From Mycoplasmatota bacterium (GTDB lineage: Bacteria; Bacillota_I; Bacilli_A; Izemoplasmatales; Hujiaoplasmataceae): a stretch of 44,200 bases of DNA. Below, piece after piece: positions 1 through 44,200 of the stretch; within the stretch, counting starts at the first letter, position 1; each line of letters starts with the position of its first letter. A program made the position numbers and the translations under genes. A model generated the notes under the pieces. The model saw only the letters and a program-made list of their open reading frames with translations, was not told where the DNA came from and did not search any database. Where the stretch lies: assembly GCA_016342455.1 (NCBI GenBank), contig JAEIOE010000015.1, positions 1 through 44,200 of the forward strand. Reading direction: 5' to 3'.

Positions 1-1
1 G

Positions 2-49
2 GAACACGCCAAAGAGAACTTACTTGTTTTCAAGTTAAGTATCTTTTAA
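2..49 (+). CDS. Possible 3' end of an upstream gene (15 codons, cut by the window edge)
   Basis: Read from base 2, the frame gives a short C-terminal peptide ending in LLVFKLSIF and a TAA at 47-49. A hairpin follows at once at 49-70, which is what the end of a + strand gene would look like. Nothing in these 15 residues identifies a family. The frame starting at base 1 is also open, so the assignment rests on the stop-plus-hairpin arrangement alone. Confidence 0.3.
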   Translation, partial: EHAKENLLVFKLSIF

Positions 50-70
50 AGAGTAACGTCAGTTACTTTT
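49..70. terminator. Hairpin between the left-edge gene and plsY
   Basis: AGTAAC-GTCA-GTTACT (52-67) forms a 6-bp stem, extended by A-T and G-T pairs to 49-70. On the + strand it runs into TTTTG. On the minus strand it lies about 20 bases past the plsY stop but has only a weak CTCTTT tract. It may serve both converging genes. A second weaker hairpin (18-40, CTTG-TTTT-CAAG core) lies just before it. Confidence 0.45.
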
Positions 71-88
71 GTTCTTGAATTATATAAA

Positions 89-745
89 TTAAACTTTATG
101 TCTGAATTCTTTGATCTTTGTAGAAATATCAAACTTTGTTTTATTTTCTGTTCCTTGTCTAATCCTATGGAAATTATTTTTATGTCTCCAAAAGATTAAA
201 ATAACGGATATGAATAATATAAAGACAAAGGTTAAATCATAATGAGGGAATTCACCACCAAAATACATTGCTAAGCCAACATAGAATGCAATAACTGTTG
301 AAATAACAGAAGCAATCGAAACATAACGTGTTGACAATACCATGATAATAAAAGCGGGTAAAATACTAAGCGCCATTAACGGTGCGTATCCTAACATTAA
401 TCCAAAGGAAGTGGCTACGCCTTTTCCACCTTTAAACTTAAACCAAATAGGGAACACATGCCCTAATACAGCAGCGAAACCATAAATTAAGGGATGCAAT
501 AAGTCGCTGTTTACAAAAATAACATCATTTTTAAATAAGTATACAACAAGACCACCTTTTAAAGTATCAAGAATTAAAACAAGGGTTCCGATTACTTTAC
601 CGAATACTCTGTAAGCATTTGTAGTTCCTAAGTTTCCAGAACCATGTTTTCTAATATCATCTTTTTTAATAAATTTTCCTAAAATATATGAGAAAGGGAT
701 AGACCCAATTAAGTAAGCAATTATAACTAAAACAAATTTAAACAT
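89..745 (-). CDS. plsY: Acyl-phosphate:glycerol-3-phosphate acyltransferase PlsY
   Basis: PlsY transfers the acyl group of acyl-phosphate to sn-glycerol-3-phosphate in the membrane, the first step of phospholipid synthesis. The 218-aa protein is a chain of hydrophobic helices carrying the family loops GSGNLGTTN (35-43), KFKGGKGVATS (103-113) and, near the C-terminus, WRHKNNFHRIRQG. The second Thr in GTTN replaces the more usual Ala. An ORF extends 38 codons further upstream to 859, but that stretch crosses the promoter. I chose the ATG at 745-743 because GGAGG lies 7 bases before it; ATG at 751 is in frame but almost touches the GGAGG. The gene diverges from parE, as plsY (yneS) and parE are paired in Bacillus subtilis, which supports the call. 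Confidence 0.95.
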   Translation of the reverse strand: MFKFVLVIIAYLIGSIPFSYILGKFIKKDDIRKHGSGNLGTTNAYRVFGKVIGTLVLILDTLKGGLVVYLFKNDVIFVNSDLLHPLIYGFAAVLGHVFPIWFKFKGGKGVATSFGLMLGYAPLMALSILPAFIIMVLSTRYVSIASVISTVIAFYVGLAMYFGGEFPHYDLTFVFILFISVILIFWRHKNNFHRIRQGTENKTKFDISTKIKEFRHKV

Positions 746-767
746 TTTCATTCCTCCATAATGCTGA

Positions 768-823
768 ATTATACCAAAAAAAAGCCAAAAAAGAAAGAAA
801 AAGTTTGAATAATTTGGTATAAT
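768..823. promoter_or_regulatory. Divergent extended -10 promoters for plsY and parE
   Basis: TTTGGTATAAT occurs on both strands of the 107-base gap. On the + strand TGGTATAAT at 815-823 serves parE. On the minus strand its complement at 768-776 serves plsY. Both are extended -10 elements (TGnTATAAT) without a convincing -35 box. The two -10 hexamers sit about 45 bases apart, so the two transcription units share one control region. Confidence 0.65.
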
Positions 824-852
824 ATTTAGTAGAGAATAAAAGAGGTAAGTAA

Positions 853-2793
853 ATGGCAAAAACTAACAATGACTACAATGCAAATTCACTACAAATACTA
901 GAAGGCTTAGAAGCAGTTCGAAAACGTCCTGGAATGTACGTTGGATCAACGGACACAAGAGGCCTTCATCATTTAGTATGGGAAGTGATTGATAATTCTA
1001 TAGATGAGGTATTAGCTGGCTTCGGGAAAACAATTAAAGTTGAGGTATTAGAAGATAACTCTATCTGTGTTACTGATGATGGGCGAGGAATGCCAGTAGA
1101 CAAACACAAATCCGGTTTAAGCGGGGTTGAATTGATTTTCACTAAGTTGCACGCAGGAGGAAAATTTTCTTCTGATGGCGCATATAAAGTATCTGGTGGA
1201 CTTCATGGCGTTGGTGCCTCAGTTGTTAATGCGCTATCTGAATTTTTAGAAGTAACAGTACATCGTGATGGTCTAATTTATAAAATGCGTTTTGAAAATG
1301 GTGGTAAATTAGTAGAAGATTTAATTGTAATGGGAGAAACCAAAAAAAGTGGAACTCAAGTTTGGTTTAAACCAGATCAATCTATTTTCTCAACAACTTT
1401 ATATAATTTCCAAACATTAGAAGATAGAATTAGAGAAAGTGCTTTTTTAATCAAAGGATTAAAGATGCAATTAGTCGATCACCGTTCAAAACAAAAAAGA
1501 TCTTTCAGCTATGAACATGGAATCAAAGAATATGTAGAATATATTAATAAATCAAAAACTGGTATTAACAAACCGGTTTATTTCCATGGAAAAAGTAACT
1601 CAATTGAAATAGAAGTTGCTTTCCAATATACAAAAGCTTACTCTGATAATATTATTTCTTTTGTTAATAATGTAAGAACCAGAGATGGTGGAACACATGA
1701 AACAGGATTTAAATCAGCTTTCACAAAAGTATTCAATGAATACGGTAGAAAGATGAATTATATCAAGGAAAGAGACTCTTCTTTGGAAGGAACCCATGTT
1801 AGAGAAGGGTTAACTGCAATTATTTCTATTAGAATTCCAGAAAACTTACTTCAATTCGAAGGACAAACAAAAAATAAACTAGGTACCCCTGAGGCAAGAC
1901 CTGCCTTAGAAACTTTGGTATCAGAAAAACTAAATATCTATTTAACGGAAAACCCTGCTATTTCAAATAGCTTATTAGAAAAAGCGGTAAATGCAAGACA
2001 AGCATGGGACGCAGCTAGAAAAGCAAGAGAAGATGCAAGGCTTGTTAAAAAGATTAGGAAGCAAGAAACAATACTTTCTGGTAAACTATCGCCAGCTAGC
2101 ACCAAAAACGCACTAGTCAATGAATTATTCCTTGTAGAAGGGGATTCAGCAGGAGGCTCTGCGAAACAAGGTAGAGATAGAACGTTCCAAGCAATTCTTC
2201 CTTTGAGAGGAAAAGTAATAAACGCTGAAAAACAAAAAATAGAAGACGTATTAAAAAACGAAGAAATCTCAACGATTATCTCCACAATCGGAGCTGGGTT
2301 AGGTAGCGACTTTAATATCTTAAAAGCAAATTATAATAAAGTAATTATTATGACCGATGCGGACACAGATGGTGCTCATATTCAGGTGTTATTAATTACG
2401 TTCTTCTTTAGATATATGCCAGAGTTAATCGCAGCTGGTAAACTATATATTGCCCTACCACCTTTATACAAGATTTCAAGCAATACAAAAGGTTTCTTTT
2501 ATGCTTGGGATGAAATTCAAAGAGAGAATATTTGCAAGAAATTAAAAAAATATACTATTCAAAGATATAAAGGATTAGGTGAAATGAATTCCCTTCAACT
2601 ATGGGATACAACAATGGACCCTAGAAAAAGAGCTTTAATTCAAGTTAATATTGATGATTTATCAGAAGCAGAGAAAAGAATTCAAGTTTTAATGGGCGAT
2701 GATGTTGAACCAAGAAAAGAATGGATTGATAACTTTGTATCATTTGAAAACGATGATGACTTTGAAATTGGGGTGACAATAAATAATGGCTAA
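853..2793 (+). CDS. parE: DNA topoisomerase IV subunit B (ParE)
   Basis: ParE is the ATPase subunit of topoisomerase IV, which decatenates daughter chromosomes. The 646-aa protein has the GHKL ATP site: E44, N48, DDGRGM (75-80) and the lid GGLHGVGAS (115-123). The TOPRIM domain follows with EGDSAGG (429-435) and DADTDG (502-507, Mg ligands E429, D502, D504), then QRYKGLGEMN near the C-terminus. AGAGGT lies 6 bases before the ATG. Its coding end overlaps parC by 8 bases, a translational-coupling arrangement. GyrB is the close alternative. The pairing with a GyrA-type subunit lacking a proper GyrA box, and the plsY neighbour, favour ParE. Confidence 0.93.
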   Translation: MAKTNNDYNANSLQILEGLEAVRKRPGMYVGSTDTRGLHHLVWEVIDNSIDEVLAGFGKTIKVEVLEDNSICVTDDGRGMPVDKHKSGLSGVELIFTKLHAGGKFSSDGAYKVSGGLHGVGASVVNALSEFLEVTVHRDGLIYKMRFENGGKLVEDLIVMGETKKSGTQVWFKPDQSIFSTTLYNFQTLEDRIRESAFLIKGLKMQLVDHRSKQKRSFSYEHGIKEYVEYINKSKTGINKPVYFHGKSNSIEIEVAFQYTKAYSDNIISFVNNVRTRDGGTHETGFKSAFTKVFNEYGRKMNYIKERDSSLEGTHVREGLTAIISIRIPENLLQFEGQTKNKLGTPEARPALETLVSEKLNIYLTENPAISNSLLEKAVNARQAWDAARKAREDARLVKKIRKQETILSGKLSPASTKNALVNELFLVEGDSAGGSAKQGRDRTFQAILPLRGKVINAEKQKIEDVLKNEEISTIISTIGAGLGSDFNILKANYNKVIIMTDADTDGAHIQVLLITFFFRYMPELIAAGKLYIALPPLYKISSNTKGFFYAWDEIQRENICKKLKKYTIQRYKGLGEMNSLQLWDTTMDPRKRALIQVNIDDLSEAEKRIQVLMGDDVEPRKEWIDNFVSFENDDDFEIGVTINNG

Positions 2794-5449
2794 AAAAAAA
2801 TCCGTAAAATCAAAGATTGATGAATACGTAGAAAATATCGTCCCAATGAATCTTGAAAAGATTGTTGGTGATCGATTTGGTAAGTATTCAAAATATATCA
2901 TTCAAGAACGTGCCTTACCAGATGTAAGGGATGGCTTAAAACCAGTACAAAGAAGAATACTTTTTGCGATGCATGCCTTAGGTATGCAAAGCACAAAACC
3001 ATATAAAAAGTCAGCTAGAATCGTTGGTGACGTTATCGGTAAGTACCATCCTCATGGAGATACTTCGGTATATGATGCGATGGTGAGAATGAGCCAATCA
3101 TGGAAAACAAATGCTTTACTAGTGGACATGCATGGTAATAATGGTTCTATAGATAATGACCCAGCAGCCGCAATGCGTTATACAGAAGCTAGGTTATCAC
3201 CATATTCAGAAGCAATGTTAAAAGATATCGATAAAAAGACAGTTACTTTTATTCCAAACTTTGATGACTGCGAACTAGAACCTACCGTGTTACCAGCTAA
3301 ATTTCCAAATCTTTTAGTAAATGGTTCTCAGGGAATGGCTACAGGATACGCAACCAATATACCTCCACATAATCTTGTAGAAGTATTGGAAGCAGTAAAA
3401 TACAGAACAAAGAATCCTCATTCTGAACTTGAGGATATTTTAGTATATATTAAAGGACCTGATTTTCCTACCGGAGGAATTGTGGAAGGTATCAAAGATA
3501 TTAAAAAAGCTTTCAGAACCGGAAAAGGAAAAGTAACGATAAAAGCAAAGGTTAAAGTAGAAGATACTTCTTTAATCATCGACGAAATACCCTATGGTGT
3601 ATGTAAATCAGACCTAGTAAGAAAAATAGATGATATCAGACTGAAAAAGAAAATAGATGGTATTGTTGAAATTAAAGATATGTCTGACCGTGAAGGTTTA
3701 TGTATTGTGATTAACTTAAAGAAAGAAATTTCTTCAGAAGTTATTCTTGCTTACTTATACAAAAACACGGATCTAAGAGTATCATTTAGTTACAATATGG
3801 TAGCTATCTGTCAAAGAAGTCCAAAATTATTGTCTATCTTAGAAATTATTGACGAATTTATTCAACATCAAAAAGAAGTTATCAGAAACCGTTCCAACTA
3901 TGAATTAAGAGGAGCTGAAAAACGTAGACATATTGTTTTAGGTTTCCTAAATATGGTGGATATCCTTGATGAAGTAATCGCTGAAATTAGACAATCACTT
4001 GGAAAAAGAGACGCAACGAATCGTTTGATGGAACGATTTAATTTCACGGAAGTTCAAGCGGATGCAATCGTTTCTTTACAACTATATCGTTTATCAAATG
4101 CAGATGTGAAAGAAATGAAAAAAGAAGCAACAGAACTGACAAAAGATATTAAAAGATTACAACAAATTCTTACAAATGAAGAAGTGCTAGAATCTGTTAT
4201 TATTGAAGAAATCCAAGAAATTATTTATAATCAACCGATAGCTCGTAAAACGGAGATTCAAGATGAAGTAGAAAGAGTTGAAATTGATATTCAAGAACTT
4301 ATTGAAAACGAAGAAGTCAAATTTGTTGTGTCAAGAGATGGTTATATTAAACGTGCTTCTTTAAAGTCATTCCAAGCAACACCAGGAAGTACTGGCTTAA
4401 AAGAAAACGATCTTGTTTTAAAACAATGTAGTTTAAATACAAGAGACACTATTCTTTGTTTTACAAACTTTGGTAATTATATTATCTTACCAGCATATAA
4501 AGTTCCTGACCGTAAATGGAGAGACACAGGAGAGTATATTTCTAACTTCGCTCATTTAGGTTCTTTAGAAAGAATCATAGACTTCATTGTAGTTAGTTCT
4601 TTCGATGAGGATAAACTCGTTTTACTAGCAAATGAAGAGGGTCAAATAAAACAAATTCTTCTTAGTGAGTTCCAAAAAACAAGAACGAACCGAACTTATA
4701 ACTGTATGCCTGCTAGCAAAGTAAACCAACTGGTATCAGTTGATTTAAAAGAATCATATGATAGATTTGCGATCTTAGCTTCGGAAAGTGGTTATGTATT
4801 AAAATATCCAATAGAAGAAATACCAGTTCAATCTTTAAACGCAAAAGGCGTGAAAGGTATGAATTTAAGAGATGATTTATTAATAGGGGCAAAATATTCA
4901 ACAAATATCACAAAAGATGAAGTAATCTTCCTAACAAACAGAGGTGGATTAATTAGAGAGTTTACATCAAATATTGATATAAACAGACGACCTGCTAAAG
5001 GAAAGCGTTATTTAAAAACAGTCAAAAGTAATCCATATCTATTTAAACAAATGATCTGTGAAAACATCTTTAGACTGAAAGATAGCATTACTCTTAGAAT
5101 CTTAGGTGAAAAAGAAGATTTGGTAATTGAAGCTAATGATCTAAAACCAGATCGCTATGAAAATGGAATTCCTTATATTTCTCAAAAGAAAAAACCTACT
5201 TACTTACTATGTGATAAAGATAATTTTAAAGAAACGAATGCTATTTTAGAAAAACTAGCAGATTCTGTTACAGAAGAAATAGAAGAACCAGAATCTGATG
5301 ATGTAATGTATGAGTTAGAAAAGATTATTTCAGGAAACAAAACAATGAAAGTAAAAGAAATCGTTATTGAAGAAGTAGAAGATACAGATATGGAAGAAGA
5401 GGAAGAAGATGAACTAGATGAGAATGTAGTTCAACAGACGCTCTTTTAA
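2786..5449 (+). CDS. parC: DNA topoisomerase IV subunit A (ParC)
   Basis: ParC is the DNA-cutting subunit of topoisomerase IV. In its 887 aa, the winged-helix region carries PDVRDGLKPVQRR (45-57), the quinolone-determining loop KYHPHGDTSVYDAM (86-99) and the catalytic tyrosine Y132 in AAMRYTEARL. The C-terminal part is a beta-pinwheel. Where GyrA would have QRRGGKG there is only a degenerate NAKGVKGMN, consistent with ParC rather than GyrA. The protein ends in a strongly acidic tail (EEEEEDELDE). T93 occupies the position that is Ser80 in Staphylococcus GrlA, and D97 the position of Glu84. GGGGTG precedes the ATG by 10 bases, inside the end of parE. No terminator separates it from the next gene. 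Confidence 0.93.
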   Translation: MAKKKSVKSKIDEYVENIVPMNLEKIVGDRFGKYSKYIIQERALPDVRDGLKPVQRRILFAMHALGMQSTKPYKKSARIVGDVIGKYHPHGDTSVYDAMVRMSQSWKTNALLVDMHGNNGSIDNDPAAAMRYTEARLSPYSEAMLKDIDKKTVTFIPNFDDCELEPTVLPAKFPNLLVNGSQGMATGYATNIPPHNLVEVLEAVKYRTKNPHSELEDILVYIKGPDFPTGGIVEGIKDIKKAFRTGKGKVTIKAKVKVEDTSLIIDEIPYGVCKSDLVRKIDDIRLKKKIDGIVEIKDMSDREGLCIVINLKKEISSEVILAYLYKNTDLRVSFSYNMVAICQRSPKLLSILEIIDEFIQHQKEVIRNRSNYELRGAEKRRHIVLGFLNMVDILDEVIAEIRQSLGKRDATNRLMERFNFTEVQADAIVSLQLYRLSNADVKEMKKEATELTKDIKRLQQILTNEEVLESVIIEEIQEIIYNQPIARKTEIQDEVERVEIDIQELIENEEVKFVVSRDGYIKRASLKSFQATPGSTGLKENDLVLKQCSLNTRDTILCFTNFGNYIILPAYKVPDRKWRDTGEYISNFAHLGSLERIIDFIVVSSFDEDKLVLLANEEGQIKQILLSEFQKTRTNRTYNCMPASKVNQLVSVDLKESYDRFAILASESGYVLKYPIEEIPVQSLNAKGVKGMNLRDDLLIGAKYSTNITKDEVIFLTNRGGLIREFTSNIDINRRPAKGKRYLKTVKSNPYLFKQMICENIFRLKDSITLRILGEKEDLVIEANDLKPDRYENGIPYISQKKKPTYLLCDKDNFKETNAILEKLADSVTEEIEEPESDDVMYELEKIISGNKTMKVKEIVIEEVEDTDMEEEEEDELDENVVQQTLF

Positions 5450-5498
5450 CACATAAAAATCATAAAGATAAGCTAAAATAGATACTGGAGATGATTAA

Positions 5499-6767
5499 AT
5501 GAAAAAAATACTTATGTTGGTGTCGGTTTTAATCCTTGGATTTAGCCTAACTGGCTGTACTAGCCTTTTTGGTGATACCGAAACTACAACAACTACAGAA
5601 GCAATTATAGTTGATACTGATAATATTATTGATATTTCTACAGTATCGGCATTACAAACGATAGAAATGAATAAATCATATCGATTAACAGCTGATATTG
5701 ATTTATCAGACGAGGAATGGATTCCTTTAGGAGACTATTCTCTTCCATTTATGGGAAACTTTGATGGAAATGGACATACCATATCAAATCTTACAATTAC
5801 TACAGATTATTTGTATAGCGGCTTGTTTGGAAAAGTGTCAGGGAATATAACTGACTTGAATTGTGAAAATTTTTCAATTGTTTATGAAACAGATTTCTTA
5901 ACCTATGCTGGCTTAGTTGCTGGATTTACTGACGGTAATATAGATAACGTAACAGTGGATGGTTCTATTGATATTACAAACACTGGGATGAATTCTTATG
6001 TTGGTCTATTAATTGGATTTAGCCAAGGACCACTTGACAATCTAACATTAGCCTCAGAATTCCTACCAAATGTGATTTCGAATAACACAGTAACAGGTAC
6101 AGTTTTATTAGATTCAGACAATATCGCTTTTGTTGGTGGAATGATTGGTAAAACATTTAATTCAAATGTAACAGATAACTTTGCGAACACAGATGTTTCA
6201 GTTTCTTTACATGATTACTTTGGTTATGTCGGTGGATTTATCGGAGATAATTACGGAGGAATCTTAATTGGTTTCGAAGAAGATGTTGATGATTCTAATA
6301 TTTACATAGAAAATAATGTTTCTATTTCAGTTATTGATGTAACTATCGAACAAAATGATGTATCAATTGGAGGATTTATCGGCTATAACCACTCAGGCTA
6401 TAACAGAGATAATTATTCAGAGACTGATTTAACAGTATCTGGTACGAACTTAGAAACAACAGAAGTAAATGTTGGTGGCTATATAGGTGAAAACTGGAAC
6501 TCAGTAGTAATGAACACAGTAACAGTTTATAGCTATACAGAAAACTTAGAAACTGACTTTGTGAATAACAATATTTTATTTATGATAGGACAAAACTTTT
6601 CAGAAGCAGATTTTTTAAACAACTATGTAGCTTGTTTAACGGAAGATATCGATACAACAACTGTTGCTGGATTAACAGAAATAAGTGCAACAGATTATGA
6701 ATCAAATACTTTTTTCCAAGACTCTTTAAGTTGGGAAACAGAACAAATTAATAAAATACTTAATTAA
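5499..6767 (+). CDS. Surface lipoprotein with GLUG-type repeats
   Basis: A 422-aa exported lipoprotein of unknown function. A signal peptide (KK, then a hydrophobic stretch) ends in the lipobox SLTGC, with C20 as the lipidated cysteine. LspA, encoded in this window, would process it. A Thr-rich linker (27-34, TETTTTTE) follows. The rest consists of about seven repeats built around a small hydrophobic-G-G motif (YSGLFGK, YAGLVAG, YVGLLIG, FVGGMIG, YVGGFIG, SIGGFIG, NVGGYIG), the pattern of GLUG-motif proteins predicted to fold as a beta-solenoid. The first repeat is preceded by FDGNGHTISNL, typical of these proteins. GGAG precedes the ATG by 8 bases. It lies 49 bases after parC with no terminator between, so read-through from parC is possible. 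An adhesin or surface-binding role is only a guess. Confidence 0.8.
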   Translation: MKKILMLVSVLILGFSLTGCTSLFGDTETTTTTEAIIVDTDNIIDISTVSALQTIEMNKSYRLTADIDLSDEEWIPLGDYSLPFMGNFDGNGHTISNLTITTDYLYSGLFGKVSGNITDLNCENFSIVYETDFLTYAGLVAGFTDGNIDNVTVDGSIDITNTGMNSYVGLLIGFSQGPLDNLTLASEFLPNVISNNTVTGTVLLDSDNIAFVGGMIGKTFNSNVTDNFANTDVSVSLHDYFGYVGGFIGDNYGGILIGFEEDVDDSNIYIENNVSISVIDVTIEQNDVSIGGFIGYNHSGYNRDNYSETDLTVSGTNLETTEVNVGGYIGENWNSVVMNTVTVYSYTENLETDFVNNNILFMIGQNFSEADFLNNYVACLTEDIDTTTVAGLTEISATDYESNTFFQDSLSWETEQINKILN

Positions 6768-6786
6768 TCGACTTAAAAAACAATTA

Positions 6787-6810
6787 AAGACGGATTAAAC
6801 CGTCTTTTTC
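6787..6810 (+). terminator. Rho-independent terminator after the GLUG lipoprotein gene
   Basis: AAGACGG (6787-6793), loop ATTAAA, CCGTCTT (6800-6806), then TTTC. It is a 7-bp stem with a short U-tract, about 20 bases past the stop, and ends the parE-parC-lipoprotein unit. Confidence 0.85.
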
Positions 6811-6843
6811 TTGTGTAAATGTTGTCAAAATTGATTAAATGAC

Positions 6844-6872
6844 TATGTTTTTAACTGCTTTTAGAGTATAAT
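6844..6872 (+). promoter_or_regulatory. Weak promoter candidate for the Fic-like/nadC unit
   Basis: A perfect -10 hexamer TATAAT at 6867-6872 sits 29 bases before the start codon, but the -35 position (TATGTT, 6844-6849) is poor and there is no TG extension. An alternative pair is TTGTCA (6822-6827) with TATGTT (6844-6849), spaced 16 bases. AAAAGGTGA at 6889-6897 is the ribosome site. Confidence 0.35.
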
Positions 6873-6901
6873 TAGACTATATTTTTTTAAAAGGTGATAC
6901 G

Positions 6902-7990
6902 ATGAATTGCATTCAATCAATAAGGAGAAATCCAGTTCCTAATGATGTTTTTTTAAAAACAACAAAACTATATTATCAAATGGGAAAAAACGATTATTAT
7001 CAATCGCTTTTTTCTGATAGTTACGAACACATTTCTGAATCTGTTGCAAATCAAGACGCTTATTCTTTCTTTAGGGTCTTTTTCCCTGAATACAAAATAT
7101 CTGAGTCAAGGCTAAGAACACTATTGCTTGACTCAACCGTAGCTAAAAATACAGCTGAAAATCTCTACAAGAATATCATCTTTATCTTTAGACAAATAAA
7201 ACAAAAAGATATAGAACCATTTGCTTTAAATGTAACCGAAGTAAATGACTTAGTAAGATTACTCTTTGGTCAAGCTTCGAAAGAAACTGTGCAATACAGA
7301 CGTTTCAAAACGAAAAGTTATTCTTTAATTTCAAAAGAATCCGGCTCTATGCGTGAAAAATTAGAAAGTCTAATCAATGAATTTAAAGTAATTCAAAAAG
7401 AAAATAGCTTTGAACCATTAATCTTACATATGAATTTGATAGTTGATTTCTTAAACATGGATATCTATACTGGTGAGCGAAATGAATTAATAGCCATTTT
7501 ATTATTATATGTTCTCATGATTCAAGAAGGATTTATTGTTTGTAATTATGTGTCATTTTTTGCTAAACTACATTTATATAAAGATGATTTTGATAAAGCT
7601 TTAGCACTCTGTAAGTTCCAATGGACAGAGGGTTTATCAGAACTAATGCCAATGCTGAGATTGTTTATCAAAATCTATACAGAGTTATATTACGATTTAT
7701 CAGAAAGAGCGAGAGATTTTGAATATGAATCGAAACTAGAAATATCAAAATCTGATTACATTGAAAATACAATTATGAAATTAGATGAAGTCTTTGCTAA
7801 AGAAGAAATTAGAAAAAGACATCCATTAATTTCAGATTCGACAATTAATAGAACCTTAAAAAGACTTCAAGAAGAAGATAAAATTCGACCTCTTGGTAAG
7901 GGAAGATCTGCAAAGTGGATTAAATTGGTGAAAAGCACTAAAAAAATGAACTTTCACGAACAATTAAACTTAGATTTAGGAGACAAATAA
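6902..7990 (+). CDS. Fic-fold-like protein lacking the catalytic motif, with C-terminal winged helix
   Basis: A 362-aa protein that I read as a degenerate Fic-domain protein. LVRLLFGQASKE and QYRRFKT (117-137) resemble the 'LHxLLFG...GxYR' segment of Fic proteins. EPLILHMNLIVDFL (171-184) followed by LLLYVLMIQEGF (200-211) brackets the place where HPFxDGNGR should be. Here that place reads NMDIYTGER (185-193): the catalytic His is Asn and the Gly/Asn core is lost, with only the final Arg kept. The class II inhibitory motif (S/T)xxxE(G/N) appears as STVAKN (78-83), with Lys for Glu. Residues 296-343 look like the winged helix (DSTINRTLKRLQEEDKI, GKGRSAKW) that often ends Fic proteins. It stands one base before nadC and is probably co-transcribed with it. 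A DNA-binding or scaffolding role is inference. Confidence 0.55.
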   Translation: MNCIQSIRRNPVPNDVFLKTTKLYYQMGKNDYYQSLFSDSYEHISESVANQDAYSFFRVFFPEYKISESRLRTLLLDSTVAKNTAENLYKNIIFIFRQIKQKDIEPFALNVTEVNDLVRLLFGQASKETVQYRRFKTKSYSLISKESGSMREKLESLINEFKVIQKENSFEPLILHMNLIVDFLNMDIYTGERNELIAILLLYVLMIQEGFIVCNYVSFFAKLHLYKDDFDKALALCKFQWTEGLSELMPMLRLFIKIYTELYYDLSERARDFEYESKLEISKSDYIENTIMKLDEVFAKEEIRKRHPLISDSTINRTLKRLQEEDKIRPLGKGRSAKWIKLVKSTKKMNFHEQLNLDLGDK

Positions 7991-7991
7991 G

Positions 7992-8813
7992 ATGAATGAA
8001 CAAATGATTGAAAAAATAAAAGAGTCATTAAGAGAAGATATTCCTTCTATTGATGTATCAAGTTATTATCTTTTTGAAGATGAATTATCAACAGGGAAAT
8101 TTATCGCAAAAGAGAATGGAGTTATTTCTGGACTTGATGTATTAGTAGAAACATTTAAAATAATAGATCCAGAAACAAAGATAGAATTAATAAAACATAA
8201 TGGTGAAACTGTTCAATGCGGTGATATCTTAGCTACGGTAACTGGTAGAACGAAATCAATCCTTCAGTCAGAAAGAGTAGGGCTCAACTTCTTACAAAGA
8301 ATGTCAGGTATCGCTACAATGACTAGAAAATTTGTAGACCAAACCGAAGGTTTTGATACCTTAATTCTTGACACAAGAAAAACAACGCCAAGCTTAAGAT
8401 TTTTTGAAAAAAGAGCTGTTGTCGATGGTGGAGGAACGAATCATAGAATGAATTTATCAGAAATGGTTATGTTAAAAGATAATCATTTAAAGGCTGCGAA
8501 TTCAATTGTAGAAGCATGCGCGTTTATCCGTTCAAAAGTTGGTAAAAATATGAAAATTGAAGTAGAAGTAGAAACAATAGAAAAATTTAAGGAAGCACTT
8601 AATTCAGAAGCGAATATCATTATGTTAGATAATATGTCAAATGAACTTATGAAAGAGTGTGTAGAATTAAACCAACATAAAAAAGTATTGGAAGCTTCAG
8701 GCAATATGACTGTAGATAGAATCAAATCAGTTTGTGAAACTGGAGTGGATACGATAAGTGTCGGAGCTTTAACACATTCTTATAAATCTTTAGATATTTC
8801 TTTAAAATTCTAG
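7992..8813 (+). CDS. nadC: Nicotinate-nucleotide pyrophosphorylase (quinolinate phosphoribosyltransferase)
   Basis: NadC converts quinolinate and PRPP to nicotinate mononucleotide, CO2 and PPi in de novo NAD synthesis. The 273-aa length is normal. Visible signature elements are SERVGLNFLQRMSGIAT (93-109), DTRKTTP (127-133), H151-R152 in GGGTNHRMN, LKDNH (161-165), the EVEVE strand (190-194), D213 and EASGN (234-238), which together build the quinolinate/PRPP pocket. AGGAGA lies 8 bases before the ATG and overlaps the end of the Fic-like gene. No nadA or nadB is in the window, although these often accompany nadC. Either they lie elsewhere or quinolinate is obtained another way. Confidence 0.95.
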   Translation: MNEQMIEKIKESLREDIPSIDVSSYYLFEDELSTGKFIAKENGVISGLDVLVETFKIIDPETKIELIKHNGETVQCGDILATVTGRTKSILQSERVGLNFLQRMSGIATMTRKFVDQTEGFDTLILDTRKTTPSLRFFEKRAVVDGGGTNHRMNLSEMVMLKDNHLKAANSIVEACAFIRSKVGKNMKIEVEVETIEKFKEALNSEANIIMLDNMSNELMKECVELNQHKKVLEASGNMTVDRIKSVCETGVDTISVGALTHSYKSLDISLKF

Positions 8814-8872
8814 CAAGTCCTTTATAAAAAGAAAGTCACAGTATTTGATACTTTGACAGAAAGAGTGGAGTT

Positions 8873-10972
8873 TTGTTAAAAAGTAAATATGTTTGGAAAA
8901 CAAAAGTAGATGGTCTTGTTCCTAATGATGAGATATTTACAACAATACTTAAAAACAGAGATATTGATGATTATAAAAGTTACTTTTCTTTAGGAGGAGA
9001 ATCATTGATTGACCCTTATAAATTAAACGATATGCAAGTTGCTAGGGATCGTATTTTTTTAGCAATTGAAAGAAAAGAAAAAATCATTGTCTTTGGAGAT
9101 TATGACTGTGATGGAATTTGTTCTATATCGCTTCTATATCGTTCTTTAAAGCAATTAGACGCAGATGTGTATTATGACTTACCAAATCGCTTTAGGGATG
9201 GGTACGGTCTAAATATGCGTGCAGTAGAAGAAATTAAAGAAGCAGGAATAAAACTTGTAATCACAGTAGACAATGGTGTAAGTTGTATTAAAGAAGTGGC
9301 AGCTTTAAACGAAGCAGGAATAGATACTATTATTACAGACCATCATGAATTTGGAGACACTTTACCATCTGCACTTGCAATTCTTCATACGCAATTAAGT
9401 GATGCCTATGAATTTAAAGATATCGCTGGAGTTATGGTTGCCTTTAAATTAGCGCAAGCCTTAATCGGTGAAAAAGCAAATGAGTATTATGATTTAGCAA
9501 TGATTGGAACCTTAGCGGATTTAATGCCGTTAAAGAATGAAAATCAAGCAATGGTGAACCTAGGTTTAAAACAAATGAAGAATACTACTAATTTAGGACT
9601 TAAAAAATTAATTGAGTTTTCTAATTTAGATATTATTAACGTTACAGCTATTTCTTTTAAAATAGCACCTAAAATTAATAGTAGTGGACGTTTAGGGAAA
9701 GCCTTAGAAGCGGTGAAGCTTTTAGTGGCTGATGAATATAAAGATGTAAATGAACTGATTTTAAAAATAGAGAAAAACCATGCTTCTAGGAAGAAATTCA
9801 CTGAAGAATCATTTAAGCTTTGTGAACAATTTGTAAATGCTGATGACCAAGTAATCGTAATAGCTCATGAAGGATTGCACGAAGGTGTTATTGGTATCTG
9901 TGCCCAAAAGATTGTTGAGAAGTATCAAAGGTCTGCTTTAATACTTACCTTAGATTCTGAGGGTATCGGAAAAGGCTCAATGCGTTCATTTGGAGATCAA
10001 AATATCTTAGATATGCTTCATGCAAATAAAGAATATTTATTAAGGTATGGAGGTCACTCTCAAGCGGCGGGACTTCAAATCAAAGAAGAAAACATTGATG
10101 CTTTAAAAATAGGGTTAAATTCAATGTCTTTTGATGGAGTAGATCCTGTATTGAATTGTGATATGGCTTTAGACCTTTGTAACATTAAAATTGATACTAT
10201 TCAAAAAATTCAAGATCATTCTTTCTTTACAGCGATGTACTTATTTAATGGTTTAGTTGTTAGTAAAAAACAAATTCTTGGTGGGAAACATACCAAATTA
10301 ATTCTTGATTGTCATGGAATGAAATTTGATGCACTACACTTTAATAGTTTAGAGTATTATCATTCTTTAGAAAATGGAGATCATATTAATGTAGTTGCTG
10401 GATTGAATGTAAATAACTACAGAAATCAAAAGAAAATACAATTAATGATTAAGGATGTATCATGTCCTAACCTTCAAGTATTGGATATGAGAGAATCAAA
10501 AGATTACAATAATGATGTGAAATGGGTCTTTAATGATTTTTGGGAAATTAACGATTCTATCCTACTAGAAAACGACCTTGAAACTTTGATAATGGATCAT
10601 TACAATACAAAAACAATAATAATTGGTCCTAAGAAAACAAAGATCAACTTAAATAAACTGGTTTATAAGCCAGAACTTGGTAAAATATACCAAATGTTAA
10701 AAGAAATTCATGAATTTAAGCTAGACCTCTTATTAAGACGTCTAGAATATGATAAACTAATACTTAAATATGCGATTAAAATCTTTTTTGAACTAGATTT
10801 AATCTATAAACAAGAAGATTTCTATGTTGTAAGAGAAGATGCTTTAAAAACAGACTTACAAAATTCTCCAACTTATGTTAAATTAGAAGGAGTGAAAAAA
10901 CAACTTGATTTCTTATATCAAGATTATGTTTCTCATATTAGGACCTACTTTAAAAAACAAATGGAGGAATAA
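8873..10972 (+). CDS. recJ: Single-stranded-DNA-specific exonuclease RecJ
   Basis: RecJ degrades single-stranded DNA 5' to 3' in recombination and repair. The 699-aa protein carries the DHH-family motifs GDYDCDG (75-81) and TDHHEFG with D156-H157-H158, the INSSGRLG segment, and the DHHA1 motif GGHSQAAG beginning at G393. A Bacillota-type C-terminal extension follows, ending in repeated Leu/Lys-rich helices. The start is TTG: no ATG or GTG is in frame near the N-terminus, and MLKSKYVWK matches the usual RecJ beginning. The ribosome site GTGGAG ends only 2 bases before the TTG, unusually close, so initiation may be weak. The order recJ-apt-rel-dtd is that of Bacillus. Confidence 0.93.
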   Translation: MLKSKYVWKTKVDGLVPNDEIFTTILKNRDIDDYKSYFSLGGESLIDPYKLNDMQVARDRIFLAIERKEKIIVFGDYDCDGICSISLLYRSLKQLDADVYYDLPNRFRDGYGLNMRAVEEIKEAGIKLVITVDNGVSCIKEVAALNEAGIDTIITDHHEFGDTLPSALAILHTQLSDAYEFKDIAGVMVAFKLAQALIGEKANEYYDLAMIGTLADLMPLKNENQAMVNLGLKQMKNTTNLGLKKLIEFSNLDIINVTAISFKIAPKINSSGRLGKALEAVKLLVADEYKDVNELILKIEKNHASRKKFTEESFKLCEQFVNADDQVIVIAHEGLHEGVIGICAQKIVEKYQRSALILTLDSEGIGKGSMRSFGDQNILDMLHANKEYLLRYGGHSQAAGLQIKEENIDALKIGLNSMSFDGVDPVLNCDMALDLCNIKIDTIQKIQDHSFFTAMYLFNGLVVSKKQILGGKHTKLILDCHGMKFDALHFNSLEYYHSLENGDHINVVAGLNVNNYRNQKKIQLMIKDVSCPNLQVLDMRESKDYNNDVKWVFNDFWEINDSILLENDLETLIMDHYNTKTIIIGPKKTKINLNKLVYKPELGKIYQMLKEIHEFKLDLLLRRLEYDKLILKYAIKIFFELDLIYKQEDFYVVREDALKTDLQNSPTYVKLEGVKKQLDFLYQDYVSHIRTYFKKQMEE

Positions 10973-10975
10973 CCA

Positions 10976-11488
10976 ATGAAATACGAGGATTATATAACTA
11001 ACGTACCTAATTTCCCTATAGAAGGTATACAGTATAAAGATATTACACCACTTATCGGAAACGGTAAAGCATTTAAAGCCGCAGTCCAAGAATTATCAGC
11101 TTTTGCGAAGGCTCAAGGTGCTACCGTTATTATCGGACCAGATGCGAGAGGATTTATTGTTGGCTGTCCTGTGGCCTGTGAATTAGAACTAGGCTTTGTG
11201 CCAGTTAGAAAACCTGGTAAGTTACCTCGAGAAGTATTAGAATATGATTATTCTTTAGAATACGGTAAGAACACACTTTGTATTCATAAAGACGCTATTA
11301 AAGCAAACGATAAAGTAGTGATTATGGATGACTTATTAGCTACAGGTGGTACTATTCAAGCTACTGTAAAAATGGTAGAAGAACTTGGTGGAGAAGTTGT
11401 AGGAATAGGTTTCTTCATTGAATTAGTTGACCTAAACGGCAGAGATAAAATTAAAGATTATCCAATTAAAGTATTAATTCAATACTAG
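10976..11488 (+). CDS. apt: Adenine phosphoribosyltransferase
   Basis: Apt salvages adenine with PRPP to make AMP. The 170-aa length is typical. The PRPP-binding motif VVIMDDLLATGGT spans 114-126. GPDARGF (54-60) and FVPVRKPGKLP (74-84) are the adenine-site segments specific to this family among type I phosphoribosyltransferases. GGAGG lies 8 bases upstream, inside the last codons of recJ, and only 3 bases separate the two genes, so they are co-transcribed. The next gene, rel, follows after 10 bases. Confidence 0.96.
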   Translation: MKYEDYITNVPNFPIEGIQYKDITPLIGNGKAFKAAVQELSAFAKAQGATVIIGPDARGFIVGCPVACELELGFVPVRKPGKLPREVLEYDYSLEYGKNTLCIHKDAIKANDKVVIMDDLLATGGTIQATVKMVEELGGEVVGIGFFIELVDLNGRDKIKDYPIKVLIQY

Positions 11489-11498
11489 GAGGACTAGT

Positions 11499-13676
11499 TT
11501 GACAAAAGAAGATATTTATTTACCCTTGCATGAAGCCTTAATTAAATATCTAACAAAAGACTCTCACCTTGATAGAATAAGGCGAGCTTTTGACTATGCG
11601 AATGAAAAACATACGGGTCAATTCCGCAAATCAGGGGAACCATATATTGTTCATCCTCGTGATGTAGCTATTACTTTAGCTAATTATAGGGTAGATCCAA
11701 ACACGATTATATCTGGTCTTCTTCACGATATTATTGAAGATACAGAAACAACTTATGCAGAAGTAAAAGAAGAGTTTGGCGAAGAAGTTGCGGACATTGT
11801 AGAAGGATTAACAAAATTACACTTATTGCACTATACAGGTTCTAAAGAATCCCAACAATTAAAAAACTATCAAAAAATGGTCTTAGCTATGGCAAAAGAT
11901 ATTCGAGTAATTTTCGTTAAACTAGCAGATAGACTGAATAATATGCGCACTTTATCCTATTTAGATGATGCAAGACAAACTAGAATTTCTCGTGAAACGC
12001 TAGATGTATTCGCACCAATTGCCCATCGTTTAGGGATGTATCGATTAAAAGCAGAATTAGAAGATTTATCTTTTAAATACCTATATCCAGCTGAGTATCT
12101 AGATGTTGCTAAACTTTTAAATGAAAAGAAATCAACTAGAGAAACTGATGTTCAGAATATGATTGGTGATTTAACTGAATTATTAGATAGTGAACACTTT
12201 GAATTCTCTGTAAAAGGTAGAATTAAAAATATTCACTCTGTTTATTATAAAATGAAAGTAAAAGAAGTTGATTTTGAAGAAATCAACGACTTGCTTGCTT
12301 TAAGAATTGTGGTAAATACAATTAGTGACTGTTACAGAGCTATTGGGATAGTACATTCTAAATTTGTACCATTACCAGGTAGATTTAAAGATTATATCGC
12401 TATGCCAAAACCAAATATGTATCAATCTCTTCATACAACAGTTGTGAGCCGTGGTAAAATATTTGAAATTCAAATTAGAACAAGAGAAATGGATGAAATC
12501 GCCGAAAAAGGTGTTGCTGCACATTGGGCTTATAAAGAAAATGTATCGAAAACGACAAATCGTAAGAATATTGAAACATTGGTTTCTTCAAAATTAAGAT
12601 GGTATTCTGAATTAGTTAAATATACAGAAGAAAATGATTCAGATGAGGAAATTCTTAATATCTTTACTGAAGATATTTTGAATGCTAATGTTTATGTATT
12701 TACTCCTAAGGGAGACATTATTGACTTACCTCAAGGAGCTACTCCATTAGATTTCTCATTTAGAATTCATACGAAGGTCGGAGAAAAAACGGTTGGAGCG
12801 ATAGTGAATGGTAAAATAAGACCACTTGACTATACTTTAAAAACTGGTGATCTAGTAGAAATTAAAACTTCAAAAAACTCAGTAGGGCCAAATGAAAACT
12901 GGTTAAAAATAGCTAAAACTTCTAATGCAAGATCTAAAATAAAGAATTTCCTTAATAAACAAAGAAGAGAATTCTTAATCGAAAAAGGAAAAGAAGATTT
13001 AGATAGAGAATTACAAAACAGAAGAATAGAACTCACGATAACAGATAAATTAGTATCAGATACTTTCTTAATTAGAAATATTAAGACCTTAGAAGATCTT
13101 CAATATGAAATCGGGAAGAACGTTGTCTCTCCAATTGGGGCAGTAAATCTTTTAACAGGTAAGGAAGAGTTAACAGATGAAGATATTTTAGAAAAAATAA
13201 ATTCAGCTGAACCAGCAAAAAAACGTTACGTTCACTCTAATATTAACATCATAGTGGAAGGACTAGACAAACCATCTGTTAGACTAGCAAATTGTTGTAA
13301 TCCAGTATTTGGAGATGAAATAATAGGTTTTGTTAGTAGAAACTCAGGTATTGTAGTCCATAGATCAAGCTGTAATAATGTTGAAAGTTTTGAAAAAGAA
13401 AGATTACTAGATGTATTTTGGGGTAATAATATTATCGTTAAGTATGACTGTAGTTTAAAAATATTAGTATTAAATAGAGATAATGTATTAGCTGAGATTG
13501 TTCATGCAGCTACATCATCTAAGGCAAAAATATTAAAAGTGTCTGCTCAATCAAATAATTTGAAAGAAGGAATTATTAAAATGAAGATTCAAATTGGGTC
13601 TTTAGTTGAGTTAGATCAAGTGATTGTAAATATCCAAAAAATTAGGGATATTTATTCCATTGAAAGGATTAGTTAA
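11499..13676 (+). CDS. rel: Bifunctional (p)ppGpp synthetase/hydrolase (Rel)
   Basis: Rel makes and degrades the stringent-response alarmone (p)ppGpp on or near the ribosome. The domains run in the usual order over 725 aa. The HD hydrolase has H52 in VHPRD, HD at 76-77, ED at 80-81 and D144 in KLADRLNNMR, all intact, so hydrolysis should work. The synthetase has RFKD at 295-298, the charge pattern of bifunctional Rel rather than the EXDD of RelA. TGS starts near 397 (NVYVFTPKG). A zinc-finger/conserved-Cys region has CC at 599-600 and HRSSC, and an ACT domain is at the end. The start is TTG at 11499 with AGGAGG 6 bases before it. The stop overlaps the dtd ATG (TAATG). Confidence 0.96.
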   Translation: MTKEDIYLPLHEALIKYLTKDSHLDRIRRAFDYANEKHTGQFRKSGEPYIVHPRDVAITLANYRVDPNTIISGLLHDIIEDTETTYAEVKEEFGEEVADIVEGLTKLHLLHYTGSKESQQLKNYQKMVLAMAKDIRVIFVKLADRLNNMRTLSYLDDARQTRISRETLDVFAPIAHRLGMYRLKAELEDLSFKYLYPAEYLDVAKLLNEKKSTRETDVQNMIGDLTELLDSEHFEFSVKGRIKNIHSVYYKMKVKEVDFEEINDLLALRIVVNTISDCYRAIGIVHSKFVPLPGRFKDYIAMPKPNMYQSLHTTVVSRGKIFEIQIRTREMDEIAEKGVAAHWAYKENVSKTTNRKNIETLVSSKLRWYSELVKYTEENDSDEEILNIFTEDILNANVYVFTPKGDIIDLPQGATPLDFSFRIHTKVGEKTVGAIVNGKIRPLDYTLKTGDLVEIKTSKNSVGPNENWLKIAKTSNARSKIKNFLNKQRREFLIEKGKEDLDRELQNRRIELTITDKLVSDTFLIRNIKTLEDLQYEIGKNVVSPIGAVNLLTGKEELTDEDILEKINSAEPAKKRYVHSNINIIVEGLDKPSVRLANCCNPVFGDEIIGFVSRNSGIVVHRSSCNNVESFEKERLLDVFWGNNIIVKYDCSLKILVLNRDNVLAEIVHAATSSKAKILKVSAQSNNLKEGIIKMKIQIGSLVELDQVIVNIQKIRDIYSIERIS

Positions 13677-14125
13677 TGAAAGTAGTTGTTCAACGAGTTA
13701 AAGAAGCTTCTGTATCGGTAAATCAAAAAGTAGTATCAAGTATCAAACAAGGATACTTGTTATTAGTTGGTTTTCATAAAACAGACTCCCTTAATGAACT
13801 TGAGTATATAGCAAGGAAAATCGCTAAGTTAAGAGTTTTCTCTGATAATGATGACAAAATGAATCTTTCTATAGATGATGTGTCAGGAGAAATCTTATCC
13901 ATCTCACAATTCACGCTATATGGAGAAACGCATAAATCAAATCGACCTTCGTTTACGGAAGCGATGGACTATAAATTGGCAAATGATTACTATGGAAGCT
14001 TTAACGATATTTTAAGAAAAAAATATGGTCTTAACGTTTTAATTGGTGCCTTCGGAGAAAACATGGATGTGTCTCTTGTAAACGATGGCCCAGTTACTAT
14101 CATTATAGAGAAAAACAATCAGTGA
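13676..14125 (+). CDS. dtd: D-aminoacyl-tRNA deacylase
   Basis: Dtd removes D-amino acids (and Gly from tRNA-Ala) wrongly attached to tRNA. The 149-aa protein has the two family motifs SQFTLYG (77-83) and NDGPVTI (136-142); the latter holds the Gly-cisPro that screens chirality across the dimer interface. Its ATG overlaps the rel stop by one base, and AAAGGA sits 7 bases upstream within rel, so it is translationally coupled. rel-dtd is a conserved pair in Bacillota. The gene ends in TGA, good evidence that TGA is a stop here. Confidence 0.96.
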   Translation: MKVVVQRVKEASVSVNQKVVSSIKQGYLLLVGFHKTDSLNELEYIARKIAKLRVFSDNDDKMNLSIDDVSGEILSISQFTLYGETHKSNRPSFTEAMDYKLANDYYGSFNDILRKKYGLNVLIGAFGENMDVSLVNDGPVTIIIEKNNQ

Positions 14126-14130
14126 CTTTA

Positions 14131-14160
14131 TTTGACTAAACAGTCAAAGTTTATTATAAT
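14131..14160 (+). promoter_or_regulatory. acpP promoter overlapped by a palindrome
   Basis: TTGACT (14132-14137), a 17-base spacer and TATAAT (14155-14160) form a near-consensus promoter. The -35 box is half of an inverted repeat TTTGACT-AAAC-AGTCAAA (14131-14148). The repeat could be a repressor operator, or a hairpin ending dtd transcripts, although its U-tract is poor (GTTTATT). Confidence 0.8.
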
Positions 14161-14197
14161 ATGATGTATAAATTCATTTTAAATTATGGAGGCAATT

Positions 14198-14458
14198 ATG
14201 GACAAAAAACAAGTGATTTTTGATAAAATCAAAGAAATCGTAATTCAAGAATTAGGTGTTAAACCTGAAAAAGTAACTTTAGATGCTGGATTAGCCGAAG
14301 ATTTTGGAGCGGACTCTTTAGATGCGCTAGAATTATTCAACCAAATTGAGAGTGAATTTTTAATCACAATTTCTGATGAAGCAGCTACTGAAATGAAAGT
14401 AGTTACTGACTTAGTTGAATATGTATCTGATAAAGTAAGCGATGAGTATTTCGAATAA
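14198..14458 (+). CDS. acpP: Acyl carrier protein
   Basis: ACP carries growing acyl chains on 4'-phosphopantetheine during fatty acid synthesis. It is a small acidic protein of 86 aa with the attachment motif GADSLD; S40 takes the prosthetic group. An in-frame ATG at 14186 is part of the ribosome site TGGAGG (14187-14192), so the start is ATG 14198, 5 bases after it. The body (hydrophobic heptads around FNQIES and VVTDLVEYV) is a normal ACP fold. It stands alone between its own promoter and a strong terminator, away from any fab genes. PlsY in this window uses acyl-phosphate derived from acyl-ACP. Confidence 0.95.
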   Translation: MDKKQVIFDKIKEIVIQELGVKPEKVTLDAGLAEDFGADSLDALELFNQIESEFLITISDEAATEMKVVTDLVEYVSDKVSDEYFE

Positions 14459-14484
14459 TCAATTAGAAATCCTCTAGTACGGAT

Positions 14485-14513
14485 GTCGTCCTTTCAAAAG
14501 AGGACGACTTTTT
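14485..14513 (+). terminator. Rho-independent terminator between acpP and hisS
   Basis: GTCGTCCT (14485-14492), an 8-base loop and AGGACGAC (14501-14508) give an 8-bp GC-rich stem followed by TTTTT. It ends acpP transcripts. hisS begins only 21 bases after the T-run, leaving no room for a separate promoter. Confidence 0.9.
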
Positions 14514-14534
14514 CAAAAAGAATAGGAGATAGAC

Positions 14535-15848
14535 ATGATAAATAAAATTAAAGGTACTTATGATATATTACCTACTGAATCAAAAAAATGGCAAGAGTTA
14601 GAAGCAGTTATCGCTAATGTTTCTAAATTATTTAATTTCAAAGAGATACGAACTCCAATATTTGAAAATTCCGAGTTATTTCATAGAGGTGTCGGAGAAA
14701 CAACTGACATTGTAAAAAAAGAAACATATGATTTTACTGATCGCGGGAAAAGGAGTATTACATTAAGACCAGAAGGAACAGCTTCTGTTGTTCGTGCTGT
14801 ACTTGAAAATAAGTTGTACGCAGATGGTAATCAACCACAAAAGCTATATTATTATGGACCTATGTTTCGATATGAAAGACCTCAAAAAGGTAGATATCGT
14901 CAATTCTACCAATTTGGAGCGGAAGCTATTGGATCTAACTCACCACTATTGGACGCTGAAATCATTAATTACGCAGCGACGTTTTTAGAAGCATTGAGAA
15001 TTAACAATATTACGATTAAAATTAATTCTTTAGGTTCTGATGAATCAAAGAAAAACTACAAAGAAAAACTAATTGAATATCTAAAACCGAACATGGCAAA
15101 TTTATGTTCAGACTGTAATCGCCGATATTTAGAAAACCCACTAAGAGTTTTAGACTGTAAAATAGATAAGTTTAATCCGGTATTAGAAAATGCACCAAAG
15201 CCACTCGATTACTTAAGTGATAGCGATAGATATCACTTTGACCAAGTAATCAACGCTTTAGATGCCTTTGGATTAAAGTATGAAATAGACAAATCTTTAG
15301 TAAGAGGATTAGATTACTACACTCACACTGTATTTGAAATAGATGCGGACCTAGAAAGTTTAGGCGCTCAATCTACATTAGTAGGTGGGGGAAGATATAA
15401 TAATTTAATAGAGTCACTAGATGGACCATCGGTACCTGCTGTAGGTTTTGCGTTTGGGGTAGAAAGATTACTATTAGCCTTAGAATCAGTGAAACAACCA
15501 GAACAAGTACCTTCCATACATTGTTTTATGATTCCTTTAGGTGATGCTGTACAAGACAAAGCCTTAAGCATTATCAATGAGTTAAGACATGGCGGATTAA
15601 TTGTTGATTATGATTTCTTTAATAAAAATCTAAAAGGTAAATTTAAACAATCTGAGAGATTAAATCCAATGTTTAACTTAATATTTGGAGAAGAAGAAAT
15701 GAAGCAAAACGTGATAAATGTAAAAAACACAAGAACACATGTTGAAGAATCTGTTCCACTTGATAATCTATATCGATATTTAGTAAATATTTTATCGAAC
15801 CCACAGGGTGGTTGTAGTGGCAATTGTTCTAGTTGTGATGATTGTTAG
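14535..15848 (+). CDS. hisS: Histidyl-tRNA synthetase
   Basis: HisRS charges tRNA-His. The class II motifs are intact over 437 aa: motif 1 around RTPIFENSELF (39-49), motif 2 YYGPMFRYERPQKGRYRQF (106-124), the histidine-binding RGLDYY (257-262, R257), and motif 3 GFAFGVERLLL. The C-x2-C and NPLRVLDCK in the insertion domain are usual for Bacillota. The C-terminal anticodon-binding domain is followed by an unusual tail ending GGCSGNCSSCDDC, with cysteines at 427, 431, 434 and 437. AGGAGA precedes the ATG. Transcription must come through the terminator upstream or from a promoter I cannot see. In Bacillus hisS also follows the rel-dtd block and is followed by aspS and yrvM; aspS is absent here. 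Confidence 0.96.
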   Translation: MINKIKGTYDILPTESKKWQELEAVIANVSKLFNFKEIRTPIFENSELFHRGVGETTDIVKKETYDFTDRGKRSITLRPEGTASVVRAVLENKLYADGNQPQKLYYYGPMFRYERPQKGRYRQFYQFGAEAIGSNSPLLDAEIINYAATFLEALRINNITIKINSLGSDESKKNYKEKLIEYLKPNMANLCSDCNRRYLENPLRVLDCKIDKFNPVLENAPKPLDYLSDSDRYHFDQVINALDAFGLKYEIDKSLVRGLDYYTHTVFEIDADLESLGAQSTLVGGGRYNNLIESLDGPSVPAVGFAFGVERLLLALESVKQPEQVPSIHCFMIPLGDAVQDKALSIINELRHGGLIVDYDFFNKNLKGKFKQSERLNPMFNLIFGEEEMKQNVINVKNTRTHVEESVPLDNLYRYLVNILSNPQGGCSGNCSSCDDC

Positions 15849-15884
15849 TTTTTTAAGAAATGACTGCATTAATGTTTTTAATTA

Positions 15885-15893
15885 TGATATAAT
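15885..15893 (+). promoter_or_regulatory. Extended -10 promoter for the AI-2E-type transporter gene
   Basis: TGATATAAT (15885-15893) lies about 20 bases before the start codon. The -35 position 17 bases upstream reads TGCATT, a weak match. Confidence 0.6.
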
Positions 15894-15912
15894 TATTAGA
15901 TGAGGTTAAGTA

Positions 15913-17034
15913 ATGAAGAAGAAACAAATTTCAGATGAATCTTTAAATCGTATAATTAAATATTTGGCTATAACACTGTTGTTTTTCGGGGTAATTTTTC
16001 TTGCAATGCAATTTTCTGATTTTTGGAATTGGATATTAGCCGCAATTAAGACAGTAGCCGTACCGGTTTTACTAGCTTATTTTACTTCGTTGATTGTATT
16101 CCCTGTAATCAAGTATCTTGAGAAAAAGGGAGTAGGACCAAGAGGTTTTTCTTTAGCGATTGTGTTTGTGTTAACAGTTTCAATTATCTTTGCTGGGTTT
16201 TATTACTTAATTCCAAGGATAGTTGAGGAAATAACAAACTTCTTTAATCGCGATGTACAAACAATTATTACCTATTTACAAACGGGATTAAGAGATGATT
16301 TTATATTTGGTACTGATATTTATGATCAAGTATATACCTATGTTACTGAAACAGATATTATTAGTTCTACCCTTGATAGTATGATTCCAAATCTTATCAA
16401 TACCTTAACAGATTCATTGATTCCATTACTATCAAGTGTTATCTTATTACCTATTTTATTAATTTACTATTTATTGGATTATGAAGTAATATCTGAGAAA
16501 ATACGTTCTGTAGTTCCTCAAAAGAATGCAAAGAACGTGGCGGAATTAGGTTCAAGGCTTAATAATACGATAGGTGCATATCTTAGAGGTCAAGTATTCT
16601 TGATGGTCGTCTTGGGGATTGTAGCTACCATTGTGTATCGACTCATTGGACTTAAGTACTATCTTGTATTTGGTGTTTTGGTTGGTATTACAAACGTTAT
16701 TCCATATTTTGGACAAATTATCGCAGCCGTTCCACCGATTATATATACATTTATTGCGACAACAGGCCCAGGACCTATTACGGTTTTGGCAGTGAACTTA
16801 ACACTTCAATTTATTGAAGGTAATATTTTCCAACCATTGATTATTGGACATCAATTATCAATGCATCCTATTGTCATTATTATATCGATTTTATTCTTTG
16901 GTTCCCTATTTGGCTTTGTAGGTATTATATTTGCATCTCCTTTAGCTGCTTCTTTAAGAGTAATATATAATTTTTATCGTGAAAAGAAACAAGAGAAGAA
17001 ATTAAATACAAAAGCTGAGGCGAACACCTCATGA
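15913..17034 (+). CDS. AI-2E/PerM family membrane transporter
   Basis: A 373-aa multi-spanning membrane protein of the AI-2E transporter (PerM/YubA) family. Typical features are an N-terminal pair of helices with VPVLLAYFTSLIVFPVIKYL, a soluble central loop (about 110-160), then GLKYYLVFGVLVGITNVIPYFG and the C-terminal block GNIFQPLIIGHQLSMHP and FASPLAASLRV. Substrates differ between members (autoinducer-2, Na+/H+ exchange, or unknown) and the sequence does not decide among them. The C-terminus is basic and cytoplasmic. The stop overlaps the next start as ATGA, so the following small membrane protein is co-translated. Confidence 0.88.
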   Translation: MKKKQISDESLNRIIKYLAITLLFFGVIFLAMQFSDFWNWILAAIKTVAVPVLLAYFTSLIVFPVIKYLEKKGVGPRGFSLAIVFVLTVSIIFAGFYYLIPRIVEEITNFFNRDVQTIITYLQTGLRDDFIFGTDIYDQVYTYVTETDIISSTLDSMIPNLINTLTDSLIPLLSSVILLPILLIYYLLDYEVISEKIRSVVPQKNAKNVAELGSRLNNTIGAYLRGQVFLMVVLGIVATIVYRLIGLKYYLVFGVLVGITNVIPYFGQIIAAVPPIIYTFIATTGPGPITVLAVNLTLQFIEGNIFQPLIIGHQLSMHPIVIIISILFFGSLFGFVGIIFASPLAASLRVIYNFYREKKQEKKLNTKAEANTS

Positions 17035-17471
17035 TAAAAAAGAATAGACCAAAAATATCGACCCAGTTTGAGATAAACGCGATTGTGTTTTACGCAAACA
17101 TGATTCTATTATTACCTTTGATATTAGTAGTTACCTACTTATTTGAAATAGATAAATTCCTAAACATCAATGAGTTTATGTTTTGGATATTAATCTTCAA
17201 CTTTGTATCCTTAGTAACAGGTACTATCGTTTTAGCACTTAACCGAGATAGGTTGAGAAGAAAAGTAAAAGTAACTTATAGAAATGAGTTCTTTTATTTA
17301 GTTTTCCTCTTTGTCTTTGGTTTGTTAGGATTTGTAGTACTATATGATTTTATGGGTGGAGATCGTGCTTATATCGCTAATATATTAGTGGTTTTATTCG
17401 CTGGATTATTATATTTAGCCATTCTTTTAGGCCGTAAGTATTTTAATTTATATTATATAAATAAAAGATAA
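17031..17471 (+). CDS. Small four-helix membrane protein of unknown function
   Basis: I do not recognise a family. The 146-aa protein has four predicted membrane helices in two hairpins: about 18-40, 49-69, 86-105 and 114-133. A basic loop (DRDRLRRKVK type) lies between helices 2 and 3 and a basic tail at the end, consistent with both termini in the cytoplasm. It overlaps the AI-2E-type gene by four bases (ATGA) and is followed by a terminator hairpin 3 bases after its stop, so the two genes form one transcription unit. It may be a partner of the transporter, but only position supports that. Confidence 0.7.
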   Translation: MIKKNRPKISTQFEINAIVFYANMILLLPLILVVTYLFEIDKFLNINEFMFWILIFNFVSLVTGTIVLALNRDRLRRKVKVTYRNEFFYLVFLFVFGLLGFVVLYDFMGGDRAYIANILVVLFAGLLYLAILLGRKYFNLYYINKR

Positions 17472-17473
17472 TT

Positions 17474-17497
17474 GGCTGCGTATGCGGCCTATTTTTT
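17474..17497 (+). terminator. Terminator hairpin directly before the tcdA ribosome site
   Basis: GGCTGC-GTAT-GCGGCC (17474-17489) is a 6-bp stem with one G-T pair, followed by TATTTTTT. It starts 3 bases after the upstream stop. The T-run touches the AGGAGGG ribosome site (from 17498) of tcdA. Confidence 0.75.
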
Positions 17498-17510
17498 AGG
17501 AGGGAACTTT

Positions 17511-18191
17511 ATGCGTTTTGATCGATTTGAAAGAATAATTGGAACAGAAAAAATTGAATCCCTAAAACATAAAAGAGTTGCGATATTTGGTCTTGGGGGA
17601 GTCGGTAGTTACGCCTTAGAGGCGATAGCTAGGTCTGGTGTAGGCAAGGTGATTATCTGTGACTATGATTTGGTTGATGTTACGAATATCAACCGACAAT
17701 TAATTGCAAAAGAATCTACCATTGGTATGTTAAAAACAGAAGTTGCAGAAGCTTCTTTGAAGGATATCAATCCAAATATTGAAGTGTTAGCATTTCCGAT
17801 AAAAGCAGATAAACAATTAATTTTAGATATTCTAGCAATGAATCCTGATTTTATTATTGATGCGATTGATGATGTTCAAGCAAAAACTGATTTGATAGAA
17901 GCTGCGATTAAACTAGATATACCAATTATTGCATCTATGGGCTTTGCGAACAAACTGCATCCTGAGTTGATTCAAATATCAACTTTAGATAAAACACAAG
18001 TTTGTCCTTTAGCGAAAAAGATGCGTAAAATAATAAAAGAAAAAAATATCACTTTGAATTTTCCAGTTGTTTTTTCAATGGAAGTTCCTAAAGTGAGAAG
18101 CAATGAAATCTTAGGCTCAGCTGCCTATGTACCATCGGTCGCTGGACTGATGCTTGCTTCCTATGTCATTAATAATCTGATTGGAGAATAA
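17511..18191 (+). CDS. tcdA: tRNA threonylcarbamoyladenosine dehydratase (TcdA/YrvM-like, ThiF superfamily)
   Basis: TcdA adenylates and cyclises t6A37 of tRNA to ct6A. The 226-aa protein is an E1/ThiF-type fold with the nucleotide loop GLGGVGS (27-33), D51 ending a strand (CDYDLVDVTNINRQ) and N-x-N-R-Q at 59-63. The N-terminal RFDRFERIIG is typical of the YgdL/YrvM branch. An ORF could start at a TTG at 17472, but that would place coding sequence through the terminator hairpin; ATG 17511 has AGGAGGG 7 bases upstream. It is somewhat shorter than Bacillus YrvM (about 250 aa). In Bacillus yrvM lies just after hisS-aspS, so its position supports the call. General ThiF/MoeB function is the alternative. 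Confidence 0.88.
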   Translation: MRFDRFERIIGTEKIESLKHKRVAIFGLGGVGSYALEAIARSGVGKVIICDYDLVDVTNINRQLIAKESTIGMLKTEVAEASLKDINPNIEVLAFPIKADKQLILDILAMNPDFIIDAIDDVQAKTDLIEAAIKLDIPIIASMGFANKLHPELIQISTLDKTQVCPLAKKMRKIIKEKNITLNFPVVFSMEVPKVRSNEILGSAAYVPSVAGLMLASYVINNLIGE

Positions 18192-18192
18192 T

Positions 18193-18684
18193 GTGAAAAA
18201 AATTACATTAGCAGGAGGCTGTTTCTGGGGATTAGAAGCTTACTTCCAAAGAGTTAACGGAGTAATTACCACTGTGGTAGGGTATATAGACGGACCGAGT
18301 GAAAATCCAAACTACGATGAAGTGTGTGATGGTTCAGGACACACTGAGGCTTTATATATGGAATATAATGAGTCAGTAATCGATTTAGAAAAGATCTTAA
18401 AGCATTTCTTTAGAATTATTGACCCTACTCAAATAAATCGTCAAGGAAATGATATTGGAATACAATATAGAAATGCAATCTATTATTATGATGAGGCTGA
18501 TAAATTTATAGCCCAAGCATATATCAATTCTATTAAAGGAAATTACAGCAAAGCAATTCAAACAAAAGTAATAAAAGCTAATATTTTTTATGAAGCAGAA
18601 GCATATCATCAAAAATATTTAGACAAAAACCCTGGTGGTTATTGTCATATTAATCTTAACTTGCTCAAGGAGGAAATAAAATGA
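18193..18684 (+). CDS. msrA: Peptide methionine-S-sulfoxide reductase MsrA
   Basis: MsrA reduces the S form of methionine sulfoxide in oxidised proteins. The 163-aa protein begins almost directly with the catalytic GGCFWG (C10), followed by the family segments HTEALYMEYN, FFRIIDPTQINRQGND and YHQKYL. A late Cys in GGYCHI can serve as the recycling cysteine. The start is GTG at 18193 with GGAG 6 bases upstream. An upstream in-frame TTG (18181) would lie before that site, inside tcdA. The stop overlaps the psuG start (ATGA). No msrB is fused or adjacent. The thioredoxin-like protein encoded further on could be its reductant, which is inference. Confidence 0.94.
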   Translation: MKKITLAGGCFWGLEAYFQRVNGVITTVVGYIDGPSENPNYDEVCDGSGHTEALYMEYNESVIDLEKILKHFFRIIDPTQINRQGNDIGIQYRNAIYYYDEADKFIAQAYINSIKGNYSKAIQTKVIKANIFYEAEAYHQKYLDKNPGGYCHINLNLLKEEIK

Positions 18685-19589
18685 TACGCATAAGAGAAGA
18701 TATATTAGAAGCAATCAAACAAAATAAACCAGTAGTAGCTTTAGAGTCTACTATTATCTCACATGGTATGCCATATCCTGAGAATGTTAGAAGCGCGAAT
18801 AGATGTCAAGAGATTATTCAAGAACAAGGAGTGTTAGCTGCGACGATTGCGATAATTGATGGAGATATCGTTGTCGGCCTTACCGAAGAAGAAATTGAAT
18901 ATATTGCTAATAAAAAAGTAGAAGTATTAAAAGTTAGTAGAAAAGACATCCCTGTGGCTGTGGCTAAGAAACAAAATGGAGCCTTAACGGTATCCGCTAC
19001 TAGTCTTATCTGTGATATGGTAGGGATTAAGTTCTTTGCAACAGGCGGAATCGGCGGAGTTCATAGAGGGGCAGAAGAAACTTTTGATATCTCTTGTGAT
19101 TTAGAAGAATTTACAAAATCGAAAGTAGCTGTTTTTTCAGCTGGGGCGAAAGCTATCTTAGACTTAGAAAAAACAATGGAATATATGGAAACAAAAGGTA
19201 TCTTAGTTTTAGGATATCAAACAAATGAATTACCTGCATTCTATTCTAGAGAATCAGGAATAGAATTAGAGTACAGATGCGATACACCAGAAGAAATAGC
19301 AAAAATCTTAAAAGTTAAATGGGATTTAGGAATAGATGGCGGAGTATTTATTGCTAATCCGATTCCTAAGGAGTTCTCTTATCCAAGTGCAGAAATCAAT
19401 AAAGCAATTGATGAAGCAATTGAAGAGATGAATAAACTAGGTATTAAGGGGAAGAAAACAACACCGTTCTTATTATCTAAGATCACAGAAATCACTAACA
19501 ATAAATCATTAGAAGTAAATAAAGAATTAGTATATAACAACTGCGATTTGGCAGCGAAAACTGCTAAAATTTTTTGGTTAGGAGCATAA
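18681..19589 (+). CDS. psuG: Pseudouridine-5'-phosphate glycosidase
   Basis: PsuG splits pseudouridine 5'-phosphate into uracil and ribose 5-phosphate, recycling pseudouridine from degraded tRNA and rRNA. The 302-aa protein has the family hallmarks [15 protein letters not shown] (E22), the [14 protein letters not shown] strand, [13 protein letters not shown] and [10 protein letters not shown], where K157 matches the Schiff-base lysine of the E. coli enzyme. AAGGAGG lies 8 bases upstream inside the msrA end. The usual partner kinase PsuK is not adjacent. The gene sits in a chain of salvage and repair genes, with a dCMP deaminase next. Confidence 0.95.
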
Positions 19590-19591
19590 AA

Positions 19592-20065
19592 ATGAAAAGA
19601 AATGGCTATATTAGCTGGGATGAATATTTTATGGGAGTTGCGAATATGTCAGGAATGCGTTCTAAAGACGAATCCTCTCAAGTAGGAGCTTGTATTGTTA
19701 ATAGTCGAAATCATATTGTTGGTATCGGGTATAACGGGTTTCCAAACGGTTGTAGTGATGATGATTTTCCTTGGGAAAAAGAAGGAAAATTTTTAGACAC
19801 GAAATATCCATACGTTGTTCATGCGGAGGCAAATGCCATTCTGAATGCTAGTTCTGATTTAAATAACACAAAAATATATGTTACTATGTTTCCTTGCAAT
19901 GAATGTGCAAAGTTAATTATTCAATCAGGAATAAAAGAAGTAGTTTTTCTTAGTGACAAACATCATGATACCGATATTTGTAGAGCATCAAGAAAACTAT
20001 TCCTTGCAGCGAAGATTGAAACAAGAAAACTAGAAGACTATCGAATAAGGATGGTAAGAGAATGA
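19592..20065 (+). CDS. Deoxycytidylate (dCMP) deaminase
   Basis: This enzyme converts dCMP to dUMP, supplying thymidylate synthesis. The 157-aa zinc deaminase has the HAE motif (H77-A-E79 in [10 protein letters not shown]) and PCNEC (101-105), so zinc is held by H77, C102 and C105 with E79 as proton shuttle. The long insert between them ([18 protein letters not shown]) is typical of dCMP deaminases (ComEB-like) rather than cytidine or tRNA-adenosine deaminases. The start is ATG 19592 with AGGAG 7 bases before; an in-frame TTG at 19574 lies ahead of that site within psuG. The stop overlaps the next start as ATGA. Confidence 0.92.
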
Positions 20066-21114
20066 ATGAATTATTTAAACACTACAAAAATTATATACTG
20101 CTTTTAGTAATACCTTATCTTATGATAATGTTTATTTTAGTCTATCCGATAGACTTCAATCTGCAAAGTCCTGGGGGACTAACTGAAGTAGAAAATTTGA
20201 TTGAGGTAGACTATAATAATGATAAGTCAATTGAAGGCACCATCTCAACTACTTACATTATTTCTTTAAAGAGACCAACTTATTTCCAATTCATGCTTGG
20301 TACCTTTACTGATTATTCAACAATCTCTGTTTTGACTGGTTCGAATTTAACTTATACAAACGAGGAAATCGCTACAATAAGCTATTTGGACAAAGCCATA
20401 AGTGTAGATGCATCTGTTATCGTTGCCTATCAATTAGCTGCAGATTCTAATTCTGATATCGTAATAGACTATGTTGCAAAAACAATGGTTTATGGTAAAG
20501 CAGAATATTTGGATCACTATGAAGATATTGCCTTTGGAGATCAATTTGTTAAATTAATAGGTGATAACGATTATGAAGTTACAGAGATAGCTGAGATAGC
20601 TGCGAACACTGTTTTAGAAGAAAGTTATGATTGGGTATTTATCAATGAAGATGATGAGCAATATACTGTTAGCCTTTCTAAAGATGAAGAATATGGTTTG
20701 TTTGGTATTACCTTGAAAACCTATTATATTGTGGATAAAGAAACAACTTATCCAAGTTATACCGAAAGCAACTCAAACATTGGTGGACCATCAGGTGGCT
20801 TATTACAAACACTATCCATTTACAATATGTTAGTTACTGATGATTTAACTCACGGATTAAAAATTGCCGGTACAGGAACTATTACATATGATGGTACTGT
20901 TGGTTATATTGGTGGTGTAGAACAAAAGATTATTACTGCTTATCTTAATAAAGTAGATTTATTCTTTATGCCAAGTTTGGATGAGAACTATTACTATGAT
21001 AACTATCAAGAAGCATTAAGAGTATGTGAAGAATACGGAATTGAACCTGATGGATGGTTAATCCCTGTTGGTACCTTCGCAGAGGCTTTGGATTATTTGG
21101 AGGGCTTGAATTAA
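20062..21114 (+). CDS. Membrane-anchored Lon-like serine protease (YlbL/SepM-like)
   Basis: A 350-aa protein with one N-terminal membrane helix (about 11-29), an extracytoplasmic middle region and a C-terminal Lon-type protease domain. The active-site Ser is S244 in GGPSGGL and the Lys is K289 in IGGVEQK, with the family stretch [22 protein letters not shown] between them. Bacillota YlbL and streptococcal SepM have a PDZ domain between anchor and protease. Here residues 60-200 show no clear PDZ signature, only VIVAYQLA- and [11 protein letters not shown]-like strands. SepM cleaves a signal peptide outside the cell; the substrate here is unknown. It overlaps the deaminase gene by 4 bases, with a small membrane protein next. 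Confidence 0.85.
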
Positions 21115-21115
21115 T

Positions 21116-21481
21116 ATGAAAAAACTAGCTAGTTTTAAATCCCTTAGAGAAGATTTTAAAATAGAAGATATCCTCGATGCCTTCTTTGGAGCCTTATTAT
21201 TCGCAACGATTTTATTCTTGCCTGTCTATTTAATCGCTTTTGAAATGATTATTGTTTATATGTATCGTTTGACTTTATTAGTGGTATTGATTATAATTGC
21301 TTTGTTTGGTTACATAGCTTTGCTTCATTATTTTTGGAAAAAAAGCTTAACACTAAAGAATAAGGAAATAAAAACGGATATCAATAAGTTATTCCTAAAG
21401 AATACTTTAATCATTAATGCAGTGATTTTAGTTCTTGGATTAATCTTTATTTTTGTTCTGATTCCAGCATTATGGGTTTAG
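21116..21481 (+). CDS. Small three-helix membrane protein of unknown function
   Basis: I do not recognise a family. The 121-aa protein has a charged N-terminus (about 1-20), two adjacent membrane helices (about 24-46 and 50-72), a basic/polar loop rich in Lys (75-93) and a final hydrophobic helix (95-119). GGAGGG lies 11 bases upstream, inside the end of the Lon-like protease gene, and the two are one base apart. lspA follows 8 bases later. Its position between two envelope-protein genes suggests a membrane role, nothing more. Confidence 0.7.
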   Translation: MKKLASFKSLREDFKIEDILDAFFGALLFATILFLPVYLIAFEMIIVYMYRLTLLVVLIIIALFGYIALLHYFWKKSLTLKNKEIKTDINKLFLKNTLIINAVILVLGLIFIFVLIPALWV

Positions 21482-21489
21482 GTGAATAG

Positions 21490-21984
21490 ATGAAAAAATG
21501 GATAGCGATAATTTTAGCCTTACTAGGCATAGATCAACTAACTAAATATTTAGTAGTAGCGAACTTCAGTTATGAAGGAGATACAGTCGCTGTAATTAGA
21601 AATTTCTTCCATATAACTTATGTAAGAAATTCAGGAGCTGTCTTTGGTATGTTTCAAGGATTAGCAGAAACTTATGTGATATTCCTAGTTTTTGTAGGAA
21701 TAGCACTTATCGTCTTTGGTTTTATGTTTTATAAAACAAATTTCACTGACAAAAAATTGTTTTGGTATCATTTGGCTTTATCATTACTAATAGCGGGAGC
21801 TTTAGGTAATGCAGTAGACAGAGTATTTCAATTTGACCACAACGTAGTAGATATGATAGATTTTAGGGGTATTTGGAGTTATGTTTTCAATTTCGCTGAT
21901 ATGTGTTTAAACGTTGGAATTGCGATATTCTTGTTTGACCAATTTATATTAGAACCGAAAAGGAATAAAAAAATTGATGGATAA
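21490..21984 (+). CDS. lspA: Lipoprotein signal peptidase (signal peptidase II)
   Basis: LspA is the aspartyl protease that removes the signal peptide from diacylglyceryl-modified prolipoproteins in the membrane. The 164-aa protein has four membrane helices and the conserved segments DQLTKY (15-20), RNSGAVFGMF (46-55), GNAVDR (106-111, D110), VVDMIDF (119-125, D121) and FNFADMCLN (133-141, D137); the catalytic aspartates are among these. AGGTGA precedes the ATG. The stop overlaps the start of rluD by 8 bases, the conserved lspA-rluD pairing of Bacillota. The GLUG lipoprotein earlier in the window is a likely substrate. Confidence 0.96.
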   Translation: MKKWIAIILALLGIDQLTKYLVVANFSYEGDTVAVIRNFFHITYVRNSGAVFGMFQGLAETYVIFLVFVGIALIVFGFMFYKTNFTDKKLFWYHLALSLLIAGALGNAVDRVFQFDHNVVDMIDFRGIWSYVFNFADMCLNVGIAIFLFDQFILEPKRNKKIDG

Positions 21985-22882
21985 TTATTTAGAATACCTT
22001 GTAAAAGAAGAAGATAGTTTAGGAAGAATTGATAAGTTTATTAGTGAGATTGATAATGAATTATCAAGAACCTCAATTAAAAAACTAATTGATGAAGGAA
22101 AACTCTTAGTTAATGAATCAACGATTAAATCTAGTTATAAGGTTAAAATCGGAGATTTTATTGAAATAACCGAAATTGATTTCTCTGAAAAAGAAATCGT
22201 AGCGACTAAAATGGATTTAGATATTATCTATGAAGATGATGACGTATTGGTTGTAAATAAAAAAAGTGGCTTAGTAGTTCACCCTGCGCCAGGACATTAC
22301 CAAGATACTTTAGTAAATGGACTTATGTACCATATTACTTCTTTATCTAGTTTGAATGGTGATACAAGACCTGGAATCGTGCATCGAATCGACAAAGATA
22401 CCAGCGGATTGTTAATGGTAGCTAAAAATAATAGAGCCCATATGATTCTTGCAGAAGAGTTAAAGAAGAAGAAAACAAAACGAGAATATATTGCGCTTGT
22501 AGAAGGTGTTATTAAAAACAAACGCGGTAAAATTAATGCTCCTATTGGGAGATATAAAAACAATCGTTTGAAAATGGATGTAGCGTCTTCAGGGAAGCCT
22601 GCAGTTACTCATTTTGAAGTGTTAGAAAGCTTTGAAACATGTTCTTTAATTAAATGTGTCTTAGAAACAGGAAGAACACATCAAATCAGAGTACATATGG
22701 CATATATTAAACATCCTGTAGTTGGAGATTTTATTTATGGCTCATCAGATATATCTGAATTTGGACAATATTTACATGCGAAAACCTTAGGATTTACGCA
22801 TCCAACAACGAGGGAATTCATGCAGTTTGATTCAGAATTACCAAAAGAATTTCAAGATTTACTAAATAGTTTAAGGAAGTAA
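21977..22882 (+). CDS. rluD: 23S rRNA/tRNA pseudouridine synthase, RluA/RluD family
   Basis: It isomerises specific uridines to pseudouridine, in the RluD case in helix 69 of 23S rRNA. The 301-aa protein begins with an S4 RNA-binding domain (GRIDKFISE ... IDEGKLLVN). The catalytic domain follows with the signature HRIDKDTSGLLM, in which D139 is the catalytic Asp, and GRTHQIRVHM. I use ATG 21977; a TTG one codon upstream is also possible, as AAAAGGA (21958-21964) is 12 and 9 bases away respectively. RluA, RluC and RluD cannot be told apart firmly here, but the lspA-linked copy in Bacillota (YlyB) is of the RluD type. The stop codon lies within the terminator stem. Confidence 0.9.
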   Translation: MDNYLEYLVKEEDSLGRIDKFISEIDNELSRTSIKKLIDEGKLLVNESTIKSSYKVKIGDFIEITEIDFSEKEIVATKMDLDIIYEDDDVLVVNKKSGLVVHPAPGHYQDTLVNGLMYHITSLSSLNGDTRPGIVHRIDKDTSGLLMVAKNNRAHMILAEELKKKKTKREYIALVEGVIKNKRGKINAPIGRYKNNRLKMDVASSGKPAVTHFEVLESFETCSLIKCVLETGRTHQIRVHMAYIKHPVVGDFIYGSSDISEFGQYLHAKTLGFTHPTTREFMQFDSELPKEFQDLLNSLRK

Positions 22883-22906
22883 TCTCTTATGAGATTGCTT
22901 TTTTTT
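22877..22906 (+). terminator. Rho-independent terminator after rluD
   Basis: AAGTAATCTC-TTAT-GAGATTGCTT gives a 10-bp stem (one G-T pair) that includes the rluD stop codon, followed by a run of T. It ends the long msrA-to-rluD unit. Confidence 0.88.
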
Positions 22907-22936
22907 AAGCTAAAACAGCAGAAAAGTCATAAGCTA

Positions 22937-22965
22937 TTGACAAGTTTAGATGTGAATGCTATAAT
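22937..22965 (+). promoter_or_regulatory. Consensus promoter of the tetR-ABC exporter operon
   Basis: TTGACA (22937-22942), a 17-base spacer and TATAAT (22960-22965), with a TG extension (TGCTATAAT). This is the best sigma-A promoter in the window, as expected for a strong promoter held off by a repressor. Confidence 0.92.
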
Positions 22966-22972
22966 TCAATTA

Positions 22973-22986
22973 TGACAACCGTGTCA
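22973..22986 (+). promoter_or_regulatory. Operator-like palindrome at the transcription start
   Basis: TGACA-ACCG-TGTCA is a 5-4-5 inverted repeat starting 7 bases after the -10 box, covering the expected +1. Its place between a consensus promoter and a TetR-family gene suggests autorepression. The repeat is short for a TetR operator, so the true site may be longer or imperfect. Confidence 0.5.
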
Positions 22987-23019
22987 CATCATTAAATATT
23001 TCTAGATGGAGGTGATAGT

Positions 23020-23643
23020 ATTCCTAAAAAAACATTTATAAACTTAGACAAGGAAAAACAGAATCGCATTATTGAATGTGCATTTGATGAATTTGCGACT
23101 ACAGATTTCTCACACGCCAAATTATCAAATATTATTAAAAACGCCAAAATACCTAGAGGTAGTCTATATCAGTATTTTGAAGACAAGACTGACTTATACT
23201 TATATCTTATTGATTTAACTGCAAAAGAGAAAATGGAGTATATGAAAGACGATTTTAATAATCCGATGGATTTACCATTTCTTGATTTATTTAAAAAGAT
23301 GTATATCTCAGGAATTCAGTTTGCCGCAAACAATCCAAAAATGGTTTCTATGTTTAGTCATCTTTTAGCTAATAAAGGTGAGATATTTGATAAAGTTATG
23401 AAAAATAACTTCGATGTAGCGCTTGATATATATTGTAAAATGATTGATAGAGACAAATCACTTGGCAGAATAAGAAAATCGATAGATACAAAGGTATTAG
23501 CTCAATTGGTTATTGATATGACTATTAATGTTTCAGTGAATGAAATGAGCGATAGCAAGGAATCATTTGATTTTGATAAGATGTATCAAAAAATAGAGCA
23601 AATAGTTAATATAATTGAACATGGTGTAACGGAGGAAAAATAA
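23020..23643 (+). CDS. TetR-family transcriptional regulator with an apparent ATT start
   Basis: This is a repressor for the ABC exporter genes that follow. Standard start codons would give only a 136-aa fragment from ATG 23233, without the DNA-binding domain. The frame stays open upstream and encodes a textbook TetR N-terminus: PKKTFINLDKEKQNRIIE, then the helix-turn-helix with KLSNIIKNAKIPRGSLYQYF. No ATG, GTG or TTG exists between the upstream in-frame TAA (22993) and that region. ATT at 23020 is 7 bases after GGAGG of a perfect GGAGGTGAT (23008-23016). I therefore place the start there, giving 207 aa. AUU starts are rare and sensitive to IF3, so low expression is likely. The C-terminal ligand domain is not assignable. 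It ends just before the ATPase gene. Confidence 0.85.
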   Translation: MPKKTFINLDKEKQNRIIECAFDEFATTDFSHAKLSNIIKNAKIPRGSLYQYFEDKTDLYLYLIDLTAKEKMEYMKDDFNNPMDLPFLDLFKKMYISGIQFAANNPKMVSMFSHLLANKGEIFDKVMKNNFDVALDIYCKMIDRDKSLGRIRKSIDTKVLAQLVIDMTINVSVNEMSDSKESFDFDKMYQKIEQIVNIIEHGVTEEK

Positions 23644-23644
23644 T

Positions 23645-24508
23645 ATGTTTAAAGTGGAAGATTTAAAATTTAAATATCCCAATAATAAAGAAGATGTCAT
23701 CAGAGGGATTAATTTTGAAATAAAAGAAGGTGAAATCTTTGGATTCTTAGGCCCATCAGGTGCTGGGAAGAGTACCACTCAAAAGATTTTGATTAAAATT
23801 CTAGAGGACTTTAGAGGAAAAATCAGTTATAACGGTATAGACATTACAGAGTATGGCAATGAATTCTATGAAGAAATAGGCGTTTCATTTGAAATGCCAA
23901 TCCATTTCTCTAAAATGACTTGCATGGAAAATATTAATTTTTTCCTACAACTATATAAGAACAACGCGGATTGTGAAGCCTTATTAAAAAGAGTTGGCTT
24001 ATGGGAAGACAGAGATAAAATGGTTGGTGAATTCTCTAAGGGAATGAAAATTAGATTAAATATCGTGAGAGCCTTACTAAACGAGCCTAAAATGCTTTTC
24101 TTAGATGAGCCAACAAATGGCTTAGATCCAACAAATGCAATGATTCTAAAAGATATGATTAAAGAATTCAGAAAAGATGGAGGTACTGTTTTCATTACCT
24201 CTCATATCATGTCTGATATTGATCAGTTATGTGATCGAGTTGCTTTTATTGTAGAAGGTCAAATAAAAGAAATAGACACACCAAGAAACTTAAAGATTCG
24301 TTATGGAAATAGAACCTTAAAATTAGAGTACAAAGAAGATGGTAAATCAGTTTTAAAAGAATTCCCAATGGATGATATCGGTAAGAACGATGAATTCCTT
24401 ACACTTTTACAAACAAAAGAAGTAGAAACAATTCATAGTGGAGAAACAACTTTAGAGGATATCTTCATTAAAGTTACAGGAGTAAGTTTAAAAGATGAAT
24501 CTGAATAG
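23645..24508 (+). CDS. ABC exporter, ATP-binding protein
   Basis: A 287-aa ABC ATPase powering the two permeases encoded next. Walker A is GPSGAGKST (36-44), the signature motif is the variant FSKGMKIRL, Walker B is MLFLDEPTNGLDP and the switch histidine is in TSHIMSD. At the Q-loop it has IGVSFEMP, with Glu where Gln is usual; I recall similar IGVSFE loops in fluoroquinolone-export-type ATPases (Rv2688c-like), which also come with two permease genes. The C-terminal extension (about 220-287) is that of drug or lipid exporters. GGAGG precedes the ATG. The coding end overlaps the first permease gene by 14 bases. The substrate is unknown. Confidence 0.9.
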   Translation: MFKVEDLKFKYPNNKEDVIRGINFEIKEGEIFGFLGPSGAGKSTTQKILIKILEDFRGKISYNGIDITEYGNEFYEEIGVSFEMPIHFSKMTCMENINFFLQLYKNNADCEALLKRVGLWEDRDKMVGEFSKGMKIRLNIVRALLNEPKMLFLDEPTNGLDPTNAMILKDMIKEFRKDGGTVFITSHIMSDIDQLCDRVAFIVEGQIKEIDTPRNLKIRYGNRTLKLEYKEDGKSVLKEFPMDDIGKNDEFLTLLQTKEVETIHSGETTLEDIFIKVTGVSLKDESE

Positions 24509-25232
24509 ACTTTGGGTTTTAGTAAAAGGGGAATTATCAAGACTGAACAAATATAATGTAACTTCCATTAGCATTCTAATTGCGATCATGTGGAGTATTA
24601 TACTTTTCTTCGTTGATGAAGTAGCATTAGCTTCACTATTACCATTAATCTTGATGTTAGATGCAACTTTGATGAGTGTGATGTATATTGGTTCAGTTAT
24701 GTTCTTTGAAAAGAGCGAATCAACTATTTCAACTATGCTAGTTACACCATCGACCAGTTCTGAATTAGTATTATCAAAAGTACTAGCAAATACCATTCAC
24801 AATATTTTTTCATCCGCTCTAATCATTATTGCTTTCTTTTTTATCAAGCATGTTGAATTCAATTGGTTCTTAATCTTTTTAGGAATCTTTGCGGCTACTG
24901 CATTTCATACCATTGCAGGCTTATATTTAGCGTACTTTCAAAAGAATTTTACAGGAATGCTTGTGAATATTATGATTTTAGCTTTTGTTTTATTAATTCC
25001 AACAGCGCTATATGAAATTGGAATCTTAACAGCTGATTTTTGGAAATATTTACTATTAATCAACCCAATACAGGCTGCCGCTGAAGTAATTGGTGGAGCA
25101 TTTACAGGATATGTATTTACTTATGTATACTATATAAGTTTGGGATACATGATTATTGGAGGTTTATTAGTATATCGATTACTTGTATTACCTAAATTCC
25201 ATGATTATGCAATTAAGCAAAGTGGGGTGTAA
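24495..25232 (+). CDS. ABC-2 type exporter permease (first)
   Basis: A 245-aa membrane protein with about six helices, starting with a short amphipathic N-terminus (RLWVLVKGELSRLNKY) typical of ABC-2 permeases. Between helices 2 and 3 lies a conserved cytoplasmic stretch (FFEKSESTISTMLVTPSTSSELVLSKV), the coupling region seen in the ABC-2 family. Its start lies within the ATPase gene, so translation is coupled. It is one of a heteromeric pair with the next gene. The arrangement ATPase-permease-permease with TetR resembles drug-efflux operons, but no substrate can be read from the sequence. Confidence 0.85.
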   Translation: MNLNRLWVLVKGELSRLNKYNVTSISILIAIMWSIILFFVDEVALASLLPLILMLDATLMSVMYIGSVMFFEKSESTISTMLVTPSTSSELVLSKVLANTIHNIFSSALIIIAFFFIKHVEFNWFLIFLGIFAATAFHTIAGLYLAYFQKNFTGMLVNIMILAFVLLIPTALYEIGILTADFWKYLLLINPIQAAAEVIGGAFTGYVFTYVYYISLGYMIIGGLLVYRLLVLPKFHDYAIKQSGV

Positions 25233-25234
25233 AG

Positions 25235-25957
25235 ATGTTAAAAACAGTTTTAAAAGCAGAATTACGCAATATTTCTCGTGACAAAATGTATATTTTCTTC
25301 TTTGTTTTTCCATTTGTTTTGGGAATAGCAGGATATTTTCTAATTCCTTATATAGAAGAACAAACAGCACCAGGAAATCCGGCTGCACAAATTGTTGCGA
25401 TGTTCTTAATCTTAATGACAGGTTATATTTTTGGAGCTGTAACAGGTTTTACCTTGTTGGATGATAAAGACGACAACGTCTTAATGAGTCTTAAAATTAC
25501 ACCAATTGATGTAAGAGCGTATGTAATCTTAAAATTAGTTATTAGTTATATTTTTGGTTTTATCGCAACACTTATTTTAACTTTAACAACGAACTTTTTA
25601 CCGGACACTAGCTTTTGGAATATATTGCTTATCGCATCTATCGGAGCGATGCAAGGTCCAGGGGTAGCTATGATTGTAAATTCCTTTGCGAAAAACAAAG
25701 TAGAAGGATTTGTTATTATGAAGATGTCTGGTCTGTTATTGATTGTTCCAGTACTAGCGTTCTTTATCGCTAATTGGCAAGAAGTATTCTTAATCTTTGC
25801 TCCAGGGTTTTGGCCTGGACGTATGATTCAAATGGAAATTTTGCCAACAATAGATACAAACTTTACGTTTATAATCTACTTCATCTTTGGAGTAATATAT
25901 AATATGGTGTTCTTAACACTATTAATGAAATTTTATGCAAAAAGAGCGAATTTATAA
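25235..25957 (+). CDS. ABC-2 type exporter permease (second)
   Basis: A 240-aa membrane protein with about six helices and the same plan as the preceding permease: an N-terminal LKAELRNISRDK, a coupling loop after helix 2 (DDKDDNVLMSLKITPIDVRAYVILKL) and a helix rich in Gly/Ala (SIGAMQGPGVAMIV). It begins 2 bases after the first permease. The two are similar in layout but clearly diverged, so they probably form a heterodimer with the shared ATPase. It most resembles permeases annotated as fluoroquinolone-type exporters, by memory only. Confidence 0.85.
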   Translation: MLKTVLKAELRNISRDKMYIFFFVFPFVLGIAGYFLIPYIEEQTAPGNPAAQIVAMFLILMTGYIFGAVTGFTLLDDKDDNVLMSLKITPIDVRAYVILKLVISYIFGFIATLILTLTTNFLPDTSFWNILLIASIGAMQGPGVAMIVNSFAKNKVEGFVIMKMSGLLLIVPVLAFFIANWQEVFLIFAPGFWPGRMIQMEILPTIDTNFTFIIYFIFGVIYNMVFLTLLMKFYAKRANL

Positions 25958-25973
25958 AAATAGGAGGTAAATT

Positions 25974-26165
25974 ATGTTCTGGAAATATTTCTTTATTATT
26001 TATGGTATTCTATGTCTTTTCATTGGATTACTAAAACCACCATTTATTTTCAATATGTCTAAGTTTAAAACAATGGAAAAAATGTTTGGTGGCAGAGGCA
26101 GAGTAGTCATATTCGTACTAGTCTGGGGATTGGCTTCCTTAGCTGTGGGACTTTGGGTATTCTAA
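25974..26165 (+). CDS. Small membrane protein (63 aa) ending the exporter operon
   Basis: I do not recognise the family. Two membrane helices (about 4-22 and 43-62) are joined by a basic loop containing NMSKFKTMEKMFGGRGR. A strong AGGAGG lies before the ATG and the gene follows the second permease by 16 bases, ahead of the operon terminator, so it is clearly expressed with the exporter. A role as an accessory subunit is plausible from position only. Confidence 0.75.
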   Translation: MFWKYFFIIYGILCLFIGLLKPPFIFNMSKFKTMEKMFGGRGRVVIFVLVWGLASLAVGLWVF

Positions 26166-26178
26166 TTTAAGAAACTTT

Positions 26179-26209
26179 GGGCTTATTCTTTGATAAGCCC
26201 TTTAGTTTG
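26179..26209 (+). terminator. Terminator of the exporter operon
   Basis: GGGCTTAT (26179-26186), loop TCTTTG, ATAAGCCC (26193-26200), then TTTAGTTTG. The 8-bp stem is strong. Flanking AAACT/AGTTT can extend it. Confidence 0.85.
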
Positions 26210-26210
26210 C

Positions 26211-26238
26211 AAAAAAAATAGCCGATTCAGGCTATTTT
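26211..26238 (-). terminator. Terminator of rnhC (minus strand)
   Basis: AAAATAGCC (26215-26223) and GGCTATTTT (26230-26238) pair over a 6-base loop. On the minus strand the stem runs into eight T. The rnhC stop codon lies within it. It is placed back to back with the + strand terminator of the converging exporter operon. Confidence 0.88.
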
Positions 26239-27122
26239 GTTATTCTATCAAAATTTTTAAAATGTGTTTTAGCTATCTTATTAAAAATAGCTGTGCCATT
26301 CTTTAAATAAATCACTTTTCCAACTGCGTCTACAGGAGCCCCTGCGCCTTTTGGTAATGTTATATGTATTTCCTCAGAAAGTTTATCCATCTCTAACAGA
26401 AATTTATATCTAGCAATAATCGAAGCTACTGCAACTGCTGGATGAACGGATTCTCCTTTGGTATGGAATTTAGTATTCGAAATTTTTTCTCCATCTAAAT
26501 ATTTATAAAAATTTTCTGGAGAACAAAACTCATCGATAATAATATTTTGGTAATCAGGGTGTTTTATAACCATTTTTTTAATTGCGTGATTATGAAGATA
26601 AGCCTTAATTTTATTCATATTGTACCCTTGGGCTACTAAAGCATTATATTTTTCATTTGGTAATACTAAAACATGATAACTAAATACTTCTATCAATTGT
26701 TTGGCTAAGGCAATAATTTGTTGATCACTTAATGCTTTACTGTCTTTCACTTTTAGTTCTTGAATCAATTCTAAATCTTTTGGACTAACATAGGCTGCAC
26801 ATACAACTACTGGACCGAAGAAGTCACCTGTCCCGACTTCGTCAGAACCAATGATTCTTTGACTTGCATATTGGTTAGTATAACTTGAATAATCTACTGG
26901 AGGAGTCACTTCAACACCAAAAATCTTAGCCCATTTTTCATATTCTTCAAAATTATTTTTACCTTGAAAAAGCACTTTTCTTGTATTATATATAATAATC
27001 TTGAAATCAGGACTTTTAAAAGAATAAAGTATTCTAGAATCTGCAGTGTTTTCTAAGTAATTACGGTAATATGAAACCATTTTTCCAATATTATCTTGTT
27101 CTATTACAAAATCATAGCTCAT
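26232..27122 (-). CDS. rnhC: Ribonuclease HIII
   Basis: RNase HIII cuts RNA in RNA-DNA hybrids (R-loops, primers). The 296-aa protein has the N-terminal TBP-like substrate-binding domain (about 1-85) and the catalytic domain beginning GSDEVGTGDFFGP (92-104; D94, E95), then KDSKAL (D127), IIIDEF and HPAVAVASIIARYKFL. The GTGDxFGP form and the N-terminal domain separate HIII from RNase HII. AAAGGGGAG lies about 8 bases before the ATG. It is divergent from mutS2. In Bacillus rnhC and mutS2 are also close neighbours, separated by a few genes. Confidence 0.95.
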   Translation of the reverse strand: MSYDFVIEQDNIGKMVSYYRNYLENTADSRILYSFKSPDFKIIIYNTRKVLFQGKNNFEEYEKWAKIFGVEVTPPVDYSSYTNQYASQRIIGSDEVGTGDFFGPVVVCAAYVSPKDLELIQELKVKDSKALSDQQIIALAKQLIEVFSYHVLVLPNEKYNALVAQGYNMNKIKAYLHNHAIKKMVIKHPDYQNIIIDEFCSPENFYKYLDGEKISNTKFHTKGESVHPAVAVASIIARYKFLLEMDKLSEEIHITLPKGAGAPVDAVGKVIYLKNGTAIFNKIAKTHFKNFDRITK

Positions 27123-27141
27123 TGTCTCAACTCCCCTTTCT

Positions 27142-27166
27142 ATTTTATCATAATTTGTGTTAAAAT
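27142..27166. promoter_or_regulatory. Overlapping divergent promoters of rnhC and mutS2
   Basis: On the + strand TGTTAAAAT (27158-27166) is an extended -10 for mutS2. On the minus strand the complement of 27142-27150 is TGATAAAAT for rnhC. The two -10 elements form an imperfect palindrome, ATTTTA at one end and TAAAAT at the other, only 13 bases apart. The two polymerases could hardly bind at once. Confidence 0.6.
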
Positions 27167-27189
27167 AGAAGAGATGGAAGGTGAATGAA

Positions 27190-29508
27190 ATGCTTGCTGA
27201 ACTTAATAAATTAGAATTTCATAAGATTCTGAAAGAAATCAGAAAATATGCGGTTAGTGACTTAGCTAAGATTGAAGTAGAAAAACTTGAACCACTAACG
27301 AATGAATTAGAAATTAATCGCTTGTTGGAAGAAACATGGCAAGCTAAGAACATGATCATTCGCTATGACCAAAGTCCAATGACCGGTGTATTAAATATAA
27401 GAGATGCTATTAGAAAAGCAGAAATTGGTTCTGTGCTAAATGTTGATGAGTTTTTACGAATAGTAAGTCATCAAGAAGCGATTCTAAGGAGCCAAGGTTA
27501 TATCAGAAAAATTAGACAATTAGAAATTGAATCAGAGCACTTAGATAATTACTATGACCGACTTATCGCAATACCTGCTTTAAAACAAAAAATTACTACC
27601 GTTATCGATAAGAAAGGGGATATTTTTGACGATGCATCATTAAAACTATCTCAAATTAGAAAAAAAATTAATACAACAGAAGAAAGAATAGATTCAAAGA
27701 TGGCTTCGTTACTAAGAGGGGAAGCTTCTAAATTAACGGATACACTTATTACGATTAGAAACAATCGCTTGGTTTTACCTGTAAAGGCTGAATATAAAAA
27801 CAGTTTTAAAGGAGTTGTTCACGATACTTCAAGTTCTGGTGAAACATATTTTATAGAACCAATAAGTTGTTTTAATATGAACAACGAACTCCAAGGCTTT
27901 CGTGTACAAGAATCCGCTGAAATTGATAGAATTCTTAGAGTATTAACAGAAGACGTTGCTTTGGAATCAGAAGCATTAAAAAATAATTTAAGGATATTCA
28001 CGTATTTGGACATCGTTTTTGCAAAAGCAAAATATGCGATAGAATTTGATTGTTTTAAACCAAACTTAACGAAAACTAAAATTAATCTACTTAATGCAAG
28101 ACATCCACTAATTGATAAAAAAGATGTAGTAGGAAATAATATTAATTTCCATAACTATCATCACATTTTAATAACTGGACCAAATACTGGTGGGAAAACA
28201 GTTTGTTTGAAAACATTAGGATTACTATCAATAATGGCTCAATCAGGAATACTCATTCCTGCAGACGAAGGCTCGGAAACAATGGTCTTTGAAAATATAT
28301 TTGCTGATATTGGTGATGAACAATCTATTGAACAGTCACTATCGACTTTTTCATCACATATATCAAAGATTATCTATATCATTGATAACGCATCACCTAA
28401 TTCTTTAATTTTAATTGATGAAATAGGTTCAGGTACAGATCCAAAAGAAGGAGCTTCACTAGCGATTTCTATCATTAATCACTTGAGAAAGAAATCAGTT
28501 TATTCAATGATTACAACGCATTACTCAGAATTAAAAACATATGCATTTGATTTAGACGATACAGTGAATGCCTCTGTTGAATTTGATATTGTAACATTGA
28601 GACCTACTTACAAATTAAAAGTTGGGATACCAGGTACATCTAATGCAATCCAAATCGCAAAGCGACTAGGATTACATGATGATATCATTGAATCAGCGAA
28701 AGAAGTATCTGTTTCTTTTGATACGGATGTTTCTAATCTAATCAAAAAACTGGAAAAACAAAGTCTTGATTTAGATGAAGAAATAAGTCAATATAAAAAG
28801 GCAAGTGATACTTTAAAAACAAAGAATGATTCTTTAGATAAATTATATGTTGAAGAAAAAGTGAAACAGAACAATCTTCTAAAGAAATTAGAACTAGAAC
28901 ACCTAGACAGGTTAAAAGATAGAGAAGAAGAAGCGAATAGTTTAATTGAACAATTAAATGAACTTCGTAATAACCCAGGATTTAAAGATCATGAATTAGC
29001 AAAACTAAAACATGATGTAAAATCCATAAACCAAGAAACGAATAGTTACAAGAAAGCAAAAAACACGAAAATAGCTGTTGGAGACAAAGTTTTAGTGATT
29101 CCTTATCAGAGACAAGGGATTGTTAATAAGTTGGTCTCTAATAAGAAATATGAGGTGCTAATGGGTACTTTATCGATTACACTGGCTGAAAAAGACTTGG
29201 AGTATGTAGAAACTCCAGTTGCTAAGAAGCAAAAGACAACAGGATCCGTTTTAAAAACAAGTGAAACAAAAGTTGAACTTGACTTAAGAGGACAAAGATA
29301 TTTAGAAGCGATAGATGAATTAGATAAATTCGTTGATTCTTGTTTAATGAATAACTTTGAATTCGCATATGTAATACATGGCTATGGAACTGGCGTTTTA
29401 ATGAAAGGTGTATCTGAGTATATTAAAACTAGTTCTGTAATTAAGTCTTCAAGACCAGGAGGTCAAAATGAAGGCGGGAAAGGTGTAACAGTAATATACT
29501 TTAAATAG
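27190..29508 (+). CDS. mutS2: Endonuclease MutS2
   Basis: MutS2 is a MutS-like ATPase with a C-terminal nuclease-like Smr domain. In Bacillus it acts on collided ribosomes and in recombination control. The 772-aa protein has Walker A GPNTGGKT (330-337), Walker B and D-loop in LILIDEIGSGTDPKEGA, a long coiled coil (about 510-630, EEKVKQNNLLKKLELEHL region) and the Smr domain with LDLRG (697-701) and HGYGTGVL near the end. An in-frame GTG at 27181 lies inside the ribosome site AAGGTGA (27178-27184), so I start at ATG 27190, 5 bases after it. The thioredoxin-like gene follows after 7 bases. Confidence 0.95.
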   Translation: MLAELNKLEFHKILKEIRKYAVSDLAKIEVEKLEPLTNELEINRLLEETWQAKNMIIRYDQSPMTGVLNIRDAIRKAEIGSVLNVDEFLRIVSHQEAILRSQGYIRKIRQLEIESEHLDNYYDRLIAIPALKQKITTVIDKKGDIFDDASLKLSQIRKKINTTEERIDSKMASLLRGEASKLTDTLITIRNNRLVLPVKAEYKNSFKGVVHDTSSSGETYFIEPISCFNMNNELQGFRVQESAEIDRILRVLTEDVALESEALKNNLRIFTYLDIVFAKAKYAIEFDCFKPNLTKTKINLLNARHPLIDKKDVVGNNINFHNYHHILITGPNTGGKTVCLKTLGLLSIMAQSGILIPADEGSETMVFENIFADIGDEQSIEQSLSTFSSHISKIIYIIDNASPNSLILIDEIGSGTDPKEGASLAISIINHLRKKSVYSMITTHYSELKTYAFDLDDTVNASVEFDIVTLRPTYKLKVGIPGTSNAIQIAKRLGLHDDIIESAKEVSVSFDTDVSNLIKKLEKQSLDLDEEISQYKKASDTLKTKNDSLDKLYVEEKVKQNNLLKKLELEHLDRLKDREEEANSLIEQLNELRNNPGFKDHELAKLKHDVKSINQETNSYKKAKNTKIAVGDKVLVIPYQRQGIVNKLVSNKKYEVLMGTLSITLAEKDLEYVETPVAKKQKTTGSVLKTSETKVELDLRGQRYLEAIDELDKFVDSCLMNNFEFAYVIHGYGTGVLMKGVSEYIKTSSVIKSSRPGGQNEGGKGVTVIYFK

Positions 29509-29515
29509 GTGAAAT

Positions 29516-29770
29516 ATGAAAAAACTAATATTGTTTAGCGCGAGATACTGTGGTAAGTGTCATGCAGCAAATAAAAGAATAACTAAATTTTTAGAACAAG
29601 GAACCTATCAATTTGAATATGAATTCATTGATATCGAACTTGAAAAGGCAAAGGCAAAGGAATATAATATTTCTGGAGTCCCTACTTTGGTTTGCTATGA
29701 GTTTGGCAAAGAAGTAAAAAGGATTAAAGGTTCAATTTTACCACCATACATAATTGAACTATTGGAATAG
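29516..29770 (+). CDS. Small thioredoxin-like protein
   Basis: An 84-aa thioredoxin-fold protein with the redox pair C12-G-K-C15 in YCGKC near the N-terminus and the cis-proline motif GVPT before the last strand. At 84 aa it is shorter than classical thioredoxin (about 105) and the active site CGKC differs from CGPC, closer to glutaredoxin-like/thioredoxin-like mini-proteins. GGTGA precedes the ATG. It sits between mutS2 and truB. A thioredoxin after mutS2 is also found in Bacillus. Its partner reductase is not in this window. Confidence 0.85.
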   Translation: MKKLILFSARYCGKCHAANKRITKFLEQGTYQFEYEFIDIELEKAKAKEYNISGVPTLVCYEFGKEVKRIKGSILPPYIIELLE

Positions 29771-29781
29771 GAGCTTTCATC

Positions 29782-30684
29782 ATGGATGAAAAAATAATAG
29801 AGGAAAAAGTAGTAGATGGAATTATAATAGTTGATAAACCGAAGGAATATACTTCGCATGACGTAGTCAACATTGCGAGAAAAGCAATGGGGACCAAAAG
29901 AGTAGGCCATATTGGGACATTAGATCCTAATGCAACAGGTGTACTCGTTTTATGTGTGGGGCGAGCGACAAAGCTGGCTAAGTATTTTGAAAATCATTCT
30001 AAAAAATACATAGCAGAGATCAAATTAGGTGTTCAAACTGATACGGATGACCTAACAGGTAAAGTAATTGAATCAAGTGATGTCTCTGATATCACAGAAG
30101 CAATGATTTTAGAGGCGTTGGAAAAGTTTAAAGGAAAGATTGAACAAACTCCTCCAAATTATTCAGCAGTTAAAATCAATGGTAAGAAACTATATGAACT
30201 AGCTAGAAGAGATATTAGAATACCTAGTATTGAACCTAGAAATGTTGAAATCTTTGATATGTCAGATTTCAAAATGCTTGAAAATGGGGACACAAAACTT
30301 TTCCAAATCAAATTAAGCGTGTCTAAAGGAACTTATATTAGAAGTATCGCAAGAGATTTAGGGCTTGAATTAGGTTGTTTTGGTAGTTTAAAAGAACTAA
30401 GAAGAACTGAAGTAGAGAATTTTCATATTGAAGATGCAATTTCGATAGATCAATTAAAAGCAGGAGAAGTAGAACTGTTTGACCCATTCGATTATCTAAA
30501 TATGCAAAAAATAGTAATTGATGATGCTTATAAATCATATATAAATAATGGCAGATTCCTAAACATTGCTTTGTTTCCAGGAAAAAAAGATACTATTATT
30601 TATTCAAAACAAAATGAAGTTTTAGCTATATATCATTACGACGAAGCAAAAGATTCTATGAGAATGTCGGTGAAATGGTGGTAG
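29782..30684 (+). CDS. truB: tRNA pseudouridine-55 synthase
   Basis: TruB makes pseudouridine 55 in the T-loop of tRNAs. The 300-aa protein carries the catalytic motif GHIGTLDPNATGVL with D48, the DKPKEYTSHDVV start of the fold, KKYIAEIKLG and the SKGTYIRSIARDLG region. It has a ten-residue charged N-terminal extension (EKIIEEKVV) before the usual start of the fold. TAGGAG lies 8 bases upstream. The end overlaps ribF by 10 bases; truB-ribF is a conserved pair in Bacillota. rbfA and infB, usual upstream neighbours, are absent here. Confidence 0.95.
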   Translation: MDEKIIEEKVVDGIIIVDKPKEYTSHDVVNIARKAMGTKRVGHIGTLDPNATGVLVLCVGRATKLAKYFENHSKKYIAEIKLGVQTDTDDLTGKVIESSDVSDITEAMILEALEKFKGKIEQTPPNYSAVKINGKKLYELARRDIRIPSIEPRNVEIFDMSDFKMLENGDTKLFQIKLSVSKGTYIRSIARDLGLELGCFGSLKELRRTEVENFHIEDAISIDQLKAGEVELFDPFDYLNMQKIVIDDAYKSYINNGRFLNIALFPGKKDTIIYSKQNEVLAIYHYDEAKDSMRMSVKWW

Positions 30685-31595
30685 AAATTAAATACTTAGA
30701 GTACAAGGATTTTATTTTAGAAAAAAACCTTGTACTATGTTTAGGCTTTTTTGATGGCCTACACATTGCTCATACAAAACTAATTGAAGAGGCAAAAAAA
30801 ATTGCTAAAGCGAAGGAATTGCCTTTAGCTGTTTTTACGTTTTCTATGAGTGTTAAGGATTATTTAAGAAAGGATAGACACCGTTGTTTAACCACAATAG
30901 AAGATAAAGCATTACTCTGTGAAAAATTAGCTGTTGACTACCTATATGTTATGAAGGTTAGTGATCATTTAATTCATATGTCAGCGAAAGAATTTATGTC
31001 ACGTTACTTAGATGACACGGATACAGTAGTAATTGGCTTTGACTTCGCCTTTGGTTATAAAGGTGAAGGAGATAGAAATACCTTAAAAAGAAACAAAAAC
31101 TTTGATACAATAGTTATCCCCAAAATGGACTATCTGGACTTAAAAGTAGGAACCACAAGAATTAAAGCGAATTTAGCAGATGCAAATTTAGAACTAGCAG
31201 AACACTTGCTAGGGAGACCCTACTCCGTAAAGGGGAGAGTTGTATCTGGAAGAGGAATAGGAAAACGCTTAGGATACCCTACTGCAAATATTGATTACAC
31301 GCCTTACTTTTTACCTAAATCAGGTGTTTATAGGACAAAAATAATATATAAATGTAAAAGCTATTTTGGCCTGACAAACATCGGCAATAAACCCACATAT
31401 TTTCACCTACCCTTGACTGTAGAAACCTATGTGTTTCAAATTAATGAATCAATGTATAACCATACAATAGAAGTAATATTTTTAGAGTATATAAGAGCAG
31501 AAAAGAAGTTTAATAATGAAACTGAATTAACTGAACAAATCTTTAAAGATATTTCATATGTAGAGGCTAAAATCAAGGAGGAAAATCATGAGTAA
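30675..31595 (+). CDS. ribF: Bifunctional riboflavin kinase/FMN adenylyltransferase
   Basis: RibF makes FMN and then FAD from riboflavin. The 306-aa protein has an N-terminal nucleotidyltransferase half with GFFDGLHIAH (24-33; the usual form is DGVHLGH) and GFDFAFGYKGEGD. The C-terminal kinase half has GRVVSGRGIGKRLGYPTAN and ETYVFQIN. Both catalytic halves look intact apart from the changed GLHIAH. The start lies inside truB, with a weak site (CGGTGA), suggesting dependence on truB translation. The end overlaps the next gene by 8 bases. Confidence 0.94.
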   Translation: MVVEIKYLEYKDFILEKNLVLCLGFFDGLHIAHTKLIEEAKKIAKAKELPLAVFTFSMSVKDYLRKDRHRCLTTIEDKALLCEKLAVDYLYVMKVSDHLIHMSAKEFMSRYLDDTDTVVIGFDFAFGYKGEGDRNTLKRNKNFDTIVIPKMDYLDLKVGTTRIKANLADANLELAEHLLGRPYSVKGRVVSGRGIGKRLGYPTANIDYTPYFLPKSGVYRTKIIYKCKSYFGLTNIGNKPTYFHLPLTVETYVFQINESMYNHTIEVIFLEYIRAEKKFNNETELTEQIFKDISYVEAKIKEENHE

Positions 31596-32502
31596 GTTTA
31601 AAAAAGGTTTTTGGATTACACTGGGCTTTGCCTCAGTATTTTTTATCATTTTAATTATCTTAAGTTCAGTATTACAACTAGGGGAAAGACTAGCTGCAAT
31701 CAGTATCTATTTAGAATATGCATTCTATGTAGTATCAGGACTTTTATTTATCATCTTATTTGTTAGACCAGTTGTTTTGGTTATATTTTCTCCAACATTT
31801 TCTATGGATAGTCTTTTCTCAGATGAAGAAAATGCAAGAAAGAACTACCATATGTATAAGAAAGTTGCTAAAAATCTTCTAACAGAAGACTATATCTTAG
31901 AAGAAGAAAAAGAAGCCTTAGAAAAGTCTTTGTCTGACCCCTTACTTTTAAAAGAAAACTTATCACAAGTATTTGATAAAACAATTAAAAAAGAATTGAA
32001 TAAGGTTATTATTAGTCATGCTGAATCTATTTTTATGACTACTGCTATTTCTCAAAACGGTCGTTTAGATGCGATAGCTGTAATCACAATAAATCTAAGA
32101 CTCATTAAGGAATTAGTTACAAAATGTGGTTTTAGACCAAGTTATCCTGCTTTAGGTAGATTATCTTTTAATGTTCTAACATCAGCTATTATCGCTGAAA
32201 GCCTAGAAGATATGAAGTTTTCTGAACTATTTCCACAATCAAGTATGAATGCATTAGCTGAAATACCTTTCCTAAAAACGATAACAGGTTCTTTAGCACA
32301 AGGTTCAGGAAACGCACTACTATGTTTAAGAGTTGGGATTATCTGTAGAAATTATTTAGTCATGAACCTAAAAGGTATTCCTAGATCAAAAATAAAACGT
32401 CTTGCTTTCGCGGAAGCAATGACTTTATTCCCTCTTGTAATTGGCGATTCTATTAAAAAAGTTCCAAAAAGAATCAAGGATGTTTTTAAGAATATTTTTT
32501 AG
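31588..32502 (+). CDS. Membrane protein related to DUF697/YcjF
   Basis: A 304-aa protein with two N-terminal membrane helices (about 10-28 and 41-63), an acidic helical region (80-150) and a C-terminal domain reading TAISQNGRLDAIAVITINLRLI, GFRPSYP and AQGSGNALLCLRVGIICRNYL. This pattern matches the DUF697/YcjF-type domain as I remember it (TAVSPNGLLDALLVL..., G-rich helix, R-x-G). Some DUF697 domains are attached to GTPases; none is here. The start overlaps ribF by 8 bases with AAGGAGG upstream. Function unknown. A promoter for tig follows. Confidence 0.7.
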   Translation: MSKFKKGFWITLGFASVFFIILIILSSVLQLGERLAAISIYLEYAFYVVSGLLFIILFVRPVVLVIFSPTFSMDSLFSDEENARKNYHMYKKVAKNLLTEDYILEEEKEALEKSLSDPLLLKENLSQVFDKTIKKELNKVIISHAESIFMTTAISQNGRLDAIAVITINLRLIKELVTKCGFRPSYPALGRLSFNVLTSAIIAESLEDMKFSELFPQSSMNALAEIPFLKTITGSLAQGSGNALLCLRVGIICRNYLVMNLKGIPRSKIKRLAFAEAMTLFPLVIGDSIKKVPKRIKDVFKNIF

Positions 32503-32514
32503 ACAACAAAATGA

Positions 32515-32543
32515 TTGATTTTATTAGTGAATTTTGTTATAAT
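32515..32543 (+). promoter_or_regulatory. tig promoter
   Basis: TTGATT (32515-32520), a 17-base spacer and TATAAT (32538-32543) with a TG extension (TGTTATAAT). No CIRCE or CtsR-like site is visible nearby. Confidence 0.88.
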
Positions 32544-32572
32544 CTACAACGTGATAAAAACGGAGGAATAAT

Positions 32573-33865
32573 ATGATAATAGACAAACTTAGTGGCTCAA
32601 GAGTATTCTTTGAAGTCACAGTAACAAAAGAACAATTCGAACATGGTTTAGATCATGCATTTGAAGTTGTTAACAAAGATGTAGAAATTAAAGGTTTTAG
32701 AAAAGGTAATGCACCAAGAAAAGTTTATGAAAATAAATACGGAATTGAATCACTTTATGAAGAAGCTATTCAACATGTATTGCAAGATACTTACTATAAC
32801 GTAATCGTAGAAAATAAATTAGATGTTGTTGCACAACCTAAAATTGATTTAGACATCAATAATATTAAAAGAGGCGAAGACTTTAGTTATAAAGTAACTG
32901 TTGCTGTAAAACCTGAAGTAAAATTAGGTAAATATTTAGGAACTGAAGTAACACTTTTAAAACCGGAAGCATCAGACGCTGAAGTGGAAGCTGAAGTAGC
33001 TAAGAAATTAGAACAACATGCTGAAATGGTAGTTAAAGAAGAAGGTTCTCTTGAAAATGGAGATACTGCAGTATTTGATTTCTCAGGTTCAGTTGATGGA
33101 GTTAAATTCGATGGCGGAACAGCAGAAAACCATGAATTAGTAATTGGTTCTGGAAGCTTTATTCCTGGATTTGAAGAACAAATGGTTGGAATGAAATCAG
33201 AAGAAACAAAAGATGTTGTAGTGACGTTCCCTGAAGAATACCAAGAAAAAACTTTAGCTGGAAAAGAAGCTGTATTTGTTTGTAAACTTCACGAAATTAA
33301 AACAAGAGTGATTCCTGCTTTAGATGAAGAATTTATTACAGAATTGAATGATGAAGCTGTTAAAACAGTAGAAGACTTCAAAAACAATGTAAAAGCAGAA
33401 TTAGTTTCTCAAAAAGAAACTCAAAATAAGAACCATGTAAGAACTACTGTTATTAAGACAGCAGTCGAAAATGCAGAATTTGAAATCCCTGAAGAAATGG
33501 TTTTAGAAGAAGCAAACAGAAGCTTAGAACAAAACAAAGCACAAATCAAACAATACGGTTTAGATTTCGCTACATACTTACAATATATGGGTAAAGATGA
33601 AGCTGGATTCTTAGAAGACTTAAAAGGTCAAGCAGAAAAAACATTACAAGAACAACTTGTAATTGAAGCTGTTGCAATTGCTGAAAAATTAGAAGCTACT
33701 AAAGATGAAATGGACGTTAAATACGCTGAGATCGTTGAGCAATATAAAGCTCAAAACGTAACTTTAGAACAAGCAAAACAAGCAATTCCAGAATCAGCTA
33801 TTACTGCTGAAATCATTTATGCAAAAGCAATTGAATTACTTGTAGAAAAAGCGCAAGTGAAATAA
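32573..33865 (+). CDS. tig: Trigger factor (ribosome-associated chaperone, PPIase)
   Basis: Trigger factor meets nascent chains at the ribosome exit tunnel. The 430-aa protein has the ribosome-docking signature GFRKGNAPR, the central FKBP-type prolyl isomerase domain (about 160-245, GDTAVFDFSG ... GSGSFIPGFEEQMVGM) and the C-terminal helical arms rich in Glu/Gln/Lys. Codon use is more regular than in its neighbours, as expected for an abundant protein. GGAGG lies 6 bases before the ATG. It stands as a single gene between its own promoter and a long hairpin terminator. clpX, the usual next gene, is absent and lon follows instead. Confidence 0.96.
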   Translation: MIIDKLSGSRVFFEVTVTKEQFEHGLDHAFEVVNKDVEIKGFRKGNAPRKVYENKYGIESLYEEAIQHVLQDTYYNVIVENKLDVVAQPKIDLDINNIKRGEDFSYKVTVAVKPEVKLGKYLGTEVTLLKPEASDAEVEAEVAKKLEQHAEMVVKEEGSLENGDTAVFDFSGSVDGVKFDGGTAENHELVIGSGSFIPGFEEQMVGMKSEETKDVVVTFPEEYQEKTLAGKEAVFVCKLHEIKTRVIPALDEEFITELNDEAVKTVEDFKNNVKAELVSQKETQNKNHVRTTVIKTAVENAEFEIPEEMVLEEANRSLEQNKAQIKQYGLDFATYLQYMGKDEAGFLEDLKGQAEKTLQEQLVIEAVAIAEKLEATKDEMDVKYAEIVEQYKAQNVTLEQAKQAIPESAITAEIIYAKAIELLVEKAQVK

Positions 33866-33880
33866 TAATTATAAAATATA

Positions 33881-33934
33881 AAAAAACCTATGATATTATT
33901 GTGATGTATACGTCAAAATATTAGGTTTTTTTTT
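33881..33934 (+). terminator. Long-stem terminator after tig
   Basis: AAAAAACCTA (33881-33890) pairs with TAGGTTTTTT (33922-33931). Inside, ATATT/AATAT and a perfect zero-loop GATGTA/TACGTC can extend the pairing, giving a long rod-like hairpin before the T-run. Confidence 0.8.
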
Positions 33935-33941
33935 CGTTATA

Positions 33942-33964
33942 TGGTAAAATACTATAGTTATAAT
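33942..33964 (+). promoter_or_regulatory. lon promoter region
   Basis: Two -10 candidates: TGGTAAAAT (33942-33950, extended) and TATAAT (33959-33964). The second is 24 bases before the ATG. Neither has a good -35. No CIRCE or CtsR repeat is seen. Confidence 0.5.
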
Positions 33965-33988
33965 ACGTATAAAAAAGAGGTGAATAAT

Positions 33989-36310
33989 ATGTATAATGTA
34001 AATGAAATATTCTCGGATAAATTACCAGCAATTCCGGTTCGTGGTGTTATTTTCTTGCCAGGATCAGATGTTAGAATTGAAGTTGGAAGATCATTTTCAA
34101 AAGAAGCTATCACAGAAGCTGAAAGCAATCGCGATGGATATGTATTATTAGTATTTCAAAAAACCCCAGATATTCAAGAACCTGAATACCCTGATTTAGT
34201 GGAAGTAGGATTACTTGCAAGAGTTTCAGTAAAGATTAAATTGCCAAATGGTAATTTTAAAATAAAATTTGAACCCTTAGCTAGAGTGAGAGTAAATGAT
34301 TTAATTGCGAAAGAACCTTATTACCTAGTAGATTTCACATCTATGGTTTTACAAGCAGAAAACCTTGATGAAGAGCAAGTTCTTTTAAAAATGGTTACGA
34401 AAGAAGTGTTAGAAAACGCAAACTTCTTATTCCGTGATTCTAAAAGAGTTGTAAATACAATGAAAAATGGTATTAATGCAGATAAATTATGTGATTTAGT
34501 AGCCGCTGAATTAAGAATTCCAGAAGATGATAGAATTAAATATTTAACGAATATGTCTATCAATAAGAGATTGCAGTTTCTTTTAGAAGATATTGAAAAA
34601 GAAAAAACAATTCAAACAATAGAAACTAAAATTAATGAAACAGTTAGAAATTCGGCTGACCAAAATCAAAAAGAATACTATTTGCGTGAAAAAATGCGTG
34701 CAATCCAAGAAGAACTTGGAGATTCTAAACAAGAAGATACTATTAAACTAAGAGAGCAAATCGAAAAATCTGATATGCCAGTAAAAGTAATGGAAAAGGC
34801 ATTAAAAGAATTAAAAAGATATGAATACTTAGCTCCAACATCTTCAGAATCATCTGTAGTAAGAACTTACTTAGAAACATTAATTTCCATTCCTTGGTCA
34901 AAAGAAACAGACGACGAAGAAGATATCAATGTAGCTATTAACAAATTAGAAGATTCACACTATGGATTAGATAAAGTAAAAGAGAGAATTATTGAATATT
35001 TATCTGTTAAGATGTTAACAGGTAAAAATCCTCAGACAATTCTTTGTTTGTCAGGGCCTCCTGGAGTCGGTAAAACGTCATTAGCAAAATCAATTGCGAA
35101 TGCTCTAAACCGTGAGTTTGTAAAAACATCCTTAGGTGGCATTCATGATGAAGCAGAAATCAGAGGACATAGAAGAACCTATGTTGGTGCCTTACCTGGT
35201 CGTATCATCAATGGTATGATTAAGTCAAAAGTCACAAATCCTGTATTCTTAATAGATGAAATAGATAAATTAGTTATGAATGAGAGAAACGACCCATCAA
35301 GTGCTTTACTTGAAGTGTTGGATCCAGAACAAAATCAATTCTTCTCAGATCATTATGTAGAAGAAGACTATGATTTATCAAAAGTAATCTTTATCACAAC
35401 AGCGAACTATTTACAAAATATACCAGCACCACTAAGAGATAGAATGGAAGTTATTGAATTATCTTCTTATACTGAGATTGAAAAATTCCATATTGCTAAA
35501 AACTTCTTAGTAAACAAACAAGTGTCAAGTCACGGATTAGAATCTAAGAAATTTGAAATCACTGATACAGCTATCAAAGTGATAATCAATGATTACACAA
35601 GAGAAGCAGGAGTTAGACAATTAGAAAGATTACTTGGTTCTATCGTAAGAAAAGGAATCAAACAAATTCTTATTAAAAAAGAAAATAAAGTAAAAGTAAC
35701 AAAAGATAACCTAGAAGGTTTCCTTGGAAAACCATTATTTAAAAACAATAAGGTTTCTTCTAAAGATATGATTGGAGTAGTAACAGGTTTAGCGTATACT
35801 CAAGCAGGTGGTGACACTTTAGAAGTTGAAGCGACTTATTATGAAGGAAAAAATAATCTTATCTTAACCGGTAACTTAGGTGACGTAATGAAAGAATCAG
35901 CTATGGCCGCTGTTTCATACGTGAAATCGAATGCTGAAAAACTTCATATATCAAAAGATAAACTTGAAAAGAACGATTTCCATATTCATGTACCTGAAGG
36001 AGCTATCCCTAAAGATGGTCCATCCGCAGGTGTAACAATGGCTACCGCTTTAATATCAGTGCTTTCTAAACGCAAGGTGAACCGCTTTGTTGGAATGACT
36101 GGTGAAATCACCCTTAATGGTAGAGTATTGCCGATTGGTGGATTAAAAGAAAAATCAATTGCAGCTGCTAGAAGAGGATTAAAAGAAATCATTATTCCAA
36201 AAGATAATGAAAAGGATGTGGATGATATTCCACAAGAAGTAAGAGATAAACTTACTATACATTATGCAACTTGTTTGGATGATGTGCTTGAAATTGCTTT
36301 AATATCTTAG
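33989..36310 (+). CDS. lon: ATP-dependent protease Lon
   Basis: Lon degrades damaged and regulatory proteins. The 773-aa protein has the N-terminal substrate domain (LPAIPVRGVIFLPG), a central coiled coil, the AAA+ domain with GPPGVGKT (356-363) and FLIDEIDKL, and the protease domain with S679 in KDGPSAG and K722 in GGLKEKS. An in-frame ATG at 33941 exists, but it precedes the promoter elements and the ribosome site AGAGGTGA. I use ATG 33989, 5 bases after that site. It is monocistronic with a terminator 5 bases after the stop. A second Lon-like protease, membrane-anchored, is encoded at 20-21 kb. Confidence 0.96.
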   Translation: MYNVNEIFSDKLPAIPVRGVIFLPGSDVRIEVGRSFSKEAITEAESNRDGYVLLVFQKTPDIQEPEYPDLVEVGLLARVSVKIKLPNGNFKIKFEPLARVRVNDLIAKEPYYLVDFTSMVLQAENLDEEQVLLKMVTKEVLENANFLFRDSKRVVNTMKNGINADKLCDLVAAELRIPEDDRIKYLTNMSINKRLQFLLEDIEKEKTIQTIETKINETVRNSADQNQKEYYLREKMRAIQEELGDSKQEDTIKLREQIEKSDMPVKVMEKALKELKRYEYLAPTSSESSVVRTYLETLISIPWSKETDDEEDINVAINKLEDSHYGLDKVKERIIEYLSVKMLTGKNPQTILCLSGPPGVGKTSLAKSIANALNREFVKTSLGGIHDEAEIRGHRRTYVGALPGRIINGMIKSKVTNPVFLIDEIDKLVMNERNDPSSALLEVLDPEQNQFFSDHYVEEDYDLSKVIFITTANYLQNIPAPLRDRMEVIELSSYTEIEKFHIAKNFLVNKQVSSHGLESKKFEITDTAIKVIINDYTREAGVRQLERLLGSIVRKGIKQILIKKENKVKVTKDNLEGFLGKPLFKNNKVSSKDMIGVVTGLAYTQAGGDTLEVEATYYEGKNNLILTGNLGDVMKESAMAAVSYVKSNAEKLHISKDKLEKNDFHIHVPEGAIPKDGPSAGVTMATALISVLSKRKVNRFVGMTGEITLNGRVLPIGGLKEKSIAAARRGLKEIIIPKDNEKDVDDIPQEVRDKLTIHYATCLDDVLEIALIS

Positions 36311-36315
36311 TTCTT

Positions 36316-36340
36316 AGCTATCCTTCTTGGATAGCTTTTT
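36316..36340 (+). terminator. Terminator after lon, close to the next ribosome site
   Basis: AGCTATCC (36316-36323), loop TTCTT, GGATAGCT (36329-36336), then TTTT. The 8-bp stem is perfect. The next gene's ribosome site GAGGAG starts 6 bases after the T-run. Confidence 0.85.
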
Positions 36341-36356
36341 ACTGCGAGGAGAAAAA

Positions 36357-37496
36357 ATGACAACACTAAAAGAACAGATTAAGCTATATTTATCTCTACC
36401 TTACTTGAAAAGGTATTTCTTGTATTTATTAGGAATTGTATTTCTAAGTATAGGGGTAGCACTGATTTACCAAACATATTTTGGAGCTTCCGCTTGGGAT
36501 GCGTTACACTATAATTTCCACATAGGAATCCCAATTAAATTTGTCTATTTAAATCCCCTATCAGCAGGTATTTTGGTTATCTTGGCTTATATTATTGAAT
36601 GGAAAAAACCAAGTTTCAAAATGATTATCCCTATTATTTTATCGATGGTATTTGGTTTTATTTTAGATACATTACTTTTGTTTATTCCTTCTGTAAAAGA
36701 AATGATGTTATTATGGAATGTACTCTATTTGGCAACTGCAACTTCGGTAATTGGTGTTGGTTTAAATATTATCAGGTATTGTAACTTTGGATTACCTGGT
36801 ATTGATCAATTTTGTTTAGCGATAGCAAACAGATTTGGTTTAAGGTTTGGACAAGGTAAGTTCTTAGGTGAAGTAATCGCAATGCTTTTAACAGTCATCG
36901 TTGGTTTATTCTATGGAACCCAAGAAGAATTCTTTTACCTTGGCTTTACCACAGTATTCTTTATTCTGTTTTTAGGAACTATCGTTGACTTATTTAGAAA
37001 CACTGTATTTAGAACACTAAAAGGAATACCTAATTTTAACCTTTTCGCAGATGATTTAACAGAAGAAGATATCATTACAGAAAATGTAATTATTTCAAGT
37101 TCAGCACTCATTGAAAAGAATGGAAAAATTATGGTAATTCATTTAAAAGATAAAGATTATTATCAATTGCCAAACGCAAAAAAGATTGAAAACGAAAGAA
37201 TGGAAAAAGCCTTAAGAAGAGAAGTTTATCTTCAAACTGGACAGAAAATTAACCTTCACGAAGAAGAACTGATTATAAATGAATATTTCATGGATTTCAG
37301 CAATGAAACCCACTATTTTAGAGCTAAACTAAAAAATAAAAAAATTATAGAATTAACAAATAATTCAGAAAATATAGATGTTTTATGGATGGATAAGAAT
37401 GAATTAATTGATGTTTTTAGCAATCATGAAACCAAAGATAAATTTGGACCACAGATTATGTGGAGAGAGTTTATAGCGATTATAAATACAAATTAG
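36357..37496 (+). CDS. YczE/YitT-like membrane protein fused to a degenerate Nudix domain
   Basis: A 379-aa two-part protein. Residues 18-215 form about five or six membrane helices with YFGASAWDALHYNF (41-54) and GLPGIDQFCLAIANRFG, as in the YczE/YyaS/YitT family of unknown function. Residues about 244-378 look like a Nudix fold: ISSSALIEKNGKIMVIHL, then a box reading LPNAKKIENERMEKALRREVYLQTGQ (271-296 in part). Against the Nudix consensus, Gly-Gly is Asn-Ala and the metal-binding EE of REUxEE is L292-Q293; only R288, E289 and G295 remain. Hydrolase activity is therefore unlikely and a ligand-sensing role is possible. An in-frame TTG at 36327 lies inside the terminator; ATG 36357 has GAGGAG 5 bases before it. 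The nuclease gene follows after 9 bases. Confidence 0.65.
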   Translation: MTTLKEQIKLYLSLPYLKRYFLYLLGIVFLSIGVALIYQTYFGASAWDALHYNFHIGIPIKFVYLNPLSAGILVILAYIIEWKKPSFKMIIPIILSMVFGFILDTLLLFIPSVKEMMLLWNVLYLATATSVIGVGLNIIRYCNFGLPGIDQFCLAIANRFGLRFGQGKFLGEVIAMLLTVIVGLFYGTQEEFFYLGFTTVFFILFLGTIVDLFRNTVFRTLKGIPNFNLFADDLTEEDIITENVIISSSALIEKNGKIMVIHLKDKDYYQLPNAKKIENERMEKALRREVYLQTGQKINLHEEELIINEYFMDFSNETHYFRAKLKNKKIIELTNNSENIDVLWMDKNELIDVFSNHETKDKFGPQIMWREFIAIINTN

Positions 37497-37505
37497 GAGT
37501 TAGAG

Positions 37506-39188
37506 ATGAAAGTTACAGCTACTGTACTTTTAAACTACATAAGGTGTCGAAGATTTGCAGCTTTGAATGACGCAGAAACAGAATATACAAGCCAGGACTA
37601 TAGCGTGAATTCGAAAAATCACTATGCAAACTATATAAATATGTTTCAAGACATATTTTTTGAGCATAATCAAAGCGTTGAGAAAAATTTAAACTTAAGT
37701 TATGATTTTCACGCTGATATTCAATTGTCTGATAATTTCCATTATCAAAATGGAAATAACTTATACGTTTTAATAAATAAAACTTCAAAAGACTTCTTAA
37801 AACTTGCTTTTCGTGATGGAAAACAGCGTATTGATTTATTTTATAAAAACAGTGAAAATATTTATGAGATAAGAGAGTGTAATACTTTAGATAAAGAATC
37901 TAATTATGATGATAAAATTCAAAAACTTCTTACAAGAACCGATGACTTAGGGAGAGTTGTGTATAGATATGCTTTTAAGAAATATTTATTTCAAAAAGTG
38001 AATCCTAACACTCCTAATAAAATCTACTTTGTAATGCTTAATTCTGATTATGTATACGATGGATATCAATATACAAAGAATCTGTACAGTATTTTTGATT
38101 TTTCTTATCTTTATAAAGATTATAAAGACATTATAGATGCAGATATCTACAGAATGATCAACCATATAGAATTAAATGATTTCACACCATGTGCTTTGGT
38201 CAGAAATGAATGTAATAAAGAAGATGATTTCGAATGTAAGTTCGTTAATTTCTGTTACGCACATTTACCAAAAGAGAATTCCATTTTTGACTTTTTTCAC
38301 GCAATGAGAGGTTTTGATGAAACAACAGAACAAGGTGTGATTCATCATGATACCTATGACTTAATTAATGAAGGGCATGTTGACATTTCAGATATCCCAA
38401 TTTCTTGGTTAAAAGATGAAAAACATCTAATGCAAAGATATTGTCTTGAATCTGGTCTTATGTATGTGAACGAACATAAAATTGAGGCATTATTAAAAAC
38501 ATTAAAATATCCTTTAATCTATCTTGATTTTGAAGCTTTACCTTGTCTTCTACCAAGATATAAAGGTGAAAAACCATACTCACAGTCAGTGTTTCAGTAT
38601 TCTATCCATGTTGAACTGAAAGAAAACTACTTGGAAAAAGATGGTATTAAACACTATGAATTCATCACAAATCCAACAATAGATCAAAGAAGAGAATTGG
38701 TGGAAAACTTAATTCGAATCATTAATACTTATGATTCATCTGTAGTGGTGTATCACCAAACATTTGAAGAGTTAAGATTGAAAGAAATGCAGGAACTTTT
38801 CCCGGAATATAGAATAGAACTTCAAAAAATAATTGACAGATTGTTTGACTTGGAAGAGGTGTTAAAAAATAACAAAAAATTCTATTTGGAAAATGGTTTT
38901 AGCGAATATGAAAGTTCTCGTTATAATTTCTATCACAAGAAACTTCTTGGATCATACTCTTTAAAAAAAGTAGTCAAAGTATTCAATAAAACTGCCTGTC
39001 AAGATTTGGTGATAAAAGATGGTGTTGCTGCCTATAAAGCCTATATGAGTTTAGAGAATTTAGAGCCTACGGAAAGAGACAAAACAATCCAGAATCTTTT
39101 AGATTATTGTAAGGAAGATACCTACTCAATGTTTGAAATAATTCAAGGATTAAAAAAAAATTTATCGAAGAATTTTAGAATCACTTAA
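37506..39188 (+). CDS. DUF2779-type nuclease: Cas4-like N-terminus with DEDD exonuclease C-terminus
   Basis: A 560-aa protein that resembles DUF2779 proteins, common in Mollicutes. The N-terminal half is a RecB/Cas4-like fold. A single early Cys (C14 in YIRCRRF) and a later cluster C236-x7-C244-x5-C250 could hold a 4Fe-4S cluster, and RIDLFYKNSENIYEIRE gives D110, E121 and R123, a PD-(D/E)xK-like site with Arg for Lys. The C-terminal half is DnaQ-like: YLDFEA (D341, E343), VVYHQTFEELRL and DYCKEDTYSM (Y534, D538), the three exonuclease motifs with Glu in place of the second Asp. TAGGAG lies 6 bases upstream. The biological role is unknown; no CRISPR locus is nearby. Confidence 0.75.
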   Translation: MKVTATVLLNYIRCRRFAALNDAETEYTSQDYSVNSKNHYANYINMFQDIFFEHNQSVEKNLNLSYDFHADIQLSDNFHYQNGNNLYVLINKTSKDFLKLAFRDGKQRIDLFYKNSENIYEIRECNTLDKESNYDDKIQKLLTRTDDLGRVVYRYAFKKYLFQKVNPNTPNKIYFVMLNSDYVYDGYQYTKNLYSIFDFSYLYKDYKDIIDADIYRMINHIELNDFTPCALVRNECNKEDDFECKFVNFCYAHLPKENSIFDFFHAMRGFDETTEQGVIHHDTYDLINEGHVDISDIPISWLKDEKHLMQRYCLESGLMYVNEHKIEALLKTLKYPLIYLDFEALPCLLPRYKGEKPYSQSVFQYSIHVELKENYLEKDGIKHYEFITNPTIDQRRELVENLIRIINTYDSSVVVYHQTFEELRLKEMQELFPEYRIELQKIIDRLFDLEEVLKNNKKFYLENGFSEYESSRYNFYHKKLLGSYSLKKVVKVFNKTACQDLVIKDGVAAYKAYMSLENLEPTERDKTIQNLLDYCKEDTYSMFEIIQGLKKNLSKNFRIT

Positions 39189-39191
39189 ATC

Positions 39192-39220
39192 TTGCATATA
39201 TAGATATACTATGATATAAT
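39192..39220 (+). promoter_or_regulatory. rpsO promoter
   Basis: TTGCAT (39192-39197), a 17-base spacer and TATAAT (39215-39220) with a TG extension (TGATATAAT). The transcript would start near 39227, leaving an 80-base leader. Confidence 0.85.
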
Positions 39221-39226
39221 ATTAAT

Positions 39227-39298
39227 CGCGCCTAGACCTGGAACTGAGAGACACTCCGACTCCTCTTTCGGATCTATGGTAAGAATTGAATAAGGAGG
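39227..39298 (+). promoter_or_regulatory. Structured rpsO leader, candidate S15 autoregulatory element
   Basis: The leader is GC-richer than its surroundings and folds. CCTAGA (39231-39236) can pair with TCTA-t-GG (39273-39279), enclosing the hairpin TCCGA-CTCCTCTT-TCGGA (39255-39272) and a smaller GAG/CTC pairing. This makes a branched structure just ahead of the AAGGAGG ribosome site. S15 of several bacteria represses its own mRNA by binding such leaders. The exact class cannot be assigned by eye. Confidence 0.55.
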
Positions 39299-39306
39299 AA
39301 ACAAAC

Positions 39307-39576
39307 ATGGCTTTATCAAAAGAAAAAATGAAAGAAATCATTACTCAGTATCAACTTAAAGAAGGAGATACAGGGTCACCAGAAGTGCAAGTTGCTCTAT
39401 TAACGGTTGAAATCAACACGTTAAATGACCATTTAAAAATGCACAAACACGATTTCCATTCACGTAGAGGTCTTCTAATGAAAGTTAGTAAAAGAAAAAG
39501 TTTATTAAAATATCTTAAAACTACTTCATATGAAAGATATGCGGCTTTAATCAAAAGTTTAGGATTAAGACGATAA
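39307..39576 (+). CDS. rpsO: 30S ribosomal protein S15
   Basis: S15 binds 16S rRNA early in 30S assembly. The 89-aa length is exact for the family, with [26 protein letters not shown] and [14 protein letters not shown]. An in-frame TTG at 39286 precedes the ribosome site, so the start is ATG 39307, 8 bases after AAGGAGG (39292-39298). It is monocistronic between its promoter and terminator, with pnp next. rpsO-pnp is a conserved neighbourhood, but here each has its own promoter. Confidence 0.97.
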
Positions 39577-39580
39577 AGAC

Positions 39581-39612
39581 AAGCACCCTAATAAATGGGT
39601 GCTTATTCTTTG
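39581..39612 (+). terminator. Terminator between rpsO and pnp
   Basis: AAGCACCC (39581-39588), an 8-base loop and GGGTGCTT (39597-39604) give an 8-bp stem. The T-tract is interrupted (ATTCTTTG), so some read-through into pnp is likely. Confidence 0.8.
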
Positions 39613-39646
39613 TTTAGATTTTAAAACTTTAAAACAGCTATTAATA

Positions 39647-39655
39647 TGGTATAAT
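39647..39655 (+). promoter_or_regulatory. pnp promoter, extended -10
   Basis: TGGTATAAT, the same extended -10 as at parE. The -35 position is weak. It lies 40 bases before the pnp start. Confidence 0.65.
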
Positions 39656-39695
39656 ATTAATGGTAAAATGTATTTATATGAAATGAGGAAAATAA

Positions 39696-41810
39696 ATGAA
39701 AAAAGTATTTAAGAAAGAGTTTTACGGAAAGGAATTTATTGTAGAAGTTGGACAACTTGCCAAACAAGCTACTGGATCTTGCTTAGTAAGATATGGAGAA
39801 ACTGCTGTATTATCAGCGGCTGTAGTTGGTAAAGAACCTTCTAAAATGAATTTTTTCCCACTACTCGTTATCTATCAAGAAAAATTATATTCAGCTGGAA
39901 AGATCCCTGGGGGATTCCTAAGAAGAGAAGGAAGACCATCTGAACACGAAACATTAATCTCAAGAGCAATCGACAGACCACTTAGACCTTTGTTTGCTGA
40001 AGGCTTCAGAACTGAAGTTCAAGTAATTAACACTGTATTGAGTGCTGATTTAGATAGTTCGCCTGAAATGTCTGCTTTGTTAGGCGCTTCACTAGCTTTA
40101 AAAATAGCTGGAATTCCATTTAACGGACCTGTTGCTGGAGTTATGGTTGGTTTAGTTAACGGAGAATTAATTATTAACCCAACACCTGAACAAATTGAAC
40201 TTTCAAATTTAGACTTAACAGTCGCTGGAACAAAAGATGCAATTAACATGGTTGAAGCTGGCGCTAATGAAATCGATGAAGATACTATAATAAAAGCATT
40301 ATTATTTGCTCACGAAGCTATCAAAGAATTAGTTGCTTTCCAAGAAGAAATTATCCAAGAAGTTGGAAAAGAACAAATGGAAATCGAACTAATTACAGCT
40401 CCTGAGTTTATTAGAAAAGATGTACACGAATTAGAAAAAGGCAGAATTACAAAAGCAATTTCAATTGTTGAAAAACTTGAAAGAGCTGATGCAATCAGCG
40501 CTATTGAGAAAGAAATCGAAGAAACACTAAAAGAACGTTATTCAAAAGATTTTGATAAAGATGAAGTAAAATCTATGTTACAATTTGCAAAAGATGTATA
40601 TGAAGAAATCTCAGTTAAAGAAGTAAGAAGATTAATTACAGAAGATAAAATTAGACCTGATGGAAGAAAAACAGACGAATTAAGAGATTTAGATTCTGAA
40701 ATTGATTTACTTCCAAGAGTTCATGGTTCTGCTTTATTCACTAGAGGGCAAACTCAAGCATTAGCTGCAGTTACCTTAGGCGCTTTAAGAGAATCTCAAA
40801 TTCAAGACGGTGTAAGTGTATCTGATGGTAAAAGATTTATGTTACATTACAACTTCCCACAATATTGTGTTGGGTCTGTTGGTAGATATATGAGTCCAGG
40901 TAGAAGAGAAATTGGACATGGTGCTTTAGGGGAAAAAGCTTTATCAAAAGTTTTGCCTAATGAAGACGAATTCCCATATGCTATTCGTTTAGTATCAGAG
41001 ATATTAGAATCTAACGGTTCTTCATCGCAAGCTACTATCTGTGCTGGTTCATTAGCACTTGAAGCAGCAGGTGTTCCGATTAAAGCTCCAGTAGCTGGTA
41101 TCGCTATGGGTCTTGTTATGGACGGAAAGAATTATACAATCTTAACAGACATTCAAGGTTTAGAAGACCACTTTGGAGATATGGACTTTAAAGTAGCTGG
41201 TACTGAAAAAGGTATCTGTGCTTTACAAATGGATATTAAAATTTCTGGTATTACTGAAGATATCTTCAAGGAATCACTTGCTCAAGCGAAAGTTGCTAGA
41301 TTACAAATCTTAGAAAATATGAACGCAACAATTGCTAAACCAAGAGAAGAATTATCTAAATATGCACCAAAAGTACAATTAATGCGAGTTAATCCAGATA
41401 AGATTAGAGATATTATTGGTGGTGGCGGTAAGACAATTACTAGCATTATTGAAAAATGTAACGATATTAAAATCGACATTGAGCAAGATGGTAGAATTAT
41501 TCTTATGCATGAAGATTCTTTCTTCATTAAAAAAGCAATGCAACTTATTGAAGATATCATAAGAGAAGTTGAAGTGAACCAAGTTTATTCTGGGACAGTA
41601 AGACGTATTGAAAAATTCGGATGCTTCGTTGAATTATGGCCTGGTCAAGATGGATTAGTACATATTTCTAAATTAGATGTAAAACGTGTTGAAAAAGTAG
41701 AAGATGTTGTCAAAATTGGTGATGTTATTCAAGTTAAATGTATCGGTATCGATGATAGAGGTAGAGTTGACTTATCTAGAAAAGACGCTTTGAAAGATAT
41801 TAAAAACTAA
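39696..41810 (+). CDS. pnp: Polyribonucleotide nucleotidyltransferase (PNPase)
   Basis: PNPase degrades RNA 3' to 5' with phosphate and can add tails. The 704-aa protein has two RNase PH domains (first with IPGGFLRREGRPSEHE and INTVLSAD; second with FTRGQTQAL, RREIGHGALGEKAL and SNGSSSQATICAGSLALEA) and an all-helical linker. A KH domain begins near 563 (RVNPDKIRDIIGGGGKTI) and an S1 domain near 628 (SGTVRRIEKFGCFVEL). HYNFPQYCVG stands where HYNFPPFSVGE is usual, a small divergence. GAGGA precedes the ATG. Confidence 0.97.
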   Translation: MKKVFKKEFYGKEFIVEVGQLAKQATGSCLVRYGETAVLSAAVVGKEPSKMNFFPLLVIYQEKLYSAGKIPGGFLRREGRPSEHETLISRAIDRPLRPLFAEGFRTEVQVINTVLSADLDSSPEMSALLGASLALKIAGIPFNGPVAGVMVGLVNGELIINPTPEQIELSNLDLTVAGTKDAINMVEAGANEIDEDTIIKALLFAHEAIKELVAFQEEIIQEVGKEQMEIELITAPEFIRKDVHELEKGRITKAISIVEKLERADAISAIEKEIEETLKERYSKDFDKDEVKSMLQFAKDVYEEISVKEVRRLITEDKIRPDGRKTDELRDLDSEIDLLPRVHGSALFTRGQTQALAAVTLGALRESQIQDGVSVSDGKRFMLHYNFPQYCVGSVGRYMSPGRREIGHGALGEKALSKVLPNEDEFPYAIRLVSEILESNGSSSQATICAGSLALEAAGVPIKAPVAGIAMGLVMDGKNYTILTDIQGLEDHFGDMDFKVAGTEKGICALQMDIKISGITEDIFKESLAQAKVARLQILENMNATIAKPREELSKYAPKVQLMRVNPDKIRDIIGGGGKTITSIIEKCNDIKIDIEQDGRIILMHEDSFFIKKAMQLIEDIIREVEVNQVYSGTVRRIEKFGCFVELWPGQDGLVHISKLDVKRVEKVEDVVKIGDVIQVKCIGIDDRGRVDLSRKDALKDIKN

Positions 41811-41816
41811 TAGAAT
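41789..41816 (+). promoter_or_regulatory. Possible rnpB promoter at the end of pnp
   Basis: TTTGAA (41789-41794), a 16-base spacer and TAGAAT (41811-41816) place a start about 10 bases downstream, at the 5' end of the RNase P RNA (41827). The match is moderate. Processing from a pnp transcript is the alternative. Confidence 0.4.
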
Positions 41817-41826
41817 AATAAATTTT

Positions 41827-42165
41827 CAGGTTATCGGGTAATCGAGCGCTTCGGCGTTAGGAAAGTCCATGCTAGCACAAGCTGAGACGCTTGTAGTGAT
41901 TGTGCTAAACGAACAAATAAGTTTAGGCACCCAAAAGGTGACGGCGAAGAAATGGATGTTAAAGGCCAGAGTATTCAAAATGTGCCACAGTGACGATGCA
42001 TACAAAACATGTATGAGTGAAACGGGTAAACCCCTCAAGCTAGAAACCCAAACTATGGTAGGGGCATGGTCAATTGAGAAATGAATCAAGAGACTGGTGA
42101 TTTCGGTCAGAGATAAATGATTGCCGGCTTTAAACAGCTACAGAACATGGCTTACAGATAACCTG
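41827..42165 (+). ncRNA. rnpB: RNase P RNA (type B)
   Basis: This is the catalytic RNA that matures the 5' ends of tRNAs. The ends pair perfectly as P1: CAGGTTATC (41827-41835) with GATAACCTG (42157-42165). Between them are the universal blocks AGGAAAGTCCATGCT, GTGCCACAGTGACGA, AACGGGTAAACCCCTC, AGAAACCCAAA, GGTAGGGG, AATGATTGCCG and ACAGAACATGGCTTACAG. The 5' CGGGTAATCG and the overall block order follow the Bacillus (type B) RNA. At about 339 bases it is shorter than the B. subtilis RNA (about 400), so some peripheral helices are reduced. Short ORFs crossing it on both strands are spurious. Confidence 0.97.
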
Positions 42166-42175
42166 GCATTTTAAA

Positions 42176-42202
42176 AAGCATATAAATCTATATGCTTTTT
42201 TT
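42176..42202 (+). terminator. rnpB terminator
   Basis: AAGCATATA-AATC-TATATGCTT followed by a T-run, 10 bases after the mature 3' end of RNase P RNA. lepA starts 15 bases later, which leaves little room for its own promoter. Confidence 0.88.
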
Positions 42203-42217
42203 AAACAGAGGTGTTTT

Positions 42218-44029
42218 ATGAAATCTAAACAAAATAGAATAAGAAACTTTTCAATTATTGCTCATATCGATCATGGAAAATCAACTTTAGCAGATCGTAT
42301 ATTAGAATTGACTCACTCAGTAAATAGCCGTGATATGAAAGCACAAATGCTTGATTCAATGGAATTAGAGCGTGAACGCGGAATTACGATTAAACTGAAC
42401 TCAGTTGAATTAAAATATACAGCTAGGGATGGTTTAGAATATATATTCCATCTTATTGATACACCAGGGCATGTTGATTTTACTTACGAAGTTTCTCGCT
42501 CGTTAGCTGCTTGCGAAGGGGCGATCTTAGTAGTAGACGCAACTCAAGGAATAGAAGCTCAAACATTAGCTAATGTGTATTTAGCTTTAGATAATAACTT
42601 AGAAATTATTCCTGTAATCAATAAAATAGATTTAGATAGTGCTGATGTAGAAGCGGTGAAACGTGATTTAGAGAAAATAATAGGTTTAGACCCTGATGAG
42701 TGTATTTTAACATCAGCTAAAACTGGATTTGGTGTAGAAGATGTTTTAGAAGCAGTTGTTAAAAGAATTCCTTCACCAACAGGAAACCCAGAGTTTCCTT
42801 TAGAGGCTTTAATCTTCGATTCATTCTATGATAGTTATCGCGGAGTTATCCCTTTAATTAGAGTTGTGAATGGAGAAATAAAAAAAGGCGATAAAATCAA
42901 AATGATGGCAACTGAAGCTGTATATGATGTGATTGACTTGGGAGTTTATTTACCAAAAGAAGCTTCAAGAGACATATTAACTACTGGAGATGTTGGTTGG
43001 GTATCCGCTACGATTAGATCTGTTGAAACAGTTCGTGTTGGAGATACGTTAACAAATGCGATAAGGCCTGCATTAAAGCCTTTACCTGGGTATCGTCACC
43101 TTACACCAATGGTTTATTCTGGCGTGTATCCTGTAGACGCAGATGACTATCAATCATTAAAAGCTTCCATAGAAAAAATGAAGTTAAGTGACGCTTCTCT
43201 TATTTTCCAACCAGAAACTTCATCCGCTTTGGGATTTGGTTTTAGAGTAGGATTCTTAGGAATGTTACATATGGAAATTTTCCAAGAAAGATTAGAAAGA
43301 GAATTTGATCAAAACCTTATTACAACAGCCCCATCGGTAAATTACTTAATTAATTTACCATCAGGTGAAGTATTAGAAATTGATAATCCCGCAAACCTGC
43401 CTAAAAACATTCAGATAACATCTATTGAAGAGCCTTATGTTCTAGCTACCATTATCACTCCAAACGATTACGTTGGGAATGTAATGGAACTGTGTCAATA
43501 TAAGCGTGGTATCTTCAAAGATATGCAATATATCTCAGATGTCAGGGTTGAATTAATGTACGAGTTGCCTTTATCAGAGATCATTTTCGATTTCTTTAAT
43601 CGTTTAAAATCAAATACGAAGGGTTATGCATCATTTGATTACAAAGTAATTGGTCATCGTGAGTCTGATTTGGTTAAGATAGATATTTTACTTAATTCAG
43701 AATCAGTAGACGCATTAGCGTTTCTAGTACATAGAGACTTTTCAAGAGAAAGAGCATTAAGAATCTGTCAAAGACTAAAAAATATTATTCCTCGTCAACA
43801 ATTCGAAATACCAATTCAAGCAGCAATCGGAGCGAAGATTATTGCGAGAACAAACATAAAGGCTTTAAGAAAAGATGTATTGGCTAAATGTTATGGTGGA
43901 GATATTACGAGAAAGAAAAAACTTTTAGAGAAACAGAAAAAAGGTAAGAAAAGAATGAAATCAGTTGGATCAGTAGAAATACCACAAGCTGCTTTCATGT
44001 CTGTATTATCACTAGATGGTGATGATTAA
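42218..44029 (+). CDS. lepA: Elongation factor 4 (LepA, back-translocating GTPase)
   Basis: LepA is a ribosome-binding GTPase acting on stalled or mis-translocated ribosomes. The 603-aa length is typical. The GTPase motifs are AHIDHGKST (15-23), [16 protein letters not shown] and NKID. Domains II, III and V resemble EF-G, and the unique C-terminal domain has [40 protein letters not shown] and [27 protein letters not shown] precedes the ATG. It follows the rnpB terminator by 15 bases and ends before a bidirectional terminator. Confidence 0.97.
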
Positions 44030-44035
44030 TATAAC

Positions 44036-44076
44036 AAAAAGGTACAATCCAAGATTGTACCTTTACTTTATTTTTC
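44036..44076. terminator. Bidirectional terminator after lepA
   Basis: AAAGGTACAATC (44038-44049), loop CAA, GATTGTACCTTT (44053-44064): a 12-bp perfect stem. On the + strand it is followed by ACTTTATTTTTC, on the minus strand by TTG after the T pairs. It fits two converging genes, lepA and the minus-strand remnant at the right edge. Confidence 0.88.
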
Positions 44077-44200
44077 TGTCTTTATTACTTTTTCAATAAA
44101 TATATCAACTAATTCAGGGTCAAATTCCCGAGTTTGACAGTGAAATATTAATGAAGTAATCTTTATGGCTTGAAAGAGCCATTTTTTTTACACATTCGAT
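44068..44200 (-). pseudogene. 3' end of a probable HD-GYP-type gene, apparently frameshifted; cut by the window edge
   Basis: On the minus strand one frame ends in TREFDPELVDIFIEKVIKTE and TAA (44068-44070). FDPELVDIF is the usual last helix of HD-GYP (cyclic-di-GMP phosphodiesterase-like) domains, preceded by AIKI as expected. Going upstream, this frame hits a TAA near 44189 beside an A8 run. Another frame there reads CVKKMALSSHK, resembling the YKKALSHEE segment that normally precedes. The two frames would join with an indel around 44160-44175. So it may be a decayed gene, a sequencing error, or chance. On the + strand the same stretch has a terminator-like hairpin, ATGGCT-TGAAAG-AGCCAT then T-run (44165-44189). 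Confidence 0.45.

Follow-up and report, generated by a model that had tools for sequence, protein, structure and literature searches.

Where does the gene of a TetR-family repressor begin when no ATG, GTG or TTG precedes its DNA-binding domain, and what would a start codon such as AUU mean for a repressor that heads the operon of an ABC exporter? The question is raised by a stretch of 44,200 nucleotides from a Mycoplasmatota bacterium (contig JAEIOE010000015.1), which we call the window.

Start codon and product of the repressor gene

After the TAA at 22993-22995, the codons in frame with the repressor read ATA TTT CTA GAT GGA GGT GAT AGT ATT CCT AAA. The features of this region are as follows.

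23008..23016, + strand: extended Shine-Dalgarno sequence GGAGGTGAT, read from the sequence
23020..23022, + strand: ATT start codon; shared by four genomes of the genus, with ATG, TTG, ATC or ATT at the same codon in orthologues
23020..23643, + strand: TetR-family repressor, 207 residues from the ATT (Pfam TetR_N, PDB relatives, structure model)
23233..23235, + strand: first in-frame ATG (codon 72), the start of a conventional gene call, 3' of the DNA-binding domain (ORF listing)

The GGAGG of the Shine-Dalgarno sequence lies at 23008-23012 and leaves a spacer of 7 nt to the ATT at 23020. The 16S rRNA usually ends in ATCACCTCC, which is complementary to GGAGGTGAT. A search of the window's assembly for the 16S 3' end did not find it; in another member of the family whose genome is complete, this end reads GCGGCTGGATCACCTCC and pairs with GGAGGTGAT over nine bases. 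The TetR_N domain (PF00440, 30.3 bits against a curated cut-off of 24) covers residues 17-62 counted from the ATT, and a gene call that begins at 23233 therefore lacks the helix-turn-helix entirely. These results bear out a preliminary description of the sequence, which had placed the start at the ATT 7 nt after GGAGG, had put the helix-turn-helix entirely upstream of the ATG at 23233, had seen no ATG, GTG or TTG in frame between the upstream TAA and the domain (the earliest is indeed at 23233), and had noted a nine-base match to the 16S tail. Folding of the start region gave no RNA structure better than that of shuffled sequences (z scores of 0.22 and 1.24), and we therefore rejected a structure that conceals the start.

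The AlphaFold2 model of the repressor is all-helical, with eleven helices and a mean pLDDT of 83.9. From residue 1, the N-terminus aligns with that of PDB entry 3vok (MPKSTYFSL), in which residue 1 is a methionine; the alignment is limited to residues 1-77 when a profile is used and to residues 1-73 with a single sequence. We take 3vok to be HrtR of Lactococcus lactis, and the two repressors have an N-terminus of the same type. HrtR is autoregulated and has an exporter under its control (PMC7858072). HrtR senses heme and controls HrtBA, and its chain in 3vok starts with Met, whereas the window gene starts with ATT. As only the N-terminal part aligns with 3vok, we rejected the identification of the window repressor as HrtR. 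As for an adjacent exporter of the HrtBA type, the neighbours in the window match ABC_tran and drrA-like models and, weakly, ABC-2 models.

The start codon in relatives

Alignment of relatives had been proposed as the check on the ATT and its Shine-Dalgarno sequence, and both turned out to be conserved. We examined four further genomes of the genus, and three of them carry an orthologue of the repressor, 50-54% identical to the window protein and downstream of the same RluD-like gene. With the window included, the aligned codon is ATT in 4/4 genomes carrying the gene. In the three orthologues GGGGG or GGAGG precedes it at a distance of 7, 7 and 8 nt, and the bases of the spacer differ while the ATT is constant. 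None of the eight other invariant isoleucine columns of the four proteins keeps a single codon throughout, and among all 72 internal invariant columns only 10 have the same codon in all four. The constancy of the ATT while internal isoleucine codons drifted argues that it is held as a start codon. Related paralogues found in the genus genomes start with ATG. A miscalled ATG, or a decaying gene that has lost its start, has next to no probability: the genomes of the genus are indeed fragmented assemblies of 80-240 contigs, but all four show the same codon, no reading frame is disrupted, and both the palindrome and the Shine-Dalgarno sequence are conserved. We rejected assembly error and pseudogene on the agreement of the three other genomes with the window.

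Beyond the genus, exactly this codon is ATG in all eleven orthologues from two sister genera, and the start site is thereby fixed independently. A second family contributes 14 genes, of which three have ATT at this position, two have ATC, three have TTG and six have ATG. Together, the orthologues form a clade of 29 genes (SH-aLRT 93) with AUU or AUC in 9, UUG in 3 and AUG in 17, so that 12/29 have a non-AUG start. AUU or AUC is found in 9/29 members of the clade and in 2/76 other members of the family (Fisher p = 1.2e-4, uncorrected for kinship). On a tree of repressor and ATPase, AUU/AUC needs 4 changes against an average of 8.1 for shuffled labels, although kinship alone also clusters. Sister genes on this tree differ as ATC/ATT and as ATC/TTG, which suggests that the codon itself is exchanged more readily than its strength class. 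The pairing energy of the Shine-Dalgarno sequence is -16.1 kcal/mol for non-ATG genes versus -13.0 kcal/mol for ATG genes (p = 0.002, exploratory and uncorrected for kinship); it looks as if the stronger pairing compensates for the weaker start.

It is very improbable that translation begins upstream at another codon and that the ATT is an ordinary internal isoleucine codon. An in-frame ATG does lie 5' of the start in four orthologues: 15-18 nt upstream in L007 and L008, and at a distance of 6 nt, which leaves only 2 nt to GGAGG, in L066 and L070. The latter are two of the nine AUU/AUC genes, and their AUU or AUC start is less certain; some of the four may start elsewhere. However, these candidates lie at varying distances, overlap or abut the Shine-Dalgarno sequence and are not conserved, and the sister-genus orthologues have ATG at this very codon. 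For the window gene and L006, no canonical start upstream in frame could explain the conserved N-terminus, since neither has an ATG, GTG or TTG before the stop codon. We rejected the upstream start because it is not conserved and lacks a proper Shine-Dalgarno sequence of its own. The reading that the ATT at 23020 is the real and conserved start of the repressor gene is strongly supported by sequence comparison.

Similar starts were also seen in more distant genes. In another genus of the order, the distant TetR paralogue L141 (G048:C16, - strand) has GGAGGTGAG followed by ATT at the corresponding codon, and its sole in-frame alternative is a GTG inside the Shine-Dalgarno sequence. L023, a related TetR gene at position 1040 of the Spirochaetales contig JAGLYY010000428.1, has ATC at the start position, preceded by AAAGGAGGTGA, and an in-frame TGA lies 9 nt 5' of the ATC; it is one of the 2/76 AUU/AUC members outside the clade.

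Promoter, exporter operon and rarity of AUU starts

The surroundings of the repressor gene contain the following features.

22937..22965, + strand: sigma-A type promoter, TTGACA-17 nt-TATAAT, 12/12 consensus with TG before the -10 (promoter match)
22973..22986, + strand: palindrome TGACAACCGTGTCA, a putative TetR operator located at the expected transcription start (TGAC-N6-GTCA in orthologues; predicted binding site)
23645..24508, + strand: ATPase of the ABC transporter, whose first base is 2 nt past the repressor stop (Pfam ABC_tran; conserved adjacency)
24495..25232, + strand: ABC-2 type permease 1 (FLQE3_permease and ABC2_membrane_3, weak and both below cut-off; conserved in orthologous loci)
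25235..25957, + strand: ABC-2 type permease 2 (weak Pfam ABC2_membrane_3, below cut-off)
25974..26165, + strand: hydrophobic ORF of 63 aa, perhaps the operon's final gene (ORF only)
26179..26200, + strand: terminator-like hairpin after the operon (sequence)

The preliminary description had the start right and missed the upstream operator and the perfect promoter. The palindrome TGAC-N6-GTCA is present 5' of 29/29 orthologues. In 27 of the 28 orthologous loci whose contig reaches the ATPase, the ATPase starts -16 to +10 nt from the repressor stop; the exception is L077, with a distance of 194 nt because the repressor frame ends early there. At this locus (G061:C3) the remainder of the repressor matches in another open frame, and it may be frameshifted or misassembled. 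Permease 1 comes next in 27/28 loci, and at L043 the contig ends before it. The ORF between permease 2 and the hairpin gave no family match in the profile search. TetR paralogues of the same order (L057-L062 and L124-L147), nearly all with ATG starts, have similar TGACA-type palindromes, which in some of them adjoin the -35 instead of the transcription start.

A screen for ATT, ATC or ATA preceded by a Shine-Dalgarno sequence and lying 5' of any canonical start covered 351 ORFs of at least 90 codons in 407,930 bases (about 17% of the genome, sampled in stretches). It returned the repressor gene, infC and one false positive, an ATT 26 codons 5' of an ATG that is apparently the true start. With infC as the only other such gene in 408 kb, the genome does not appear generally lax about start codons, and we rejected a genome-wide habit of AUU starts for the stretches sampled. 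The infC gene of this genome (L163, - strand) has its ATT at position 9030 behind GGAGG. Among the members of the family whose infC upstream region was read (L079-L107), this genome included, infC appears in nearly all to start with ATT or ATC behind a GGAGG-like sequence. A strict DNA pattern (GGAGG, ATH and the codons of PxxTFxNL) found this gene alone in 392 sampled genomes. As the pattern is narrow, many of these genomes are small and the other genomes with ATT or ATC lie outside the sample, this result limits a wider spread in the phylum and does not exclude it.

A probable weak start in a putatively self-repressed operon

We consider it likely that an AUU start behind a strong Shine-Dalgarno sequence, self-repression and a weak start that sets the ratio of repressor to exporter together explain this locus. 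The extended Shine-Dalgarno sequence would guide translation of the repressor from the AUU at 23020, and the repressor would bind the palindrome at the transcription start and thereby repress its own operon, including the ABC exporter. A near-cognate start would give little repressor per mRNA compared with the exporter. In a self-repressed operon, weaker translation of the repressor would result in more operon mRNA and thus in more exporter. By our own algebra for the strongly repressed limit, R would scale as k^(1/(n+1)) and mRNA as k^(-n/(n+1)); with a Hill coefficient of n = 2, a tenfold weaker start would lower the repressor about 2-fold and raise the exporter about 5-fold. The weak start would in this way set the repressor:exporter ratio and the basal level of export. 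In S. aureus reporters in poor medium, AUU and AUA starts gave about 10% of the output of AUG (PMC13009471). The likeliest effect of the weak start is a limited output of repressor and a shifted repressor:exporter ratio. That it keeps the repressor scarce, as had been proposed from the sequence, is a reasonable reading, since AUU, AUC and UUG recur in this gene and the S. aureus reporters (PMC13009471) point the same way; probably the repressor is kept scarce relative to the pump. The weakness is not essential, as the same operon serves two sister genera well with AUG at this codon. Only tentatively do we suggest that in this self-repressed exporter operon the weak start is a recurrent design under selection, which across the order (probably Izemoplasmatales) would keep the strength class (AUU, AUC, UUG) and not the codon; it would in this way tune the repressor:exporter ratio and perhaps couple export to IF3.

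The main rival to such a selected start is near-neutral drift. The start would be real and unselected, and AUU, AUC and UUG would come and go because start strength hardly matters when self-repression and a strong Shine-Dalgarno sequence buffer the repressor level. We think this unlikely, although by our own reasoning self-repression would buffer the repressor level, and genus g28 has AUG and non-AUG members side by side. As paralogues with a similar palindrome keep AUG, such drift would have to be peculiar to this gene. Against it, the ATT of the window's genus has outlasted a divergence that scrambled all eight internal invariant isoleucine codons, and AUU/AUC is concentrated in one clade, with the reservation about kinship made above. 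The link between IF3 and exporter expression that had been proposed from the sequence is only plausible. An explanation built on it, in which the AUU makes repressor synthesis report IF3 activity so that export follows the translation state, is in our view quite improbable. It agrees with the infC gene of the same genome, likewise ATT behind GGAGG, and with the discrimination of IF3 against AUU in E. coli (PMC9410913). In the S. aureus study, the near-cognate start of ccpN responded to growth medium, whereas the AUU start of cvfC1 was without a medium effect (PMC13009471). The orthologues of the window repressor also have UUG and AUG versions, which speaks against such a role of IF3.

The gene of translation factor IF3, infC, is the textbook AUU gene, and to our knowledge few natural AUU or AUC starts are known outside it. 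Like the window gene, infC has its AUU or AUC behind GGAGG; its own product regulates it by discriminating between start codons, whereas an effect of IF3 on the window gene would be indirect. Besides infC, the AUU genes on record include E. coli pcnB (cited in PMC9410913). In pcnB the AUU limits translation, as it probably does in the window gene; pcnB differs in being neither a transcription factor nor part of a self-repressed exporter operon. In S. aureus, ccpN (AUA) and cvfC1 (AUU) also have conserved near-cognate starts and strong extended Shine-Dalgarno sequences, with an output of about 10% of AUG in poor medium, and ccpN, like the window gene, encodes a transcriptional repressor. Their proteins differ from the window repressor. 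The start usage of ccpN is conserved as far as B. subtilis, and the section consulted reports no orthologues of it with AUG (PMC13009471), whereas AUG, UUG, AUU and AUC alternate in the window's orthologue, which heads an exporter operon. As to its near-cognate start, the window case belongs with infC, pcnB and ccpN/cvfC1. A search of open-licence papers for AUU or ATT starts in repressors found no TetR case, and within this limited search a self-repressed exporter operon together with an AUG/UUG/AUU/AUC series in one orthologue is not described.

Here the conserved AUU sits in a transcription factor. Gene callers limited to ATG, GTG and TTG truncate such repressors and drop the DNA-binding domain, and similar cases may therefore hide in public annotation. 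The AUG, UUG, AUU and AUC versions of one orthologue offer a natural series in which selection on start-codon strength can be tested.
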